Source: Brucella oryzae (GTDB lineage Bacteria > Pseudomonadota > Alphaproteobacteria > Rhizobiales > Rhizobiaceae). Taken from it: DNA of 64,000 bases. Positions 1 through 64,000 of this stretch are shown here, piece after piece. Numbering within the stretch: position 1 is the first letter of the stretch; each line of letters opens with the position of its first letter. Below the pieces are notes generated by a model that did no database searches, had not been told where the DNA came from, and saw only the letters and a program-made list of their open reading frames with translations. The stretch spans positions 496,001 to 560,000 of the forward strand of contig JAAVLL010000002.1 of assembly GCA_012103035.1 (NCBI GenBank), given 5' to 3'. Position numbers and translations under genes: made by a program.

Positions 1-2
1 GT

Positions 3-538
3 CGGTTTCTGGCCATTGCCGCGCCTGTGGCGAGCGAGCAGGCGGCGAAGGACTTTTGAGCGAGCATTCCGACCTGTCGGCAAGCCATAATTGCTGGGCC
101 TGGCGTATGGGGCAGAACTACCGTTTCAGCGACGATGGCGAGCCGAGCGGCACGGCAGGAAAGCCGATCCTGCAGGCAATCGACGGTCAGCAACTCGATA
201 ATATTGCAGTTGTGGTCACGCGCTGGTTCGGCGGCATTCTTCTAGGAAGCGGCGGCCTGATGCGCGCCTATGGCGGCACGGCTGCAACCTGTCTGCGACA
301 GGCGGAGAAAACAGAAGTTATTCCGCTGGTCGGATTTCAGTTCGCCTGCGATTTTTCAGATCATGCGCTGCTGAAGGCCCGTCTGACAGCGGTGGAAAAC
401 CTTGCCATCGCGCAAGAGAACTTCACCGGCACCGGCGTGGAAATCGCGGGCACCATGCCCATTGCCATGCGGGATGAACTATCCCGCCTCGTCACCGATC
501 TGACGCGCGGCAAGACGATTATCGCATTTGATGACTAG
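3..538 (+). CDS. YigZ/IMPACT (UPF0029) family protein, 5' truncated
   Basis: This is the C-terminal part of a YigZ/IMPACT-family protein; the start lies before the window. The family signature is clear: a DGEPSGTAGKPIL segment followed by VVVTRWFGGILLGSGGLMRAY, then a ferredoxin-like C-terminal domain (DUF1949 type). The family is linked in eukaryotes to translation control through GCN1 binding, while the bacterial role is unsettled. The reading frame is broken at about base 53-57: upstream codons read RFLAIAAPVASEQAAKDF and then hit TGA, and one extra T in the TTTT run restores AKDFLSEHSD. The gene converges tail to tail on the diguanylate cyclase, with a 4-base overlap. Family assignment is firm and function is not. 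Confidence 0.85.
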   Translation, partial: VSGHCRACGERAGGEGLLSEHSDLSASHNCWAWRMGQNYRFSDDGEPSGTAGKPILQAIDGQQLDNIAVVVTRWFGGILLGSGGLMRAYGGTAATCLRQAEKTEVIPLVGFQFACDFSDHALLKARLTAVENLAIAQENFTGTGVEIAGTMPIAMRDELSRLVTDLTRGKTIIAFDD

Positions 539-1978
539 ATCATGCCGCTCGTATATTGCTGGCGCTTGTTCTCATACATCAGCAGGTCGGCACGCTTGGC
601 AACGGTTTCCAGCTTTTCGCCCGGCATACTGGTCGCGGAGCCAATGGAAAGATTGAGCTTGAGCTGCGAATAATACTGGTTGTTGATATCGACCAGCCTT
701 TGAATGTCCTCGACCATCGCCTCGGCGCCGCGCTCATCCACATAAGGCAGCACAACTGCGAATTCGTCACCGCCGATGCGCGCCGCGTGTCCCGGCTGCT
801 TTACGGCCTCATTCAGCACTTCGCCGATGCGCCGCAGCAATCCGTCGCCTGTCGCATGGCCCCATTGGTCATTCGCGGCCTTGAGGCCGTTGAGATCGAT
901 GATGATGACGGAAACAGGCGTATGACCCTTGCGTTCCAGCCGGTTAAGCTCATCGACATAGTAGGCGCGATTGTGAAGCTTGGTCAGAACGTCGTGTTTG
1001 CCCAGATATTCCAGATAGGCTTCGGCCTTCTTGCGCGCGGTGATGTCGGTAAGCGCGATCTGCACCAGCGACCAGTCCGTCTCATGCCCTGGCAGAACCG
1101 AGAGCTGCAGAAGGACATGCCGTTCGGTGCCGTCGAGTGCATAGTTCACCACTTCGCGCCGCTGGAACAGGATACCGTTCCACAGATCGATCAGCTGTTC
1201 GCGAAACGATGATTCCATTTCATCCTTGAAGACGAGCGGCAAGTTCTGCAGCAGCGTCTTCTTGTCCGGTGCGAGGAAAGGGCCGTCGTCTCGGTATTAA
1301 CTTCGAGAACCCGGATTTCGCTCATGCACTGACGTACGAATTCCGGATGCACGTCGGTAAATACCCGAAAATCAACGATGCCGCGCTGGCGCACATCGTC
1401 CATCAATTGCTTGATGCGGCTGAAATCCTCGACCCAAAGCGACACGGGCGAATGTTCGAAAAGGCCCTGCGCGTGCTGCTTGTGGCGGTCCTGTTCGCGG
1501 CGGGCGTCTTCGCGGGCGGTCACATCCTCGATGGACAGTAGAACCCGCTCCCATGTGTGCTCATAGCCAGGCAGCACGACGCCCTTGAGCTGTATGTCGA
1601 GCCGCTTGCCGCCAAGCGAATAGTTGATGGTATCGCTTGAGAAGGCATTACCGCCATTCCAGAGCTGGACCATCTCGTCGATATGCGGGTCCAGCATGTC
1701 GTCGCGGAACACGCGTTCCAGGTTGGCGACCAGATGGCTGACGCTGTCCGCTTCGAAAAGCGAAAGCGTCTTGCGGTTGACCTTGAGAACCCGGATATGG
1801 CTGGTGCAGATGCGAAGCCGGGTCGTGTCTTCATGTAGGAAAGTCCTGAGATCGGTAACGCCAAGCGCTCGCCATTCTTCGAACTGCTTGCGCAGGCCGC
1901 TATAATCCTCAAGCCACAGGAAATTGGCGCAAGGTCAAAAATATTGGCGCTGTCACTCAAGGCAGATTCGATATTCAT
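535..1978 (-). CDS. Diguanylate cyclase with two tandem PAS-like modules (GGDEF)
   Basis: The predicted protein has about 481 residues: two homologous sensory modules and a C-terminal GGDEF domain that would make cyclic di-GMP. The GGDEF signature (RIGGDEF) is intact, with DLNGLKAANDQWGH as the substrate/metal loop. No RxxD inhibitory site precedes it. Module 1 contains LWLEDYS and ends in WERVLLSIEDVTARE; module 2 repeats this as LWVEDFS and WSLVQIALTDITARK. No membrane segment is seen, so it is probably cytosolic. The frame is broken near 1925 (CCC read as CC) and near 1280 (a missing T). I chose the ATG at 1978 (MNIESALS); an in-frame ATG at 2020 is the alternative. The PAS name for the modules is inferred from their position and their VTA/ITA-R ends. 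Confidence 0.85.
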
Positions 1979-2020
1979 GGATTTCCCGCTCGACCAATGG
2001 CTTTCCGCATTTCCGAACAC

Positions 2021-2213
2021 TGAAATGTTCAGTATGCGTCCAAACCGAATTCTCTTTTCCCATCGGGAAAAGCCGCGATGGTTTATTGGGAGCGCGTTAT
2101 ATTACGAGCGGCTCAGATAAACTAGAGGTTTTATTGTTCTGCAACTTCGCTTTCTACGCAAAACACAAAGGGCGGCTCCCAAAGGTGCCGCCCCATTTAT
2201 ATATAGGTGGCTA
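2021..2213. other. Intergenic region with three hairpins
   Basis: This 193-base gap lies between the start of the diguanylate cyclase and the end of the M20 gene. It holds small inverted repeats, GAACA-N6-TGTTC near 2016-2031 and CTTTTCCC-atc-GGGAAAAG near 2052-2070, plus the terminator described separately. The two short repeats lie upstream of the minus-strand cyclase gene and could be regulator sites, although no specific factor can be named. No coding potential is seen. Confidence 0.5.
2170..2193 (-). terminator. Rho-independent terminator of the peptide-catabolism operon
   Basis: GGGCGGC and GCCGCCC pair around a 10-base loop. On the minus strand the stem is followed by a T-rich stretch (TTTGTGTTTT). 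It sits 20 bases after the stop of the M20 amidohydrolase, where the end of the minus-strand operon is expected. Confidence 0.7.
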
Positions 2214-3386
2214 TCAATTCTCTATCGGCAGCCGATGGCGAATGAGCGTGGTCCAGTATGAGCAACCCCAGGCAATGACATCGTCGTTGAAGTCATACTT
2301 CGGATGATGGAGATTGGCGCTCGGGCCATTGCCGATATTGATCATCGCACCGGGTACTTCGTTCAGCATGAAGGCAAAGTCTTCACCGCCGAGCGTTGCG
2401 GGCATGTCGCGAGTCACGCGGTCGGAACCGGCAACTGCTTCTGCAGCGATTGCCGCCAGCTCAGTTTCCCGCTCGTGATTAACAGTGACGGGGTAGCTGC
2501 GCTGATAGTCGAGTGTGGCCTTGGCGCCGAAAGCATCGGCAATGCCCTGAACGGCGCGGGTCAATCGCTCTTCGATGTGATCGCGCACTTCCTCGCGAAG
2601 CGTACGAACCGTGCCGGTTAGCCGGATTTTCTGCGGAATGACGTTGAACGCATCGCCACCCTGAATGGTGGTGATCGAGATCACTGCGGAATCCAGTGGA
2701 TCGATGGTGCGGGCTGTCAGGGCCTGAATCGCTTGAATGAGAGCTGCCGTCACGGGAATGGGGTCTATGCTCAGCTGCGGCATGGCCGCATGTCCGCCAA
2801 CGCCTTCGATGGTTATGTCGAGAATGTCGACCGATCCCATGATTGGGCCGGAATTGATGGTAAAATGCCCGACAGCGAGATTCGGGCGGTTATGCATGCC
2901 GTAAACTTCGTTGACCGGCCAACGCTTGAACAGGCCATCATCGATCATCGCCTTGGCGCCAGCGCCACCTTCTTCGGCAGGCTGGAAGATCACGATGACC
3001 GTGCCGTCGAAGGCGCGGCTTTGCGCGAGTTCGCGAGCCGCGCCCAAAAGCATAGTCGTATGACCATCATGACCGCAGGCATGCATCTTGCCTGGTACTT
3101 TCGACGACCATTCCGCGCCGGTTTCTTCGAGGATCGGCAGCGCATCCATGTCGGCACGCAGGCCGATGGCGCGACCGGAACGGTTCGACTGACCGCGAAT
3201 GACGCCGACGACGCCGGTGCGTCCGATGCCGGTCACCACCTCGTCGACGCCTGCGGCGCGCAACGCTTCGGCCACTTTTTCCGCGGTCCGGTTCACATCG
3301 TAAAGCAGCTCGGGGTTTTCGTGCAGGTCACGACGGAACGCGACGAGTTCGTCCAGCTGGTTCGATGTCCAGTTTTCAACCGGCAT
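2214..3386 (-). CDS. M20D-family amidohydrolase (hippurate hydrolase-like)
   Basis: This 390-residue, uninterrupted ORF is an M20D metallo-aminoacylase/amidohydrolase. Metal-site motifs are visible in order: LRADMDALP (about residues 75-83), HACGHDGH (about 102-109), PAEEGGAGA (about 136-144), a dimerisation-domain GVGGHAAMP, and the C-terminal GGEDFAFM and LHHPKYDFND. Relatives hydrolyse N-acyl or N-carbamoyl amino acids, hippurate or indole-acetyl conjugates. The start at 3386 lies 2 bases from the stop of the ATC-hydrolase gene, so the two are translationally coupled. As the last gene of an import operon it probably releases an amino acid from the imported or partly processed compound. The exact substrate cannot be read from the sequence. 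Confidence 0.9.
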   Translation of the reverse strand: MPVENWTSNQLDELVAFRRDLHENPELLYDVNRTAEKVAEALRAAGVDEVVTGIGRTGVVGVIRGQSNRSGRAIGLRADMDALPILEETGAEWSSKVPGKMHACGHDGHTTMLLGAARELAQSRAFDGTVIVIFQPAEEGGAGAKAMIDDGLFKRWPVNEVYGMHNRPNLAVGHFTINSGPIMGSVDILDITIEGVGGHAAMPQLSIDPIPVTAALIQAIQALTARTIDPLDSAVISITTIQGGDAFNVIPQKIRLTGTVRTLREEVRDHIEERLTRAVQGIADAFGAKATLDYQRSYPVTVNHERETELAAIAAEAVAGSDRVTRDMPATLGGEDFAFMLNEVPGAMINIGNGPSANLHHPKYDFNDDVIAWGCSYWTTLIRHRLPIEN

Positions 3387-3387
3387 G

Positions 3388-3876
3388 TCAGGCTCCTTTT
3401 GTGTTGTCTTCAGTCGTGTCGAGGCGGTAGCGGAAATCGCAGTGGCTTGCGCCCTTCATGATGGTCTGCGTGCGTTCCAGCTTCATGTCGGGATTGTAGC
3501 CGATGCAGAAATCGCCATCGCGATTGCAGGAAAGCAGGTGACCGATATGGCCAAGGCCCATCTCGCGGTACATTTCCGAATAGCGGCAGCGCGTAACGTT
3601 GAAATCGAAATGATCTTCGCCCTGCGAGATCACGTCGATCTCCAGTGCATTTTCCTTCGTCCAGAGCGGCTGGATATCGGCAAAATCCTGTATTGTCGGC
3701 GTGTGGCCCAGCTCGTCAGCAAAGCTCTTGCCCTGTTCGATGGCCGAACGGCTGACTGCTTCACCGATTGCTGCCTGCGCTTCTTCCTCACCGGAGCGCT
3801 CTCGAATAACTTCGTAGACGTTCTTGAGAACCAGTGCTTCGATGCGGCGACGTTCAAGAATTGACATTTGATTCAT
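3388..3876 (-). CDS. L-2-amino-thiazoline-4-carboxylate (ATC) hydrolase family protein
   Basis: This intact 162-residue ORF is of the ATC-hydrolase family (Pfam ATC_hydrolase). The C-terminal core RCRYSEMYREMGL, then SCNRDGDFCIGYNPDMKLERT and GASHCDFRY, carries the conserved Cys/Arg/Asp/His positions of the family. The characterised Pseudomonas member opens the thiazoline ring of ATC to give an S- or N-carbamoyl-cysteine intermediate, which a second amidohydrolase converts to cysteine. Here the next gene is an M20-family amidohydrolase, which fits a two-step scheme. The family is broader than its founding activity, so the substrate is inferred. The gene is soluble, with no signal peptide, and it lies 99 bases downstream of the FAD oxidoreductase in the same direction. 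Confidence 0.8.
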   Translation of the reverse strand: MNQMSILERRRIEALVLKNVYEVIRERSGEEEAQAAIGEAVSRSAIEQGKSFADELGHTPTIQDFADIQPLWTKENALEIDVISQGEDHFDFNVTRCRYSEMYREMGLGHIGHLLSCNRDGDFCIGYNPDMKLERTQTIMKGASHCDFRYRLDTTEDNTKGA

Positions 3877-3975
3877 GAGCCTGACCTTTCACATGAATGC
3901 TCGTTAGTATTAGCTATGTAGCCTATCCCGGACTTCCAGACGCAACAGTTTGGACACATTTAGTTGGCCCGTTCG

Positions 3976-5267
3976 CTACCGCGGCTCGGAGAGGTCCTTG
4001 CGCCGAAGCCAGGCGAGATAAAAGGAGCGATCTTCCGCGCGACTTTATGAAAAGGCAGCGGTGCCGGTTCCGATACGGGCAAGGCAAGCTCCTGTACCGG
4101 CTCGCCGTCCAGCGCGCGTGCGAATTCACGCCCGCGATGTGCCAAGCGCAACGCCGCGCCCGTTGCAGCCGATCCACGCCCAGCCATTGGGGCCGAGCTG
4201 ATGAACGCGGGGAAAGCGATCCCACGTCATGCCGATATAGCCGCTCCACACATGGGTGATTTCCGGCTCGCCAAGTGCGGGAAGGCTTCCGCCATGTTGC
4301 GCGCCGTCTTGCGCCTGACGCGCTCAGTCACGTTGAAATCGCCCATCACCACACCGCCGGTAATCAGCCGATTGCGGGCGTCGTAGCGGAAGAAGCGCAG
4401 ATCGCCGCGCGTATCGGAAACGGCTTGCCGTCCGGGCAAAATCGTTGCGCGCAGATTATCGCTGACGGGCGCGGTCGCCATCTGCCACGAGAGTACCGGC
4501 ACAATGGTGCGGGCAAGGCGCGGGCAAGCCCTTCACGCAGTTCGCCGGTATAGGCATTGGTCGCCAGCAGAAAACCCTTGGCGCGTACGGTGGCGCTGGC
4601 AGTCTTGACCTCCCAGTGGTCGCCCACTTGAGCATAGGAAATGACCGGGCTTTGCTCGTGGATGATTGCGCCGTGGCGTTCGGCAGCGGCGGCAAGTCCC
4701 CGTGCGAAAGCCAGCGGATTGATATGACCTCCGGTCGGGTTGAACATGCCGCCATACCAGAAATCGCTGCCCAACAGCCGCGATGTTGCAGCACGGTCGA
4801 AAAACTCTGCCGGGAAGCCGAAGCGTTTCCATGCTTCCACGCGGGTTTGCGACAGCTTCACCCGGCCCGGCGAATGGGCAGGCTGGAACCAGCCGTTCTG
4901 CTCGGCCTCGGCCTCGATGTTTTCGTCGCGCACGATGGAGAAAAGAATGTCGGCGCTATTGCCGATCAGTCTGGCAAAACGTTCACCCGATGCGCCGTAG
5001 CGTTTGGCGATTGCATCCGGCTCGGCGGAAGTCATGGTCGGGATGACCTGTCCGTTGTTGCGCCCGGACGCGCCCCAGCCGACCGCATTGCCTTCAAGCA
5101 GGATGACGCGCTTGCCGCGCTTTGCCAGATGGAGTGCGGCGGAAAGCCCGTAAAGCCGCCGCCGACAATGGCGACATCGGCTTCCGCGTCTTTCGCAAGC
5201 GTGGGGCCGGTACGCGTTCAGGTGCGGTGGCGGCCCAAATGGATGGTGGAAATTCTATCTTCTGCAT
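3976..5267 (-). CDS. FAD-dependent oxidoreductase, DAO family (gamma-glutamylputrescine oxidase-like)
   Basis: Assembled across several frame breaks, this gives a protein of about 430 residues, the normal length for DAO/PuuB-like flavin oxidases. The N-terminal FAD-binding signature reads as VAIVGGGFTGLSAALHLAKRG once the breaks near 5200 and 5145 are closed, followed by GWGASGRNNGQV. A mid-protein GGHINPLAFARGL and a later RYDARNRLITGG are typical of the family. Further breaks lie near 4515, 4235 and 4020, and the C-terminus ends KDLSEPR. The start ATG (MQKIEFPP) is 5 bases after the stop of the ABC ATPase, so it belongs to the transporter operon. Members oxidise amines or N-methyl/N-substituted amino acids, so it probably deaminates or dealkylates the imported compound. 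Confidence 0.8.
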
Positions 5268-5271
5268 TGTG

Positions 5272-6909
5272 TCACGCGTTTTCCAAAATGGGTGGCGTCC
5301 AACTCTTGCCGGGAATGGAGGCAAGCAGGCGCTGTGTATATTCATGTTGCGGGTTGGCGAAGACTTCGGCTGTCAGACCGGCTTCGGCGATCTCGCCCTT
5401 CGACATGACGATGATGCGGTCGCAGAGCTGCGCGGCAACACGCAAATCGTGCGTTACGAAAAGCAGCGACAGGTTGAGCCGTTCGCGCAAATCGGCCAGA
5501 AGCCGCAGAACTTGCGCCTGCACGGAGACATCGAGCGCGGAGACCGGTTCGTCGGCGACAATGATGCGCGGCTCCAGAGCAAGGGCGCGGGCAATGCCGA
5601 TGCGTTGGCGCTGCCCGCCCGAGAACTCGTGAGGAAATCGGTCGGCGGCAGCGGGCGAAAGCTCGACCAGCTCCAGCAATTCGCGGGCCTTTGCGTGCGC
5701 CTCATCCTTCGGCATGCCATGGACGATTGGCCCCTGCGCAATCAGGTCCACCACGCGGCGGCGCGGATTGAGCGAGGCCATCGGGTCCTGAAAGACCATC
5801 TGGATGTCCTTGCGCATGGCCCGCACTTCACGCGGGCTGGCGCTCAGAAAATCCCTGCCATTCACATCGACCTTGCCGCTATCGGCTTCCAGCAGACGGG
5901 TGACGATGCGCGAAACGGTGGTCTTACCCGAACCGCTTTCGCCGACGACGCCAAGCGTTTCGCCCTGACGCAGCTCGAACGAAAGGTCCTTCACGGCGGG
6001 AACGGCGCTGCGTTTTCCGCTCAGCAATCCGCCGCGCGCCTTGAAGGTTTTGCGTAAAGCGCTCGCCCTGAGAATGATCGGCTGCGCTTCAACTGACGGC
6101 TTCGGTTCGGGCGGGGTGAGGGCTGGAACCGATGCGATCAGCGCCTTTGTGTAAGCGTGCTGCGGATGGTTCAGCACTTCGTTTGCCGGACCTTCCTCAA
6201 CCAGTTCGCCAAGCCGCAGCACCGCGACACGGTCGGCAATTTCCGCCACGACGCCGAAGTCATGCGTGATGAACAGAATGCCGGTATTGTGTTCGCGTTG
6301 CAGGTCGCGGATCAGTTTCAGGATCTGTGCCTGCGTGGTCACGTCGAGTGCCGTGGTCGGCTCGTCGGCGATGATGAGGCGCGGCTTCAGGATCAGCGCC
6401 ATCGCAATCATGACGCGCTGGCGCTGCCCGCCCGAAATCTGGTGCGGATAGGCGTTATAGGCGGATTCCGGGTCCGGAATTTTTACCTCTGCCAGCATGT
6501 CCAGTACGGCGGCACGACGCTCCTTGCGTCCAAGCTTCGTGTGCAGGCGCAGCACTTCATCGATCTGCCAGCCGACCGTCTTCTGCGGGTTGAGCGCGGT
6601 CATCGGCTCTTGAAAGATCATGCCGATCCGGTCGCCGCGCAGCTTCTTCATATCGGCTTCGCTGAGTGAATAAAGATCGGTGCCTTCAAGCTTGATCGTG
6701 CCATGGGTTACGCGCACATGCGGTTCCGGCAGAAGGCGCATGATCGCGCCCGCTGAAAGCGATTTTCCGGAGCCGCTTTCGCCGACGAGGCAGACGATTT
6801 CACCGGGATTGATTGTCAGTGTCAGGTCCTGCAGGGCGTAAGGGCGGTCGGCGCCCTTCGGCAGCGCGATCTGCAGGCTTTTGATTTCGAGAACGGGTGC
6901 GGCGGTCAT
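5272..6909 (-). CDS. Dipeptide/oligopeptide-type ABC transporter, double ATPase
   Basis: This intact 545-residue protein fuses the two nucleotide-binding subunits that are separate as DppD and DppF in enterobacteria. Domain 1 (about residues 1-260) has Walker A GESGSGKS, signature SGGQRQR and a Walker B with [10 protein letters not shown]. Domain 2 (about 285-540) repeats these as [15 protein letters not shown] and [10 protein letters not shown]. It would power the permease pair encoded just upstream: its ATG overlaps the permease stop at 6909, and the FAD oxidase starts 5 bases after its own stop. No frame break is seen, unlike most neighbours. The opp/dpp family handles di/oligopeptides, opines and glutathione-like compounds, so the class of cargo is known but not its identity. 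Confidence 0.93.
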
Positions 6910-7783
6910 TATTTCTTCTGCCTCGGATTAAGCGCGTCGTTCAGGCCTTCGCCAAGCAGGCTGAAGGAAAGAACGGTGAGCAGAATGGCGATGCCGGGAA
7001 TGACCGAGCAGAACCAGTCGGTGCGCAACACGGCGCGACCCTGGCCGATCATGTTGCCCCAGCTTGCATAGTTCGGATCGCCGAGACCAAGGAAGGCGAG
7101 AGCGCTTTCCATCAGGATGGAGGTGGCCATCACCACGGATGCAAAGACAATCACCGGCGGCAGGGCATTCGGCAGGATTTCGCGAAAGATGATCGAGACG
7201 TTGCCGACACCCAGATTGCGCGCGGCATCGATGAATTCGCGCTTGCGCAGCGCCAGAAATTCGGCGCGCACCATGCGGGCCGGCGCAGTCCACGACACGA
7301 TGCCTATGCAGATGATGATGTTTTCGATGGAAGAGCCGAAGATTGCCACCAGTGTCAGAAGCAGAACGAAGCTTGGAACAGTCTGGAAAGCCTCGGTGAT
7401 ACGCATCAAAACGTCATCCACCCAACCACCATAATAGCCGGCAAGAGCGCCGATGATGATGCCGATCACGATGGAAATCAGGGTGGCCACCACGCCGATC
7501 AGAAGCGAGATGCGCGCGCCATGGAAGATGCCTGCCATGATATCGCGCCCGAGCTGATCGGTGCCAAGCGGCGTGGCAGCATTGACGAATGGCCAGACGA
7601 GCGGGTCGCCAGCGCGCCGCAGCGGGTCACCGGGCGTAATGACATCGGCCAGCAGCGCAATCAGGACCACGGCAATGAAGAGGATAAGGCCCAGCACGGC
7701 GGCGCGGTTGCGGCTGAAACGCTGCCACAGAATTTTGCGCGCGAGACCTGCGGGCGGGTGAGGGAGAGGTCCTGTGAAGTCAT
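6909..7783 (-). CDS. Peptide-type ABC transporter permease (DppC-like)
   Basis: This is an inner-membrane permease of about 291 residues with the N-terminal DppC extension, six predicted membrane segments, and the coupling motif near EFIDAARNLGVGNVSIIFREILPN. The ATG at 7783 overlaps the TGA of the preceding permease gene (ATGA). The frame is broken near 7762, where a missing C in the run after LSLT must be restored to join MTSQDLSLT to PPAGLARKILW. Without that correction an artificial 426-residue fusion with the upstream permease appears. It pairs with the DppB-like subunit to form the translocation channel. Confidence 0.9.
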
Positions 7784-8759
7784 GACAGTTCGATCCTGAA
7801 TCAAGCCGCGCATAGATGAGATCGGTGATGAAATTCACGATCACCACCAGCACCGAGCACAGGAAGATGATGCCCATGAGCGTGTTGAGGTCGCGCTTGA
7901 TCACGGAGGTGTAGGCGAGCTGACCGAGACCGGGCAACGAGAAGATTGTCTCGATCACGACGGAGCCGCCAAGCACAGTCGAGAATTGCAGTCCGAGCAG
8001 CGTCACGACGGGCAGAAAGGCGTTGCGCATGATGTGATGGAACATCAGCCTTGCACCGCTGGCGCCCTTGGCGCGGGCCGTGCGGACATAATCGAGGTCG
8101 GCCACTTCCAGCACGCTGGTGCGCATCAGGCGCATATAGAATGCAAGATAGATGAGCGAAAGCGCCGTCGTCGGCATGACAAGGTGCACGGCAATATCCC
8201 AGACATTCTTCCAGCCGGTATAAAACCGGCAATCGTCTTGTAGCCGCCGACCGGCAGCCAGCCGAGCTTGACGGAAAAGATGAACATCAGGATGAGGCTG
8301 AGGAAGAAGCTTGGCATGGCATAGAAGACAAGGCCAAGCGTGGAAATCGCATTGTCGGTCAGGGAATATGCCTTGCGCGCCGCGAGAGCTCCAAGCGCAA
8401 TACCGAAAATGAAGGCCACCGAAAGCGACGAAACCATGAGCAGGAGGGTCGGCACGAGGCGGGCCATCAGTACATCCAGCACCGGCTGCTCGTAGACATA
8501 GGACCAGCCGAAATCGAACTGCGCCAGCTTGGTCATGTAAATCCAGAGCTGCGTCCAGATCGGTTGGTCGAGGCCATATTCAGCGCGCAGATTGGCGACG
8601 AATTGGGGGTCTGCGCCGCCCATGTCGCCGACAAGCGCGTCCACGGTATCGCCGGGCGCGAGCTTGATCAGCAGGAATGACCCGATCATGATGAGGAGGA
8701 TGACGGGGATCGCCTGCAAGATGCCGCAGCGCAAAAGTCAGGAGCGGGGGCAGGGGCAT
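7780..8759 (-). CDS. Peptide-type ABC transporter permease (DppB-like)
   Basis: This is an inner-membrane permease of about 327 residues. The N-terminal hydrophobic segment ends FLLIKLAPGDTVDALVGD, a DppB hallmark (LAPGDP type). The coupling loop DLDYVRTARAKGASGARLMFHHIMRNAFLP and the C-terminal NFITDLIYARLDPR match the family. Breaks: near 8742 (a missing T separates MPLPPLLTF from LRCGIL), near 8215, and near 7797 just before the stop. The ATG at 8759 is chosen because it directly precedes the family N-terminus. The gene lies 84 bases after the binding-protein gene. Confidence 0.88.
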
Positions 8760-8811
8760 TGCGGATTATCCTGCAAGATAGGCATTTCAGCATTCAGGGA
8801 AGAGGAAGCCA

Positions 8812-8829
8812 CTGCCGGATGACCGGCAG
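8812..8829 (-). terminator. Intercistronic hairpin in the transporter operon
   Basis: CTGCCGG-atga-CCGGCAG is a perfect 7-base stem lying between the binding-protein stop and the DppB-like start. There is no strong T-run, so it is more likely an mRNA-stabilising or attenuating hairpin. Such hairpins are common after binding-protein genes, whose transcript must be more abundant. Confidence 0.5.
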
Positions 8830-8843
8830 CGGCTGCACGTTGC

Positions 8844-10430
8844 TTATTGGTCGATCCACAAATCGTACCAGCTGGAAGAATCCCAGCGTGGCGTGTTGTG
8901 GTGGTTCTTCAAGACCTTGTTGGTCACGCCGACGAACGGATGTTCGATGGCGAAGATGACCGGCAGGTCCTTCATCTCAAGCTGCTGGATCTGGTGATAA
9001 AGATCGGCACGCTTGGCCGGGTCGAGCTCGCTCGCGGCCTTGTCGATCAGGCTGTCCATTTCATCCGACTTGTAGTCGAACTGGTTGGACCATGCGGTGC
9101 CGACCGGAGCGCCGGAACGCAGCCAGACGGTTGTGGAAACAGCCGGGTCAGAGCGGAACTGATGCCAGCCGCTGGCCGTGTCGAAGTCGTGATCGCGATA
9201 GACGCCGTTGAGGAAGCCCGGTGCATCATTGGTCAGGATTTCGACGTCGATGCCGACTTCCTTCATGGCCTGCGCATAATATTCAGCCCAGAGCTGCGTA
9301 TATTCACCCCATGGCGCCGGGCGATGGCGCAGCTTGAAGCGGATGCCGTTCTCCTTGACCGGATAGCCGGCTTCGTCGAGAAGTTTCTTCGCCTTTTCAA
9401 CATCATATGGGTAAGTCTGGACCTGATCCGTATAGTTGGCACCACCGGTGCTCGGGATCGGGCCACGGCCCGGCTTGGCATAGCCGCGCATGATCGTCTT
9501 GATCGCGAAATCGATGTCGAGCGCGTGATAGATCGCCTGACGAACCTTCAGATTGGCAAGGATCGGATTGCGCAGGTTGAACTCGACGGTCGAGTGGGCA
9601 ACGTTGTTTTCGAAACCCTTGGTGCCGGTGTCGAAGCGGCCATCCTTCTGGAGGCGCTCGGTATCCGACATGGAGATGCCGTTGAAGGCGGTTTCCATCA
9701 TTTCACCGGCTTCAAGCGCTGCGGCTGCGGCGGCCTTGTCCGGCATGAAGCGCCAGACCACGCGGTCGAGATAAGGATATTCCTTGCCACGCCAGTAATC
9801 GTCATTACGCTCGGCAATAATGTGCTGGCCGCGTTGATATTCGACGAACTTGAATGGCCCCGTGCCAACCGGCGCGGCGTTGTACTTGTTCTTCAGAATA
9901 TCCGTGCCTTCATAAAGATGCTTCGGCACTGGATGACCGAGATCGGGCATGGCTGCGACGAGCAGTTCCAGCGGCATCGGCTTGGAATAGCGGAACACTG
10001 CTGTGTAAGGATCGGTGCAATCGACAGCTTCGAGATTGGCCTGAAGCGTGGTCGAATAGTTGAGGAGTTTCTTCCAGAGGTTCATTGCGCTGTAGGAAAC
10101 GTCATCGCAGGTGAAAGGCTGGCCGTCATGCCAGCGCACATTCTCGCGCAGCTTGAAGGTGATGGCCTTGCCGTCTTCCGAAGACGACCAGCTTGTGGCC
10201 AGAACCGGCACATAGCCCTCGTAAGTGCGGTCAATCAGCGGCTCCATGATGCGGCCGGTGATCTGGTAGACGCCGGTGGAGGCGCGCAGCGCAGGGTTGA
10301 GCACACCCTGCTCGGTGTTCATATGGACGATGACAGTGCCGCCGCGCTTCACTTCTTCGGCGTGGGAAGACGCCGTAGCAAGCGAAAACGCTGCGAGAAA
10401 CAAGCCAAAGCCAGCTTTTCTGATATGCAT
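8844..10430 (-). CDS. ABC transporter substrate-binding protein, SBP_bac_5 (peptide/opine type)
   Basis: This periplasmic binding protein has 528 residues. The ATG at 10430 is preferred over upstream in-frame starts because AGGGGAA lies just upstream and the product begins with a clean signal peptide (MHIRKAGFGLFLAAFSLATASSHA, cleaved near Ala-24). The mature protein starts EEVKRGGTVIVHMNTEQGVLNP, typical of family-5 binding proteins, with the family pattern VRWHDGQPFTCDDV near residues 115-128. It is the first gene of a likely seven-gene operon (binding protein, two permeases, double ATPase, oxidoreductase, ATC hydrolase, M20 hydrolase). The ligand is therefore probably a modified amino acid, peptide or opine that the last three enzymes break down. 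Confidence 0.92.
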   Translation of the reverse strand: MHIRKAGFGLFLAAFSLATASSHAEEVKRGGTVIVHMNTEQGVLNPALRASTGVYQITGRIMEPLIDRTYEGYVPVLATSWSSSEDGKAITFKLRENVRWHDGQPFTCDDVSYSAMNLWKKLLNYSTTLQANLEAVDCTDPYTAVFRYSKPMPLELLVAAMPDLGHPVPKHLYEGTDILKNKYNAAPVGTGPFKFVEYQRGQHIIAERNDDYWRGKEYPYLDRVVWRFMPDKAAAAAALEAGEMMETAFNGISMSDTERLQKDGRFDTGTKGFENNVAHSTVEFNLRNPILANLKVRQAIYHALDIDFAIKTIMRGYAKPGRGPIPSTGGANYTDQVQTYPYDVEKAKKLLDEAGYPVKENGIRFKLRHRPAPWGEYTQLWAEYYAQAMKEVGIDVEILTNDAPGFLNGVYRDHDFDTASGWHQFRSDPAVSTTVWLRSGAPVGTAWSNQFDYKSDEMDSLIDKAASELDPAKRADLYHQIQQLEMKDLPVIFAIEHPFVGVTNKVLKNHHNTPRWDSSSWYDLWIDQ

Positions 10431-10730
10431 TCTCTGTTCCCCTGAAGGACGTTGAGGGAGGGCTTTCGAGCCTCTTTTCCCGCAGCTCCCAATATTGTTC
10501 AAGCCCCTGAAATTGCTCAAAAGCTGCTCCAGAGGATCTTTATTCTATGCAAGCACTGATATGCTAGAATCCATGGCGATATTGTCAAGATAAACTAATA
10601 TATCGGGCAAAATTGGTAAAATTTCTCGACCGGCCTGCGTTAATAGATGTCGATTTTCTACGACGGAGTTTGTTGATGACCGGATTTCTCCCGAGCTGAA
10701 CACAAACTCGGACAAAACGAACGCGATACG
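10431..10730. other. Upstream region of the peptide-catabolism operon
   Basis: About 300 bases with no gene recognised. The part just before 10430 contains the ribosome site. Further upstream (10550-10630) the DNA becomes AT-rich (TATGCTAGAAT, TATTGTCAAGATAAAC, AATATATC), which fits the operon promoter and a regulator site. I see no exact palindrome and cannot assign a factor. Confidence 0.4.
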
Positions 10731-10962
10731 GTCCGGATTACCGGCGCCGGGTCTGGCATCGGCGCTGCCATGGCGAGACGGTTCGCACGAGGGCTGGCGA
10801 CGCCGCTTCGCGCGTCATCCGGGTTTCGATCTCTCCCGCATGGATGATGTCATCCAGCTCGCGGATATGGCCGAAACCACGCTCTATGTTGCCAATATGA
10901 ATCCCAAGGTTACGATCCACGAGATCGTTCTGGCTCCGACGAAAATAGAAAGGAAAATTTGC
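10731..10962 (+). pseudogene. Internally deleted short-chain dehydrogenase relic
   Basis: Two pieces of a classical SDR are pressed together. Bases from about 10731 read VRITGAGSGIGAAMARRFA, the glycine-rich coenzyme site (TGxxxGIG). From about 10822, in a different frame, the sequence reads HPGFDLSRMDDVIQLADMAETTLYVANM and then VTIHEIVLAPT, the usual SDR C-terminus. The central 130-150 codons, including the catalytic Ser/Tyr/Lys, are missing, and there is no ATG before the first piece. One base deletion cannot explain this, so it is a genuine relic. The C-terminal piece stays open and in frame into the ATG of the VOC gene. Recognition rests on short motifs only. Confidence 0.6.
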
Positions 10963-11822
10963 ATGTCTCATCCGGTCAAAGGCGTCGATCATATTTTTCT
11001 GCTGGTCGACGATCTGGAGGATAGTGCCGAGCAATATCGCCGTTTCGGATTCACGCTGAGCCCACGCGGTCTCCACAGCAAGGAGAAGGGCACCGGCAAC
11101 TACACAATCATGTTCCCGGAAGATTATTTCGAGCTGCTTGGCATCGTTGCCGAGACGCCGGGCAATCTGCACCAGCGCGAGAAACTGGCGGCGCAGGGCG
11201 AAGGCCTCCATGCCATCGCCTGCCGCATCGACAATGCGCGTGATGCGAAGGCGGAACTGGGCGCACTTGGCATCAAGACCGGCGAGGTCGGTGCATTTCA
11301 GCGTCCTGTTCAGCTGCCAAACGGCGGCGAGGGTGTTGCGGCTTTTGAAACCGTATCTTTCGCGGAAAGTGAAGTGCCGCAGGGCATGGTGTTCATGTGT
11401 CAGCACAAGACCCGCGAAACGGTCTGGCTGCCGGAACTGATCGAACATGCAAATGGTGCAAATGGCCTTTCCGCCATTGTTGCTATTTCATCCGATCCCG
11501 AAACTGCGGCCAAAGGTTTTGCGCGCCTGTTCGCGGACGGAAAGGCAGAGACGCAGGATGGCGGCTGGAAGGTTTCGACCGGCACGCGCTCGGCGGACAT
11601 ATTGGTTGTGAGTGAGGAAAAAGCCGCAGAAATCTATCCCGGCGTGGATTTTGCCAAAACACCGGGCAGGGCTTTCGCCGTCCTGCGTATCCGGGTCGCT
11701 TCGCTGGACAGGACACGGGTGTTCTGGATGCCAATGGCATTTCCCACGTGAAGACATCTGCAGGCATCGCCGTGCTGCCGGAAAATGCCAGCGGCACGGT
11801 TCTGGAATTCTCGGAACAGTAA
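10963..11822 (+). CDS. VOC-fold (glyoxalase-like) protein
   Basis: This protein of about 287 residues starts MSHPVKGVDHIFLLVDDLED, the classic opening of a vicinal-oxygen-chelate domain with a metal-ligand His. The domain (glyoxalase-like, Pfam Glyoxalase_3 type) continues through the residues FELLGIV and HAIACRI, and a second, weaker repeat fills the C-terminal half. I use the ATG at 10963, although the frame is open upstream into an SDR relic. A frame break near 11700 must be closed so that the product ends SGTVLEFSEQ. Members are dioxygenases, isomerases or resistance proteins; nothing here narrows the substrate. It faces betC tail to tail across a bidirectional terminator. Confidence 0.75.
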
Positions 11823-11833
11823 GAACTTGAACG

Positions 11834-11857
11834 GGCGGGGCCAGTGGCCCCGCTTAT
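11834..11857. terminator. Bidirectional terminator between VOC gene and betC
   Basis: GCGGGGCC-agt-GGCCCCGC forms a strong GC stem. It is followed by TTATTATATT on the plus strand. It lies between two convergent stops at 11822 and 11863 and can serve both genes. Confidence 0.75.
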
Positions 11858-11862
11858 TATAT

Positions 11863-13388
11863 TCAGCGCGGAAAGCGCTGGTTTTCTTCCAGCACGTTCA
11901 GGTCCATGTGGTTGCGCATGTAGCGCTCGGATGCCTTTGCAGCGGCTGGTAGTCCCATGGATAATAGGCACCGTTGCGCAATGCCGGATAGACGACGTGA
12001 CGACGAGCCTGACTGGCCCGGACGTCGGCATCGTAGCGTTCCAGATTCCAGCGTGTTTCAGCTTTGGCCAGAAGGTCGTCCAGAACGGCTTTGAAGTCCG
12101 GCAGCTCGGCCAGATTGCGCAACTCGTCCGGATCGTCGGCGAGGTTGAACAGTTGCGGCGGGTCAGCGCGGCAAAGGTTGAGCTTCCAGTTACCGTCACG
12201 CAGCGAGACCATCGGTGCAATGGTACCCTCGGCTGCATATTCGACCGGAACCGCACCGCGTTCGGCGGTGCCGGAGGCAACATCTGTCAGAGACACGCCG
12301 TCGGTCCATGGCATGATGCCCCTGAGGTCGATACCGGCAAGGTCGGCCAGTGTCGGCAGGACGTCGAGCGTCGAGACGGGCGCGTCCACGCGGCCCGGTT
12401 TCAGTTGCGGAGCCGCGACCATCAGCGGGACGCGCGCCGAACCATCGAAGAAACTCATCTTGAACCACAGGCCACGTTCACCAAGCATATCGCCGTGATC
12501 GGAAGTGAAGACCACAATCGTGTCATCCGTCATGCCGCAGCGTTCGATCACATCGAGCAGGGTGCCGATCTTTTCATCCACATAGGAGATATTGGCAAAA
12601 TAGGCCTGACGCGCCGTGCGAACCTGTTCGCGGGTCAGGTCATAATCCTCGGCCTTGCAGGCCCGCAACAGGCGTTCCGTATGCGGGTCGATCTCGCTTT
12701 CAAGCAGAGGCGCGATTTTGGGATCCAGTTCGGAAATGTCCTCATAGAGATCGAAGAAGCGCTTGCGTGCTACGTAAGGATCGTGGGGATGCGTGAAGCT
12801 GACTGTCAGACACCATGGCCGCTGGTCGTGACCGCGAGCCAGATCATAGAGCTTCGCTTCGGCCTGATAGGCGACTTCATCGTCATATTCGAGCTGGTTG
12901 GTGATTTCGGCGGAACCTGCTCCGGTGATGGAGCCGAGATTGTGATACCACCAGTCGATGCGCTCGCCTGGCTTGCGATAATCCGGCGTCCAGCCGAAAT
13001 CTGCCGGGTAGATGTCGGTGGTGAGCCGCTGTTCAAAACCGTGCAGCTGATCCGGCCCGACGAAATGCATCTTGCCGGAAAGCGCCGTCTGGTAACCAGC
13101 GTTGCGGAGATGATGCGCATAGGTCGGGATTTCAGACGAAAACTCTGCCGCATTGTCGTAAACACCGGTCCGAAACGGCAGCTGGCCCGACATGAACGAC
13201 GCGCGCGCCGGTGCGCAGAGCGGGCTTGCCGTATAGCAATTGGTAAAACGGGTGGAACGTTCGGCAAGCTTTCTCAGATTGGGAACATGCAGGAATTCGG
13301 CAGGGCCATCCGGAAAGAACGTGCCGTTCAGCTGGTCGACCATGAGAACGAGGATATTCGGCTTTTCATTGTGCGGGACCGTTGGCAA
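11863..13388 (-). CDS. betC: Choline-sulfatase
   Basis: This sulfatase of about 509 residues hydrolyses choline-O-sulfate to choline and sulfate in the cytosol, feeding glycine-betaine synthesis. The opening KPNILVLMVDQLNG carries the first metal-ligand Asp. The modification motif is LCAPARASFMSGQ, with Cys-58 expected to become formylglycine. A later FTSDHGDMLGERGLWFK is the second metal motif, and the C-terminus RYMRNHMDLNVLEENQRFP matches the choline-sulfatase C-terminal extension. A missing A near 11942 breaks the frame. The start is uncertain: the frame is open to 13517, a TTG at 13388 gives the family-like N-terminus, and no strong ribosome site is visible. It follows choX on the same strand. 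Confidence 0.9.
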
Positions 13389-13398
13389 GTGTGGGAAC

Positions 13399-13427
13399 GC
13401 GAAACGGCGGACGCTGAAACGCCCGCC
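13399..13427 (-). terminator. Hairpin between choX and betC
   Basis: GGCGGACG-N6-CGCCCGCC (minus-strand sense) forms an 8-base stem with one G-T pair in the short choX-betC gap. There is no clear T-run. It may reduce read-through so that the binding protein is made in excess of the sulfatase. Confidence 0.45.
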
Positions 13428-13449
13428 TTTTAAGTCTCGTTGTTGACGG

Positions 13450-14394
13450 TCAGAGACCGAGGCTTGCCTTGACGGCTTCCGCGCCCGGTTCGCCCTTGAA
13501 GGTGGTGACGCCCGCAAGCCACTTGTCGATCTGGTCCGGATGCGCCTTCAGCCATTCCTTGGCTGCTGCGGGACCTTCCGCGCCCTCATCCAGAATCTTG
13601 CCCATCAGCTCATTCTCGATATCGACGGTGAAAATGAGGTTCTTGAAGAATGTCGCGGCATTCGGACATTGTGCGGCCCAGCCGGTGCGGCCAAGCGTAT
13701 AGACCTCCGCACCACCGAAATTCGGGCCGAAATAGTCATCGCCGCCCGCGAGATATTCGATCTTCAGCTTGTTGTTCATCGGGTGCGGTGCCCAGGCCAG
13801 GAACACGACCCATGCCTTATCCTTGTTCTTGCGGTCCACCTGCGCGAGCATGGCCTGCTCGCTCGATTCCACCATCTTCCAGCCGTCGAGCTTGAATTTC
13901 TGATCCTCGATGATTTTCTGGATGTTCTGATTGGCAGGTGCGCCCGGCTCGATGCCGTAAATCTCCTTGCCGAACTTGTCGGCATGGGCGGCAAGATCGG
14001 CAAAGTCCTTCACGCCTTCGCTTGCCACATAATCCGGCACAGCCAGCGTGAACTTCGCCCCTTCGAGGTTTTTCACGATGACTTCGGCGGCTTTCGCCTT
14101 GTCGAGATCGTCGCGGAACTTCTGTTGTGCGGGCATCCAGTTGCCGAGGAAAACGTCAAGATTGCCGGTCTTGAGCGCCTCATAACCGATCGGCACGGAC
14201 ATGGTCTTCACGTCGGGCTTATAGCCCAACCCCTCTAGCAATACGCTTGCGACGGAGTTGGTGGAGGTGATGTCGGTCCAGCCCGGATCGGACAGCCGGA
14301 TGGTTTCGCAGGCCGCGGGATCGGCAGCAGAAGCGGCTCCTGAAAGCCCAGCCAGTGCCGTGAACGCCAGTGCTGCAATCTTCAAATAGCCCAT
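13450..14394 (-). CDS. choX: Choline ABC transporter substrate-binding protein
   Basis: This intact 314-residue periplasmic protein has a signal peptide ending ASA near residue 23. The mature part reads CETIRLSDPGWTDITSTN, then GYEALKTGNLDVFLGNWMPAQ and GIEPGAPANQ, the pattern of ChoX and related OpuAC-type betaine/choline binding proteins with conserved Trp/Asn ligand-box residues. The permease and ATPase genes (choW, choV) are not adjacent here and must lie elsewhere. It is divergent from a LysR regulator 115 bases away and is followed by betC. The module therefore captures choline or choline sulfate for use as osmoprotectant or sulfur/carbon source. Confidence 0.9.
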   Translation of the reverse strand: MGYLKIAALAFTALAGLSGAASAADPAACETIRLSDPGWTDITSTNSVASVLLEGLGYKPDVKTMSVPIGYEALKTGNLDVFLGNWMPAQQKFRDDLDKAKAAEVIVKNLEGAKFTLAVPDYVASEGVKDFADLAAHADKFGKEIYGIEPGAPANQNIQKIIEDQKFKLDGWKMVESSEQAMLAQVDRKNKDKAWVVFLAWAPHPMNNKLKIEYLAGGDDYFGPNFGGAEVYTLGRTGWAAQCPNAATFFKNLIFTVDIENELMGKILDEGAEGPAAAKEWLKAHPDQIDKWLAGVTTFKGEPGAEAVKASLGL

Positions 14395-14509
14395 TGATGA
14401 CCCCTCTGATTAATTAAAACGGATTATGTCTCGAATTCCTACTTTAAGGAAAACATCATTTAGGCTAAGGAAAACCCATTCATTTTTATCGAAGCTATAG
14501 AGAATATTT

Positions 14510-15420
14510 ATGGTTTCTCCATCCTGGGACCTTGGCAGTCTTGGCGTTTTCGAAGCGGTGGGACGATTGGAAAATCTGACCCTTGCAGCGCGTGAACTCG
14601 GCATGACGCAACCGGCGGTCAGCTATCAGATAAAGCGCATCGAGGAGCGTCTGGGCGTTGCATTGTTCGCCCGGCGGGCCCGCGGCGTCGAGATATTGCC
14701 GGAGGGCCGCATTCTTTATGAGGCCGTGCGCTCCGGTCTCGATGGAATCGAGGAGGCGGTGCAGCAGATCAAACGCCGCCAGCGTGCGCCGGGATTGCGT
14801 ATCGCGACCGATTACGGCTTTGCGACATTCTGGCTGATGCCGCGTGTCGCGCAGTTTCGCCCGAAACATCCGGAAGTGGATGTCCGCATCACGGCCTCGT
14901 CCATGCTCCAGCCTCTCGACCGACGTGATGCAGATATTTCGATCCTGTTCGGCGGTCGCGAGGATTTTCCGAAAGACGCCATCGCTTTCATCGGCGAACA
15001 AGTCGTGCCGGTCTGTTCCCCGGCCTATCTTGCCCAGCATGGCCCGTTTCCGGAGGGAAACGGCTCGGTGCGGCCTCGCTCCTGCATCTTGATACTTTGC
15101 AGGGTGACCGCTGGTTCACGTGGCAGTCTTGGCTCGATGCTATTGGTGAGGACATAGAGGATGACAATTACGGGCTGGTCTTCAACACCTATAATCTGGT
15201 GATCGAGGCAGCTATCGCCGATCAGGGCGTGGCGCTTGGCTGGGCGGGGCTGATCGACGGGGCCGTGCAGCGCGGACAGCTTGTTCATGCTTGCGCGGTG
15301 TCCCAGACCAGTGACAAGGGCTACTGGCTGATTTTCAACCCGGATATTTCTACCGGGGCGCGCAAGCTCGCACTGGAATTGCTGGGTGCGAGGAATGAGG
15401 AACGGTATTTTAAGAAATAA
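14510..15420 (+). CDS. LysR-type regulator of choline-sulfate use
   Basis: This LysR-type activator has about 304 residues. The N-terminal helix-turn-helix reads LGVFEAVGRLENLTLAARELGMTQPAVSYQIKRIEERLG (residues about 8-46), and the rest is a periplasmic-binding-like effector domain. A missing base near 15073 splits the ORF, and the second part ends EERYFKK. Divergent placement next to choX-betC matches the family known as choline-sulfate-utilisation transcription factors, so it probably activates choX-betC from the shared 115-base region. Effector identity (choline or choline sulfate) is inferred from context. Confidence 0.85.
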
Positions 15421-15553
15421 GCTAATTTAGCAAAGTTGATCGCAATCAATGAAATCCGGCCCCGATATGGGTTGATGGGGCAGGCGCGTGTTCCATATCG
15501 CTTTTGGGATGCGTTGCATTGCCATTCACCAATCACGCAGGAAAGGATGAATT

Positions 15554-16333
15554 ATGTCGGCAAACGGTAAGGTTGCTCTTGTCACGGGCGCAGCACAGGG
15601 CATTGGGCGCGGTATTGCGTTGCGGTTGGCCAAGGACGGCTTTGATATCGCGCTGGTCGACCTGAAGGCCGACAAGCTTGATGCGGTCAAGAAGGAAGTC
15701 GAGGCGCTGGGCCGCAAGGCATCCACCTTCTCTGCCGATGTCAGCAAGCGTGATGATGTCTATGCCGCGATTGACCATGCGGAAAAGACGCTTGGCGGTT
15801 TCGATGTCATTGTCAACAATGCCGGTATTGCGCAGGTGCAACCCATAGCCGATGTCAAGCCTGAAGAGGTCGAGCGGATATTTCGCATCAATGTCGATGG
15901 CGTTCTGTGGGGCATTCAGGCCGCAGCTGCCAAGTTCAAGGCGCGCAAGCAGAAGGGCAAGATCATCAATGCCTCTTCCATCGCGGGCCATGACGGGTTT
16001 GCGATGCTGGGCGTCTATTCGGCCACAAAATTCGCGGTGCGTGCGCTGACCCAGGCTGCAGCCCAGGAATATGCAAGCGCCGGGATCACCGTGAACGCCT
16101 ATTGCCCCGGTATTGTCGGCACCGATATGTGGGTCGAAATTGATGAACGCTTCTCGGAAATCACCGGTGCGCCGAAAGGCGAGACCTACAAGAAATATGT
16201 GGAAGGGATCGCGCTTGGCCGCGCCCAGACGCCGGACGATGTGGCGGCTCTGGTGTCGTTCCTCGCAAGCCCGGATTCCGACTACATCACCGGTCAGGCC
16301 ATCCTGACGGACGGTGGTATCGTCTATCGCTGA
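15554..16333 (+). CDS. Diacetyl/acetoin reductase-like short-chain dehydrogenase
   Basis: This intact 259-residue classical SDR has the coenzyme motif VTGAAQGIG (residues about 10-18), NNAG near residue 88, the catalytic Ser in NASSIAG near 140 and YSATK near 154. The C-terminal half, with [12 protein letters not shown] and the closing [15 protein letters not shown], matches the (S)-acetoin-forming diacetyl reductase (BudC/ButA) group closely. It would reduce diacetyl or acetoin with NADH in the cytosol. A ribosome site (AGGAAAGG) lies 8 bases before the ATG. It appears to be a single-gene unit, followed by a hairpin. Confidence 0.88.
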
Positions 16334-16341
16334 TTGTTCCG

Positions 16342-16367
16342 GTCCTGCACCTTTCGGGGTGCAGGAC
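16342..16367 (+). terminator. Strong hairpin after the diacetyl reductase gene
   Basis: GTCCTGCACC and GGTGCAGGAC form a perfect 10-base stem with the stable loop TTTCGG, 9 bases after the stop. There is no T-run, so it may act as a 3' stabiliser as much as a terminator. Confidence 0.6.
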
Positions 16368-16369
16368 GG

Positions 16370-16445
16370 CTAGTGTGGCTTTGAATCCGAAATTCGTTCG
16401 CAACCCCGCTCCAGAGTGATACGAATTTCGGATTCGCCACACTAG
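16370..16445. repeat. 76-bp palindromic MITE-like element
   Basis: The element begins CTAGTGTGGC and ends GCCACACTAG. Its two arms also share GAATCCGAAATTCGT and the complementary ACGAATTTCGGATTC, separated by a loop of about 23 bases; the only irregularity is a small TTT bulge in the left arm. The arms are bounded by TA dinucleotides. It encodes nothing. Its size, near-perfect long arms and TA borders are those of a non-autonomous MITE or palindromic repeat unit. The CTAGTG ends resemble those of the IS630-family element at 54842. Confidence 0.65.
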
Positions 16446-16502
16446 CGTTTACGCTGTTTCACCCTGTGTTAAACTGTCCTTCTTTGAGAGGAAGGGCTGA
16501 CC

Positions 16503-17472
16503 ATGACACGTCTGACGGCGAAGGATTTCCCGCAAGAACTTCTCGAACTCTACGATTTCTATGCCCATGGCCGGATAACCAAACGCGAGTTTCTGGACCG
16601 GGCCGCAAAATTTGCGGTCGGCACCATGACGGCAACAACCATACTAGCCTCGCTCAGTCCCGATTATGCGATGGCGCAGCAGGTCGAATTCACCGATCCC
16701 GATATCCATCCTGAATATATCACCTATCCGTCACCGGAAGGAAACGGCAAGGTTCGCGCTTATCTGGTGCGACCGGCCAAGCTGCAAGGCAAACTGCCCG
16801 CCGTGGTGGTGGTGCACGAAAATCGCGGTCTCAATCCCTACATCGAAGATGTGGCCCGCCGCGTTGCAAAGGCCGGTTTCATCGCGCTCGCGCCTGATGG
16901 ACTCACTTCGGTCGGGGCTATCCGGGTAACGATGACAAGGGCCGCGAATTGCAGCAGCAGGTCGATCCGACCAAGCTGATGAACGACTTCTTTGCGGCGG
17001 TCGATTTCATGATGAAAAGCGATCTGACGACCGGAAAAGTCGGCATCACCGGCTTCTGCTATGGCGGTGGTGTCGCCAATGCGGCGGCGGTCGCATTCCC
17101 GGAACTCGCAGCCGCTGTGCCTTTCTATGGCAGGCAGGCTCCGACGGATGAAGTGTCGCGCATCAAGGCGCCGCTCCTGTTACACTATGCAGAACTCGAT
17201 ACGCGCATCAATGAAGGCTGGCCGGCCTATGAGGAAGCGTTGAAAAGAACGGCAAGACCTACGAGGCTTACATCTATCCGGGCGTCAATCACGGCTTCCA
17301 TAATGATTCCACGCCGCGTTACGACGAAGCGGCGGCGAAGCTCGCATGGGACCGGACCATTGAATGGTTCAAGCGCTATCTGGCCCGAAGTTGGGGCATG
17401 TCTCCCGAAAGTGGGAACCGGTTTCGGGATAAAGACATGCTTGAAAAACAAACAGATAGAAACGCGCTCTAG
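16503..17472 (+). CDS. Dienelactone hydrolase family protein with repeat-encoded C-terminus
   Basis: This alpha/beta hydrolase of about 320 residues begins with a 50-residue N-terminal segment containing [14 protein letters not shown] and a hydrophobic stretch ending AMAQQ, probably an export signal. The hydrolase core starts at [14 protein letters not shown]; the nucleophile Cys is in GFCYGGG, with Asp in ELDTRINEG and His in GVNHGFH completing the triad. Such YghX-like proteins act on lactones or esters, and the natural substrate is unknown. Frame breaks lie near 16915 and 17248. After the expected end (FKRYLA) the frame runs through a mosaic repeat element for about 25 codons and stops at 17472, overlapping the convergent DUF808 gene by about 100 bases. 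Confidence 0.85.
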
Positions 17473-18411
17473 GCCTCGGTTTTAACGATTTGAAGCTGTT
17501 GACGGCTATCACGACGACGATGCCGATCAGGACCGCAAGCACGGCCTGCAGGAAAGACGTGGCGATCCATTCGAAAGCGGCCGAAAACCGGGTGCCTTCG
17601 GTCGGCAGGTGCGAGACGATGGAATGGATGAAGGCTTCAACGCTATGGATGCCGATGGAATCCAGTCCGTGTACGATGATGCTGCCGCCGACCCAAAGCA
17701 TGGCGACGGTGCCGACGGTGCTCAGAACCTTCAATATGATGGGCATACCCGCAACCAGCCCCTTGCCAAGCTGCCTGCCGAAAGCTGTATGGCTGTTGCG
17801 CACAAGCGAAACGCCGATATCGTCAAGTTTTACGATGATGCCGACCACGCCATAGACCGCAAAAGTGATCAGTATGCCGACGCTCGCAAGGATGGCCGCC
17901 TGCGTATAGATACTCGACGGGGCAAGTCCCGCCAGCGTCAGCGCCATGATTTCCGCCGACAGGATGAAGTCCGTGCGGATCGCGCCATTAACGGTCGTTT
18001 GTTCGATCTCCTTGGCTGTTGCGCCCTTGGTCTCCTCATGTTCCTCTTCCTTGTGCGGGATGAAGAACTCGACCAGTTTTTCCGTTCCTTCGAAAGCCAG
18101 ATACACGCCGCCGATCATCAGAAGCGGCATGATGAAAGAGGGGCGAAATAGCCGAGAATGAGCGCCAGCGGCAGCAGGAAGATGAGCTTGTTGCGCAGCG
18201 ATCCCTTGGTGATTTTCCAGATGACCGGCAATTCGCGTTCCGGCTTCAACCCTACCACATATTTCGGCGTGACGGCCGTATCGTCGATGACGATGCCTGC
18301 CGCCTTGGCGCTGGCTTTCGCTGTTTGTCCCGCAACGTCGTCGAGCGAAGCTGCCGCCATTTTCGCGATGGCTGCGACATCATCGAGAAGCGCAAACAAG
18401 CCGGACGCCAT
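17369..18411 (-). CDS. DUF808 (YedI-like) membrane protein with repeat-encoded C-terminus
   Basis: This inner-membrane protein of about 348 residues belongs to the DUF808/YedI family. It opens with the family signature [31 protein letters not shown], then [13 protein letters not shown], several hydrophobic helices and [13 protein letters not shown]-like and GIEIHS-like segments. Its function is unknown. The frame is broken near 18140. The family C-terminus is reached at NSFKSLKPR, but the frame continues about 30 residues into the mosaic repeat before stopping at 17369. The gene is divergent from the carboxylesterase gene across a gap holding a TGTCTC-N7-GAGACA inverted repeat. Confidence 0.85.
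17396..17472. repeat. Mosaic palindromic repeat element, copy 1 (RIME/BIME-like)
   Basis: The palindrome GCATGTCT...AGACATGC encloses CCGAAA and TTTCGG with a central AACCGGTTT (17396-17440). It is followed by a tail with AAACAGATAG and GCGCTCTAG. The same modules recur, in the opposite orientation, near 53721-53823. Such CCGAAA...TTTCGG palindromes are widespread intergenic elements in Rhizobiales. Here it supplies the stop codons of two convergent genes. Confidence 0.75.
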
Positions 18412-18653
18412 GGGGAACCTTTCTACATTGCTGTTGCAGGTAGCTAAACTTTGAATGGGCGCTACGTCCAGATGAAAAATGAATGCTGGTCACTGTCTCA
18501 TAAAACGAGACAATCTGTGCATCATTGTCAATATTCTAATGGTCATGCGCATCGTTATATTGAACTGAATTCCGTGCGTGGACGTTTCGCGCCCTTGCCG
18601 GAAATGTTCTAGCATTCCGACACGATCTGAAGACGTCGGACAGGAGATCGAAC
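18412..18653. promoter_or_regulatory. Divergent promoter region with TGTCTC inverted repeat
   Basis: This 242-base region separates the DUF808 and carboxylesterase starts. TGTCTC-ATAAAAC-GAGACA (18494-18512) is a perfect 6-base inverted repeat of MarR/TetR operator size. The remainder is AT-rich and non-coding. A ribosome site (CAGGAGATCG) precedes the ATG at 18654. The cognate regulator is not identifiable here. Confidence 0.5.
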
Positions 18654-19257
18654 ATGACCATTCAAACCTATGAACACCGGCTGAAGGCCGGAGCGAAGGA
18701 GCGCCGCTCTTCATTGTGTTTCACGGCACAGGCGGCGATGAGAACCAGTTTTTCGGTCTGGCGGAACAGCTTTTGCCGGAAGCGACCATCGTGTCGCCAC
18801 GCGGTGACGTCTCGGAATATGGCGCCGCACGCTTCTTCCGTCGGACGGGCGAGGGCGTCTACGATATGGAAGACTTGCTCGCGCCACCGATAAGATGGCC
18901 GGTTTCATCGCCGGGCTTGTGGCTGAACACAAGCCATCCGAAGTGATCGGGCTCGGCTATTCCAATGGCGCCAATATCATGGCGAACCTGCTGATCGAGA
19001 AAGGCAGGGTGTTCGACAAGGCGGCACTTTTGCATCCTCTGGTGCCGTTCAGGCCGAACGACAATCCCGCGCTCGAAGGTGCGAAAGTTCTCATGACCGC
19101 CGGACGGATGGACCCGATCTGTCCGCCGGATCTGACGGAAGCACTCGCGCATTACTTCGAGCGCCAGAAAGCTGATGTCGAGCTTGTCTGGCATCCGGGC
19201 GGGCACGAATTGCGCCAGACGGAACTGGCCGCCGTTCAGTCATTCCTCCAGAATTAA
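18654..19257 (+). CDS. Carboxylesterase/phospholipase-type alpha/beta hydrolase
   Basis: This cytosolic serine hydrolase of about 201 residues belongs to the phospholipase/carboxylesterase family (MhqD/YsfA-like). The oxyanion segment is FHGTGGDENQ, the nucleophile Ser sits in GLGYSNGANI, the Asp in AGRMDPICPP and the His in HPGGHEL, so the triad is complete. Frame breaks lie near 18700 and 18885. Homologues in other bacteria are induced by quinones or azo compounds together with ring-cleaving dioxygenases, but no such partner is adjacent here. A strong terminator follows the stop. Confidence 0.85.
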
Positions 19258-19261
19258 GCTC

Positions 19262-19296
19262 AAAGCCGCTGTTCAGTTTTGAACGGCGGCTTTTTG
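19262..19296 (+). terminator. Rho-independent terminator after the carboxylesterase
   Basis: AAAGCCGCTGTTCA-gttt-TGAACGGCGGCTTTTT: a long stem with one mismatch, followed by a T-run, 4 bases after the stop. This is a canonical intrinsic terminator. Confidence 0.88.
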
Positions 19297-19317
19297 ATCT
19301 GGTTCCTCTTGCAAAAA

Positions 19318-19348
19318 TCAATATACATTATATTTAATTGTATATTGA
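19318..19348. promoter_or_regulatory. Perfect 10-bp inverted repeat, candidate BigR operator
   Basis: TCAATATACA and TGTATATTGA are exact inverse complements separated by 11 AT-rich bases, ending 15 bases before the ATG of the ArsR-type regulator. AT-rich palindromes overlapping the promoter are the known operators of BigR/SqrR-type repressors, so autoregulation is likely. Confidence 0.75.
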
Positions 19349-19363
19349 TGATGAGGTGCCATA

Positions 19364-19713
19364 ATGAATTCGATCCCGGGCGGTGCGTCCGCCCATGAAA
19401 ACAAGATGACGCGCACGGAAATGGAAGGGCGGGCAACCGAGGTTGCCGAACTCCTCAAGACGCTTTCGCACCCGGCGCGGCTGATGCTGGCATGTACCCT
19501 TGCAGAACGCGAATATTCGGTCGGTGAACTGGAAGAAGTGCTTGGCATTCACCAGCCGACGCTGTCTCAGCAGCTGGGTGTGCTGCGGGAAGCGGGCATC
19601 GTCGAAACCCGTCGCGAAGCCAAGCAGATTTTCTACCGGCTGACGGAGGCCAAGGCGGCGCAGTGATCGAGGCGCTCTACGGTATCTTCTGCGCACCGGA
19701 GGGACGGGTATGA
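19364..19713 (+). CDS. bigR: BigR-like ArsR-family persulfide-responsive repressor
   Basis: This winged-helix ArsR regulator has about 116 residues once a missing base near 19665 is restored. The DNA-binding region is LKTLSHPARLMLACTLAEREYSVGELEEVLGIHQPTLSQQLGVLREAGIV. Two cysteines, Cys-44 (LACTLAE) and Cys-110 (GIFCAPEG), are spaced as the redox pair Cys-42/Cys-108 of BigR, which forms a disulfide or polysulfide bridge and releases DNA in the presence of reactive sulfur. The second cysteine exists only in the corrected frame. Its TGA overlaps the ATG of the YeeE/YedE gene. No metal-site signature of ArsR proper is seen. The name is based on the cysteine pair and the neighbours. Confidence 0.78.
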
Positions 19714-20120
19714 TCGCAACTTATCTGCAATCGCTGGCGGGCGGCATGTTGCTCGGCCTTTCCGCGATCCTGCTTCTCGTGTTCAATGGACGTATCGCCG
19801 GTATCAGCGGCATCGTCGGTCGGCTTCTGGGTGGCAAACAGGTTCCAGCCAATGCGGCCTTTGTCCTCGGCCTCGTTCTGGGGCCGATTATCTATGCTGC
19901 AATTTACGGTTCGTTTCCACCGGTCACGATGGCCATGTCCTGGCCTGTTATTGTTGTTGCAGGGCTTCTGGTCGGTATCGGAACCCGTATGGGATCTGGG
20001 TGTACGTCAGGCCATGGCATTCTTGGCATGGCGCGGTTTTCCAAGCGTTCGATAGCCGCCACGCTCATCTTTCTCTTAACCGGCATTCTGGTGGCCAGCA
20101 TTTCGGGAGCATTGCTATGA
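19710..20120 (+). CDS. YeeE/YedE-family membrane protein, N-terminal half
   Basis: This intact 136-residue protein has three to four hydrophobic helices and the family motifs SGIVGRLLGG and IGTRMGSGCTSGHGILGMARFSKRS, where the GxGCTSGHG cysteine is the conserved sulfur-handling residue of YeeE-type thiosulfate transporters. Together with the next gene it corresponds to one full-length YeeE/YedE protein. The pair follows BigR-like repressors in rhizobia and plant-associated bacteria and is proposed to move sulfur compounds across the inner membrane. It is translationally coupled to both neighbours (ATGA and a 4-base overlap). Confidence 0.88.
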   Translation: MIATYLQSLAGGMLLGLSAILLLVFNGRIAGISGIVGRLLGGKQVPANAAFVLGLVLGPIIYAAIYGSFPPVTMAMSWPVIVVAGLLVGIGTRMGSGCTSGHGILGMARFSKRSIAATLIFLLTGILVASISGALL

Positions 20121-20572
20121 AACAGTCGGCAAATGCACGTTTGGCCATGACGCTGCTTGCGGGTGCGATCTTCGGTTTCGGCCTGTCCCTGTCGGGTATG
20201 ATCGATCCATCGCGCGTGACCGGCTTCCTGAATATTACCAGCGGTGATTGGGACCCGAGCCTTGCCTTTGTGCTTGGCGGCGCTCTCCTAGTGGCAGTCC
20301 CCGGTGTAATGCTGCAGCGGCGTATGGCACGGCCCGTGCTGGACGAGTCGTTCCATTTGCCGGAAAAGACCGAAATCGACCGGCGGCTGATTGTCGGCTC
20401 TGCCATTTTCGGCGCGGGCTGGGGGCTGGCAGGTTTCTGTCCCGGCCCTGTCGTATCGGCGCTATCAATGGGGCTGCCGCAGGTATGGCTCTTCGTCGCG
20501 ATGATGGTTTTGGGAATGATTTTCCACGATCACGTCATGAACCGGACGGCAACAGAAGCATTCAAATCTTGA
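20117..20572 (+). CDS. YeeE/YedE-family membrane protein, C-terminal half (DUF6691-type)
   Basis: This intact 151-residue companion begins MKQSANARLAMTLLAGAIFGFGLSLSGMIDPSRVTGFLNI and contains FGAGWGLAGFCPGPVVSALS, where the GFCPGP cysteine is the second conserved sulfur-site cysteine of the family. Four membrane helices are predicted. The ATG overlaps the previous stop by 4 bases. The split into two half-size genes is usual for this operon type, so it is not a frame error. It likely forms a heterodimeric channel with the upstream half. Confidence 0.87.
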   Translation: MKQSANARLAMTLLAGAIFGFGLSLSGMIDPSRVTGFLNITSGDWDPSLAFVLGGALLVAVPGVMLQRRMARPVLDESFHLPEKTEIDRRLIVGSAIFGAGWGLAGFCPGPVVSALSMGLPQVWLFVAMMVLGMIFHDHVMNRTATEAFKS

Positions 20573-20651
20573 ATTCTTTAGTCAAATTACCCTTTTAATA
20601 GGGAGATGAATGAGTTAGGCACCCTTTGATTATCTTCGAGGGAGCCGCGCC

Positions 20652-22390
20652 ATGGCTGGATTGCTGAAACGTTTTGCCGGATATTATCGTCCGCATCGTG
20701 GGCTGTTCGCGCTGGATTTTACCAGCGCGGTGGCCTCCGGCCTGCTTGAGCTTGCCTTTCCGGTTGCCGTTACGCTTTTCATCGACAAGCTGTTGCCGAC
20801 CGGCCAGCTTGGTGTGATCGCCATTGCTGCGGTCGGCCTCTTGGCCATCTACGTCGTCAATGCCTTCCTGCAGGTCATCGTGACCTATTGGGGCATATGC
20901 TCGGCATCAAGATCGAGACGGAGATGCGCCGCAAGGCCTTCGATCATCTGCAGAAACTCTCCTTCGGCTTCTTCGACAATCAGAAGACCGGCCATCTTGT
21001 GGCGCGGCTGACCAAGGATCTGGAAGAGATCGGTGAAGTAGCGCATCACGGACCGGAGGATGTCTTCATCGCGATCATGACCCTGATCGGCGCCTTTATC
21101 CTGATGCTGTGGGTGCATCCGCCGCTGGCGCTGATAACTGCGGTCATCGTTCCGCTATCGGCCTATGTCACCGCCCGCTATGGCGGGCGCATGACGAACA
21201 CATGGCATGCGCTTTACCGGCGTGTTGGCGATTTCAACGCCCGTATCGAGGAGAATGTCGGCGGCATCCGCGTCGTTCAGGCCTTTACGAATGAGGACCA
21301 CGAACGCCAGCTTTTCGCGGAGAGCAACGACAAATATCTGACCACCAAGCTTGCTGCCTACAAGATCATGGCCGCGTCAATGTCGCTGTCCTATCTGTCG
21401 ATGCGTTTCGTGCAGGTGGTGGTGATGCTGGCAGGCGCCTGGTTCGTGGTGCGCGGCGAACTGACGGCTGGCGGATTTGTCGGCTTCCTGCTGCTGGTCA
21501 ACGTGTTCTTCCGCCCGATTGAAAAGATCAATTCGGTCATCGAAACCTACCCGAAGGGCATTGCCGGTTTTCAGCGTTATACGGAGTTTCTCGACACGCG
21601 CCCGGATATTGCAGATCGCTCCGGTGCGCAGCCGGTTGACCGTCTGACCGGTGATATTGAATATCGCGATGTGAGCTTCGGCTATAGCGCCGAGCGCCCC
21701 ATTGTCGATGGTCTCGATATTTCCATTCGTGCGGGCGAAACGATTGCCTTCGTTGGTCCTTCCGGTGCGGGCAAGACGACGATCTGCTCGCTGCTGCCGC
21801 GCTTCTATGATGTGACGAAGGGTGCCATTCTCGCCGACGGTATCGATATTCGCGACATGACCCTGAAGTCTCTGCGGTCGAATATCGGCATTGTCAGTCA
21901 GGATGTGTTTCTGTTCGCCGGAACGATCCGGGAAAACATTGCCTATGGCCGTCTCGATGCGACCGACGCGGAAATCGTCGAGGCTGCGCGCCGGGCAAGG
22001 CTTGATGGCGTGATCGCCAATCTGCCGGAAGGCTACGACACCGTCATTGGCGAGCGCGGCGTAAAACTTTCCGGCGGGCAGAAGCAGCGCATGGCCATTG
22101 CGCGCATATTCCTGAAAAATCCGCCGATCCTGATCCTCGATGAGGCGACTTCCGCGCTCGATACGGAAACCGAACGCGCCATCCAGCAATCGCTCGCCGA
22201 GCTTTCGCAAGGCCGCACGACGCTGGTGATCGCACATCGCCTTGCAACCATCGTCAATGCCGACCGTATTCTGGTGGTGGAAGGCGGGCGGATTGCCGAG
22301 CAGGGTAGCCATGCCGAGCTGTTGGCCATGAAGGGCGGGCGCTACAAGCGCCTGCATATCGCACAGGCCGGGCTGGACCAGGGGTATTAG
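20652..22390 (+). CDS. ABC exporter, fused permease-ATPase (MsbA/MDR-like)
   Basis: This half-transporter has about 580 residues. The N-terminal membrane domain (residues about 1-310, six helices) includes the coupling segments RRKAFDHLQKLSFGFFDNQKTGHLVARLTKD and EENVGGIRVVQAFTNED. The ATPase domain has Walker A GPSGAGKTT, Q-loop IVSQDVFLF, signature LSGGQKQR and Walker B ILILDEATSALD. One missing base near 20896 splits the ORF. Members export drugs or lipids as homodimers. No accessory gene is nearby, so the substrate is open. It ends at a palindromic element that may act as its terminator. Confidence 0.92.
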
Positions 22391-22430
22391 AGCGCATTTC
22401 GATCTGATTGAATCAGATCGGCGCAATAAG
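22388..22430. repeat. Mosaic repeat module with 21-bp palindrome
   Basis: TTAGAGCGCATTTCGATCTGATT-g-AATCAGATCG: a perfect palindrome (22400-22420) joined to the TTAGAGCG head that also begins the element at 53721. It overlaps the ABC exporter stop, whose TAG lies in the head. It is probably a partial mosaic element and may terminate transcription. Confidence 0.6.
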
Positions 22431-22514
22431 CCGATTGCATATCAGGATGTACTTACGAAAGACGGCCTCTGGTCGTCTTTTTGTTGCTTGAGGGCGGGCG
22501 AACAAGTTTCGTTG

Positions 22515-22547
22515 ATATCTGATGTATCAGATATTGACATATCAGAT
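22515..22547. promoter_or_regulatory. Candidate GntR operator with overlapping -35 box
   Basis: ATATCTGAT-gt-ATCAGATAT (22515-22534) is a perfect inverted repeat, and a third half-site ATATCAGAT lies at 22539-22547. TTGACA (22534-22539) between them is a consensus -35 box. The array is about 40 bases before the GntR start, so autorepression is the simplest reading. Confidence 0.7.
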
Positions 22548-22588
22548 TCGCTGTTTCAGGATCGCAGCGTTAATTCCGTGACAAACAG

Positions 22589-23260
22589 GTGTTGCCTTGG
22601 GTGATAACGTTTCCCCTTTCTCCGATCAAGGTGAAGAGCCTCCGAGACCATGTGCATGACAATCTGCGCGAGGCGATTATTTCCGGTCGGATCAAGTCCG
22701 GCGAAAAGCTGAACGAGAGGCAGCTGGCATCCGATCTCGGTATCAGCACGAGCCCTTTGAAAGAGGCTCTGCGCCAGCTGGAAGGAGAGGGGCTGGTCAG
22801 AACGGAGGCGCGTCGCGGAACGTTTGTATCGTTCAATGCACGACAGGCCGAAGAGATGACGCTCGCCCGCGCTGCGCTGGAAAGCATCATTGCGCGACAG
22901 GCGGCCAAGCACGGCGGCGAGGAGGCATTTGGCTTTCTTCGCTCGGTGATCGAGGAAATGCGGGCGGCGGTCGAGGCGGGCAATGTCGATCAACTGATCG
23001 AACTGAACGAGAAATTCCACGACGGCATCCATGAGGCATCGGGATGCGAATATCTGCGCCGGTTGCAGAATGCGCAGCGCATGTACGACCATGCCGCAAG
23101 GGTGACTGTCCTGTCGCGCGAGGACGTGCGGCGGCAGTCGTTCAAAGAGCATGAGGCGATCATGCAGGCAATTACGGCGCGCAACGGCGATCTGGCCGAG
23201 CGCCTGATGCGCGAGCATATCGTGAAAGCGGGAGATACGCATATCGAACTGGTCTTCTGA
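22589..23260 (+). CDS. GntR-family regulator (FadR/FCD type)
   Basis: This intact 223-residue regulator starts at GTG (22589). The winged helix-turn-helix is residues about 12-75 (DHVHDNLREAIISGRIKSGEKLNERQLASDLGISTSPLKEALRQLEGEGLV). The C-terminal FCD domain has the metal/ligand histidine pattern around NEKFHDGIHEASG, and later EHEAIMQAI and REHIVKAGDTH. FCD regulators usually sense sugar acids or carboxylates. It is the first gene of the plus-strand catabolic operon, 21 bases before the DapA-like gene, and the likely repressor of the operon through the ATCTGAT sites upstream. Confidence 0.88.
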   Translation: MLPWVITFPLSPIKVKSLRDHVHDNLREAIISGRIKSGEKLNERQLASDLGISTSPLKEALRQLEGEGLVRTEARRGTFVSFNARQAEEMTLARAALESIIARQAAKHGGEEAFGFLRSVIEEMRAAVEAGNVDQLIELNEKFHDGIHEASGCEYLRRLQNAQRMYDHAARVTVLSREDVRRQSFKEHEAIMQAITARNGDLAERLMREHIVKAGDTHIELVF

Positions 23261-23281
23261 CCGGTACATTGGGAGGAAATA

Positions 23282-24191
23282 ATGGATTTAGTGCTACCGC
23301 CGGGTGCTTCGGGGCATTTCGGGCGTGCATGCGACGGCCTATGACGCAAAGGGCGAGATCGATGCCGGGCTGACGGGTAAAATCGTCGAACGCATCGCGG
23401 AAGCGGGTGTTCATAACATCGTCACCGGCGGAAATACCGGCGAATTCTACAGTCTCACCGAGGAAGAAGTCATTCGCCTGCAGGCGATTGCCATTGCCTC
23501 GGTTAACGGAAAAGCAGCTGTAACGGCTGCCGCCGGTCGTTCGGTGCGCGAGGCGATTAGGGTCGCGCAGGCGGCGGGCAAAGCCGGAGCCGATGGCGTG
23601 ATGATCCATCATCCGCTCGATCCCTTCGCTGCACCTCATGCGCAGGTGGATTATTTCATTGCGATTGCCGAAGCCATCGATCTGCCCATTGTCGCCTATA
23701 TCCGTTCAGACCAGGTCCCGCTCGATGAAATGGTGCGCCTTGCTACCCATCCGAAGGTTGCCGGCGTCAAGTTTGCATCGCAGAACACGATGCTCTTCTT
23801 CGAATGCTGCCGGGCGACGAAGGGCATGGATGCGACATGGATCTGTGGTCTGGCGGAAAGCTGGGCCTTGCCTTTCTATGCCCTTGGTGGCCGCGGCTTT
23901 ACCTCGGGCCTCGTCAATGTCGCGCCGAAGCGTTCGCTTGCCGTCTGGAATGCGCTGGAGGCAGGAGATTTCGCAAGAGCGCGGGCCGTGGTCGAAAGCA
24001 TTGCCGATTTCGAGACCATGCGCACCAGATACCGCAATGGCGCCAATGTGACCGTTGTCAAGGAAGCATTGCAGGTTCAGGGATTCGACGTCGGTAAGGT
24101 GCGGCTACCCGGATTGCCGCAGCTTGAAACGAATGATCGCGAGATGCTCCAGAAGATCGTCTCGGGCTGGGAGAGTGATGGCATTGTCTGA
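23282..24191 (+). CDS. DapA-superfamily lyase (dihydrodipicolinate synthase-like aldolase/dehydratase)
   Basis: This (beta/alpha)8-barrel class I aldolase-superfamily enzyme has about 300 residues. GGNTGEFYSLT replaces the usual GTTGE motif, the catalytic Tyr is in IVAYIRSD and the Schiff-base Lys in KVAGVKFAS. The N-terminus is scrambled: the ATG at 23282 with a good ribosome site (GGGAGGAAAT) opens a short frame, while the family sequence LRGISGVHATAYD begins in another frame at about 23304, so at least one indel lies between. In sugar-acid operons such proteins split or dehydrate 2-keto-3-deoxy sugar acids. The role in lysine biosynthesis is unlikely given the neighbours. Confidence 0.85.
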
Positions 24192-24258
24192 CAAATGAAA
24201 CCCGGGCGTCCTGACAGGGAGAAGAGGGGCGCACGGAAAACCAAAAGTGGAGGAGAAC

Positions 24259-25440
24259 ATGCGTAAGGGAATTTCACGCCGCACATTCATGGCGGGGCCG
24301 GGATTGCGACCGGCATGGGTATCATGCTGCCGAAAGGCGTGTGGGCACAGTCGGCGAAACTGCCGTCTTCGCCCGTGGCGCTCAATGTCATCGATGCCGC
24401 AGGCAATCTGGCCCTGACCCAACCGATCTTCGATAATTTTGCAGCCGAGCAGAAGGCGCTTGTCTCGCGCTTCACCTTCAACAAGGCACCAGCACCCGAA
24501 CTGCCGGGAAAGATCAAGGCGCAGCAGCGCGCCAACCGCATCGACATCGACATGGTGATTGTCGGGCCGGACGCGCTTTCCGCCGGACTTGCCGACGATA
24601 TATGGACCGACATCATTGCGCTGCCGGATAACGGCCTGCCGAAACTTCAGGATATCTATCTGGAACCCGCATGGCGCATGCAGGAAATGTCGAAGGGCAA
24701 GGGCGTCGTGGTGTCCTATTATCCATCCGGCCCCTTTTGAATTTCACCCCGACAAGGTGAAGACGCCGCCCAAGACCGCTGAAGAACTGCTGGCCTGGGC
24801 GAAGGAAAATCCAAACAAGTTCATCTATGCCCGCCCGGCCAATTCCGGTCCGGGACGCACCTTCCTGATGGGGCTTCCCTATCTGCTGGGCGACAGCGAT
24901 CCGAAAGACCCGGTCAAGGGCTGGGACAAGACCTGGGCCTATCTGAAGGAACTGCACAAGAATATCGAATATTACCCGGCAGGAACGGGCGCGCTCATGA
25001 AGGAACTGGGCGAGGGCACGCGCGACATGACGGTGACGACCACCGGTTGGGACATCAATCCGCGTGCGCTCGGCGTGGTGCCGAAGGAGATGGGCGTCAG
25101 CAAGCTGGAAGGTTTCCACTGGGTTTGCGATGCGCATTATTTCGCCATTCCCAAGGGCGTGTCCGAGGAAAAGGTCGCGGTGCTGATGGAGTTCATCAAG
25201 TTCTCGCTCAAGCCCGACCAGCAGGCCTATTCCTACGATGCCGGCTATTTCTATCCGGGCCCCGCTGTGAAGGACGTCACCATCGAAATGGCGCCGAAGG
25301 AAAGCCAGAACATCATCGCGGAGTTCGGGCGTCCGGAATATGCCGACTGGATTGCCAATAATCCGATAGAGCTGCCGCTCGAACCGGAGGCGCTGGTCGC
25401 TGCATTCCGCCGCTGGGACGAAGAGGTTGCCGGGGGCTGA
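24259..25440 (+). CDS. ABC transporter substrate-binding protein, Tat-type signal
   Basis: This periplasmic binding protein of about 394 residues has a twin-arginine-like signal (SRRTFMAG, then a hydrophobic run ending GVWAQS). The mature protein belongs to the iron/spermidine/thiamine-type extracellular binding protein class. Features include KTPPKTAEELLAWAKENPNKF and NSGPGRTFLMGL. A strong ribosome site (GTGGAGGAGA) precedes the ATG. Frame breaks lie near 24295 and 24738. It is the receptor of the importer encoded by the next three genes. Given the enzymes downstream, the ligand is likely a sugar acid or its lactone. Confidence 0.85.
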
Positions 25441-25490
25441 GGCTACCGGCAGCTATTTCCGGGCGAGCCGCATCTCGTCCGGAAACGCTC

Positions 25491-26580
25491 ATGCTCGTCA
25501 AACAAATCATGGTGTTTGCGTCAATGTCCTTTCAAGAACTCCGGCTTGACCGGATGAGCCGATCATTCGGAACTTTCAATGCGCTGAGGGAAATCAACCT
25601 CACTATCCGGAAAGGCGAGTTCATCGCGCTTCTCGGCCCTTCCGGCTGCGGAAAATCGACGGCTCTCAATTGCATTGCCGGTCTTCTTGGTACGACGGCT
25701 GGTGGTATCTTTATCGATAATCGTCGCGTGGACCAGCTGAAGCCGGAAGATCGCGGTTTCGGCATGGTCTTCCAGAATTATGCGCTGTTTCCGCATATGA
25801 ATGTGCTGCAGAATGTCGGTTTCGGCCTCAAGATGCGCGGTCTGGCGAAAAGCGAGATCGAGAGCGCGCGCGGGCCGCATTGGTTCTGGTGCGGCTGCAG
25901 GGCCAGGAAGATAAGTTGCCCGGGCAGCTTTCCGGTGGCCAGCAGCAGCGTGTGGCGATTGCCCGCGCCATCGTCATCGAACCGCCGGTGGTTCTCATGG
26001 ATGAGCCGCTTTCCAATCTCGATGCCAAGCTGCGGCTTGAGATGCGGGCCGAAATCCGCCGCATTCATAACCAGCTCGGTTCTACGACGATCTATGTAAC
26101 CCATGATCAGGATGAAGCCCTGTCGCTCGCCGACCGCATCGTGGTCCTGCGTGATGGGGAAATCCGTCAGGTCGGCAAGCCGCATGAACTTTATGAAGAA
26201 CGCGCTATCGCGACGTTGCCGCTTTTATGGGTTTCCGCAACGCCTTGCCGGGCAAGGTCGTGCGCGTCGAGAAGGGGCAGGCCGTTATTTCCGTCGCGGG
26301 AAGCGAACTCGTTGGACGCGCGATGGATGCGCTTGCGCCGGGCGATGATGCCGTTCTGATGGCGCGTGGCGATGATGTCGTTTCCGGTTCAGGCCATCGC
26401 AACGACTTGCAGGCGACCGTCGAGACCATCGAATATCGCGGTCGCGAATATGTCGGCACGGCCCGCACGGAAACCGGGATGGAGCTGGTCTTTCACGGAT
26501 CGCAGGGCGTGGAGCCCGGCAGCCGTATTGTGCTTGGCATCGATGCTGGCCACGCGCTGGTTTTCCCGGCGGAGGGCTGA
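25491..26580 (+). CDS. ABC transporter ATPase (PotA/FbpC-like, with TOBE domain)
   Basis: This importer ATPase has about 363 residues. Walker A is [10 protein letters not shown]-loop [12 protein letters not shown], signature LSGGQQQR, Walker [17 protein letters not shown] and switch VTHDQDEA. The C-terminal 100 residues form a TOBE regulatory domain. Breaks near 25868 and 26212 split the gene into three frames. Start choice is between the ATG at 25491 and [15 protein letters not shown] at 25524; the latter matches the family length better, but neither has a strong ribosome site. Its stop is 4 bases before the first permease ATG. Confidence 0.88.
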
Positions 26581-26583
26581 GCG

Positions 26584-27491
26584 ATGGCGGACGAGACCTA
26601 TGCAGATGTGTCACTCAAACCGGACTTGCGACAACGCCTCGCCAATCGCGGTTTCGACGGTGTCACCCTTCTGATCCTGCCCGCACTGCTCTTTGTGGTG
26701 GGCGTCTTCATCTATCCGTTTCTTTACGGGCTCGTTCTGTCGTTCAATCCGATCGATGGCGGCGGAGCGCTGGCCAATTACCGCAAGTTCTTCTCCGATC
26801 CCTATCTCTACAAGACCATCGGCGCGACGCTGTGGCTGGCCGTTCCCGTCACCATCATCAGTGTTCTTTTCGCCGTTCCCATTGCCATGCGCGTGCGCCT
26901 GATGCCGTGCCAGCGCCTGCTGACGACGATCCTCGTTCTGCCGGTGACGCTCGGCACGGTTCTGATCGCGGAAGGTCTGCTCAACTATCTCGGGCCGCAA
27001 GGCTGGTTCAGCCGCACGCTGATCACCATCGGCCTGATCGACAGCCCGTTGAAGCTCACCAACAATTACTGGGGTGTCTTTGCGTCGCTGGTCATCACGG
27101 TGTTCCCGTTCACCTTCCTGCTGACATTGTCCTACATAACCGGCATCGATCCCGCACTGGAGCGCGCCGCCGCCACCCATGGCGCTAATAGCTGGCAGCG
27201 CTTCCGCCATGTCATGCTGCCCTGCTGGTGCCGGGGCTGGTCATCGCGGCCTGCCTCACCTTCGTACAGGCCTTTGCCGTGTTTCCGTCCGCCGTTCTGT
27301 TGGGCGCGCCTTCGGGGCCGACGCGGGTGATTTCGATTGCCGCGGCCCAGGCGGCCTTCGAGCAATATGACGACTCCATGGCTTCATCCATCGCCATGAT
27401 CATGGCAGCGGTGCAATTGCTGGTCGTTGGTGCGCTTCTGGGCGTGCGTTCGCTCTTCTATCGCGGTTCCACCGCCGGCGGAAAGGGATAG
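26584..27491 (+). CDS. ABC transporter permease (PotB/FbpB-type) 1
   Basis: This inner-membrane permease of about 303 residues has six predicted helices. An N-terminal ILPALLFVVGVFIYPFLYGLVLSF is typical of the binding-protein-dependent permease family, and the coupling motif is ERAAATHGANSWQRFRHVMLPLLVPGL. A missing base near 27226 sits inside that motif. It starts 4 bases after the ATPase gene and is followed 4 bases later by the second permease, so the importer genes are tightly coupled. Confidence 0.87.
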
Positions 27492-27494
27492 GTC

Positions 27495-28335
27495 ATGATC
27501 CGCGATACTTCCGTCCTTTCCAAGCTCTGGATCACGCTCGTCTGGCTTGTGACCGGGTTTTCGTACTGAATGTCCTGGCCGTCATCACGGCTGTGGTGGT
27601 TTCGAGTTTCGGCACGCGCTGGCTCGGTACGTGGCTGCCGGATGCTCTTACCACGCGCTGGTATGCGGCGGCCTGGGCTGAATTTCAGCTTGATCAGGTG
27701 CTGCTGGTCACCTTTCAGGTCGTCTTTGCCGTGGTGATCCTGTCGGGTATTCTGGGGGTGACGGCAGCTTATGCCATGGCGCGCCGGGATTTTCCGGGCA
27801 AGAAGCTTGTGCTTCTGATCTTCCTGCTGCCGCTTCTGGTGCCGCCGATAACCTTCGGCATTCCGCTGGCGACCGTGCTTTACAAGTTCGGCGTGGGCGG
27901 TACGTTCTGGGGCGTCGTTCTCGCCAACCTCGTGCCGACAGTCCCCTTCGTCATTCTGGTGATGATCCCTTCATCGAGCAGATCGACCCGAAGGTCGAGG
28001 CGGCTGCGCGCGTATTCGGCGCAGGCACGTTCAAGCTCTTCATTCATGTGCTTCTGCCCATGCTGACGCCGGGCGTGCTTGCGGCCATGCTTCTGGTTCT
28101 GGTGCGCACGGTCGCGATGTTCGAACTGACCTTCCTGACCGCGGGGCCGACATCGCAGACGCTCGTGGTTGCGCTTTATTATTCGGTGTTTGCTGCCGGG
28201 GTTCGCTCCGTCCAGTCCATCGACGCCATGGCGGTCATTTACATGGTCACCTCGCTGGTGTGGCTGCTTCTGGCACTGCGCTTCGTCAATCCGACCCAGA
28301 TCGTTGCGCGCAACCGTCAACCGTCCGCGCATTGA
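27495..28335 (+). CDS. ABC transporter permease (PotC/FbpB-type) 2
   Basis: This is the second permease of the importer, about 281 residues with six helices. The coupling motif, EAAARVFGAGTFKLFIHVLLPMLTPGV, is restored after closing a break near 27968; another break is near 27560. Together with the upstream permease it forms the channel for the ligand delivered by the protein encoded at 24259. It ends 12 bases before the enolase-superfamily gene, so transport and catabolism genes share one transcript. Confidence 0.87.
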
Positions 28336-28346
28336 GGCATAACAGA

Positions 28347-29543
28347 ATGAAAATCACAGCTATCGAAACGGTGCAGCTTCCGCACCTCAACAACATATTG
28401 TGGGTGCAGGTCCACACCGACGAAGGCATTGTCGGGCTTGGCGAGACTTTCCGCGGCGCAAATGCGGTCGCAGCCTATATCCATAGCGATATCGCGCCGC
28501 TGCTTCTTGGCCAGAATCCGCTGGAGATCGACCGTATCTCCAAGCTGCTGCTGGAGCCCTATGTCGGCTTTCGGTCGTCGGGCGTGGAAATCCGTGCTGC
28601 CTCGGCAATCGACATCGCGCTGTGGGATATATTCGGCAAGGTGACCGGCCAGCCGATCCATCAGCTGCTTGGCGGCTTGTCGCGGCAGTCGATCCGTACC
28701 TACAACACCTGCGCAGGTTACACTTATAACAAGAGCGGCGCGCGCCGTTATATCGGCGATGCCGACGAGGCGAAGGAAGGGCCTTACGAGGACCAGCTGG
28801 CTTTTCACCGGGATGCAGGCGCACTTGCTGAAAGCCTTCTGTCGGAAGGCATCACGGCCATGAAAATCTGGCCTTTCGACCCGTTTGCCGTCGCATCCGG
28901 CGGAAATTTCATCCATGCCGGCGATCTGGACAAGGCGCTGGAACCGTTCCGCCAGATACGCGATGCGGTTGGCGACCGGATGGAAATCATGGTCGAGTTT
29001 CATTCCATGTGGGACCTGACGTCGGCTCTGGCCATCGCGCGCGAATTGAAAGCCTTCCGGCCTTTCTGGTCGGAAGACCCGATCAAGATGATGAACCCGC
29101 AGGCGCTGGCCGTTTATGCGCGCCAGTCCGGCATTCCGGTCTGCGCCAGCGAAACCATGGCCACGCGCGCGCAATTTCTGGATGTCCTGCGCGCCGATGC
29201 CTCCGATTATGTCATGCTCGATATTTCCTGGTGCGGCGGGCTTTCGGAGGCGAAAAGATCGCCACCATGGCCGAGGCATTCCAGCGTCCCATTGCGCCGC
29301 ACGATTGTACCGGGCCGGTGGTTTTGCAGCTTCCATTCACCTGTCGCTCAACGCGCCGAATGCGATCTATCAGGAATCCGTCCGCGCCTATTACACGTCC
29401 TGGTATCGCGATCTGGTGACTGTGATGCCGCGTATCGAGAACGGCGTGATCTATCCGTTCGAGGGGCAGGTCTCGGACTGGAACTCTCCGATTTCGTGCT
29501 CGATCATCCTGATGTCATCCGGCGGAAAACAGAGACTGAATGA
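28347..29543 (+). CDS. Enolase-superfamily (mandelate racemase/muconate lactonizing-like) sugar-acid dehydratase
   Basis: This cytosolic enzyme of about 400 residues has an N-terminal capping domain (to about residue 120) and a TIM barrel. Metal-ligand acids appear in MVEFHSMWD, FWSEDPIKM and CASETMATR; a KIWPFD motif supplies one base and IAPHDCTGPV the His general acid/base. These match the mandelate-racemase subgroup that dehydrates aldonic or aldaric acids. Breaks lie near 29258, 29322 and 29470. The substrate cannot be fixed from sequence. A lactonase and a second, unrelated dehydratase follow, so it likely serves the same sugar-acid route or an epimer of its substrate. Confidence 0.88.
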   Translation: MKITAIETVQLPHLNNILWVQVHTDEGIVGLGETFRGANAVAAYIHSDIAPLLLGQNPLEIDRISKLLLEPYVGFRSSGVEIRAASAIDIALWDIFGKVTGQPIHQLLGGLSRQSIRTYNTCAGYTYNKSGARRYIGDADEAKEGPYEDQLAFHRDAGALAESLLSEGITAMKIWPFDPFAVASGGNFIHAGDLDKALEPFRQIRDAVGDRMEIMVEFHSMWDLTSALAIARELKAFRPFWSEDPIKMMNPQALAVYARQSGIPVCASETMATRAQFLDVLRADASDYVMLDISWCGGLSEAKRSPPWPRHSSVPLRRTIVPGRWFCSFHSPVAQRAECDLSGIRPRLLHVLVSRSGDCDAAYRERRDLSVRGAGLGLELSDFVLDHPDVIRRKTETE

Positions 29544-30520
29544 TGGGACCGTTTCGCTGCATAGCCGATCTGCGCGGGCAATTGATGGAAAGCCCAGTAT
29601 GGGATGACCGCAGAGGAACACTTTTCGCCTGCGATATCCATGGGCGCCGCATATATGAAATCGATATTGACGCCGCCATGGATACCGGTCGGGGCGTGCT
29701 TCGTGAATGGTCCTTTGCAAGCCAGGTGGCGAGCCTTGGATTGACCGAAAGCGGACGTCTCGTGGTGGCACTTTCACGTCAGCTCGTTCTGTTCGACCCT
29801 GAAACGGGTAGCCAGCAACCGCTGTGGTCCGCCTATGACGAGCCCGCCACCTCCCGCCTCAACGATGGCAAGGTTGGCCCCGACGGTGCCTTCTGGATCG
29901 GCAGCATGGATGGCCGTCCTGAGCGGAAAGCCATCTCGCGGCTCTATCGGGTGACCGGCGACGGCAATGCATCCGTGAAGGCTGAGGGTTTCGAGATTTC
30001 CAATGGTCTCGCCTGGACTGCGGATGGCGGAACCATGTTTCATACGGATTCACGCGGGCCGTGGATCGACCGTTACGACTTCGATCCGCAGTCAGGCGAC
30101 ATTAGCGGGCGCAAGCGCATTTGCGATCTCGATGAGCAGAGCGGCAGGCCGGACGGCGGTGCCTGCGATGCCGAGGGCGCTTATTGGAGCGCGGGTGTTT
30201 CTGCGGGTGTTCTGAACCGCTTCGACCGCGAGGGCAATCTGCTTGAAAAACTTCCCGTACCGGTTCCGGCGCCGACAATGCCCTGTTTTTGCGGGGCTGA
30301 TCTGACACTTCTGGCCATCACCTCGCATCGCCAGTTGCCGGAAGCGGCTCTGGAGGCGGCCCCTCGGTCGGGTGGTGTGTTTATGGCGCAGGCGTCTGTT
30401 GCCGGGGCCCCGGTGACCCGGATGAGGGAGCATAGCGAGATCGCTTATCTCTCCATAAATATTTGTTTTAAATCACTGTTTTTCCGAAGAGCGTTTCACT
30501 CTCTTCGGCATGAATTCTGA
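29540..30520 (+). CDS. SMP-30/gluconolactonase-family lactonase
   Basis: This six-bladed beta-propeller lactonase opens a sugar lactone to the free acid. Metal-site residues of the family are visible: Glu in MESPVWD, Asn in SRLNDGKVGPDGAFWIGSM, Asn in SNGLAWTADG and Asp in GRPDGGACDAEG. The ATG overlaps the previous stop (ATGATG around 29540). The family core ends at VTRM near 30431; the frame then continues about 29 residues in sequence unlike the family before stopping at 30520. That may be another missing base that hides the true stop near 30432. Its place between two dehydratases supports an aldonolactone role. Confidence 0.88.
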   Translation: MMGPFRCIADLRGQLMESPVWDDRRGTLFACDIHGRRIYEIDIDAAMDTGRGVLREWSFASQVASLGLTESGRLVVALSRQLVLFDPETGSQQPLWSAYDEPATSRLNDGKVGPDGAFWIGSMDGRPERKAISRLYRVTGDGNASVKAEGFEISNGLAWTADGGTMFHTDSRGPWIDRYDFDPQSGDISGRKRICDLDEQSGRPDGGACDAEGAYWSAGVSAGVLNRFDREGNLLEKLPVPVPAPTMPCFCGADLTLLAITSHRQLPEAALEAAPRSGGVFMAQASVAGAPVTRMREHSEIAYLSINICFKSLFFRRAFHSLRHEF

Positions 30521-30536
30521 TCGGGAAGGTAGGGAA

Positions 30537-32267
30537 ATGACGAGAAAGACCTATGGTGACCTGCGCTCGGCGCGCTGGATGCTGCCCGATGACCAACGCT
30601 CGTTCGGCCATCGTTCGCGCACCATGCAGATGGGATACGATCCGGTCGATTGGGAAGGCCGTCCGATCATCGCCATCATAAATACGTGGTCCGAGGCCCA
30701 GCCTTGCCACATGCATTTCAAGGATCGGGTGGAATGGGTCAAACGCGGCATCCTGCAAGCGGGCGGCTTCCCGATGGAACTGCCTGCATTGTCGCTGTCG
30801 GAAAATTTCGTAAAGCCGACAACCATGCTCTATCGCAATCTGCTGGCAATGGAGACCGAGGAACTTCTGCGCTCGCATCCGATCGACGGCGCGGTTCTGA
30901 TGGGCGGCTGTGACAAGACCACGCCGGGCCTTGTCATGGGGCAGTCAGCATGGGATTGCCGTTCATCTTCCTGCCTGCCGGGCCGATGTTGCGCGGCAAT
31001 TATGCCGGTAAATATCTGGGTTCCGGCACGGATGGCTTCAAATATTGGGACGAGCGCCGCGCAGGCACCATTTCCAAGGAGGAATGGCAGGGGATCGAAG
31101 GTGGCATCGCCCGGTCCTACGGCCATTGCATGACCATGGGAACCGCATCGACCATGACCGCGATTGCCGAAGCCATGGGGCTGACACTTCCTGGCGCATC
31201 ATCGATCCCGGCTGCGGATGCCAATCACCAGCGCATGTCCACGCAATGCGGCCGCCGCATCGTCGAGATGGTCTGGGAAGACCTGACGCCGAAAAGATCA
31301 TGACGCCCGCCGCAATCACCAATGCGGTCACGGTCGCAATGGCGACGGGATGCTCGACAAATGCCATCATTCATCTGATCGCGATGGCGCGCCGGGCAGG
31401 TGTGCCGCTGGAGCTGGACGATCTGGACCGCATCGGACGCACGACGCCTGTGATCGCCAATATCAGGCCCTCCGGCACAACCTATCTGATGGAGGATTTC
31501 TATTATGCAGGCGGGTTGCGGGCACTGATGAAACAGCTTGGCGACAAGCTTGATCCGTCCGCGGTGACCGTGACCGGCAAGCCGCTGACCGACGGTCTGG
31601 AAGAGGTTCACATCTGGAACGAGGACGTGATCCGTCCGCTTTCCAATCCGGTCTATCACGAAGGTTCGCTTGCGGTGCTGAAAGGCAATCTCTGTCCCGA
31701 TGGCGCGGTGATAAAGCCTGCAGCTTGCGATCCCCGCTTTCATCGCCACCAAGGCCCGGCGCTTGTCGCGGACAGCTATCCGGACCTGAAGAAGATCATA
31801 GACGATCCCGATTATCCGATGACGCCGGACACGGTTCTGGTGCTGCGCAATGCGGGTCCGCAGGGCGGGCCGGGAATGCCGGAATGGGGCATGATCCCCA
31901 TGCCGAAAGCGCTGTTGAAGCTTGGGCTGCGCGACATGGTGCGTATTTCGGATGCGCGCATGTCGGGAACGAGTTTTGGTGCCTGTGTTCTGCATGTCGC
32001 GCCGGAATCCTTCATCGGCGGCCCGCTTGCCCTGCTGAAGACCGGCGACATGGTCGAGCTCGACATTCCAGCCCGCAGTCTCAACATGCTGGTTTCGGAT
32101 GAGAGCTGGCGGCGCGGCGTGCGGCCTGGCAGACGCCGCCGCCCAAATATGAGCGCGGTTACGGCTTTGTCTTTTCCAAACATGTCGAACAGGCCGACAA
32201 GGGCTGCGATTTCGACTTCCTGAAAACCGATTTCGGCCGTCCTGTCGACGAACCGGTCATTTATTGA
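30537..32267 (+). CDS. IlvD/Edd-family sugar-acid dehydratase
   Basis: This protein of about 577 residues is an Fe-S dehydratase of the IlvD/Edd superfamily. Cluster cysteines are seen in GGCDKTTPG (restored frame MGAVSMGLPF follows) and YGHCMTMGTASTM, a form characteristic of arabonate/xylonate/gluconate dehydratases and unlike that of dihydroxy-acid dehydratase of branched-chain synthesis. The later SDARMSGTSFGACVLHVAPES is a superfamily signature. Breaks lie near 30948 (GGGGG read as GGGG), 31293 and 32112. The ribosome site AGGTAGGG precedes the ATG. It converts an aldonic acid to a 2-keto-3-deoxy acid in the operon. Confidence 0.88.
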
Positions 32268-32279
32268 GAGGCAGCCTCG

Positions 32280-33005
32280 ATGTCAGATTATGTGCTTTCC
32301 GAGGAAACGCGGGCGAAGCTGAAGACGGTTTCGACAGCGTCCGTTGCAACGGCGCTGTACAAGCGCGGCCTGCGCAACCAGTTCATTCAAGGGGTACTGC
32401 CGGTGGCGCGCAAGCGCGAAAATATGGTCGGTCAGGCCTTCACGCTGCGCTATATCCCGGCGCGTGAGGACCGCAACCCCATCACGGTTTTTCGCAACCC
32501 GGATCATAAGCAGCGCGTTGCGATAGAGGCCTGTCCGCCCGGTTGGGTGCTGGTGATGGATGCACGTAAGGATGCGCGTGCGGCGACGGCTGGGTCGATC
32601 CTCGTGACAAGGCTTGCCTTGCGCGGCGCAGCGGGCATTGTTTCAGACGGCGGCTTTCGCGACGTCAGCGGGATCGGCGAGCTTGATATGCCGGCCTATT
32701 GCGCAAAGCCCTCCGCGCCGACCAATCTGACGCTGCATGAGGCAGTGGACATCAACGTGCCGATAGCCTGCGGCGATGCGGCGGTGTTTCCGGGCGATGT
32801 GCTTGTCGGCGATGCCGATGGCGTCATGGTCATTCCGGCTCACCTTGCCGATGAAATCGCCGCCGAATGCATCGGTATGGAAACCTATGAGGATTTCGTG
32901 CTGGAAGAAGTGCTAAGTGGCGCCACCATTGTCGGCCTCTATCCGTGTACGAAGGAAGAGACCGAGCGCAAGTTCCAGAACTGGCGCGAAAAGAATGGCC
33001 GTTAA
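32280..33005 (+). CDS. RraA-family protein (HMG/CHA aldolase-like)
   Basis: This intact 241-residue protein of the RraA/MenG-like fold contains the family core ATAGSILVTRLALRGAAGIVSDGGFRDVSGI and GDVLVGDADGVMVIP. Although some relatives regulate RNase E, those with this RD motif in catabolic operons are divalent-metal-dependent aldolases or decarboxylases of 4-hydroxy-2-oxo acids. Being the last gene of a sugar-acid operon, an aldolase-type role in splitting the pathway intermediate is plausible, but it is inferred. It starts 13 bases after the dehydratase stop and ends at a terminator hairpin. Confidence 0.85.
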   Translation: MSDYVLSEETRAKLKTVSTASVATALYKRGLRNQFIQGVLPVARKRENMVGQAFTLRYIPAREDRNPITVFRNPDHKQRVAIEACPPGWVLVMDARKDARAATAGSILVTRLALRGAAGIVSDGGFRDVSGIGELDMPAYCAKPSAPTNLTLHEAVDINVPIACGDAAVFPGDVLVGDADGVMVIPAHLADEIAAECIGMETYEDFVLEEVLSGATIVGLYPCTKEETERKFQNWREKNGR

Positions 33006-33009
33006 TAAA

Positions 33010-33034
33010 GAAGGGAGGCATTACGCCTCCCTTC
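33010..33034. terminator. Bidirectional terminator between two convergent operons
   Basis: GAAGGGAGGC-attac-GCCTCCCTTC is a perfect 10-base stem. On the minus strand it is followed by TTTATT. It lies between the stop of the RraA-like gene (33005) and that of the CUT2 binding protein (33046). Confidence 0.8.
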
Positions 33035-33045
33035 GTCGCTTTGGC

Positions 33046-33987
33046 TTAATAAAGCACGTTCTTGGCTTCCGGCTGGTCGATATTGTCCTTGGTCACGACA
33101 ACGGCGCCCGTATCGACAAACTTCTCGACCTTTTCCTTGTTCAGCACTTTCAACAGGGTTTCGATGCCCTTTTCGCCCATCTGGTAGGAACCCTGAACGA
33201 CAATGGCATTGAGCGTGCCGTCCTTGACGAATTCCTGCAGGTCCTGATTGCCGTCGAAGCCGATGGCGGTCAGCTTGCCAGCCTTGCCCGCCTGCTTGAT
33301 CGCGCGGCCCATGCCGATGGCGGTCGGTTCGTTGGCGCCGAAAATGCCGACGAGGTCGCTATTGGCCGCCAGAACGTCGGTCGTCTGGTTAAGCGCTGTC
33401 GCCATCTGCGACTGCGAGTAATAGGGGCCGACGATTTCCAGCTTGGAATTGGCCTTGATGTAGTCCACGAAGCCGCCGACGCGACCGATTTCCGAGCCAG
33501 CGCCTGCAACATAGGACATGACGGCGATCTTGCCGGTCGTGCCTGCCTTGTCGATCAGGGCCTTGGCCGCGGCTTCACCGGCCTTGCGGTTATCGGTGGC
33601 GAGGAACGACTGGTAGTATTTGTCGGCGCCATCGGCGAGTTGCGAGTCGATGATGACGACCGGAATGCGGGCTTCCCAGGCCTTCTTCACGGCAGGCGTC
33701 AGCGCATCCGGGTCGGACGGCGCAAGAAGGATCGCGTCCACTTTGCGGTTCACGGCATTTTCCACCATGTTGACCTGATCGGCGATGGCCGATTCAGCCG
33801 CCGGACCCTGGAAGGTCATGGTGTGATCCTTGGAATCCTTGATCGCAGCTTCGGCGCCCTTCTGGACATTCTGCCAGAAGGTTGAATTCACGGTCTTGAC
33901 GATCACGGCGATTTCGCCCGCCGAAGCGCCTGCCACTCCTGCAAACACAAAGGCCGAAGCCATCAATGCAGACACCAGTTTACGCAT
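33046..33987 (-). CDS. CUT2-type sugar ABC transporter substrate-binding protein
   Basis: This intact 313-residue periplasmic binding protein (Peripla_BP_4 / RbsB-like) has a signal peptide ending ASA near residue 23. The mature protein begins GEIAVIVKTVNSTFWQNVQKGAEAA, and later shows VDAILLAPSDPDALTPAVKKA and AIGFDGNQDLQEFVKDGTLNAIVVQG, typical of ribose/allose/xylitol receptors with Asp and Asn sugar ligands. It is the third gene of a minus-strand ATPase-permease-receptor operon. Sugar identity is unknown; the adjacent convergent sugar-acid operon suggests related chemistry. Confidence 0.92.
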   Translation of the reverse strand: MRKLVSALMASAFVFAGVAGASAGEIAVIVKTVNSTFWQNVQKGAEAAIKDSKDHTMTFQGPAAESAIADQVNMVENAVNRKVDAILLAPSDPDALTPAVKKAWEARIPVVIIDSQLADGADKYYQSFLATDNRKAGEAAAKALIDKAGTTGKIAVMSYVAGAGSEIGRVGGFVDYIKANSKLEIVGPYYSQSQMATALNQTTDVLAANSDLVGIFGANEPTAIGMGRAIKQAGKAGKLTAIGFDGNQDLQEFVKDGTLNAIVVQGSYQMGEKGIETLLKVLNKEKVEKFVDTGAVVVTKDNIDQPEAKNVLY

Positions 33988-34057
33988 ATTTTCCTCCTGT
34001 TATCGAGCTCTTGGCTCTACCCTTTTCCGGAACGCCTGACGCATTCCGTCTCCCCTC

Positions 34058-35094
34058 TCATCGGCGGTTGCGCATCTGGTCGATCCATACCGTGACCAGA
34101 ATGACGAGGCCGATGATGATCTGCTGTGTGAAAGCGGAAATGCCGTTCATATTGAGGCCATTCCGCAGGATTCCGATGACGAACGAGCCGATGAACGTAC
34201 CCGAAATCGTGCCGACACCGCCGATCAGCGACGTGCCGCCGATGACAGCGCTCGCAATGGCGTCGAGCTCATAGGCAACCCCTTCATTGGGCTGTGCGGT
34301 GACGAGGCGGGACATGAGAACGCAGCCCGTCAGTCCCGCCAGTGTTCCCGATACGACATAGGTGAAGGCCGTCACGCGGGCGACGTTGACGCCCGAAAGC
34401 CTTGCGGCCTCCGCATTCGACCCGATGGCATAGATGTGGCGGCCAAGCACGGTGCGGTTCAACACGAGTGCCGCCGCGATCGCGATCACGATCATCAGCA
34501 CCACCGGGTAGGGGATGCCGGGAAGGTGACGACCGGAAAACCCTGTTCGTCGATGCTCTCGATGCGGAACAGCGAGCCGTTGCCCAGCACGCCGAAGGAT
34601 TCGCCAAGGCCGGAGACGGCGCGCGCACCGGTGATCTGCAGCGCGACGCCGCGCGCGATCAGCATCATGCCGAGCGTGGCGATGAAGGGCGGCAGCTTCA
34701 GCTTGGTGATGACAAAGCCGTTGATGAGGCCGCAGAGCGATCCCGTCAATATGCCGAGCAGCATGGCGAGCGGGATGGGCAGCGAAAGGTCCTTGACCGC
34801 AAGTGCGGCCACAACACCGGCAAGCGCCAGCACGGAGCCGACCGAAAGATCGATGCCGCCGGTAATGATGACATAGGTCGCACCGATGCCGAGAAACGCG
34901 ATTGAGGTCACCTGCAAGGCGATGGTCATCGCATTGTTGACGGTCATGAAAGCGCTGCTGGTGACGGAAAAGATCGCCGCCAGAAGGATCAGGCTGCCGA
35001 CAGCCGCAAATTTCTGGATGATATCCTTCTGGCGGTCGCTGAGCCCCTTGGATTTTGCCGTCTGCTGGGGCTTGTCCGTAGTGATTTCGGCCAT
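34058..35094 (-). CDS. CUT2-type sugar ABC transporter permease (RbsC-like)
   Basis: This inner-membrane permease of about 346 residues has eight to ten helices. The family marks are GIDLSVGSVLALAGV near residue 80, the coupling segment RHIYAIGSNAEAARLSGVNV, and GTSLIGGVGTISGTFIG. A missing base near 34525 breaks the frame (VVTFPGIPYPVVLMIV when closed). The ATG at 35094 overlaps the region of the ATPase gene end, whose stop is at 35105. It is followed by the receptor gene after 70 bases. Confidence 0.9.
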
Positions 35095-35104
35095 TACTGC
35101 GTCC

Positions 35105-36644
35105 TCATTTGTCCTGCCGCCCCCGCCCGGAGGCATAGGTCATGATTTCTTCCTGCGATGTCGCAGCCGTGTTCAGGACAGCGGTGATGCGTCCTCGTGA
35201 AAGACCGCCACGCGGTCCGAAAGCCCGAGAATTTCCGGCAGCTCCGAGCTGATCAGCACAATGCCGATACCCCTTGCGGCCAGTTCGTCCATGATCTGGT
35301 AGATCGCGAATTTCGCGCCCACATCGATGCCCCGCGTCGGCTCGTCGAAGAACATGATGCGCGGCTCGCGGAACAGCCATTTGCCGATGATGATCTTCTG
35401 CTGGTTGCCGCCCGAAAGCAGGCGTACGGGCTGGGCCAGCCCGGTGTCTTGATGTTGAGAAGATCAACATAGCGCTGGCTTGCCTGCCGCTGCCGTTCGA
35501 AATCGATCACGCCATAGGAACTGCTGACCGCTTCCATATTGGCAAGCGTCAGATTGGCATCGACCGGCATCTTGACGGCCAGCCCTTGCGCCTTGCGATC
35601 TTCCGACAGATAGGCGATGCCTGCCTCGATGGCGTCACGCGGGCTCGCGATGGAAAGCGTCTCGCCTTCAAGCACAATGGTTCCGGCATCGTGTGGATCG
35701 GCGCCGAAGATCGCGCGCGCCACTTCCGTACGCCCCGCACCCATCAACCCGGCAAAACCGAGGATTTCTCCGCGCCGGAGTTCAAATCCGATATTCTCGA
35801 AGACGCCGCTTCGCGTCAGTCCTGCGACGGAGAAAATCACTTCTGCCGTCGGCTTGCGCGTCGGTTCCGGAAATTTCTCATCAAGCGAGCGCCCGACCAT
35901 CCCGGCCACGATCTCATCGACGGTGACGGCGTCAAAGTCTTTGGTCCAGACATAGCGCCCGTCGCGCAGGATGGTGACGCGGTCTACAATCTCCGCCATT
36001 TCATCGAGACGATGCGAAATATAGACGATGCCGGTGCCTTGCGCCTTCAACTCGCGGATGACCTTGAACAGAAGCTGCGCTTCCTGCTCGGTCAGCGAGG
36101 AGGTCGGTTCGTCCATGATGAGTACGGAAGCATTGAGCGAGAGAGCCTTGGCGATTTCAACCATCTGGCATTGGGCGACCGACAGGTTCAGCACCTGGGT
36201 GGACGGGTCGATCCTGACGCCAAGCCGGTCGAGGCAGCGCTGTGCATCTTCCTTCAGCTTGCGGCGGTCGACAAAGAAGCCGCGTTTCGGCTCGCGCGCG
36301 AGATAGATGTTTTCGGCAACGCTTAAGTGCGGAACGAGGTTCAGTTCCTGATGAATGATGGCGATGCCTGCCGCTTCCGATTCAAGCGTGGAGGCAAAGC
36401 TGACCGGCTGGTCACGATAATGGATTGTCCCGCCATCCGGCTGATAAACGCCGCTGACGATCTTCATCAAGGTCGATTTGCCCGCGCCGTTTTCGCCGCA
36501 GACGGCATGAACTTCGCCCGCCCGCAATTCAAAGCTGACATTCGACAAGGCTTTGACGCCCGGAAATTCTTTGGAAACGGAATCCAGTTTGAGCAAGATA
36601 GGCGCGGTATCGGCGCGCGCTGTTGCTGACGGCAATCCTCCCAT
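35105..36644 (-). CDS. CUT2-type sugar ABC transporter, double ATPase (RbsA-like)
   Basis: This duplicated ATPase has about 514 residues. Domain 1 has Walker [13 protein letters not shown] and the divergent signature [12 protein letters not shown] with [11 protein letters not shown]. Domain 2 has the usual degenerate Walker [14 protein letters not shown], signature SGGNQQK and [13 protein letters not shown], the last two only in the frame restored after a break near 35440. A second break is near 35185. The ATG at 36644 is chosen because GGGAGGAAG lies at ribosome-site distance. It is the first gene of the operon; two FadR-like operator motifs lie upstream. Confidence 0.9.
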
Positions 36645-37002
36645 CGCGCTTCCTCCCTCGCGCAAAGTTTCGTCACCTATGAATGGAAGAAGTAGAAGGC
36701 TACTTGTTTCTGGTCAAGCCAATTTTGCGCGAGCAGCAAAAACCCGCAGTGCAGCGGGAAAGACCTACTGAATTTCGGCTATTAAACCTAATTGGCCTGA
36801 CCAGAGGATGGTTGTGCCGTTTTACCTGCATCGTGAATCATTTACTGGAAGGAAGCGAAAAGGCTGGCGCCGTTGATCAGAAGAGAGCAGTGTTACTACT
36901 GCAAATCTGGCAGTATCGCAGTATTTTATGCGGCCACCTCTGGAAAGAGGGGCGGTTCCTTTCTATCATTATAGTCCGATTATCTGATCCCGAGGGGCAG
37001 TT
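36645..37002. promoter_or_regulatory. Divergent promoter region with two TGGTC-N-GCCA sites
   Basis: This 358-base non-coding region separates the CUT2 operon and the CorC-like gene. TGGTCAAGCCA (36711-36721) and, on the other strand, TGGTCAGGCCA (36793-36803) are nearly the same 11-mer, flanked by AATT, 82 bases apart in inverted orientation. They fit the FadR-subfamily GntR consensus (TGGTNNNACCA-like), so a GntR regulator probably controls the sugar importer. A strong ribosome site (GAGGGGCAG) near 36992 serves the TTG start at 37003. Confidence 0.6.
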
Positions 37003-38290
37003 TTGTACTTTGAAATAATTACGGTCGTGCTGTTGACGATCCTCAATGGTGTTCTTGCCATGTCGGAACTCGCAGTGGTTTCCTCCCGTCCGGCACGACT
37101 GAGGGTAATGGCCGACAAGGGCAGCCGCGGCGCCCGCATGGCCATCGAGCTTGCAGATAATCCCGGTCGTTTTCTCTCCACCGTCCAGATCGGTATCACC
37201 CTTGTCGGCATTCTGTCGGGCGCGTTTTCCGGCGCAACGCTGGGCGCGCGTCTGTCGGGCTGGCTTCTGGGGCAGGGCTTTTCGCCAGCTCTTGCCGATG
37301 CGCTCGGCGTCGGTTCGGTTGTCGTGGTCATCACTTACCTGTCGCTGATCGTCGGTGAACTCGTGCCGAAGCAGATCGCTGCGCGAACCGGAAGCGGTTG
37401 CAAGCCGTGTCGCGCCGACGATGGCGCTGCTGTCCAAAATGGCCGCACCTCTGGTCTGGCTTCTCGATACGTCGGGCCGTCTGGTCCTGAAACTGCTCGG
37501 CCAGTCCGGCAAGTCGAGCGATGGCGTGACCGACGAAGAGATCAGGTCCGTCCTCGCCGAAGCGCATAGCGCGGGCGTGATCGAAACGGAGGAATCCCGC
37601 ATGATCGCGGGCGTGATGCGCCTTGCCGACCGCACGGCGCGCGGGCTGATGACGCCGCGCATGGATGTCGAAATGGTCGATATAGACGACAGCTTCGACG
37701 AAATCCGCGAGCAGTTGCAGAACACCAGCCGTTCGCGGCTTCCGGTACGCGGCGAGGATTCCGACGAAGTGATCGGCGTCCTGCAGGTACGCGACTTCTT
37801 CAACCAACTATCGTCCAGGGGCAGCGTCAACCTGCGCGAGATTGTCAGGGACGTTCCGGTCGTGTCGGATTTTTCCGATGCGCTGGACGTGGTGGAAGCC
37901 ATTCGCGGTACGCCGACCCATATGGTGCTCGTCTATGACGAATACGGCCATTTCGAAGGGGTCATCACCGCAGGCGATGTGATGGAAGCGATCATCGGCG
38001 CCATGCAGGAGGATCATGTCGAAGAAAAAGCGATTGTACGCCGGGCAGATGGTTCATACCTCGTCTCGGGCTGGATGCCGATTGACGAGTTCTCGGAGTT
38101 CCTGCATTTTTCGGTCGATGACGATGCGGAATACAACACCGTTGCCGGGCTGGCGCTTGAGGAACTGAAGCATTTGCCGGATGTGGGTGAAACATTCGTC
38201 AAGAACGGATGGGTGTTCGAAATTGTGGATCTTGACGGCCGCCGCATCGACAAGCTGCTGCTGACGGCGGAAGTCCAGCAGACCGAATAA
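37003..38290 (+). CDS. CorC/TlyC-like CNNM-CBS membrane protein
   Basis: This protein of about 430 residues has an N-terminal CNNM (DUF21) membrane domain (residues about 1-190; SELAVVSSRPARLRVMADKG, VGELVPKQIALREPEAVAS), tandem CBS domains (about 210-330; GLMTPRMDVEMVDID, HMVLVYDEYGHFEGVITAGDVMEAIIG) and a C-terminal CorC/HlyC domain. The family is associated with magnesium/cobalt efflux or tolerance; the hemolysin label is historical. Translation appears to start at TTG (37003) behind GAGGGGCAG, since no ATG fits. A break lies near 37385. Confidence 0.9.
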
Positions 38291-38507
38291 ATCTCGTCTT
38301 GCGCAATAAGAAATCAAGTTGAAAATACCCGGATGCGGCACGTCTGGCGATGGGCCGCATCCTCCGGGCGCCGAAATGACTCGCGATCTGCTGCGTCGAA
38401 CCGCTCAGCCGGGGAGCCGCCCCGTTCTTCGCGTCTCTCCTGGCAGCTCTTGTCATTTCAGGTGCCATTTCCATCAAATTAATAGATCCTGACCCTAGAT
38501 TGCATGC
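38291..38507. other. Intergenic gap, nothing recognised
   Basis: About 217 bases follow the CorC-like gene. A short imperfect hairpin can be drawn near 38400-38420, but no terminator with a T-run, operator palindrome or gene is seen. Confidence 0.35.
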
Positions 38508-40586
38508 ATGTTATACTTGTCAGTTGGGGGCAGGTTTGCTGTCATTCCTTTTCGTTCGGGAACAAGAGGGTCGTGCCTGATCGAAAACGTTGAACGTGCT
38601 CTCGTTTGCGGTAGCGTACAGATGGGGTCGAAAATCGCATACTGGCTGCAACTGGCCAAGTCCATATATGGCCATCGAAGCAGCCCTGTCACCGACAAAA
38701 TATTGACGGATCAGCTCAGGGATATCTGCGAGGGCCTGCGCTTCTCAATGCCTATCAGCAGCATCCTGTCTGCGCTTATCCTGCTGGTTCAAGTCGCTGA
38801 GCATCACTTTCTGGTTTCTTTTGTCTGGTTTGCGCTGGTTAATATCGTCAACGCGCTCCGTTTCATCGATGCTATTGCCTTTTATCGAAGTGCTGCCGCG
38901 CCAGCTGAAAACGCTGCCACCATCCAGAGCCAGCTAACACGGTTTCGATTGCTGGCGGCTCTGTCCGGCACGCTCTGGGCCGGTGTCGCGGTTTTGTCCC
39001 ATGGCTTCACCGCTTCGCAGTCCTCGGTTTATCTGGTCATTCTCGCCGGCATCTGTGCAGGGGCGGTGACCTATGGCGCGTCTATGCTGCGGTGGCGATC
39101 AATTTCATAACGCCACCGCTGGCCGTGACGGCGATCTGTCTTCTGTGGCAGGCCGATCTGCAGCATGGCGTGCTTGCTTTCTCGGTCGTGTTGTTCTGGT
39201 TCGGGATCACCCGTGGCGCGCTGCTGGGGCAGAACAGGTTTATCGAAACCAGCAGGCTGAAGCACGAAGCCAAGCAGACAGCGGACGAAATGGCGCTCAA
39301 GTCGCAGGAAGACCCGCTGACCGGGCTCTTCAACCGGCGCGGCCTGGAAACTTCCATTCGCCTGTTTCCGTTGAAGGACGGCCCGTTCATTGTCATGCTG
39401 ATCGATCTCGACGGCTTCAAATCCGTCAACGATACCTACGGCCATAAAATGGGAGATGATCTCCTTGTCGCCATTGCGCAACGCATTCGCCAGGTTTCGC
39501 CGGAACGATCCGTTCTGGCGCGTATCGGCGGCGATGAATTCGTGCTTCTTTATCCAGAGCCGTCGGCGAAGATAGAGGCGGGCCTTGTGGCGGCACGCAT
39601 TATCGGCAGTTTGACGGCGCATTATCAGGGTATTTTGTCGGTCGAGATCGGTGCTTGTGTCGGCATCTGCCGACTTGAACGCCTTGATCCCGTGGACATG
39701 CTGCTGCAGGCCGATTTCGCCCTTTATGCCGCCAAAAACGCGGTCGCAACGAATATTACTTTTCGAGAAACGCCTTCAGCACGAGTGGGAGCGCAAGCAG
39801 AGCATCGAGCGTGATCTGCGTATCGCAATCGAAACCGGGCAGGTTCAAACTTACTTCCAGCCGGTGGTTGAGCTTTCCAGCGGACGGATGATCGGTTTCG
39901 AGGCTCTGCTGCGCTGGGATCATCCGCAGCACGGCACAATCGCTCCACCGGAAATTATCGACGTCGCTTGCGAAGTGGGGGGTGCGGCAGCTCACGCATA
40001 ATGTATTTTTCAATTGCTGCGAGATGATCGACAAACTCATTGAGGGTGGACGCAACGATTTGACGGTCGCCATGAATCTTTCGCCTCGCGAATTGGCTGG
40101 AGGGCGCATTCCGCACGAAATCCTGTCCCAGATGGAAAAGCGCGATCTCCCGATATCCATGCTCGAAATCGAGATTACAGAGGAGGCTCCGTTCGATCAG
40201 CGCGGGATGAACGACAGTCTGGGCGCGCTGTCGAACGCCGGGATTTCCATCGCGCTGGACGATTTCGGCACCGGCTTTGCAACCTTTGCCTCGTTGAAGA
40301 AGGGCCTCATCACCAAGATCAAGATCGACAAGGTGTTCGTGCGCGGCATCGCCGATTCCGAGGGCGACCAGCATATCGTGCGGGCCATGGTCGAGCTTGG
40401 CGATGCCCTTGGCATCAAGGTTACCGCTGAGGGATCGAGACGGAGGAAGATCGCGACATGCTGTGTAAACTCGGCTGCAATAGTGGGCAGGGCTTCCTGT
40501 TTGCACCAGCTTTGCCGATGAACATGGCGCTGGACGCACTGGCACGGTGGGGAGCCAGTTCACGGCTCGATCAGGCTGCCCGGTAG
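38508..40586 (+). CDS. Membrane-anchored GGDEF-EAL protein
   Basis: This cyclic-di-GMP enzyme has about 693 residues. Several hydrophobic helices occupy residues about 70-240. The GGDEF domain follows with LFNRRGLE, DLDGFKSVNDTYGH and the intact RIGGDEF. The EAL domain shows FEALLRW, NLSPREL, EIEITEEA, ALDDFGTGFA, IKIDKVFV, TAEGIETEED and QGFLFAPALP, so its metal and catalytic residues all look present. Both synthesis and breakdown activity are possible. Breaks lie near 39085, 39770, 39985 and 40440. The start is uncertain (ATG 38508 or 38622). The corrected frame ends at 40586, overlapping the convergent gene by 27 bases. Confidence 0.85.
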
Positions 40587-41890
40587 TTTGGGTGGATATT
40601 CCATCTCGATTTCGTCCCGGCTGTAAATGGGGCTCTTCAGATTGGGGCCGGTCAGAACTGGGCGGATTCTGTATTTTCCGACAGCCAGTCCTTCCGGGAA
40701 GAACGGCGAATAGGCGTCTTCATCGTTGACCGGGTGATAGATCACATACTGTCCGCCTCGCTTTTGCACGGGGTTGTCGTCGAGCGTTTCGCTCTTTCCC
40801 GGCTCCAGGGTCTTGTTGAAGAGGTCATAGAGCTTGTGCGTGGTCTGCCGGCCGTCGGCAGATGTGAAAATCAGGTGCAATTCACCATAGCTGAGGTTCT
40901 CCGCCTCCTGGCCTTCATTTGAAAGGGTCAGCGTGAACAGGTGCCTGTAGTAATGCTGATCCTTGTCGACCCGGCTGTAATCCGCGAGACCGAGCTGCAG
41001 GGGTTGCGGCTTTTGTCCGTTTTCGACCTGCCATACCGCAAGATCATAGGCTTCTTTCAGGGATATCCAGCGCTCCAGCGGCCCGGTTTTGCCCTGATAG
41101 GCGATCTTCATCCAGTCATCACCGGCATAAGCAAGCTTGCGCACCTTGTCGCCCTTGGTCAGATAGGCGTTTGTGGCGCTTTGCCGGTCAGGGTTACTGT
41201 AGAGGGTCAGCTTTTCCAGCGGACTTCCCAGCCTTGTTCCGTTTCATCCGGGGCTATGGGGGTTTCGAGAATACTGTTTCCCTGCGGGTCGTAGGTGACC
41301 ATACGCATGGGTTTTATCAGGTAGGGCCAGCCGGAGATTTGTTCTTCCGGGCGGGATTGCTGCACAAGCCGCACCGTTCTGTCGCGACCGATCGATAGCA
41401 TATCGACCCGGCTATAATGCCCGTCCAGACTGCAGCTGCTTTTGATCAGTTTTCGCTCCGGGATGCGCTCGACATTCCACAGCTCACCGCAATTGAGTTT
41501 CCCGCCAAGTTCGTCCTCGATTATCAGGGGCGAAAAGGATCTGGCTTTCTGATCGTAGAGATAAAGCGCAACGCCGACGTCAAGGCTTCCCGCTTCTCGC
41601 GCGCGCAGGGCAAGATCGGTGTAGCCGTCGAAATCATAGTCGCCGGTTTCGAAGTCGACCGGTCCGTCCAGCCCTGCAAGCCAGTCGGAATCCAGCAGGA
41701 CGAGCTTTGATCCATCCGGCTGGATCAGAACATAACCCTCTTCGCGTTTTTCGATATGCGCACTCACGCCGGGTTCTGGCAGGAGGCGAGGAAGATTTTC
41801 ATCCGCGAAAGCAAGGTTGATTTGGCCCGGCGATAGAAATGCCAGAGCAATTCCGAGTGCCGCAAGGTTGAAAAATCGTCTCATTGCCAT
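40560..41890 (-). CDS. Exported hypothetical protein with FG-GAP-like calcium loop
   Basis: This protein of about 443 residues has an N-terminal signal peptide (hydrophobic stretch ending INLAFA near residue 29). The first half includes DYDFDGYTDLALRAR, an Asp-rich loop like those of FG-GAP/XAC2610-type repeats, and two cysteines (LNCGELW, KSSCSLDG). After a frame break near 41215, the second half begins with an SH3-like stretch (LTKGDKVRKLAYAGDDWMKIAYQG) and ends in a beta-rich segment without recognisable family. It is predicted periplasmic. I do not recognise a function. Confidence 0.65.
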
Positions 41891-42044
41891 CTGCTTGTTT
41901 GGTATGGTCAGCTCTGCTTACACGAAGCCGCATCGAAACGGGAGCTGTTCTTTCCGGCCATCCAAAGCTTGGTCGTAAACCAGATGAGATGTTATGGTCG
42001 CCTCGATGAGGGGCCTGTGGAAGGTGATCAGTGGAGGAAACGCG

Positions 42045-42466
42045 ATGACCGATAAAAACCTGACGGTCCCGTACTTTTGTCGGGCGGTAATCCCCAGATT
42101 GCAAAAGGGGAAGGTGATGCGCCGGTTCAGGCCTATATTGCTGCCATGCCGGGATGGAAAAGCGAGGCAGGTCGCCGCCTTGATACCCTCATCGTGCGTA
42201 CCGTTCCCGATGTGCACAAGGCAGTCAAATGGAACTCTCCGTTCTACGGTTTGAAGGGAGAGGGCTGGTTCCTCAGCTATCATTGTTTCGACAAATATAT
42301 AAAAGTGGCGTTCTTTCGCGGCGCAAAGCTGAAGCCGATGCCGCCGGTCGAATCCAAGAGCCAGGACACGCGTTATTTCCACATTCACGAGCAGGACGAT
42401 GTGGATGAAGCCCAGTTGGCGGACTGGATCAGGCAGGCAAGCCAACTGCCGGGCGAGAAAATGTAG
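42045..42466 (+). CDS. DUF1801 (YdhG/YobT-like) protein
   Basis: This small soluble protein has about 140 residues, with the DUF1801 pattern LDTLIVRTVPDVHKAVKWNSPFYGLKGEGWFLSYHCFDKYIKVAFFRGAKL. A missing base near 42076 must be closed. The ATG at 42045 follows GTGGAGGAAACGCG, a good ribosome site. The fold resembles a frataxin-like/SRPBCC-sized domain, and its cellular role is not established. It stands alone between an exported protein and an amidohydrolase. Confidence 0.78.
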
Positions 42467-42755
42467 GTTAGAGCGCAGATCGAAACGCGGCTGACTGGAC
42501 TTTCTTGAAGCGGCGAGAAACTTTATGAATCGTTGCTTCAAAGTTGGGGCATATGAAATCGACAAGATAAAACACATATCAAGGTTTATCTTTATTTCGA
42601 TTTCGCTATGAATATTAATTTTAGCATATTCTAATTTAAATAAGAATAATTGCCATTTTATAATTTGTAATACTCTTTCAGTATCGTGTAGAACTGCAAG
42701 TTGATTGCCACCTGATCGGTGATGTTTTGCTGCGGCGGTAAAGAAGGGTATTCGG
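42467..42755. other. AT-rich intergenic region upstream of the amidohydrolase
   Basis: These 289 bases begin with a short GTTAGAGCGCAGATCGAAACGCGG segment that resembles the head of the mosaic repeats. They then become very AT-rich (42580-42690), much more so than the surrounding genes. It probably carries the promoter of the amidohydrolase. No open frame of note is seen. Confidence 0.4.
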
Positions 42756-44504
42756 ATGTGTATAGCCTGTAATCCTGGTATGGTGGCCTATCTGCGATCC
42801 ACCGCCTCAAGGCGTGATTTTCTCAAATATCTCGGCGCTGCCGCCGCGACTTCGGCTTTTGCCTGTTCCGTGCCGGGCGGGGCCTTTGCGCAGCAGGCTG
42901 CGGCACCTGCAAGCGATATCATCTTCAAGGGCGGGACGATCCTGACCATGAACGACAAGGCCCCGCAGGCCGAAGCGATTGCCATTCGCGGCAACAAGAT
43001 TTTGGCCGTCGGCAAACTGGATGACGTGCAGACGGCCATTGGTTCCGGCACGCAGGTGGTGGATCTTCAGGGCCGCACCCTGATGCCGGGCCTGATCGAT
43101 CCGCATATGCATTTCGTGTTCACGGCCTTCGAGGACTGGATCGATGTCAGCCCGATCACGACGCCGGATTACGCGACCGTCTGGTCGAAGTTGCAGAAAG
43201 GTGTGGCTGATGCCAAGCCGGGCGAATGGGTGCGCGCGCAGCAGTTCGACGCCAGCATCACCCGTGACGCCAAAATTCCGACGCTGGCCGAACTGGATGC
43301 GCTTGCGCCCAACAATCCGTTCTTCATGCAGGAAAGCAACGGCCATATCGCCTATGCCAACAGTGCCGCCTTCAAGGCTGCCGGCATCACCCGCGAGACG
43401 CCTGATCCATCCGGCGCCCGCTTTGTGAAGGATGCCAATGGCAATCTGACCGGACGCCTTGAAGAGATGGCCGCGCAGCAGATGTTCCTGGGGCCATGCC
43501 GTCTCCCACGGCGGCGGATATGATCGGGCGGGTCCAACGCCTTCTGGATCATGCAAGTTCCGTCGGCTGTACCATGCTGCACGATTGCGGCATCGGCATT
43601 ATGGCCGGTGCGCAGGATCTGAAAATCCTCGATGCGGTTCTGGGCGAAGGCAAGGCTCCGGTGCGCTATCGCGGCATGCTGGTGTCGACGATCATGGATG
43701 AGTGGGAAAAGGAAGGGATCAAGCCCGGTCGCGGCAACGATCTTTTCCGCGTCGACGGCATCAAGGCCTGGGCGGATGGTTCCAATCAGGCGCAGACCGG
43801 CTATCAGCGCGAAAACTATCTGGGCACCGATGCACGCGGCGCTTTGAACTATAGCCTCGAGCAGGTAACGGATGTCATCCGTCGGGCGCATGAAGGCGGC
43901 TGGCAGGTTGGCGTTCACGCCAATGGCGATGCGGCAATCGATATGGTTCTGGATGCCTACGAGGCCGTTCTTGGAAAAACCTCGAACAGCGATCTGCGTC
44001 ATCGCATCGAGCATTGCAGCGTTTTCCATCCGGAACAGATGGTGCGTATGAAGGATATGGGCGTTTCGCCATCGTTCCTGATCGGCCATGTGCGCTGGTG
44101 GGGCAAGGCGTTCCGCGACCGTCTTCTGGGGCCCGAGCGCGCTCGCTTCTACGATCCGTGTGCGTCGGCGCTGGCTGCGGGCCTCAAGATTTCGCTCCAT
44201 TCCGACTGGAACGTGACGCCGATTGAACCGCTGCGCTATGTCGAGGATGCCGTCACTCGCGTAATGAATGAAGGCGGCGACGTGTTCTTCCCGGAAGAGC
44301 GTATTCCGGTGGATGCAGCTGCGCGCCGTCACCATCGATGCGGCCTGGCAGTGCCATATGGAAGACCAGATAGGCTCGCTGGAAACCGGAAAATTCGCGG
44401 ACTTCGCCATTCTGGAAGAAGACCCCACCGCGCCCGATGTGAAGATCAGTAAAATCAAGGTCAGCGAAACCTGGATGGATGGCGCCAAGCGTTATTCGGC
44501 CTGA
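42756..44504 (+). CDS. Amidohydrolase (YtcJ-like, Amidohydro_3) with Tat signal
   Basis: This metal-dependent amidohydrolase of about 583 residues has a twin-arginine signal (SRRDFLKYLGAAAATSAF) near residues 18-35. The domain starts DIIFKGGTILTMNDKAPQAEAIAIRGNKI, with metal-site His in LIDPHMHFVF and later QVGVHANGD, RIEHCSVFHPEQM and SLHSDWNVTPIEPL. The family acts on N-substituted formamides and other amide or ring substrates; the substrate here is unknown. Breaks lie near 43492 and 44322. The start ATG lies within MCIACNPGMVAYLRS, and a start at 42780 (MVAYLRS) is possible. Confidence 0.85.
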
Positions 44505-44551
44505 TGGATGCGGCGCGGCGGCAGGTTTTGCGCTGCCGCCGCGTCGTCAAC

Positions 44552-45252
44552 TTAAACGGCCCGGGTCAACCCGCCATCCACGCGCAAGTTCTGGCCGGTG
44601 ATATAGGCGGCACCATCCGATGCGAGGAAGGCGATCGTGGCTGCGATTTCCTCGCTCTTGCCATAGCGCTGCATCGGAACGCTTGCGCGGCGCTCTTCTA
44701 CCTTCGGCAGGCTGTCGATCCAGCCCGGAAGAACATTGTTCATGCGAATATTGTCTGCTGCATAGGTGTCGGCAAAAATCTTGGTGAAAGAGGCAAGCCC
44801 GGCGCGGAACACCGCCGAAGTCGGGAACATGGCGCTCGGCTCGAATGCCCATGCGGTCGAGATATTGATGATGACGCCCGACTTCTGCTTCTGCATTGTC
44901 GGCACGACCAGACGGGACGGGCGAACTGCATTCAGGAAATAGGTGTCCATCCCCTTGTGCCAGTCTTCATCGGTAATTTCGAGGATCGGCGCGCGCGGCC
45001 ATGGCCTGCGCTGTTTACCAGCACGTCGATACGGCCCCATTTTTCCAGAACCGCGTCCACGAGGCGCTTCAGATCGTCATTCGACTGGTTCGAGCCGGTA
45101 ACGCCGATGCCGCCCAGTTCCTGTGCAAGCGCTTCGCCCTTGCCGGAAGATGAGAGAATTGCAACCTTGAAGCCGTCCTGTGCAAGCCTGCGCGGCGGCT
45201 GCGCCCATGCCGCTTCCGCCGGCCGTTACAATCGCTACTTTTCTACTGTCAT
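44552..45252 (-). CDS. Short-chain dehydrogenase/reductase
   Basis: This SDR of about 234 residues starts MTVEKVAIVTAGGSGMGAAAA, giving the coenzyme motif TAGGSGMG with a slight change from TGxxxGIG. Catalytic-region residues are ISTAWAFEP near the Ser position, but the usual YxxxK reads FRAGL here, so the classical Tyr/Lys pair is not evident: it may be a divergent or inactive member. It ends ITGQNLRVDGGLTRAV. Breaks lie near 45238 (AAAA shortened), 45185 and 45005. It is divergent from a GcvA-type LysR gene, its probable regulator. Confidence 0.75.
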
Positions 45253-45387
45253 GGTGCGTTCCTTTTTCAGAGTGTTGCGCGAAACGGCAACTTTCTATAA
45301 CCATTTTGACGTTATATCGGAAATCTACTATTCTTACGAACGAGAATGCGTAACACTAATCAGTAGAAAATCTATCGAGTTAGATTT

Positions 45388-46291
45388 ATGAAAAGACTTC
45401 CCTCGCTCAACGGTCTGCGTGTGTTTGAAGTCGTCACGCGGCATTTGAATTTCCGGCTGGCGGCGGAAGAACTTGGCGTGACACAGGCGGCGGTGGCCCA
45501 GCAGATACGCGGGCTTGAGGCAGAGCTTGACTGAAACTCTTTGAACGCCAACCCCGCACGCTGGTTATGACCGAACCGGCCCGTGCATATATTGCCAATG
45601 TGCGGCGCGCGTTCGATCTGCTTTCTGAGGCGACCGAGATGCTGCGACCTGAACCGCAGCACCTGACGATCAGCGTGACGCCGACCTTCGCATCGAAATG
45701 GCTGATTCCGCGATTGGCCGAATTCACGCGTGCGCAGCCCGATATAGAATTGCGCATTGTCGCCAGCGACAAGGTCGCCAATTTCCAGACCGATGCCGTC
45801 GATCTGGCGGTTCGCTACGGCGAGCCGCCTTTCGGTCCGGGGCTGAATGCGGAGCTGCTTTTCGAGCATGTGATTGTCGCCGTTGCAAGTCCGGTGCTGG
45901 TCGAAAAGCTTGGCGATCCGGGGCGGTCGGAAAATCTGGAACGCTATCCGCTGCTGCATGACGGGCATAATTTCTGGCCGCGCTATCTGGAAAAGGCTTT
46001 TCCGGATGGCGTGTCGACTTCGGCGAAGAATATTCGCTTCAACCAGACTTCGCTTGCCATCGATGCGGCGATTGCCGGGCAAGGGCTGGCGCTGGCAAGC
46101 CGTTTCTTCGTGGAAAGGAAGTGGCCGCAGGCAGTCTTGTGCAGCCTCTGGCTACCGAGTTGCGGGTGGGCGCAGATTTCTATGCGGTTTCATTGAGAAA
46201 GCCGCGCCATCCGGAATCTGTTACCGCAGTGAAAGACTGGCTTAAAGCATGTCAAGCCGAGGCTTCTGGTGCTTCCAGCGGCATTCTCTGA
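45388..46291 (+). CDS. LysR-type regulator (GcvA-like)
   Basis: This activator/repressor has about 301 residues. The N-terminus KRLPSLNGLRVFEVVTRHLNFRLAAEELGVTQAAVAQQIRGLEAELG is the GcvA-subgroup helix-turn-helix. A break near 45532 produces a false stop right after it; another is near 46120. The effector domain includes VTPTFASKWLIPRLAEF, typical of the subgroup. It is divergent from the SDR gene with a 135-base shared promoter region. In the corrected frame the C-terminus overlaps the convergent DMT-exporter gene by about 40 bases. Confidence 0.83.
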
Positions 46292-47183
46292 TTGCGGGTC
46301 GGCATGGTGATGCAGACAAGGCAGATGACGACCAGAAGAACGCCAAACCAGCCGAGAGCGGAAAGCCGCTCGCCAACGATCACCACCGCGAAGAACGCTG
46401 CCACCACCGGCTCGAACAGGGTGATCGTGGTCGCCACGCTCGTTTCGACGCGGCTCGCCGTAACCGAAACAGACATAGCCGAGAAACATCGGCACGAAAG
46501 CCATGTAGAGCCCGACAGCCGCATTGTTCCATGAAGCGAGAAATGGTCCGCCGGTTGCGATCAGCACCGGCATCAGCAGAAGACCGCCTATGCCGAAGGT
46601 CGCGCCCATTGCAGTTGTCGATGATATGCCGCCCTGCATCAGCTGGCGCGCGCACGAGGAATAAAGCGCATAGGTAAAGCCTGCTATCAGCCCGACCAGA
46701 GAGCCTGTGAGGATAGAGTTCCCGTCAGATGGGGCATGGGTGCCGCCATGTTCCGACAAGCTGAGCAGGACCATGCCGATAATGCCGATGATTGCACCTG
46801 CCAGCCAGCGCAGCGACGGGCGAAAGCCGCTTTGCCGATACTCGATTCCGCCGAAAGAAGCGGGGCGGAACCGAGCGAAATGACTGTTCCGATGGTCACG
46901 CCAGCCATGCGCATGGAAGCATAGAAGGCGAGGGGATAGATCGCGACTGAGACCGCGCCCAGTATGAGGATGCGCCATTGACCGGCGAGCGCCTTTCGCG
47001 AGGCGATCAGCCCGCGCCAGGCGATTGCGGCTTGCGCCAGTCCGCCAAGGCCCATGGCCGCAGCACCGATTGCAGCCGCGCCGACCTCTGGCGCAAAGGT
47101 TGCCGCAGTTCCGGTCGTGCCCCAGATGGTGGAAGCGACGATGATGGCGGTCACCCCAGAAAATAGTCTCTCGATGATTGCAT
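46252..47183 (-). CDS. EamA/DMT-family transporter
   Basis: This inner-membrane permease of about 310 residues has two five-helix EamA repeats. The first begins TAIIVASTIWGTTGTAATF and contains PLAFYASMRMAGVTIGTVISLGSAPLL; the second contains FVPMFLGYVCFGYGLSRVETSVATTITLFEPVVAAFFAVVIVGE, a strong family signature. The ATG at 47183 lies directly after the TetR stop. Breaks lie near 47167 (GGGGG read as GGGG), 46855 and 46452. Members export amino acids or metabolites, and control by the adjacent TetR repressor is likely. Confidence 0.87.
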
Positions 47184-47184
47184 T

Positions 47185-47778
47185 TTAAATTGGCTTCAAA
47201 ATGGTCGCGACCATGGCCTTGGCTTCGCCCAGTCGTGCACTATTGCCTTCAAGACCAGCCCGCATGATCGCTCCTTCGAGAATGAAGGAAAGCTGCACGG
47301 CCATCTGCTGAACCCGGGGCGGGTCGTCGGGGATCAGGCCAGTGAGATGTGTCACAAGCAGGCCCTCGACCTCTTCCTTGTGTTTTCTTACCGCCTCGCG
47401 GCCCGGATCGCCAGCAGGCAGTTCGGCTGCCGCATTCAAGAGGCCGCAGCCTCGAAACCCGTGCTCATAGGCAAATTCCGCATGATCGCGATAGGCGTCG
47501 AACACCGCCAGAATCCCGTCCATCGGGTTTGCGGCTTGTTCCAGTCGCTTGTCATAGAGGTCCAGCCATTCGGCATGGCGGTGCTCCAGATAGGTTGCCA
47601 CCAGCTCTGCCTTGGACGTGAAGTTATTGTAGAGGCTCTGCTTTGCCACGCCTGCACGCTGGATGATCGCGTCGATCCCGGTTGCCGAAATGCCTTCGTC
47701 GTAAAACAGTTCCGCCGCCGCTGCTAAAAGCCGCTCGCGTGCCGGTCTTGAACTCGTCGTTGCAGGATCGCTCATCAC
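47185..47778 (-). CDS. TetR-family repressor
   Basis: This intact 197-residue regulator has an N-terminal helix-turn-helix, ARERLLAAAAELFYDEGISATGIDAIIQRAGVAKQSLYNNFTSKAELV (residues about 13-60), followed by a TetR ligand domain. It is the first gene of a two-gene unit with the DMT exporter and is preceded by a perfect 26-bp palindrome, a typical self-regulatory arrangement for efflux control. The inducing compound is unknown. Confidence 0.9.
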   Translation of the reverse strand: MMSDPATTSSRPARERLLAAAAELFYDEGISATGIDAIIQRAGVAKQSLYNNFTSKAELVATYLEHRHAEWLDLYDKRLEQAANPMDGILAVFDAYRDHAEFAYEHGFRGCGLLNAAAELPAGDPGREAVRKHKEEVEGLLVTHLTGLIPDDPPRVQQMAVQLSFILEGAIMRAGLEGNSARLGEAKAMVATILKPI

Positions 47779-47790
47779 ATTTTACCGAGT

Positions 47791-47816
47791 AACTAGGTAG
47801 ACCAGTCTACCTAGTT
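47791..47816. promoter_or_regulatory. TetR operator, perfect 26-bp palindrome
   Basis: AACTAGGTAGAC-ca-GTCTACCTAGTT, 13 bases upstream of the TetR start. Arm length and perfection are typical of TetR operators. TAGGTAGAC and GTCTACCTA match the motifs of related alphaproteobacterial TetR repressors in form. Confidence 0.85.
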
Positions 47817-48068
47817 GAAAGATGGAGTCAATCATCATTCTCGTGTGCCGACGGTTTTAACCCCTTGTCCGTGGAGAGAGATTCACGTATCCGCTCTATT
47901 CAAGCCTGTTCAAAGCCGCCATCTGTGGCTGCAAATGGCAATTTCCTGCGTTCCGGTGCTCACGGACGTTCAAGTACGCTCCGCTCCGGTACTCGAAAAT
48001 CACCATTTTCGCACACACATGTCGCTTTTGATTCTGGCTCTCAGGCAGGTGGAACGGGAGGTCGTCCG
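47817..48068. other. Leader of the MFS gene with imperfect direct repeats
   Basis: A 252-base stretch between the TetR operator and the MFS start. On the minus strand, GAGTACCGGAGCG (near 47995-47983) and GAGCACCGGAACG (near 47964-47952) are 13-base near-copies. An open frame crosses it but has no protein-like composition, and the GTG at 48069 has the better ribosome site. It may be part of a repeat element. Confidence 0.4.
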
Positions 48069-49688
48069 GTGCCGCAGAAAGTTTCCCTGGCGCCTTTCCA
48101 ATACAAGACATTTCGGGCGCTCTGGTCTGCTACATTGGTTTCCAACCTCGGCGGTCTGGTTCAGACGGTCGGCGCTGGCTGGATGATGGCAACCATCGCC
48201 CATTCGGACGATATGGTTGCACTGGTACAGGCTTCGACAACCCTGCCTGTGATGATCTTTTCAGTTGCGGCAGGGGCTTTGGCCGATAATTTTGACCGCC
48301 GCCGCATTATGCTGACCGCGCAGGTTCTGCTGCTTATCATTTCGGTCGCGCTGGCGGCTTTTGCCTATCTCGGCATTCTCACCCCATGGATGCTGCTCAG
48401 CTTCACATTCCTGATTGGCTGCGGCGGGGCGTTGCATAATCCATCGTGGCAGGCATCGATGGGCGACATCGTGCCCCGTACCGATCTGCCTGCGGCCGTG
48501 GCGCTCAACAGCATGAGCTTCAATCTCATGCGCAGCATCGGTCCCGCCATCGGCGGTATCATCGTCGCGGCGGCGGGTGCAGCTTTTGCCTTCATTTTCA
48601 ATGCGTTCAGCTATTGTGCGCTCATTCTGGCGCTATGGCAGTGGAAGCCGGAAACGGTCAAATCCACCCTGCCGCGCGAAACGCTTGGACCAGCCATGGT
48701 GGCGGGGCTGCGTTATGTCGCCATGTCGCCGAACCTCCTGAAAGTGATGTTCCGCGGCTTTCTGTTCGGCCTGTCCGCGATTGTCATTCTGGCGCTTCTG
48801 CCGCTCGTCGCGCGCGATCTCGTTCACGGAACAGCCTTGACCTACGGCATCATGCTGGGCTTTTTCGGGCTTGGGGCGATTGGCGGGGCCTTGCTCAGCG
48901 CCCGGCTTCGCGAACTTCTTGGCAATGAGTGGCTGGTGCGCGGCGCTTTCGTCGCCTTTGCGATCAGCGCCTTGCTGTCGATCAGCCGGAATATGTGGCT
49001 GAGCTGTATTTTCCTGCTGCCTGCCGGGGTTTCGTGGGTTCTGGCGCTGTCATTGTTCAATGTCACGGTGCAGCTTTCCACGCCGCGCTGGGTCGTGGCG
49101 CGCGCTGGCGCTCTATCAGACGGCGACCTTCGGCGGCATGGCGGCTGGCAGCTGGCTCTGGGGTGCTGTCGCGGACGAATATGGCGTGCCGGGTGCGCTT
49201 CTGGCCGCTGCCGTGGTGCTGATGTTCGGGGCGCTGATCGGCCTTCTCCTTCCGCAGCCTGATTTCGAGGCCCTCAATCTCGATCCGCTCAACCGTTTCA
49301 GTGAGCCGCAGCTTCGTCTTGATCTGCGTTCACGCAGCGGCCCGATCATGATTATGGTCGATTACAGAATTGCACAGGAAGACGTTCCGGCGTTCCTTTC
49401 CGCTATGGCCTTGCGTCGCCGCATACGCATCCGCGACGGTGCCCGGCAATGGCGCTGCTGCGTGATCTGGAGAACCCGGAAACCTGGACGGAAAGTTATC
49501 ACGTGCCGACCTGGGTAGAATATGTCCGACATAACCAGCGCCGGACACAGGCCGATGCTGAAGTGTCGGAACGCCTCTTTGCGTTGCACAAGGGAGACAA
49601 ACCGCCGCTCGTCCATCGCATGATCGAAAGGCAGACAGTTCCGGTGCATGACGACACACCGCTCAAAGCACATCTGGATCTGCATTGA
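48069..49688 (+). CDS. MFS transporter, MFS_3 / transmembrane secretion effector type
   Basis: This protein of about 540 residues has twelve helices (to about residue 400) and a C-terminal soluble domain of about 130 residues (VDYRIAQEDVPAFLSAM ... ESYHVPTWVEYVRHNQRRT), the layout of the MFS_3/DUF894 group. The loop motif GALADNFDRRRIML is the family version of the MFS motif. I prefer the GTG at 48069, which lies behind GGGAGGTCGTCCG. Breaks lie near 49102 and 49450. Members are exporters of siderophores or drugs; the substrate is unknown. Confidence 0.85.
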
Positions 49689-49824
49689 GCGGCCGATTTT
49701 AGATTAAGGCAAAACCGGAATTTGACCCTGTTCAGCGGTTAAATGACACCAATGGGAGAAAAGCCTGCGCATTTCGTGTCGAATTTTGCGGCGAAGAACG
49801 GACAAAAGTAAGGCGAAATAAAGG

Positions 49825-50824
49825 CTAAAAGCCCAAGCGCTCACGAAGTGCTTTGCGATAGGACCGCGAGACCGGCCATGACTGGTCGATGCCGCGCATC
49901 CTGACCAGCCATTTGTCGATCATGCTTCTGTCTATGTCGGAGACCTGCAGGACATTTATGAATGTGGTACGGTGAATGCGGAAAAAGATGCTTGCCGGAA
50001 GCATGCCCGCCCATAGGCCGAGCGGACGGGAATCGAGAACCATGGAACCGTCGCTAAGCCATATCTCGCTGTAATTGCCTGCCGAACGAACGCCGATGAT
50101 TTCCTCGGGCGGAACCCCACGCATCACCCCCTTTTGCTGACATAGAGTACCGATGTCGGGTCGGGCTCTTCGTCTGAAGGCGGCTCGTTATCTTGTATGG
50201 AGTATTTTGCGTGGGCAATCAGGCTGGCGCAGTGGAACATGGCTTTGATTTCCGCGCGTGACCAGCGTCTGGCTTCCACGGTTGCATCGAAGCCGATGAT
50301 CCCCGCAGGTCCTGATAAAACCGGTATGCTGAGAATGCTCTTGTTTCCCTGACGCAGGAATTCCGCCTGAATGAGGCGTGCGGTGCGCGGCAGACCTTTG
50401 ACATCGTGGACGGCAACGGCCTGTCCTCGGTCAGATAACGGTGCAACCATGCAATCAGCGTGGTGGGCACCTCCTGAAGCTCGGAAATATAGGCTGTGGT
50501 GTCGCCCTTACACCATTCATGCGTATTGCGAAACCGCAGGAGATCGGGTGTATACCCGATCATCCATGCCCGATCCGACCGCGATGCATTGCCAACGAAG
50601 GCAAGAAACTCGGAAACGGCGCTTTCGACGGGTTTCCGAAGCAGGTGCAGTGCGCAAACATAGGGCCAGTCGAGTGCCGGTGCTTCCGCACACTCCTCCT
50701 CGGAATAAATCCGGTAGGCCCCAAACGCGCTGTCCAAATCGCCTCCAAACATATTGCTTAACCGAAACACGCAGTCTCGTAAGAATGGGACAGTATATTG
50801 AATATAATTGTCCGCTATTTGCAA
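49825..50824 (-). CDS. GAF-like domain plus LytTR DNA-binding regulator
   Basis: This regulator of about 333 residues is assembled over two breaks (near 50428 and 50132). The N-terminal 200 residues look like a GAF-type sensor (TEDRAVAVHDVKG, ILSIPVLSGPAGIIGFDATVEARRW, then MFHCASLIAHA). The C-terminal 100 residues are a LytTR domain: IIGVRSAGNYSEIWLSDGSMVLDSRPLG and FFRIHRTTFINV with the final RKALRERLGF. No receiver domain or histidine kinase is nearby, so the GAF domain itself may sense the signal. The target genes are unknown. Confidence 0.75.
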
Positions 50825-51181
50825 TAGAATTCAGGAGGTAACTGCAACCGCAATATCGGATGATTCATCTGCTCTGGGCAGGAAAAGATCCAGAATGGCA
50901 TGTGCAGGGCAATGTGAACTGGTCAAAGCCCGGAAAGCCCCGGTATGTGTGGTGATAGCATAATCATACCGAGGCTGCGCATTTGCCTGATTCCGCCGAA
51001 GCGGTGCGCCGGATCAGATTAGTGATCATTACGACAGAAAGAAGTCTTACTTAATTGCCCTGTCGAATGCCTGTGGATCAGTTAGATTGAATGTAAATTA
51101 ATTTCATATCGTCGGTATTTCATTTCAAATACTTCGCGTGGCCACGCCTCCGATTTCGACTGTCATCTCAGGTCAAAACCT
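50825..51181. other. Intergenic region upstream of the GAF-LytTR gene
   Basis: These 357 bases lie between the GAF-LytTR start and the end of msrB. No gene, strong hairpin or exact operator palindrome is seen; composition turns AT-rich near 51060-51130. It should contain the LytTR gene promoter. Confidence 0.35.
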
Positions 51182-51628
51182 TCAACCGATATCCTCGACC
51201 TGATCGAGATACAGACCGTATCCCTCAGCCTCCATCCGGTCCTTGGGAACGAAACGGAGCGACGCCGAATTGATGCAATAGCGAAGACCGCCGCGATCTA
51301 CCGGGCCGTCGGGGAAGACGTGTCCCAGATGGCTGTCGCCATGTGTCGAACGCACTTCTGTCCGCACCATGCCATGCGAAATGTCGGTCAGTTCCGCGAC
51401 GTTGGCGGGTTCGATCGGCTTGGTGAAGCTGGGCCACCCGCAATGGGACTCATATTTGTCGGACGAAGCGAAAAGCGGCTCGCCGGAGACGATATCGACA
51501 TAGATTCCCGGCTCCTTATTATAGAGGTATTCGCCGGTTCCGGGGCGCTCGGTGCCGCTTTCCTGCGTGACGCGATATTGCTCCGGCGTGAGCTTTGCAA
51601 TCGCTTCCGGATTCTTGCTGTAGGTCAT
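51182..51628 (-). CDS. msrB: Peptide methionine (R)-S-oxide reductase
   Basis: This intact 148-residue MsrB repairs oxidised methionine. The catalytic selenocysteine-position Cys is in [11 protein letters not shown], and HCGWPSF and [15 protein letters not shown] are the other signature blocks. The zinc-binding CxxC pairs of some MsrB proteins are absent, so it is a zinc-free form. It has no signal peptide and is cytosolic. It appears monocistronic. Confidence 0.95.
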
Positions 51629-51722
51629 GATGTGCGCCCCTTGATGCCTATCCTGAATCTAGGACGAAGGAAGCAACTATTCCAGTCTGTCGCAATTGAC
51701 GAACTGTTGAAGAAGAGGATTT

Positions 51723-51750
51723 GCGTGCGAAGGATTTTTCGTTCGCACGC
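51723..51750. terminator. Hairpin downstream of the Mop gene
   Basis: GCGTGCGAA and TTCGCACGC form a 9-base stem around a T-rich loop, 11 bases past the Mop gene stop on the minus strand. No long T-run follows, so its terminator strength is uncertain. Confidence 0.5.
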
Positions 51751-51760
51751 GGAAGGCTCA

Positions 51761-51973
51761 TTAGTCCACGGCAATCATCACGTCTGATGCTTTCACCACG
51801 GCATACGCAGCGCCGCCAGCTTTCAGGCCGAGTTCATCGACGGCCTCATTGGTAATGGACGAGGTAACGATCACGCCGTTGCCGATATCGATGCGGACAT
51901 GAGATGTGGTTGCACCTTTGGTTACTTCGACGATGGTTCCCTTTAGTCGATTGCGAGCGCTTATCCTCATCAT
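51761..51973 (-). CDS. Molybdopterin/molybdate-binding Mop (TOBE) protein
   Basis: This small protein (70-71 residues) is a single Mop/TOBE domain: ISARNRLKGTIVEVTKGATTSHVRIDIGNGVIVTSSITNEAVDELGLKAGGAAYAVVKASDVMIAVD is the whole family unit, split here only for the reader at SHVRIDIG and LKAGG. It binds molybdate or tungstate, probably as a hexamer storing the oxyanion. Two adjacent ATG codons (51973, 51970) follow AAGGACAGC. No mod transport gene is adjacent. Confidence 0.88.
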   Translation of the reverse strand: MMRISARNRLKGTIVEVTKGATTSHVRIDIGNGVIVTSSITNEAVDELGLKAGGAAYAVVKASDVMIAVD

Positions 51974-52082
51974 GCTGTCCTTCCGAATGTTGATTTCCAT
52001 CGCCGAGTATAGAATGTTTTCACAACTTTGCGACTGGCTAAACCTCGCCAAAGCGGGAGCAATAATTTCTCGAAGATGAACC

Positions 52083-53380
52083 CTACTTTACGGTGGTCGG
52101 TCGTTCTCCTGGAAAGGTTTTGCCGACACTTGCCAGAAGCAGAATGGTGATGCCGCAGAGCGCTGCAAGCGTATAGAATCCGGCATCGTGATTGCCCATT
52201 GCGACATCGGCCCAATTCTTGATCTGAGGCGCGAAAAAATTTCCCAGATTGCCGATTGAAACAATGAAAGCGATGCCGCTTGCCGCTCCAATTCCACCCA
52301 GATAATGGGTAGGTAGGCTCCAGAACACAGGCTGCGAGGCTGTAAGGCCTGGAACTGCAATACAGGCGGCGAGAAGCATCAGCCAGGGTTGCCGGTAAAG
52401 CCGATGGCAGCAAGTGCCACCGTTCCCGCGGTCACCATGCCCATGCAGACAAGCCGATGCCGGTTGGTCCGATCGGCGAGCACCGTGAAGTAACGGGTCG
52501 CGATGGCTGAGCATATCCAGGGCAATGAAAGGAGCGAGCCGATCAGCAGGTTCATCTCTCCGTTCGACGCCACCTGTGCGAAGCGTGACGGGAGGTAAAA
52601 TGTCAAGGGTGCCGAGCCTATCTGAAAGAAGAAGTAGATGCCGATGAATGCCCAGACGCGAAGGTCTTTCAGCACCGACATTGCCGAATGGGGCGCGTGC
52701 GTTTCCTTTGCTGCTTCTTCCATGACGATGATCTGGGTGAGGGCGTTGCGCTCTTTGGGCGAAAGCCATCGTGCCTTTTCCGGCCGATCCGTCAAATAGA
52801 AGAGCGCGAAGAATCCAACCAGTGACGCCCGAGTCCTTCCACCAAGAACATCCATTGCCAGTTGGTGAGACCAAAATGCCGTGCTGGGTCAGCAGCCAAC
52901 CGGAGAGCGGACTTCCCAGAACAAGTGCCAGCGGAACGCCGAGATAGAAGATGCCGGTGGCGCGGCGCGCTGCTTTGCCGGGAACCAGTAGGTCAGGTAG
53001 AGCAGGACGCCGGGATAAAAGCCAGCCTCGCAAACGCCGAGCAGGAAACGAAGCGTGTAGAAAACCCCTTCCGTATGAGCAAACATCATGGCGGCAGAGA
53101 CGAGGCCCCATGAAATCATGATACGGCTCAGCCAGAGGCGTGCACCGACCTTGTGCAGGACGAGGTTGCTCGGAACCTCGAAGAGAGCGTATCCGATATA
53201 AAATACGCCAGCACCAAACGCATAGGCAGCATCACTTAAGCCTGTGTCGGCTTGAAGATCGTCTTTGGCGAAACCGATATTCGCGCGATCCAAAAATGCC
53301 AGGATCAGCATAAACGCCAGAAATGGCAGAAGTCGCCTGGTCGCCTTGCCGACGGCGGAATCGACGAGATTGTCTTGCAT
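52083..53380 (-). CDS. MFS permease of the anion:cation symporter (ACS) family
   Basis: This permease of about 433 residues has twelve helices. The opening LLPFLAFMLILAFLDRANIGFAKDDLQADTGLSDAAYAFGAGVFYIGYALFEVPSNLVLHKVG is the phthalate/tartrate/glucarate permease signature of the ACS family, and the central loop contains LTDRPEKARWLSPKE. Breaks lie near 52968, 52860 and 52385. Such carriers import organic anions such as tartrate, 4-hydroxyphenylacetate or sugar acids by proton symport. No catabolic gene is adjacent, so the substrate is open. Confidence 0.87.
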
Positions 53381-53875
53381 CGTTGAGCGTCCTCCTCAAT
53401 GCTGCCCCTCCGGGCATCATGATGGAGCGGAAACCAGCTATAATTCTCTGATAAATAGATATCATGTATATGAATAATGATTGGCGTATTTGAGGTTCCG
53501 CTTCGATGTTCGCTATATGGGCAACACAGTTATCCTCGGTATCGACATCGAAAATTCGATAATATTTTTATATGAAAACAGTTTTCAGTTCGCGAGTTTC
53601 GGTGCGCTGTCAAGGATTGTATCGAAATGTCATGATACGTGAATACAGCAGAGGCATAACTTGCGCATCTCCAGTAAGTAGCGAGGCAATTTGCGGGTGT
53701 GGTCTATGTAAAACAGGCAATTAGAGCGTTTCCAGTTAAAGCGGAGTGGCCGGAACCACTCTATCTATTTGTTTTCACAAACGTCTTCATCCCGAAACCG
53801 GTTTCCACTTTCGGAAGTCATGCTTTAGCTGCTTCTATCTTGCGTAAAACCATTTCGCATTATTGCGGGAAATAC
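53381..53875. other. Large intergenic gap with mosaic repeat, otherwise unassigned
   Basis: This 495-base gap contains the mosaic repeat (53721-53823) described separately. Around 53560-53600 is a small GAAAAC-a-GTTTTC palindrome and AT-rich sequence, which may belong to the promoter of the ACS-type permease gene. No ORF is convincing. Confidence 0.4.
53721..53823. repeat. Mosaic palindromic repeat element, copy 2
   Basis: TTAGAGCG head, an internal GAGTGGCCGGAACCACTC hairpin, CTATCTATTTGTTTT, then CATCCCGAAACCGGTTTCC and CACTTTCGG to GTCATGC. It shares CTATCT-TTTGTTTT and ATCCCGAAACCGGTT-CCACTTTCGG with copy 1 at 17396-17472 (opposite strand) and the TTAGAGCG head with 22388. The middle module differs, which makes the family mosaic. 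Confidence 0.75.
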
Positions 53876-54631
53876 CTACCGACTGATCCGGACCCGCGGG
53901 AAGATTTCCATGGTCAGGTAGTGCTCGTCGAAGCTTGAGATATGAACCAGCGCCGACCGGTTGAGAAATTCGACCTCATTATTGCGAAAAATCAAAAGAT
54001 CGTCTTCGCGCAGTTCGCGCAGCATTCGATTGATATGGATCGGGGTGAGTCCAAGCGCGTCTGCCAGTTCGCTTTGCGTCAGCGGGCAAAAGAAGTGGTT
54101 TTCATCGCCCGTTCCGTTGATCCGCGCCCTATGGCCCAACTCCAGCAGAAGATGTGCAATGCGTACAAGCGCACTGCGGCGACCGATGCTGATGAGATGT
54201 TCGATCAGAATGGCGCGCTGCCGGGCCATCAGTTCCATGAAAGTCATGGCCAGCCGCGGTGATTTGAGCAGGCTTTCGGTGAGATGATCCAGAGAGATTT
54301 CGAGGACGGAAAGCTCCGTGACCGAAATCAGCGTGTAATAATTGAAGCCAAGTCCGGTTCGGAAACCCAGGAAATCGCCTTCATGGGAAAGTCGAGGATC
54401 TGTCGGTCGCCGTCCGGCAGATCGCGATAGATGCATCCCCAGCCGGTCTTTATGATATGGACCGAGTTGGCCCAATCCCCTGACTGCTGACCACTGTGTG
54501 CGGGTCATAGGTTTTGACGATATTGGCAGGGTGCCGAGCACGTTGAGATCGGTTTCTTCGAAAACCGCACCGATGGGTGCGCTTTCCAGAAAATGACGCA
54601 GCGTTTTTGCCTCTTCGGCATTTACCACCAT
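53876..54631 (-). CDS. Crp/Fnr-family regulator
   Basis: This protein of about 252 residues combines an N-terminal cyclic-nucleotide-like sensor domain with the C-terminal helix-turn-helix LTQSELADALGLTPIHINRMLRELREDDLL (residues about 195-225). The end of the beta-roll is legible as GDFLGFRTGLGFNYYTLISVTELSVLEI, but the middle is broken by frame shifts near 54520, 54475 and 54395. There are no FNR-type iron-sulfur cysteines in the readable part. The start ATG at 54631 (MVVNAEEAKT) is preferred. The effector is unknown. Upstream is a GTGGTA-N5-TACCAC repeat. Confidence 0.8.
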   Translation of the reverse strand: MVVNAEEAKTLRHFLESAPIGAVFEETDLNVLGTLPISSKPMTRTQWSAVRGLGQLGPYHKDRLGMHLSRSAGRRPTDPRLSHEGDFLGFRTGLGFNYYTLISVTELSVLEISLDHLTESLLKSPRLAMTFMELMARQRAILIEHLISIGRRSALVRIAHLLLELGHRARINGTGDENHFFCPLTQSELADALGLTPIHINRMLRELREDDLLIFRNNEVEFLNRSALVHISSFDEHYLTMEIFPRVRISR

Positions 54632-54767
54632 AGAGCTCACCTGCCATTTCGCCCAGCACAAGAGAAGATAAGTTTTAAGTCTGGCGCCCTCCGCGTTTCG
54701 TCTTCCCGGCTCTTTCCCAAGAGATTGAGCATCCGAAGAGTTTCAGCGAGAGCATTTGTTTTGGCAA

Positions 54768-54784
54768 GGTGGTAATTTCTACCA
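54768..54784. promoter_or_regulatory. GTGGTA-N5-TACCAC inverted repeat
   Basis: A perfect 6-base inverted repeat about 140 bases upstream of the Crp/Fnr start and just left of the IS630 element, in an AT-rich region with TATATATAC to its right. It is operator-like, but no factor can be named. Confidence 0.45.
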
Positions 54785-54841
54785 CTAATTGGGTATATAT
54801 ACGCGCTTTATCTAAACCATATTTTGCCGAAACCCTTAATC

Positions 54842-55993
54842 TAGTGGTTTGACCGGAACGAAAGAGTCCGATCTGGGATTCCCACGGGCCTTGTGATGTG
54901 CGAGTCTTTAGAGATGCGCGATGGCATTAATTTCACTGTTTGTGGCGTGGACCGTCAGCGGCTGGGCGACGTTGTATCGGCTCCTTGAGCCCGCAGAAGC
55001 ATGTCTGGCGTGCCCGCATTGTTTTGCTGAGCGATGACGGTTTGGGCACATCTGCAATCATGGCGGCGACGGGCAAGTCGAAGACCTGCATATGGCGCTG
55101 GCAGGAGCGCTTCATGCACGAGGGTGTCGATGGCCTTCTTCGGGACAAATCCCGACCGGCCGGAAAGGCCCCGGTTCCCCGAAACGCGTAGCGGAAATTG
55201 TCCGACTGACGCAGGAGCCGCCGCCGCATGAGGCGACCCACTGGACCGCGCGTGCTATGGCCAAGGCAGTCGGACTTGCCGTATCGACGGTGCAGTCGAT
55301 CTGGAAGGCGCATGGCCTTGCGCCGCATCGCTGGCGCAGCTTCAAGCTGTCGAACGATCCGGCTTTCGCCGAAAAGCTCACCGAGATCGTCGGGCTCTAT
55401 GTCGATCCGCCTGCCCATGCGGTGATCCTGTCGGTCGATGAGAAATCGCAGATACAGGCGCTCGACCGCACCCAGCCAAGTCTACCGATGAAGAAAGGCC
55501 GCGCCGGAACCCTGACCCACGACTACAAGCGCCATGGCACGACCACGCTGTTTGCCGCGCTCAACGTGCTCGACGGAACCGTCATCGGGCAGAACATGCA
55601 GCGTCATCGTCATCAGGAGTTTATCCGCTTCCTCAATCGGATCGAGCGCGAAGTACCCAGAAACAAGGCGATCCATGTGATCCTCGACAATTACGCTGCG
55701 CATAAGAAGGACAAGGTCCAGGAATGGCTCGCCCGACACCCGCGCTGGACTTTCCACTTCACACCTACCTCGTCCTCATGGCTCAATGCCGTTGAAGGCT
55801 TCTTCGCCAAGCTGACCCGGCGGCGTCTCAAGCACGGTGTCTTCCACTCCGTCGTCGACCTCCAGGCTGCTATCAACCGCTTCATCCAGGAGTACAACGC
55901 AGACAATCCAAAACCTTTCGTCTGGAAAGCAAACCCGGACGACATCATCGCAGCTCGAAACCGTGGGTTCCAAACGTTGGAGTCAAACCACTA
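54842..55993 (+). mobile_element. IS630-family insertion sequence
   Basis: The element is about 1152 bases. Its ends CTAGTGGTTTGACcggAACG (left) and, read inward from the right, CTAGTGGTTTGACtccAACG match at 17 of 20 positions. Both ends carry the TA dinucleotide expected from IS630-type insertion into a TA target. It encodes one DDE transposase and lies between the Crp/Fnr gene and the LuxR-type regulator of the polysaccharide locus, in intergenic DNA. Confidence 0.9.
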
Positions 55994-55994
55994 G
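54914..55994 (+). CDS. IS630-family transposase
   Basis: This DDE transposase of about 361 residues has an N-terminal helix-turn-helix region ([34 protein letters not shown]). The catalytic Asp is in [15 protein letters not shown], the second Asp in [12 protein letters not shown] and the Glu in [15 protein letters not shown]. Breaks near 54988 and 55183 (GGG read as GG in PGSPKRVAE) would be expected from the same deletion errors seen in host genes. The start [13 protein letters not shown] at 54914 is inferred. The TAG stop is formed inside the right terminal repeat. Confidence 0.9.
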
Positions 55995-56178
55995 GTTAAT
56001 GACACTCAAACAAATTTCGGGCAGTCTTTCCGTCAAAGCAAGAACAAAAACGATAATTGCTTCCGGGGTTTTCTTCAGATCTCAAGAAGACAAATAAAAC
56101 AGACAACCGATGCGCTTCCTCGATTGTGGTGTGCAAACAATTGGGTCGTGCACATAAGTCGGATTAGAGGGCGAACAA
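55995..56178. other. Region between IS630 and the LuxR-type regulator
   Basis: These 184 bases are AT-rich and non-coding. They should hold the promoter of the LuxR-type gene, now separated from its natural upstream DNA by the insertion. No palindrome is obvious. Confidence 0.4.
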
Positions 56179-56953
56179 ATGAATATTTCTCCACAATTCA
56201 GTAGCAGGGCGAGTGAATTAAAGAATAATGGCTTTGGGGATCAAAAGACAGTTCATTTAAACCCGAACAGCCACACGACAGCTTGCTGCCGCTTCTGGTT
56301 ATCATAGACAACCGTGCGTTGGATCGCGAATGCCTCGCACATGGACTGACGAACCATAGCATAGAAATGTCGATCGCTACGTTCAGTTCGTTCGAGCAGT
56401 GGCTGCATCAGCGTAAGGGCCGCACTGCGGGTGCGGTGCTTTTCAATATCGGTGGCCAGAAGGTTTCGGATCCGGCTGTCGGAAATTACCTCAATCGCAT
56501 CGTCACCGATTGTGCTCCAGCCCCGTCATTCTTCTGGCTGACAAGGAAGAAATCTCACAGGTTCTCAAAGCACTCGATCACGGCGCGAAGGGGTATATTC
56601 CGACATCGGTGAATGTGAATGTCTGCGTTGAAGCCTTGCGACTTGCCATGGCCGGCGGAACGTTCGTTCCGGCCAGCAGCGTGCTGGCCCTGCGTCATGC
56701 TACCGATCCGAACTCGCAGCGGCTGCAGCCTCTCGGCGGAATGTTCACCCAGCGTCAGGCCGAAGTGGTCAATGCGCTGCGTCGGGGCAAGGCGAACAAG
56801 ATCATTGCCTATGAGCTGAAGCTGCGGGAAAGCACGGTTAAGGTTCATATCCGCAACATCATGAAGAAGCTGAAGGCGTCCAACCGCACCGAGGTGGCCT
56901 GCATCATCAACGAACTGTTCCCGTCGGAAACATCGTTTTCCGATTTGCAGTAG
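56179..56953 (+). CDS. LuxR-family regulator with degenerate receiver domain
   Basis: This regulator of about 258 residues is assembled over breaks near 56285 and 56520. The N-terminal receiver-like domain opens LPLLVIIDNRALDRE, where the acidic pair of true receivers (DD) is DN. The phospho-acceptor position reads AVLFNIGG, with Asn in place of Asp. The C-terminal LuxR helix-turn-helix is intact: FTQRQAEVVNALRRGKANKIIAYELKLRESTVKVHIRNIMKKLKASNRTEV. It sits 66 bases before the exopolysaccharide co-polymerase gene, so control of that locus is likely and probably independent of phosphorylation. The ATG at 56179 (MNISPQFS) has a modest ribosome site. Confidence 0.82.
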
Positions 56954-57019
56954 GGCGCAACCGGCAGCAGGGGAGCTGCGCGGTCGGCGGATTGAATGAT
57001 TCCGTGAAGGAGAATTTTG

Positions 57020-59211
57020 GTGATTATCTCCGACGTTTCATCAGGAAACGGGCGGCAGCCGGTGGCTGACCTGCTCGACATCATAAAACGTAGAAGAATG
57101 ATGCTGGTCGTGCCGGTGCTCGCAGGCATTGGCGTCGGCTTTGCAGGCTATCTTACAGCGCCTGTCAGTTATGTGTCGGAGTCCGTACTGGTGCTGGATA
57201 TGCGGCGATTGCAGGCGCTACCCAGTGAAAGCGCAATCACGCCGCTGCCGCAGGACAGCCCGGTTTTGCGATCCGAACTGGACATCATCAGTTCGCGTAT
57301 GATGGCGCGAAAAGTTATCGACATCCTGCAAGCGGAGGGCATTGTCGTGCCGACGGAGTTCCGTTCGCGTACGGTGCTGTCGTCCGCTTCGGATACCGGA
57401 GCGCAGACAAAAGTGCCCGCGATATCGATCCGGCCATGCGCGAACGCCAGCAGATCGACCTTCTTCTGTCGCGGCTGCGGGTGACCAATGATGGCCGCTC
57501 CTATACGATCTTCATTTCCTATCGCGCTTCCGATCGGGTTTATGCGGCGCAGGTCGCCAATGCTTTCGCCGCCGCCTATCTCGATCACCAGATCGACGTA
57601 CAGCAATCGGCCACGCGCCGCATCAGCGATTGGCTTGGCGATAAGCTGGGCAATTTGCGCAGCGATCTTGAAAATGCTGAACGTGCGGCAGAAGAATTCC
57701 GCCAGAAGGCGCGGCTTGCGGGCGAGCAGGGACAGATCAGCTTTCAGGCCCAGCGCGTGGCAGCGCTGAACAGCGAGATTGTTGCGGCAACGGGTGCTGT
57801 CTCGCTCGCGGAAGCACGGCTGCGCACGGCTGAAGAACTGAAAAACAATAACGAAGCGCCTGCACTGACTGAAGTTTTGGCATCGCCGGCGATACAGACC
57901 CTGCGTAGCGAAGCGGCGCGTGTCGAACGCCAGCTTGACGAACTGCAATCGAACGGCGCGCTGAAGAGCGCCGAAATTCCTGTGCTGAAGGCTGAACTGG
58001 AAGCCCTAAATCAACAGATTTCGAGCCAGGTAGGCGAAATCATCAAGAGCCTCGGTAATGAAATCCAGATCGCGCGGCAGCGGCGCAGCGGACTGGAAGA
58101 TGCGTTGAAAAATGCAGAAGCCGATCTGGCCGAAGCCAATCAGGCGCAAGTCAGGCCGGGCAGCTCGATCGTGAAGCCAATGCCAGCCGCACGGTCTACG
58201 AAAGCTATCTGACGCGTTACAAGCAGCTGATCGAGCAGGACGGCATTGCCGCGCCGGAAGCGCAGATGATCTCACCTGCGGAACCGGCAATGGCCAAGGC
58301 AAGCCCCAATCTTGCCAACTGGCTGTTGCTGGGGCTGGGTCTCGGCGGGTTGGTCGCGCTTGTCGGCACCATGGTGAAGGAAACATTCGACAAGATCAGG
58401 CCTGCGCAGACGGCATCTTTGGTGCTGCCCGGCATTCCGGCAGCGACGCTGCTGCCGGTTTCGCCGCGGCTGACCGTGCCGCTTCTCGTCAATCGTGGTC
58501 TCGATCCGGCAAGCCCCTTCGGCCGTGCGATCAAGTCGGTCCATGATCGTCTTCGGGTCCTGACACGCGGTCGGGATTCGCTGGCATTGTCCATCGTTTC
58601 ACTGTCTGACGGCGAGGGAAAGACGCTGCTGATCACCGCGCTTGCGCAACAGATTGCCGCGGCTGGCTTAACGGTTGCGATCATCGACGCGACGAACAAG
58701 CGGGCGGGCCTGTCTGAAGCCTTCGGGCTTCCGCACAACGATTACGGCAGTGCCGCTGCCGAACGTCCACTCACCGGGGCAACACTCGTGCGTGATCACG
58801 GTTCGGGGATCGATATCATCAAGCCGGACAGACAGATGCGCGAGGGAGAATGGCTGGCCGAATTGATCGCCCAGTTGCGCGCCGATCACAAAATCATCCT
58901 CGTGGACCTTCCGGCGGTCATGGAAGACAAGCGTTCGGTTCTGCTGTCGCGGGCAACGGATACGGCGCTTCTCGTCGTGCCGTCCGACCGCCACGACCAG
59001 CACGCGACCCATGCGCTGATCCAGACGATGGCGTCGTTCGGGCGCAAGCCCGCGCTTGCGGTCGTGAACCAGAACACCGCGTCCTATCGCAGCTGGATAG
59101 CGCTCCCCGTCGCCTTGTGCGGTCTGGCGTTGCAAAAGCAAAACGCAGCATGGGGCCGCGTTTTTGCGTCGGCGCAAGCCAGCCGCAGATGGCGTTCAGG
59201 AACAGGCGTGA
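57020..59211 (+). CDS. Wzz/ExoP-like polysaccharide co-polymerase with degenerate BY-kinase domain
   Basis: This inner-membrane protein of about 730 residues has membrane helix 1 at about residue 28 (MMLVVPVLAGIGVGFAGYL), a long periplasmic coiled-coil-rich region (about 60-400; many Glu/Gln/Arg/Ala residues) and helix 2 near 430 (NWLLLGLGLGGLVALVG). A cytosolic ATPase-like domain follows, with Walker A SLSDGEGKT and Walker B KIILVDLPA. The second Walker motif of BY kinases (DxDxR) reads IIDATNK, and no C-terminal tyrosine cluster is seen, so kinase activity is doubtful. Breaks lie near 57420, 58165 and 59110; the last 35 codons are uncertain. The start is GTG 57020 (or TTG 57017) after GAAGGAGAA. 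Confidence 0.83.
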
Positions 59212-59221
59212 GGGGCAGACC

Positions 59222-60471
59222 ATGTCACACAGGATTATCAGAAACCGTATCGGCACGCATCTCAGGGCAACGATACTTTCCGGGCTTCTGCTTTGGGGCG
59301 GAAGTTTTGGAGCGCTTGCAGACGGGCTGGCCTATCGTGTCGGGGCCAACGATGTGTTGCAGGTCACAGTCTATGGTCAGCCGTCTCTCACAGGGCTTTA
59401 CCCGGTCGATGTGGACGGCAATATCGGTTATCCGGTGGTGGGCAACATTCCGGTGAGCGGACTTACCACCAACGAAATCAGCGAGAAGATTGCCGGATCG
59501 CTATCCCAGCATATTCCGGGGCTGACGGTCACGGCGACGGTCAATCAATATGCGCCGGTGTTCGTCGTCGGCGATGTGAAGGCGCCGGGAAAATACCAGT
59601 TTCGCCCCGGCATGGTGGCGCTTGAGCTAACGGCGCTCGGCGGCGGGGTAGGAAAGGCCGAGTCTCCGGCGGTCACTGCAGGCGTGCAGCTGATCGCTGC
59701 CCAGCAGGAATACACCGATCTGCAGCTGCAGATTACCGCAATGGCGATCAAACGCGCGCGTTTCGAGGCCGAACTGAACGGCACGGATTTTACCTATACT
59801 CTGCCGGAACAAACGCCTGCGACCAAGGAAACAGCAGTCCTGCAGCAACACATGCTTGATGGCGAGAAGACATTGTTCGATGTTCGCCGCAACAATCTTG
59901 CTTCCGAGCGCCGGGCGCTTGAGGCACAGGTTGCAAGCTATGGCGATGAAATCCAGACCTTGCAGCAGAGCATCAAGCTGCATGACACCGAAATCGCGCT
60001 GCTGCAGGAGAATGTGGATTCCAGCAAGTCGCTGGTGGATCGCGGCCTTGCGGCAAAGTCCAGTCTTCGCGATCTGGAGCGGGATTTGTCGGCTACCCGG
60101 CGCGCCGCGCTGGAACAGGGTCGTTTCTCGCTCGGGCGAAGCAGAACCAGCTTGCCGTGCAGCAGCGCATAGCCAATCTGGAGGAGATCCGCCGAAGCGA
60201 TGCGGCCACCAGCTTGCAGGACATCGACCTCAACATGGCCCGCATGGAACGCCGCAGCAATGCCCAACTGCAGGCCATGGCTGAAATTGCCAAGTCTTCC
60301 GGCGATATCTCCTCAGCCACGCTGCGCCAGAAACTGGTCTTCTCGATCAGCCGTAACGTCAATGGCAACTTTCAGGATATCGTTGCCAATGAGCGTACGG
60401 AAATCAAACCGGGTGACATCCTGCGCGTCGAGCTTGATATGAGCAAGATTGGCGGCGGCTCGCCGTCATAG
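59222..60471 (+). CDS. Polysaccharide export protein (Wza/ExoF-like, with SLBB domain)
   Basis: This exported protein of about 417 residues has an N-terminal signal peptide ending ALADG near residue 33. The Poly_export domain begins YRVGANDVLQVTVYGQPSLTGLYPVDVDGNIGYPVVGNIPVSGLTTNEISEKI, followed by an SLBB segment (APVFVVGDVKAPGKYQFRPGMVALELTALGGGV). A long coiled-coil region (about 160-330) precedes the end. This is the ExoF form found in rhizobia and has no lipobox cysteine. A break near 60130 splits the ORF. It forms the periplasmic/outer-membrane export part for the chain whose length the upstream Wzz-like protein controls. Confidence 0.88.
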
Positions 60472-60506
60472 GTTTAGACTCTCCAAAAGTCAGGAAAGGA
60501 CTGCGC

Positions 60507-60537
60507 GTCTCCTCAGCATGAGGGATGCTGAGGAGAC
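60507..60537 (+). terminator. Strong hairpin after the export gene
   Basis: GTCTCCTCAGCAT-gaggg-ATGCTGAGGAGAC is a perfect 13-base stem, 36 bases after the stop of the export gene. It is followed by TTG only, but its strength suggests termination of the LuxR-Wzz-Wza unit. Confidence 0.72.
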
Positions 60538-60582
60538 TTGTCCAGGATTGACAATGTAAGAGTGAAACGTCGCGGCTTGATC

Positions 60583-60605
60583 GGAAAAGCGGAACACGCT
60601 TTTCC
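60583..60605 (-). terminator. Hairpin at the end of the gmd-fcl unit
   Basis: GGAAAAGCG-gaaca-CGCTTTTCC: a perfect 9-base stem 7 bases beyond the fcl stop on the minus strand. It is a probable terminator of the nucleotide-sugar genes. Confidence 0.6.
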
Positions 60606-60611
60606 GGGGCT

Positions 60612-61582
60612 TCAAGCGGCGACAGGATCGGCGGTTTCCTCCAACCAATCGCGATAGACTTTACGCAGGCCGTCCTCCAGACGAATTAGCGGTTTCCAGC
60701 CGAGCGCCCGCATCCGCGACGTGTCGAGGAGTTTGCGTGGAGTGCCGTCCGGTTTGCTGAGATCATGTTCAAAGCGACCTTCGTACCCGACAACGCGGGC
60801 GACGGTCAGCGCCAGGTCCTTGATTGAAATCTCCTCACCCGTTCCGATATTCATGGGATCGATGCCGTCATAGAAGCGCAGCATGTGCAGGCATGCATCT
60901 GCAAGGTCGTCCACATGCAGGAATTCCCGCAAGGGCTTGCCTGTGCCCCAGAGCGTCACATGATCCATTCCTCTCTCCTTGGCCTCGTGAATGCGCCGGA
61001 TGAGTGCCGGCAGGACATGCGAGCTATTGGGGTCAAAATTGTCGTTTGGGCCGTAAAGATTGGTCGGCATAGCCGTCATGAAATGATTGCCATATTGCCG
61101 TGAGCAGGCTTGCGCATATTTCAGCCCGGCGATCTTGGCGATGGCATAGGCTTCGTTGGTCGGTTCCAGCGGGCCGGTCAGAAGCGCATCTTCGGTGAGT
61201 GGCTGTGCGGCGTCGCGTGGATAGATGCAGCTTGAACCGAGCCACAACAGGCGCTCGACGCCGTTTTGCTGGGCGGCGCGGATGAGGTTCATGCCGATGG
61301 CCAGATTATCGTAGAGAAAGTCTGCCGGATATTGCGAATTGGCCAGAATGCCGCCGACGCGGGCGGCAGCGATGATGATGACATCCGGCTTGCGCCCGCT
61401 GATGAAATTTTCTGTCGGTCCCTGCCGCGTCAGGTCGAGCGTGTTGTGCGGGGCCGTGATGACGTCACAATCCGTGCCGTGCAAGCGTCGCAATATGGCC
61501 GAACCGACCATGCCTGTATGTCCGGCAATAAATATCTTTTGCCTTCGAGCGAATAGAGTGGGGTGGGTGCGGTTTCAGCCAT
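60612..61582 (-). CDS. fcl: GDP-L-fucose synthase
   Basis: This extended SDR of about 323 residues is the bifunctional epimerase-reductase that turns GDP-4-keto-6-deoxymannose into GDP-L-fucose. The coenzyme motif [14 protein letters not shown] is restored after a break near 61540. Catalytic residues appear in LGSSCIYP and in [14 protein letters not shown] (YxxxK). [21 protein letters not shown] and [12 protein letters not shown] are family hallmarks. The ATG at 61582 overlaps the gmd stop; an in-frame ATG at 61591 is possible. It acts with gmd to supply fucose for the local polysaccharide. Confidence 0.9.
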
Positions 61583-62643
61583 AGAAGTCATTGCGTCCAA
61601 CCTCCCGCATGATATTGCGCAAATCCCAATCGACCATCTCGGTGACGAGATTGTCGAAGCCGTCGTATGCTGCCAGCCGAGGCGCGTTTTCGCCTTGGAT
61701 GCGTCGCCGAGCAGGAAGTCGACCTCGTTTGGACGGAAATAGCGCGGATCAATTTCAATCAGGCAATTGCCGGATTTCCGGTCGCGGCCGATTTCTTCCA
61801 CGCCGTCGCCGTGCCATTCGATCTCCTTGTCTACCGCCTTGAATGCATGTTCGACAAACTCCCGCACCGTATGCGTTTCGCCGGTCGCCAGAACGTAGTC
61901 GTCGGCGGTATCTTCCTGCAGGATGCGCCACATGCCCTCGACATAGTCACGGGCATGGCCCCAGTCACGGCGGGCATCGAGATTACCGAGCCGAAGCCTG
62001 TCCTGAAGGCCACGTTCAATGGCGGCGACGGCTCGTGTGATCTTGCGGGTGACGAAGGTTTCGCCGCGAAGCGGGCTTTCATGATTGAACAGAATGCCGT
62101 TGGAAGCATGAAAGCCGTAAGCGTCGCGATAATTCACCGTCGTCCAGTAGGCGTAGAGCTTTGCCGTCGCATAGGGGCTGCGCGGCGCGAATGGCGTCTG
62201 TTCGTTCTGCGCATGGGGCGAGCTGTTGCCGAAGAGTTCGGATGTGGAAGCCTGGTAGAAGCGGCATGTCTTGCCGAGCCCCAGGATTCGCATGGATTCA
62301 AGCAGCCGCAGCGTGCCGAGCGCATCGGCATTCGCCGTATATTCAGGCGTTTCAAAACTCACCTGCACATGGCTCTGCGCGCCCAGATTATAAATCTCGT
62401 CGGGCCGCACTTCCTGTATGACACGGCACAGATTGGTAGCATCCGTCAGGTCCCCGAAATGCAGGCGGAAGCGAATGTCCTCCTCATGCGGGTCCTGATA
62501 GAGATGATCAATGCGCGCCGTGTTGAACGACGAAGACCGCCGTTTCAGACCATGGACGCGATAACCCTTTTGAGCAGAAGTTCGCTCAGATAAGCGCCAT
62601 CCTGTCCGGTCACACCGACGATGAGAGCTGTTTTCTCCTGCAA
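61575..62643 (-). CDS. gmd: GDP-mannose 4,6-dehydratase
   Basis: This enzyme of about 356 residues makes GDP-4-keto-6-deoxymannose from GDP-mannose. Seen are [19 protein letters not shown] (NADP site), [40 protein letters not shown] (catalytic YxxxK) and [20 protein letters not shown]. Translation appears to begin at TTG (62643) behind GGAGGCAGGGTC. Breaks lie near 62568 (AAA shortened in [12 protein letters not shown]) and 61668. Its stop overlaps the fcl start, so the two are coupled. The product could also feed GDP-perosamine or GDP-rhamnose, but the adjacent fcl argues for fucose. Confidence 0.93.
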
Positions 62644-62904
62644 GACCCTGCCTCCGATCAAAAACTCGATAGAACCATGTTAGCGATTTTCGCCAAGGGC
62701 AGAACGGCTCCAAAACGGCAAATGCGGGCGGGAACATCGCTCTTCGGATGAGGTCTGAAGCGCGCCCGGCATGGCCGGTTTCACCCAAAGAGGTAGGCGG
62801 TTCGCCCGCTGTCGGTGCGGGCCATGCCTTTGTGTTTCTTGCGGTATCCGCCGCGCTGTTGCGATCCTTCTGCTTAACCGGACCAAGCAATAGGAAGCGA
62901 AATC
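62644..62904. promoter_or_regulatory. Divergent promoter region between gmd and a glycosyltransferase
   Basis: This 261-base non-coding gap has divergent starts on both sides. A GGAGGC ribosome site serves gmd and AGGAAGCGAAATC serves the glycosyltransferase. No exact palindrome was found. Confidence 0.5.
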
Positions 62905-64000
62905 ATGCGTGTGGTGCTTGCCAATCGTTACTTCTACCCGGACCAGTCGGCGACCAGCCGCATGGTGACGAGCCTCGCCCATACGCTGGTGCGTGAAGGC
63001 ATCGAGACGACGGTGCTGGCAAGCCGCTGCTATCACGACAATCGGACGGACATTCTGCCCGCGCGCGAAACGATCGACGGCATCGATGTTCATCGCATAT
63101 GGACCTCGGGCTTCGGTCGGGGAAAGCTTGTCGGGCGCGCGGTCGATTATGCGACCTTCCATCTGTCCGCTGCGGCCTGGTTTGCGTCGAATGCCAGAAA
63201 GGACGATGTCTGCGTCGTCTGCACCGATCCGCCGCTTCTTTCCGTTTCGGCAGCACTCCCAGTCCGTATGCGCCGGGCAAAGTTGGTCAACTGGGTGATG
63301 GATCTTTTCCCGAAACGGCGATGGAACTCGGCCTCATCAAGCCCGATACGGTTTCAGGCAAGCTCGCCCTGATCCTGCGCAACTGGTCGATGCGCCAGTC
63401 GGCGCTGACCATCTGCCCGATAGAGCGCATGGCGCAATATCTTTCGACAAGGGACATTCCGGCGGAAAGCCTGAGCGTGGTTCACCACTGGGCCGACCGC
63501 AATGAAATTGTTCCGGTCGAACCGGCGCGAAACCCCTTGCGCCGCGCCTGGGGTTGGGACGGAAATTCGTCATCGGCTATTCGGGCAATTTCGGGCGTGC
63601 GCACGAATTCAAGACAGTTCTCGATGCCGCCGAACGGCTCAAGCATATGAAGAGCATTGTCTTTCTGATGATCGGCGAGGGGCAGCAGCGCGGCTTTGTC
63701 GAAAGCGAAGTCAAACGACGCGGCCTGACCAATGTGATGATGAAACCGTTCCAACCCGTTGATAAACTTTCCGAAAGCCTCGGTGCTGCCAATGTGCATC
63801 TGGTCTCGCTGAAGCCGGAGTTGGAACATTGCATCGTGCCCAGCAAGTTCTATGGCGTGCTTGCGGCTGCGCGACCGACAATCTTCATCGGCGATACGGA
63901 AGGCGAGATCGGCACGATTGTTCGCGATTTCCAGTGCGGCATGGCGCTGCGGCCGGGCGAAGTGGATGCGCTGGTCAACGCGATCCTTCATCTGCGCCAC
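62905..64000 (+). CDS. Glycosyltransferase, GT4 (WbuB/WcaI-like), 3' truncated
   Basis: This cytosolic glycosyltransferase is cut by the window end after about 365 residues (family length is about 400). The N-terminal GT-B fold opens MRVVLANRYFYPDQSATSRMV, and CVVCTDPPLLS lies in the donor-independent domain. The C-terminal domain has RKFVIGYSGNFGRAHEFKTVLDAAERL, then LEHCIVPSKFYGVLAAARPTIFIGD, matching the Glu-rich nucleotide-sugar site of GT4 (the E/K positions of the IVPSKFYGVLAA block). Breaks lie near 63312 and 63560. It likely adds one sugar of the repeat unit of the surface polysaccharide, and fucose from gmd-fcl is a candidate donor sugar. Confidence 0.85.

What the first reader, a model, noticed from the sequence alone, without database searches (positions are those of the whole stretch)
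2214..10430. Seven-gene importer-enzyme operon with an ATC-hydrolase family protein
An opp/dpp-type importer is followed, with 0-100 base gaps, by a DAO-type FAD oxidase, an ATC-hydrolase family protein and an M20 amidohydrolase, ending at a clear terminator. In the known cysteine route, ATC hydrolase is followed by a carbamoyl-cysteine amidohydrolase. Here a dedicated importer and an oxidase are added, suggesting a catabolic pathway for an imported thiazoline-containing or N-acylated amino-acid compound. I do not recognise this gene set as a described system.
Basis: partly seen in the sequence, partly recalled or inferred. Interest (0 to 1): 0.72.

Follow-up and report, generated by a model that had tools for sequence, protein, structure and literature searches.

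The report
Predicted thiazolidine-to-cysteine import and breakdown operon
A conserved bacterial gene set appears to import a ring-shaped relative of cysteine and open it in three enzyme steps to recover cysteine, a pathway for which the paper searches made here showed no description.

Summary
The seven genes are there, at the stated coordinates and in the stated order on the minus strand. In the window copy the oxidase and both permeases are interrupted by frame breaks; the assembly is only 69% complete, and close relatives carry intact copies. The gene set is not a chance neighbourhood: of 80 relatives chosen by the ATC-hydrolase-family protein, 59 keep oxidase, ATC protein and M20 side by side and 52 keep all seven in order. 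In 13 of 80 the importer is exchanged for a branched-chain-amino-acid type while the oxidase stays near the ATC protein. Two unrelated PLP enzymes recur in the cluster: a SufS-like cysteine-desulfurase relative (33 of 80) and a Cds1-like cysteine-desulfhydrase relative (4 of 80, plus an Agrobacterium plasmid). The nearest solved relative of M20 is YxeP, which frees cysteine from N-acetylcysteine. I therefore propose: import of a thiazolidine carboxylate, oxidation to a thiazoline, ring opening to an N-acylcysteine, deacylation to cysteine. Substrate and activities are inferred, none shown. Interest moderate.

The parts
8844..10430 (-). periplasmic solute-binding protein (SBP_bac_5, Opp/Dpp/Nik type)
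   Evidence: Pfam 282.4 bits; 73-82% identical in the 30 seven-gene loci outside the Brucella clade
7797..8759 (-). OppB-type permease, interrupted (pieces in several frames)
6909..7787 (-). OppC-type permease, interrupted near its N-terminus
5272..6909 (-). fused OppD-OppF-type ABC ATPase
3982..5261 (-). DAO-type FAD oxidase, interrupted (pieces in several frames); intact in relatives
   Evidence: Pfam DAO 90.4 bits on the longest piece; piece coordinates; intact relative L031 213.6 bits
3388..3876 (-). ATC_hydrolase-family protein (PF14196); predicted V4R-like fold; invariant Cys97, Cys117, Cys146
2214..3386 (-). M20 amidohydrolase of the TIGR01891 type; nearest solved relative YxeP
2150..2215 (-). 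hairpin with U-rich tail, probable terminator
   Evidence: not listed by the consensus scan
10963..11819 (+). divergent VOC protein (Glyoxalase_3), interrupted near its end; divergent VOC in 54 of the 56 loci with this importer
10654..10944 (+). remnant of a divergent SDR gene lacking about 130 internal residues
   Evidence: intact SDR in relatives

Best explanation
A catabolic operon for a cysteine-derived ring compound, most likely a 2-substituted thiazolidine-4-carboxylate (the spontaneous adduct of cysteine with an aldehyde). The ABC importer takes it up; the DAO-type flavoenzyme oxidises the cyclic secondary amine to a thiazoline; the ATC_hydrolase-family enzyme opens the thiazoline ring to an N-acylcysteine; the M20 enzyme removes the acyl group and frees cysteine. 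In relatives a PLP enzyme in the same cluster would then take sulfur from the cysteine. Shown here: families, conserved order, exchange of importers, presence of the two cysteine-enzyme relatives. Inferred: substrate, order of steps, every catalytic activity.
For: Conserved as a unit: 59 of 80 loci keep DAO-ATC-M20 contiguous, 52 keep all seven in order, 30 of these outside the Brucella clade. Of 35 same-genus genomes (own included) 30 have the ATC protein and the SBP at 88% or more, 5 have neither (one of the 5 is only 72% complete); the oxidase at E up to 1e-90 is missing in those 5 and in G031. Importer exchanged for a Liv type in 13 of 80, none with both. SufS-like class V PLP enzyme in 33 of 80, with Lys236, His128 and Cys382 (numbering of L059:7021-8652) at least 97% conserved in 34 sequences. 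Cds1-like PLP enzyme right after M20 in 4 of 80 and on an Agrobacterium plasmid; rare otherwise, 2 of 60 relatives and not in the own genome at E up to 1e-40. M20's nearest solved structure is YxeP, 271.6 bits, an N-acetylcysteine deacetylase (PMC9706529, abstract and passages). A Bacillus sarcosine oxidase oxidises L-thioproline as a minor substrate (PMC12582975, passages); sarcosine oxidases are among the oxidase's weak solved relatives (1y56_B, 43 bits). Bacteria are said to convert thiazolidine-4-carboxylate to N-formylcysteine (PMC9814826, passages).
Against: No activity has been measured. The SufS-like and Cds1-like proteins score under their curated cut-offs (155.2 of 475.1; 561.7 of 600), and neither gene is in the window genome at the thresholds used. 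The five Cds1-like loci fall in one ATC clade of 6 rows, so they may be one event. Relatives of the SufS-like protein elsewhere have mixed neighbours. PF14196 is broad: 9 of 80 loci show the ATC protein without oxidase, M20 or importer (four of them lie on records of at most 10.2 kb), as do 15 of 20 wider loci, leaving aside ATPase matches at 31-35%. M20 is missing from the stretch held in 6 of the 13 Liv-type loci and in L054 and L091. G059 keeps a 79% SBP in the neighbourhood of an AstE/AspA-type deacylase without ATC or DAO, and G078 has VOC, importer and DAO together without ATC or M20. VOC and SDR are unexplained.
Confidence: 0.45

Rival explanations
1. A sulfur-free route: an imported N-acylated or peptide-like cyclic imino acid (proline, pipecolate or hydroxyproline type) is deacylated by M20, oxidised by the DAO enzyme, and the cyclic imine is opened by the ATC-family protein.
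For: Best NCBIfam model of the intact oxidase is L-pipecolate oxidase AmaA, 259.6 bits. A paralogue (43%) in a congener lies between a Liv-type importer and an aconitase X gene, which by recall belongs to hydroxyproline breakdown. Binding proteins of this type include peptide binders.
Against: Does not explain the two cysteine-enzyme relatives in the cluster nor the YxeP kinship. The AmaA score is far below its cut-off of 600.
Confidence: 0.27
2. The classical ATC pathway with a dedicated importer: imported L-ATC is opened to carbamoylcysteine and then hydrolysed to cysteine, the oxidase having a side role.
For: PF14196 membership. In Sinorhizobium meliloti pSymA a family member is followed by a carbamoylase-type M20 (TIGR01879 462.8 bits), an arrangement like that of the classical route.
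Against: The window M20 is not carbamoylase type (38 bits, cut-off 204). The oxidase lies within 2.5 kb of the ATC protein in 62 of 80 loci. The S. meliloti protein groups with an Azospirillum one (98/88) and not with the window's set; its branch is long, so its place is unsure.
Confidence: 0.1
3. Breakdown of a larger thiazolidine or thiazoline natural product (for instance opened beta-lactams or thiazoline metallophores) rather than of simple aldehyde adducts.
For: Opp/Nik-type binding proteins can hold large ligands. On the Agrobacterium plasmid iron-siderophore uptake genes lie downstream on the other strand, and in Martelella a non-ribosomal peptide synthetase gene lies near the Liv-type cluster.
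Against: The exchange for a Liv-type importer (13 of 80) points to a small amino-acid-like compound; siderophore or NRPS genes are not annotated in the Sulfitobacter and Azospirillum stretches (the plasmid annotation is incomplete).
Confidence: 0.08

Closest known systems
Pseudomonas conversion of ATC to cysteine (ATC hydrolase plus carbamoyl-cysteine amidohydrolase)
   Same: An ATC_hydrolase-family protein with a hydrolase that ends at cysteine; here the two genes are neighbours.
   Different: Here a TIGR01891-type instead of a carbamoylase-type M20, plus a flavin oxidase and an importer. The review passages seen give an N-carbamoyl and an S-carbamoyl variant (PMC10821248); enzyme families of that route are recalled.
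Bacillus subtilis yxe (scm) operon for S-(2-succino)cysteine
   Same: ABC importer, a breakdown step, and a YxeP-type M20 that frees cysteine from an N-acylcysteine (PMC9706529, abstract and passages).
   Different: No acetyltransferase, YxeK monooxygenase or 2SL lyase family among the products searched; a PF14196 protein and a DAO oxidase instead.
Oxidation of thiazolidine-4-carboxylate to N-formylcysteine in bacteria and mitochondria
   Same: The proposed oxidise-then-open chemistry (PMC9814826, passages).
   Different: In E. coli ascribed to enzymes of proline metabolism (reference titles); no dedicated operon in the passages seen.
Ectoine breakdown (ring opened, then deacetylated by DoeB2)
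   Same: Ring opening followed by an M20 deacylase; the M20 here scores 317.1 bits with DoeB2.
   Different: Below the DoeB2 cut-off of 550; no oxidase in that ring opening (recalled).

Membership tests
PF14196 ATC_hydrolase | domain score over Pfam's gathering score | tested here: met
   143.8 bits, cut-off 28.1
PF14196 ATC_hydrolase | ring-opening activity on L-ATC | not testable with these tools
   no assay
Classical ATC pathway | second enzyme of the carbamoylase type (TIGR01879; that this defines it is recalled) | tested here: not met
   38 bits, cut-off 204; the S. meliloti neighbour reaches 462.8 bits
Classical ATC pathway | ATC racemase | not tested
   an amino-acid racemase gene lies in three Liv-type loci (L101, L113, L135); the window genome was not searched for one
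M20 amidohydrolase subfamily TIGR01891 | score over the curated cut-off; conserved metal-ligand residues | tested here: met
   350.8 bits, cut-off 153.75; C104, H106, E139, H165, H360 at least 97% conserved in 66 sequences; their role as ligands is recalled
yxe/scm S-(2-succino)cysteine operon | YxeK monooxygenase or 2SL lyase in the operon | tested here: not met
   no such Pfam family among the seven products (pieces, where broken)
L-pipecolate oxidase AmaA (NF050086) | score over the curated cut-off | tested here: not met
   259.6 bits, cut-off 600, intact relative L031
Opp/Dpp-type ABC importer | SBP_bac_5 protein, two permeases, ATPase with oligo_HPY region | tested here: met
SufS cysteine desulfurase (gene of relatives) | score over the TIGR01979 cut-off | tested here: not met
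   155.2 bits, cut-off 475.1
Cds1 L-cysteine desulfhydrase (gene of relatives) | score over the NF052478 cut-off | tested here: not met
   561.7 bits, cut-off 600; next best, cysteine synthase A, 153.4

The most novel reading that the evidence does not exclude
A dedicated, undescribed bacterial pathway that imports thiazolidine-4-carboxylates, the adducts that cysteine forms with formaldehyde, other aldehydes or sugars, and takes them apart by oxidation, ring opening by a V4R-fold hydrolase and deacylation, returning cysteine and a carboxylic acid.
Probability: 0.3. Interest if true: 0.7.

Novelty: new variant of a known kind. Interest (0 to 1): 0.5.

Why it matters
Thiazolidines form without enzymes where cysteine meets aldehydes, yet the listings of nine searches of open-licence papers showed no dedicated bacterial pathway for them and no account of this gene set (listings are capped). 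If true, it would give a function to a conserved oxidase-hydrolase gene pair in soil, rhizosphere and marine bacteria, point to a sulfur and nitrogen source they use, and show an enzymatic role for a fold whose best solved matches are sensors and trafficking proteins.

Tried and rejected
Rfam on window 1-16000: no family at its gathering score. Promoter and terminator scans of 2000-11000 gave no more sites than shuffles (2 against 3.4; 9 against 8.6). The ATC protein has no sequence match in solved structures up to E 10. One Pseudomonas ATC paper was asked for by id and is not held. Binding-protein relatives in solved structures (peptide, haem, nickel, opine and branched-chain amino-acid binders) do not name a ligand. 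Eight stretches around the SufS-like protein elsewhere (7 of the 8 genomes): an Lrp-type regulator in 3, a DsrE-like gene in 1, otherwise mixed. Mutual exclusion of the SufS-like and Cds1-like genes (0 of 56 importer loci with both) is weak: only 4 of the 56 carry Cds1-like, and they share one clade. No test of independence on a tree was made. Selection caveat: the 80 loci were the best 80 of 89 found by the ATC protein, include close kin and species pairs (L031/L033, L062/L064), and genes were counted only above identity floors of 30-45% set per query. The 20 wider loci were picked by hand from the matches.
Full report
What is there. On the minus strand of the window, from 10430 to 2214, lie a family-5 solute-binding protein, OppB- and OppC-type permeases, a fused OppD-OppF-type ATPase, a DAO-type flavin oxidase, an ATC_hydrolase-family protein and an M20 amidohydrolase, with gaps of -1 to 105 bp. 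A hairpin with a U-rich tail follows at 2150-2215. Divergently, a VOC protein (Glyoxalase_3) at 10963-11819 and a remnant of an SDR gene at 10654-10944 run the other way. The genome is a 4.86 Mb, 6-contig assembly, 69.34% complete; the ATC protein is 98-99% identical to that of Brucella tritici, pecoris and cytisi, species formerly placed in Ochrobactrum (recalled). The oxidase, OppB, OppC and VOC are spread over several frames in the window copy, while in 23 Brucella-clade loci each is single-frame in 21 to 23. Since the assembly is poor, sequencing error is the likely cause; the breaks are described and not mended.

Is it more than chance. The 80 best loci found with the ATC protein (89 in all) were searched with the operon's proteins and with proteins met on the way. 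Oxidase-ATC-M20 is contiguous in 59 of 80, and all seven are in order in 52 of 80: 22 of 23 in the Brucella clade and 30 of 57 outside it, where identities to the window side are 62-72% (oxidase, query L031), 63-74% (ATC) and 71-78% (M20). The order of this 8-kb set is thus kept in Paracoccus, Amaricoccus, Pseudosulfitobacter, Sagittula, Celeribacter, Citreicella, Ciceribacter and others (titles). Nine of 80 show the ATC protein without oxidase, M20 or importer, four of them on records of at most 10.2 kb; the remaining loci are partial. These loci were chosen by ATC similarity. In 100 relatives chosen by kinship, 30 of 35 same-genus genomes (own included) have the ATC protein and the binding protein at 88% or more, and 5 have neither, one of them only 72% complete; the oxidase at E up to 1e-90 is missing in the same 5 and in G031. 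The set is therefore gained or lost nearly as a unit (inference).

What varies. In 13 of 80 loci a Liv-type amino-acid importer stands in place of the Opp type; none has both. Liv-type loci fall in at least two separate parts of the ATC tree, one of them inside a mostly Opp-type set. All 13 carry a second, distant ATC_hydrolase-family protein (the L064 one scores 47.4 bits, cut-off 28.1). Six of the 13 lack M20 in the stretch held. An Azospirillum plasmid shows M20, oxidase, second ATC protein, Liv importer and ATC protein. The importer is thus interchangeable and oxidase plus ATC protein are the core; in L114 and L118 the oxidase next to the ATC protein is only 47-50% identical. Of 20 wider loci 15 have none of the set, leaving aside ATPase matches at 31-35%.

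What else is in the cluster. In 33 of 80 loci lies a class V PLP enzyme nearest to SufS cysteine desulfurases (155.2 bits; its solved relatives are mostly named cysteine desulfurases): in 24 Opp-type loci, in 8 Liv-type loci, and in L079, whose record holds no importer. In 28 of the 33 it directly precedes the oxidase. Lys236, His128 and Cys382 (numbering of L059:7021-8652), which by recall correspond to catalytic residues of SufS, are at least 97% conserved in 34 sequences. In Paracoccus, Amaricoccus and Ciceribacter loci (4 of 80) and on an Agrobacterium plasmid the gene after M20 is a different PLP enzyme, nearest to L-cysteine desulfhydrase Cds1 (561.7 bits, cut-off 600). That gene is rare: 2 of 60 relatives at E up to 1e-40, not in the own genome. 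Two unrelated relatives of cysteine-cleaving enzymes in the same operon suggest that the other enzymes end at cysteine. The Brucella-clade loci have neither in the stretch held, so there cysteine would join the general pool (inference). The five Cds1-like loci share one clade of 6 rows, so they may be one event.

Mechanism. I propose import of a 2-substituted thiazolidine-4-carboxylate, oxidation to a thiazoline, opening by the ATC-family protein to an N-acylcysteine, and deacylation by M20. The chemistry has precedent: thiazolidine-4-carboxylate is said to be converted to N-formylcysteine by bacteria (PMC9814826, passages). The side group, the order of steps and each activity are inferred. 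The VOC and SDR proteins are not explained: a divergent VOC stands in 54 of 56 Opp-type loci; SDR is full-length in 11 of 23 Brucella-clade loci and not found in 12. Lrp/AsnC genes near the cluster (10 of 80 by tblastn; annotated) fit amino-acid breakdown.

Against. Nothing was assayed, the PLP enzymes fall under curated cut-offs, and PF14196 is broad. G059 holds the importer (79%) with an AstE/AspA-type deacylase a few genes away and no ATC or oxidase; G078 holds VOC, importer and oxidase without ATC or M20. Importer and oxidase may therefore serve more than one substrate. Siderophore-uptake genes flank the Agrobacterium cluster and an NRPS gene lies near the Martelella one, which leaves room for a larger thiazoline compound.

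Compared with the known. The classical ATC route uses, by recall, a carbamoylase; a Sinorhizobium meliloti pair on pSymA has such an arrangement, and its ATC protein does not group with the window's, though its branch is long. The yxe operon shares importer and YxeP-type enzyme but not the middle steps. No paper describing the present gene set showed in the listings of nine searches, which cover open-licence papers only. I call it a new variant of a known kind.

Noticed in passing
window 10654-10944: Remnant of an SDR gene lacking about 130 internal residues; the gene is full-length in 11 of 23 Brucella-clade loci and not found in 12.
   Followed up: partly
window 11898-14394: Choline-sulfatase-like protein (Sulfatase, Choline_sulf_C) and an OpuAC-type binding protein beside the operon.
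   Followed up: no
window 535-2020: A gene with a GGDEF motif in its translation, split over frames in the window; a single 495-residue frame in L031.
   Followed up: no
L143:1784-9707: In a congener a 43% oxidase paralogue sits between a Liv-type importer and an aconitase X gene, perhaps a hydroxyproline-type locus.
   Followed up: partly
L141:8198-16078: VOC, Opp importer and oxidase together without ATC or M20 proteins.
   Followed up: partly
L140:516-9780: The importer (binding protein 78-79%) near a LysR gene and, a few genes away, an AstE/AspA-type deacylase, without ATC or oxidase.
   Followed up: partly
L148, L149, L150: Relatives of the SufS-like enzyme stand divergent to an Lrp-type regulator.
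   Followed up: partly
L034: In the Brucella cytisi locus the oxidase, ATPase and OppB are not single-frame; the assembly was not examined further.
   Followed up: no
L135:10500-20453: In Martelella an NRPS gene and biosynthesis-type genes lie beside a Liv-type importer with an ATC-family protein and a different flavin oxidoreductase.
   Followed up: no
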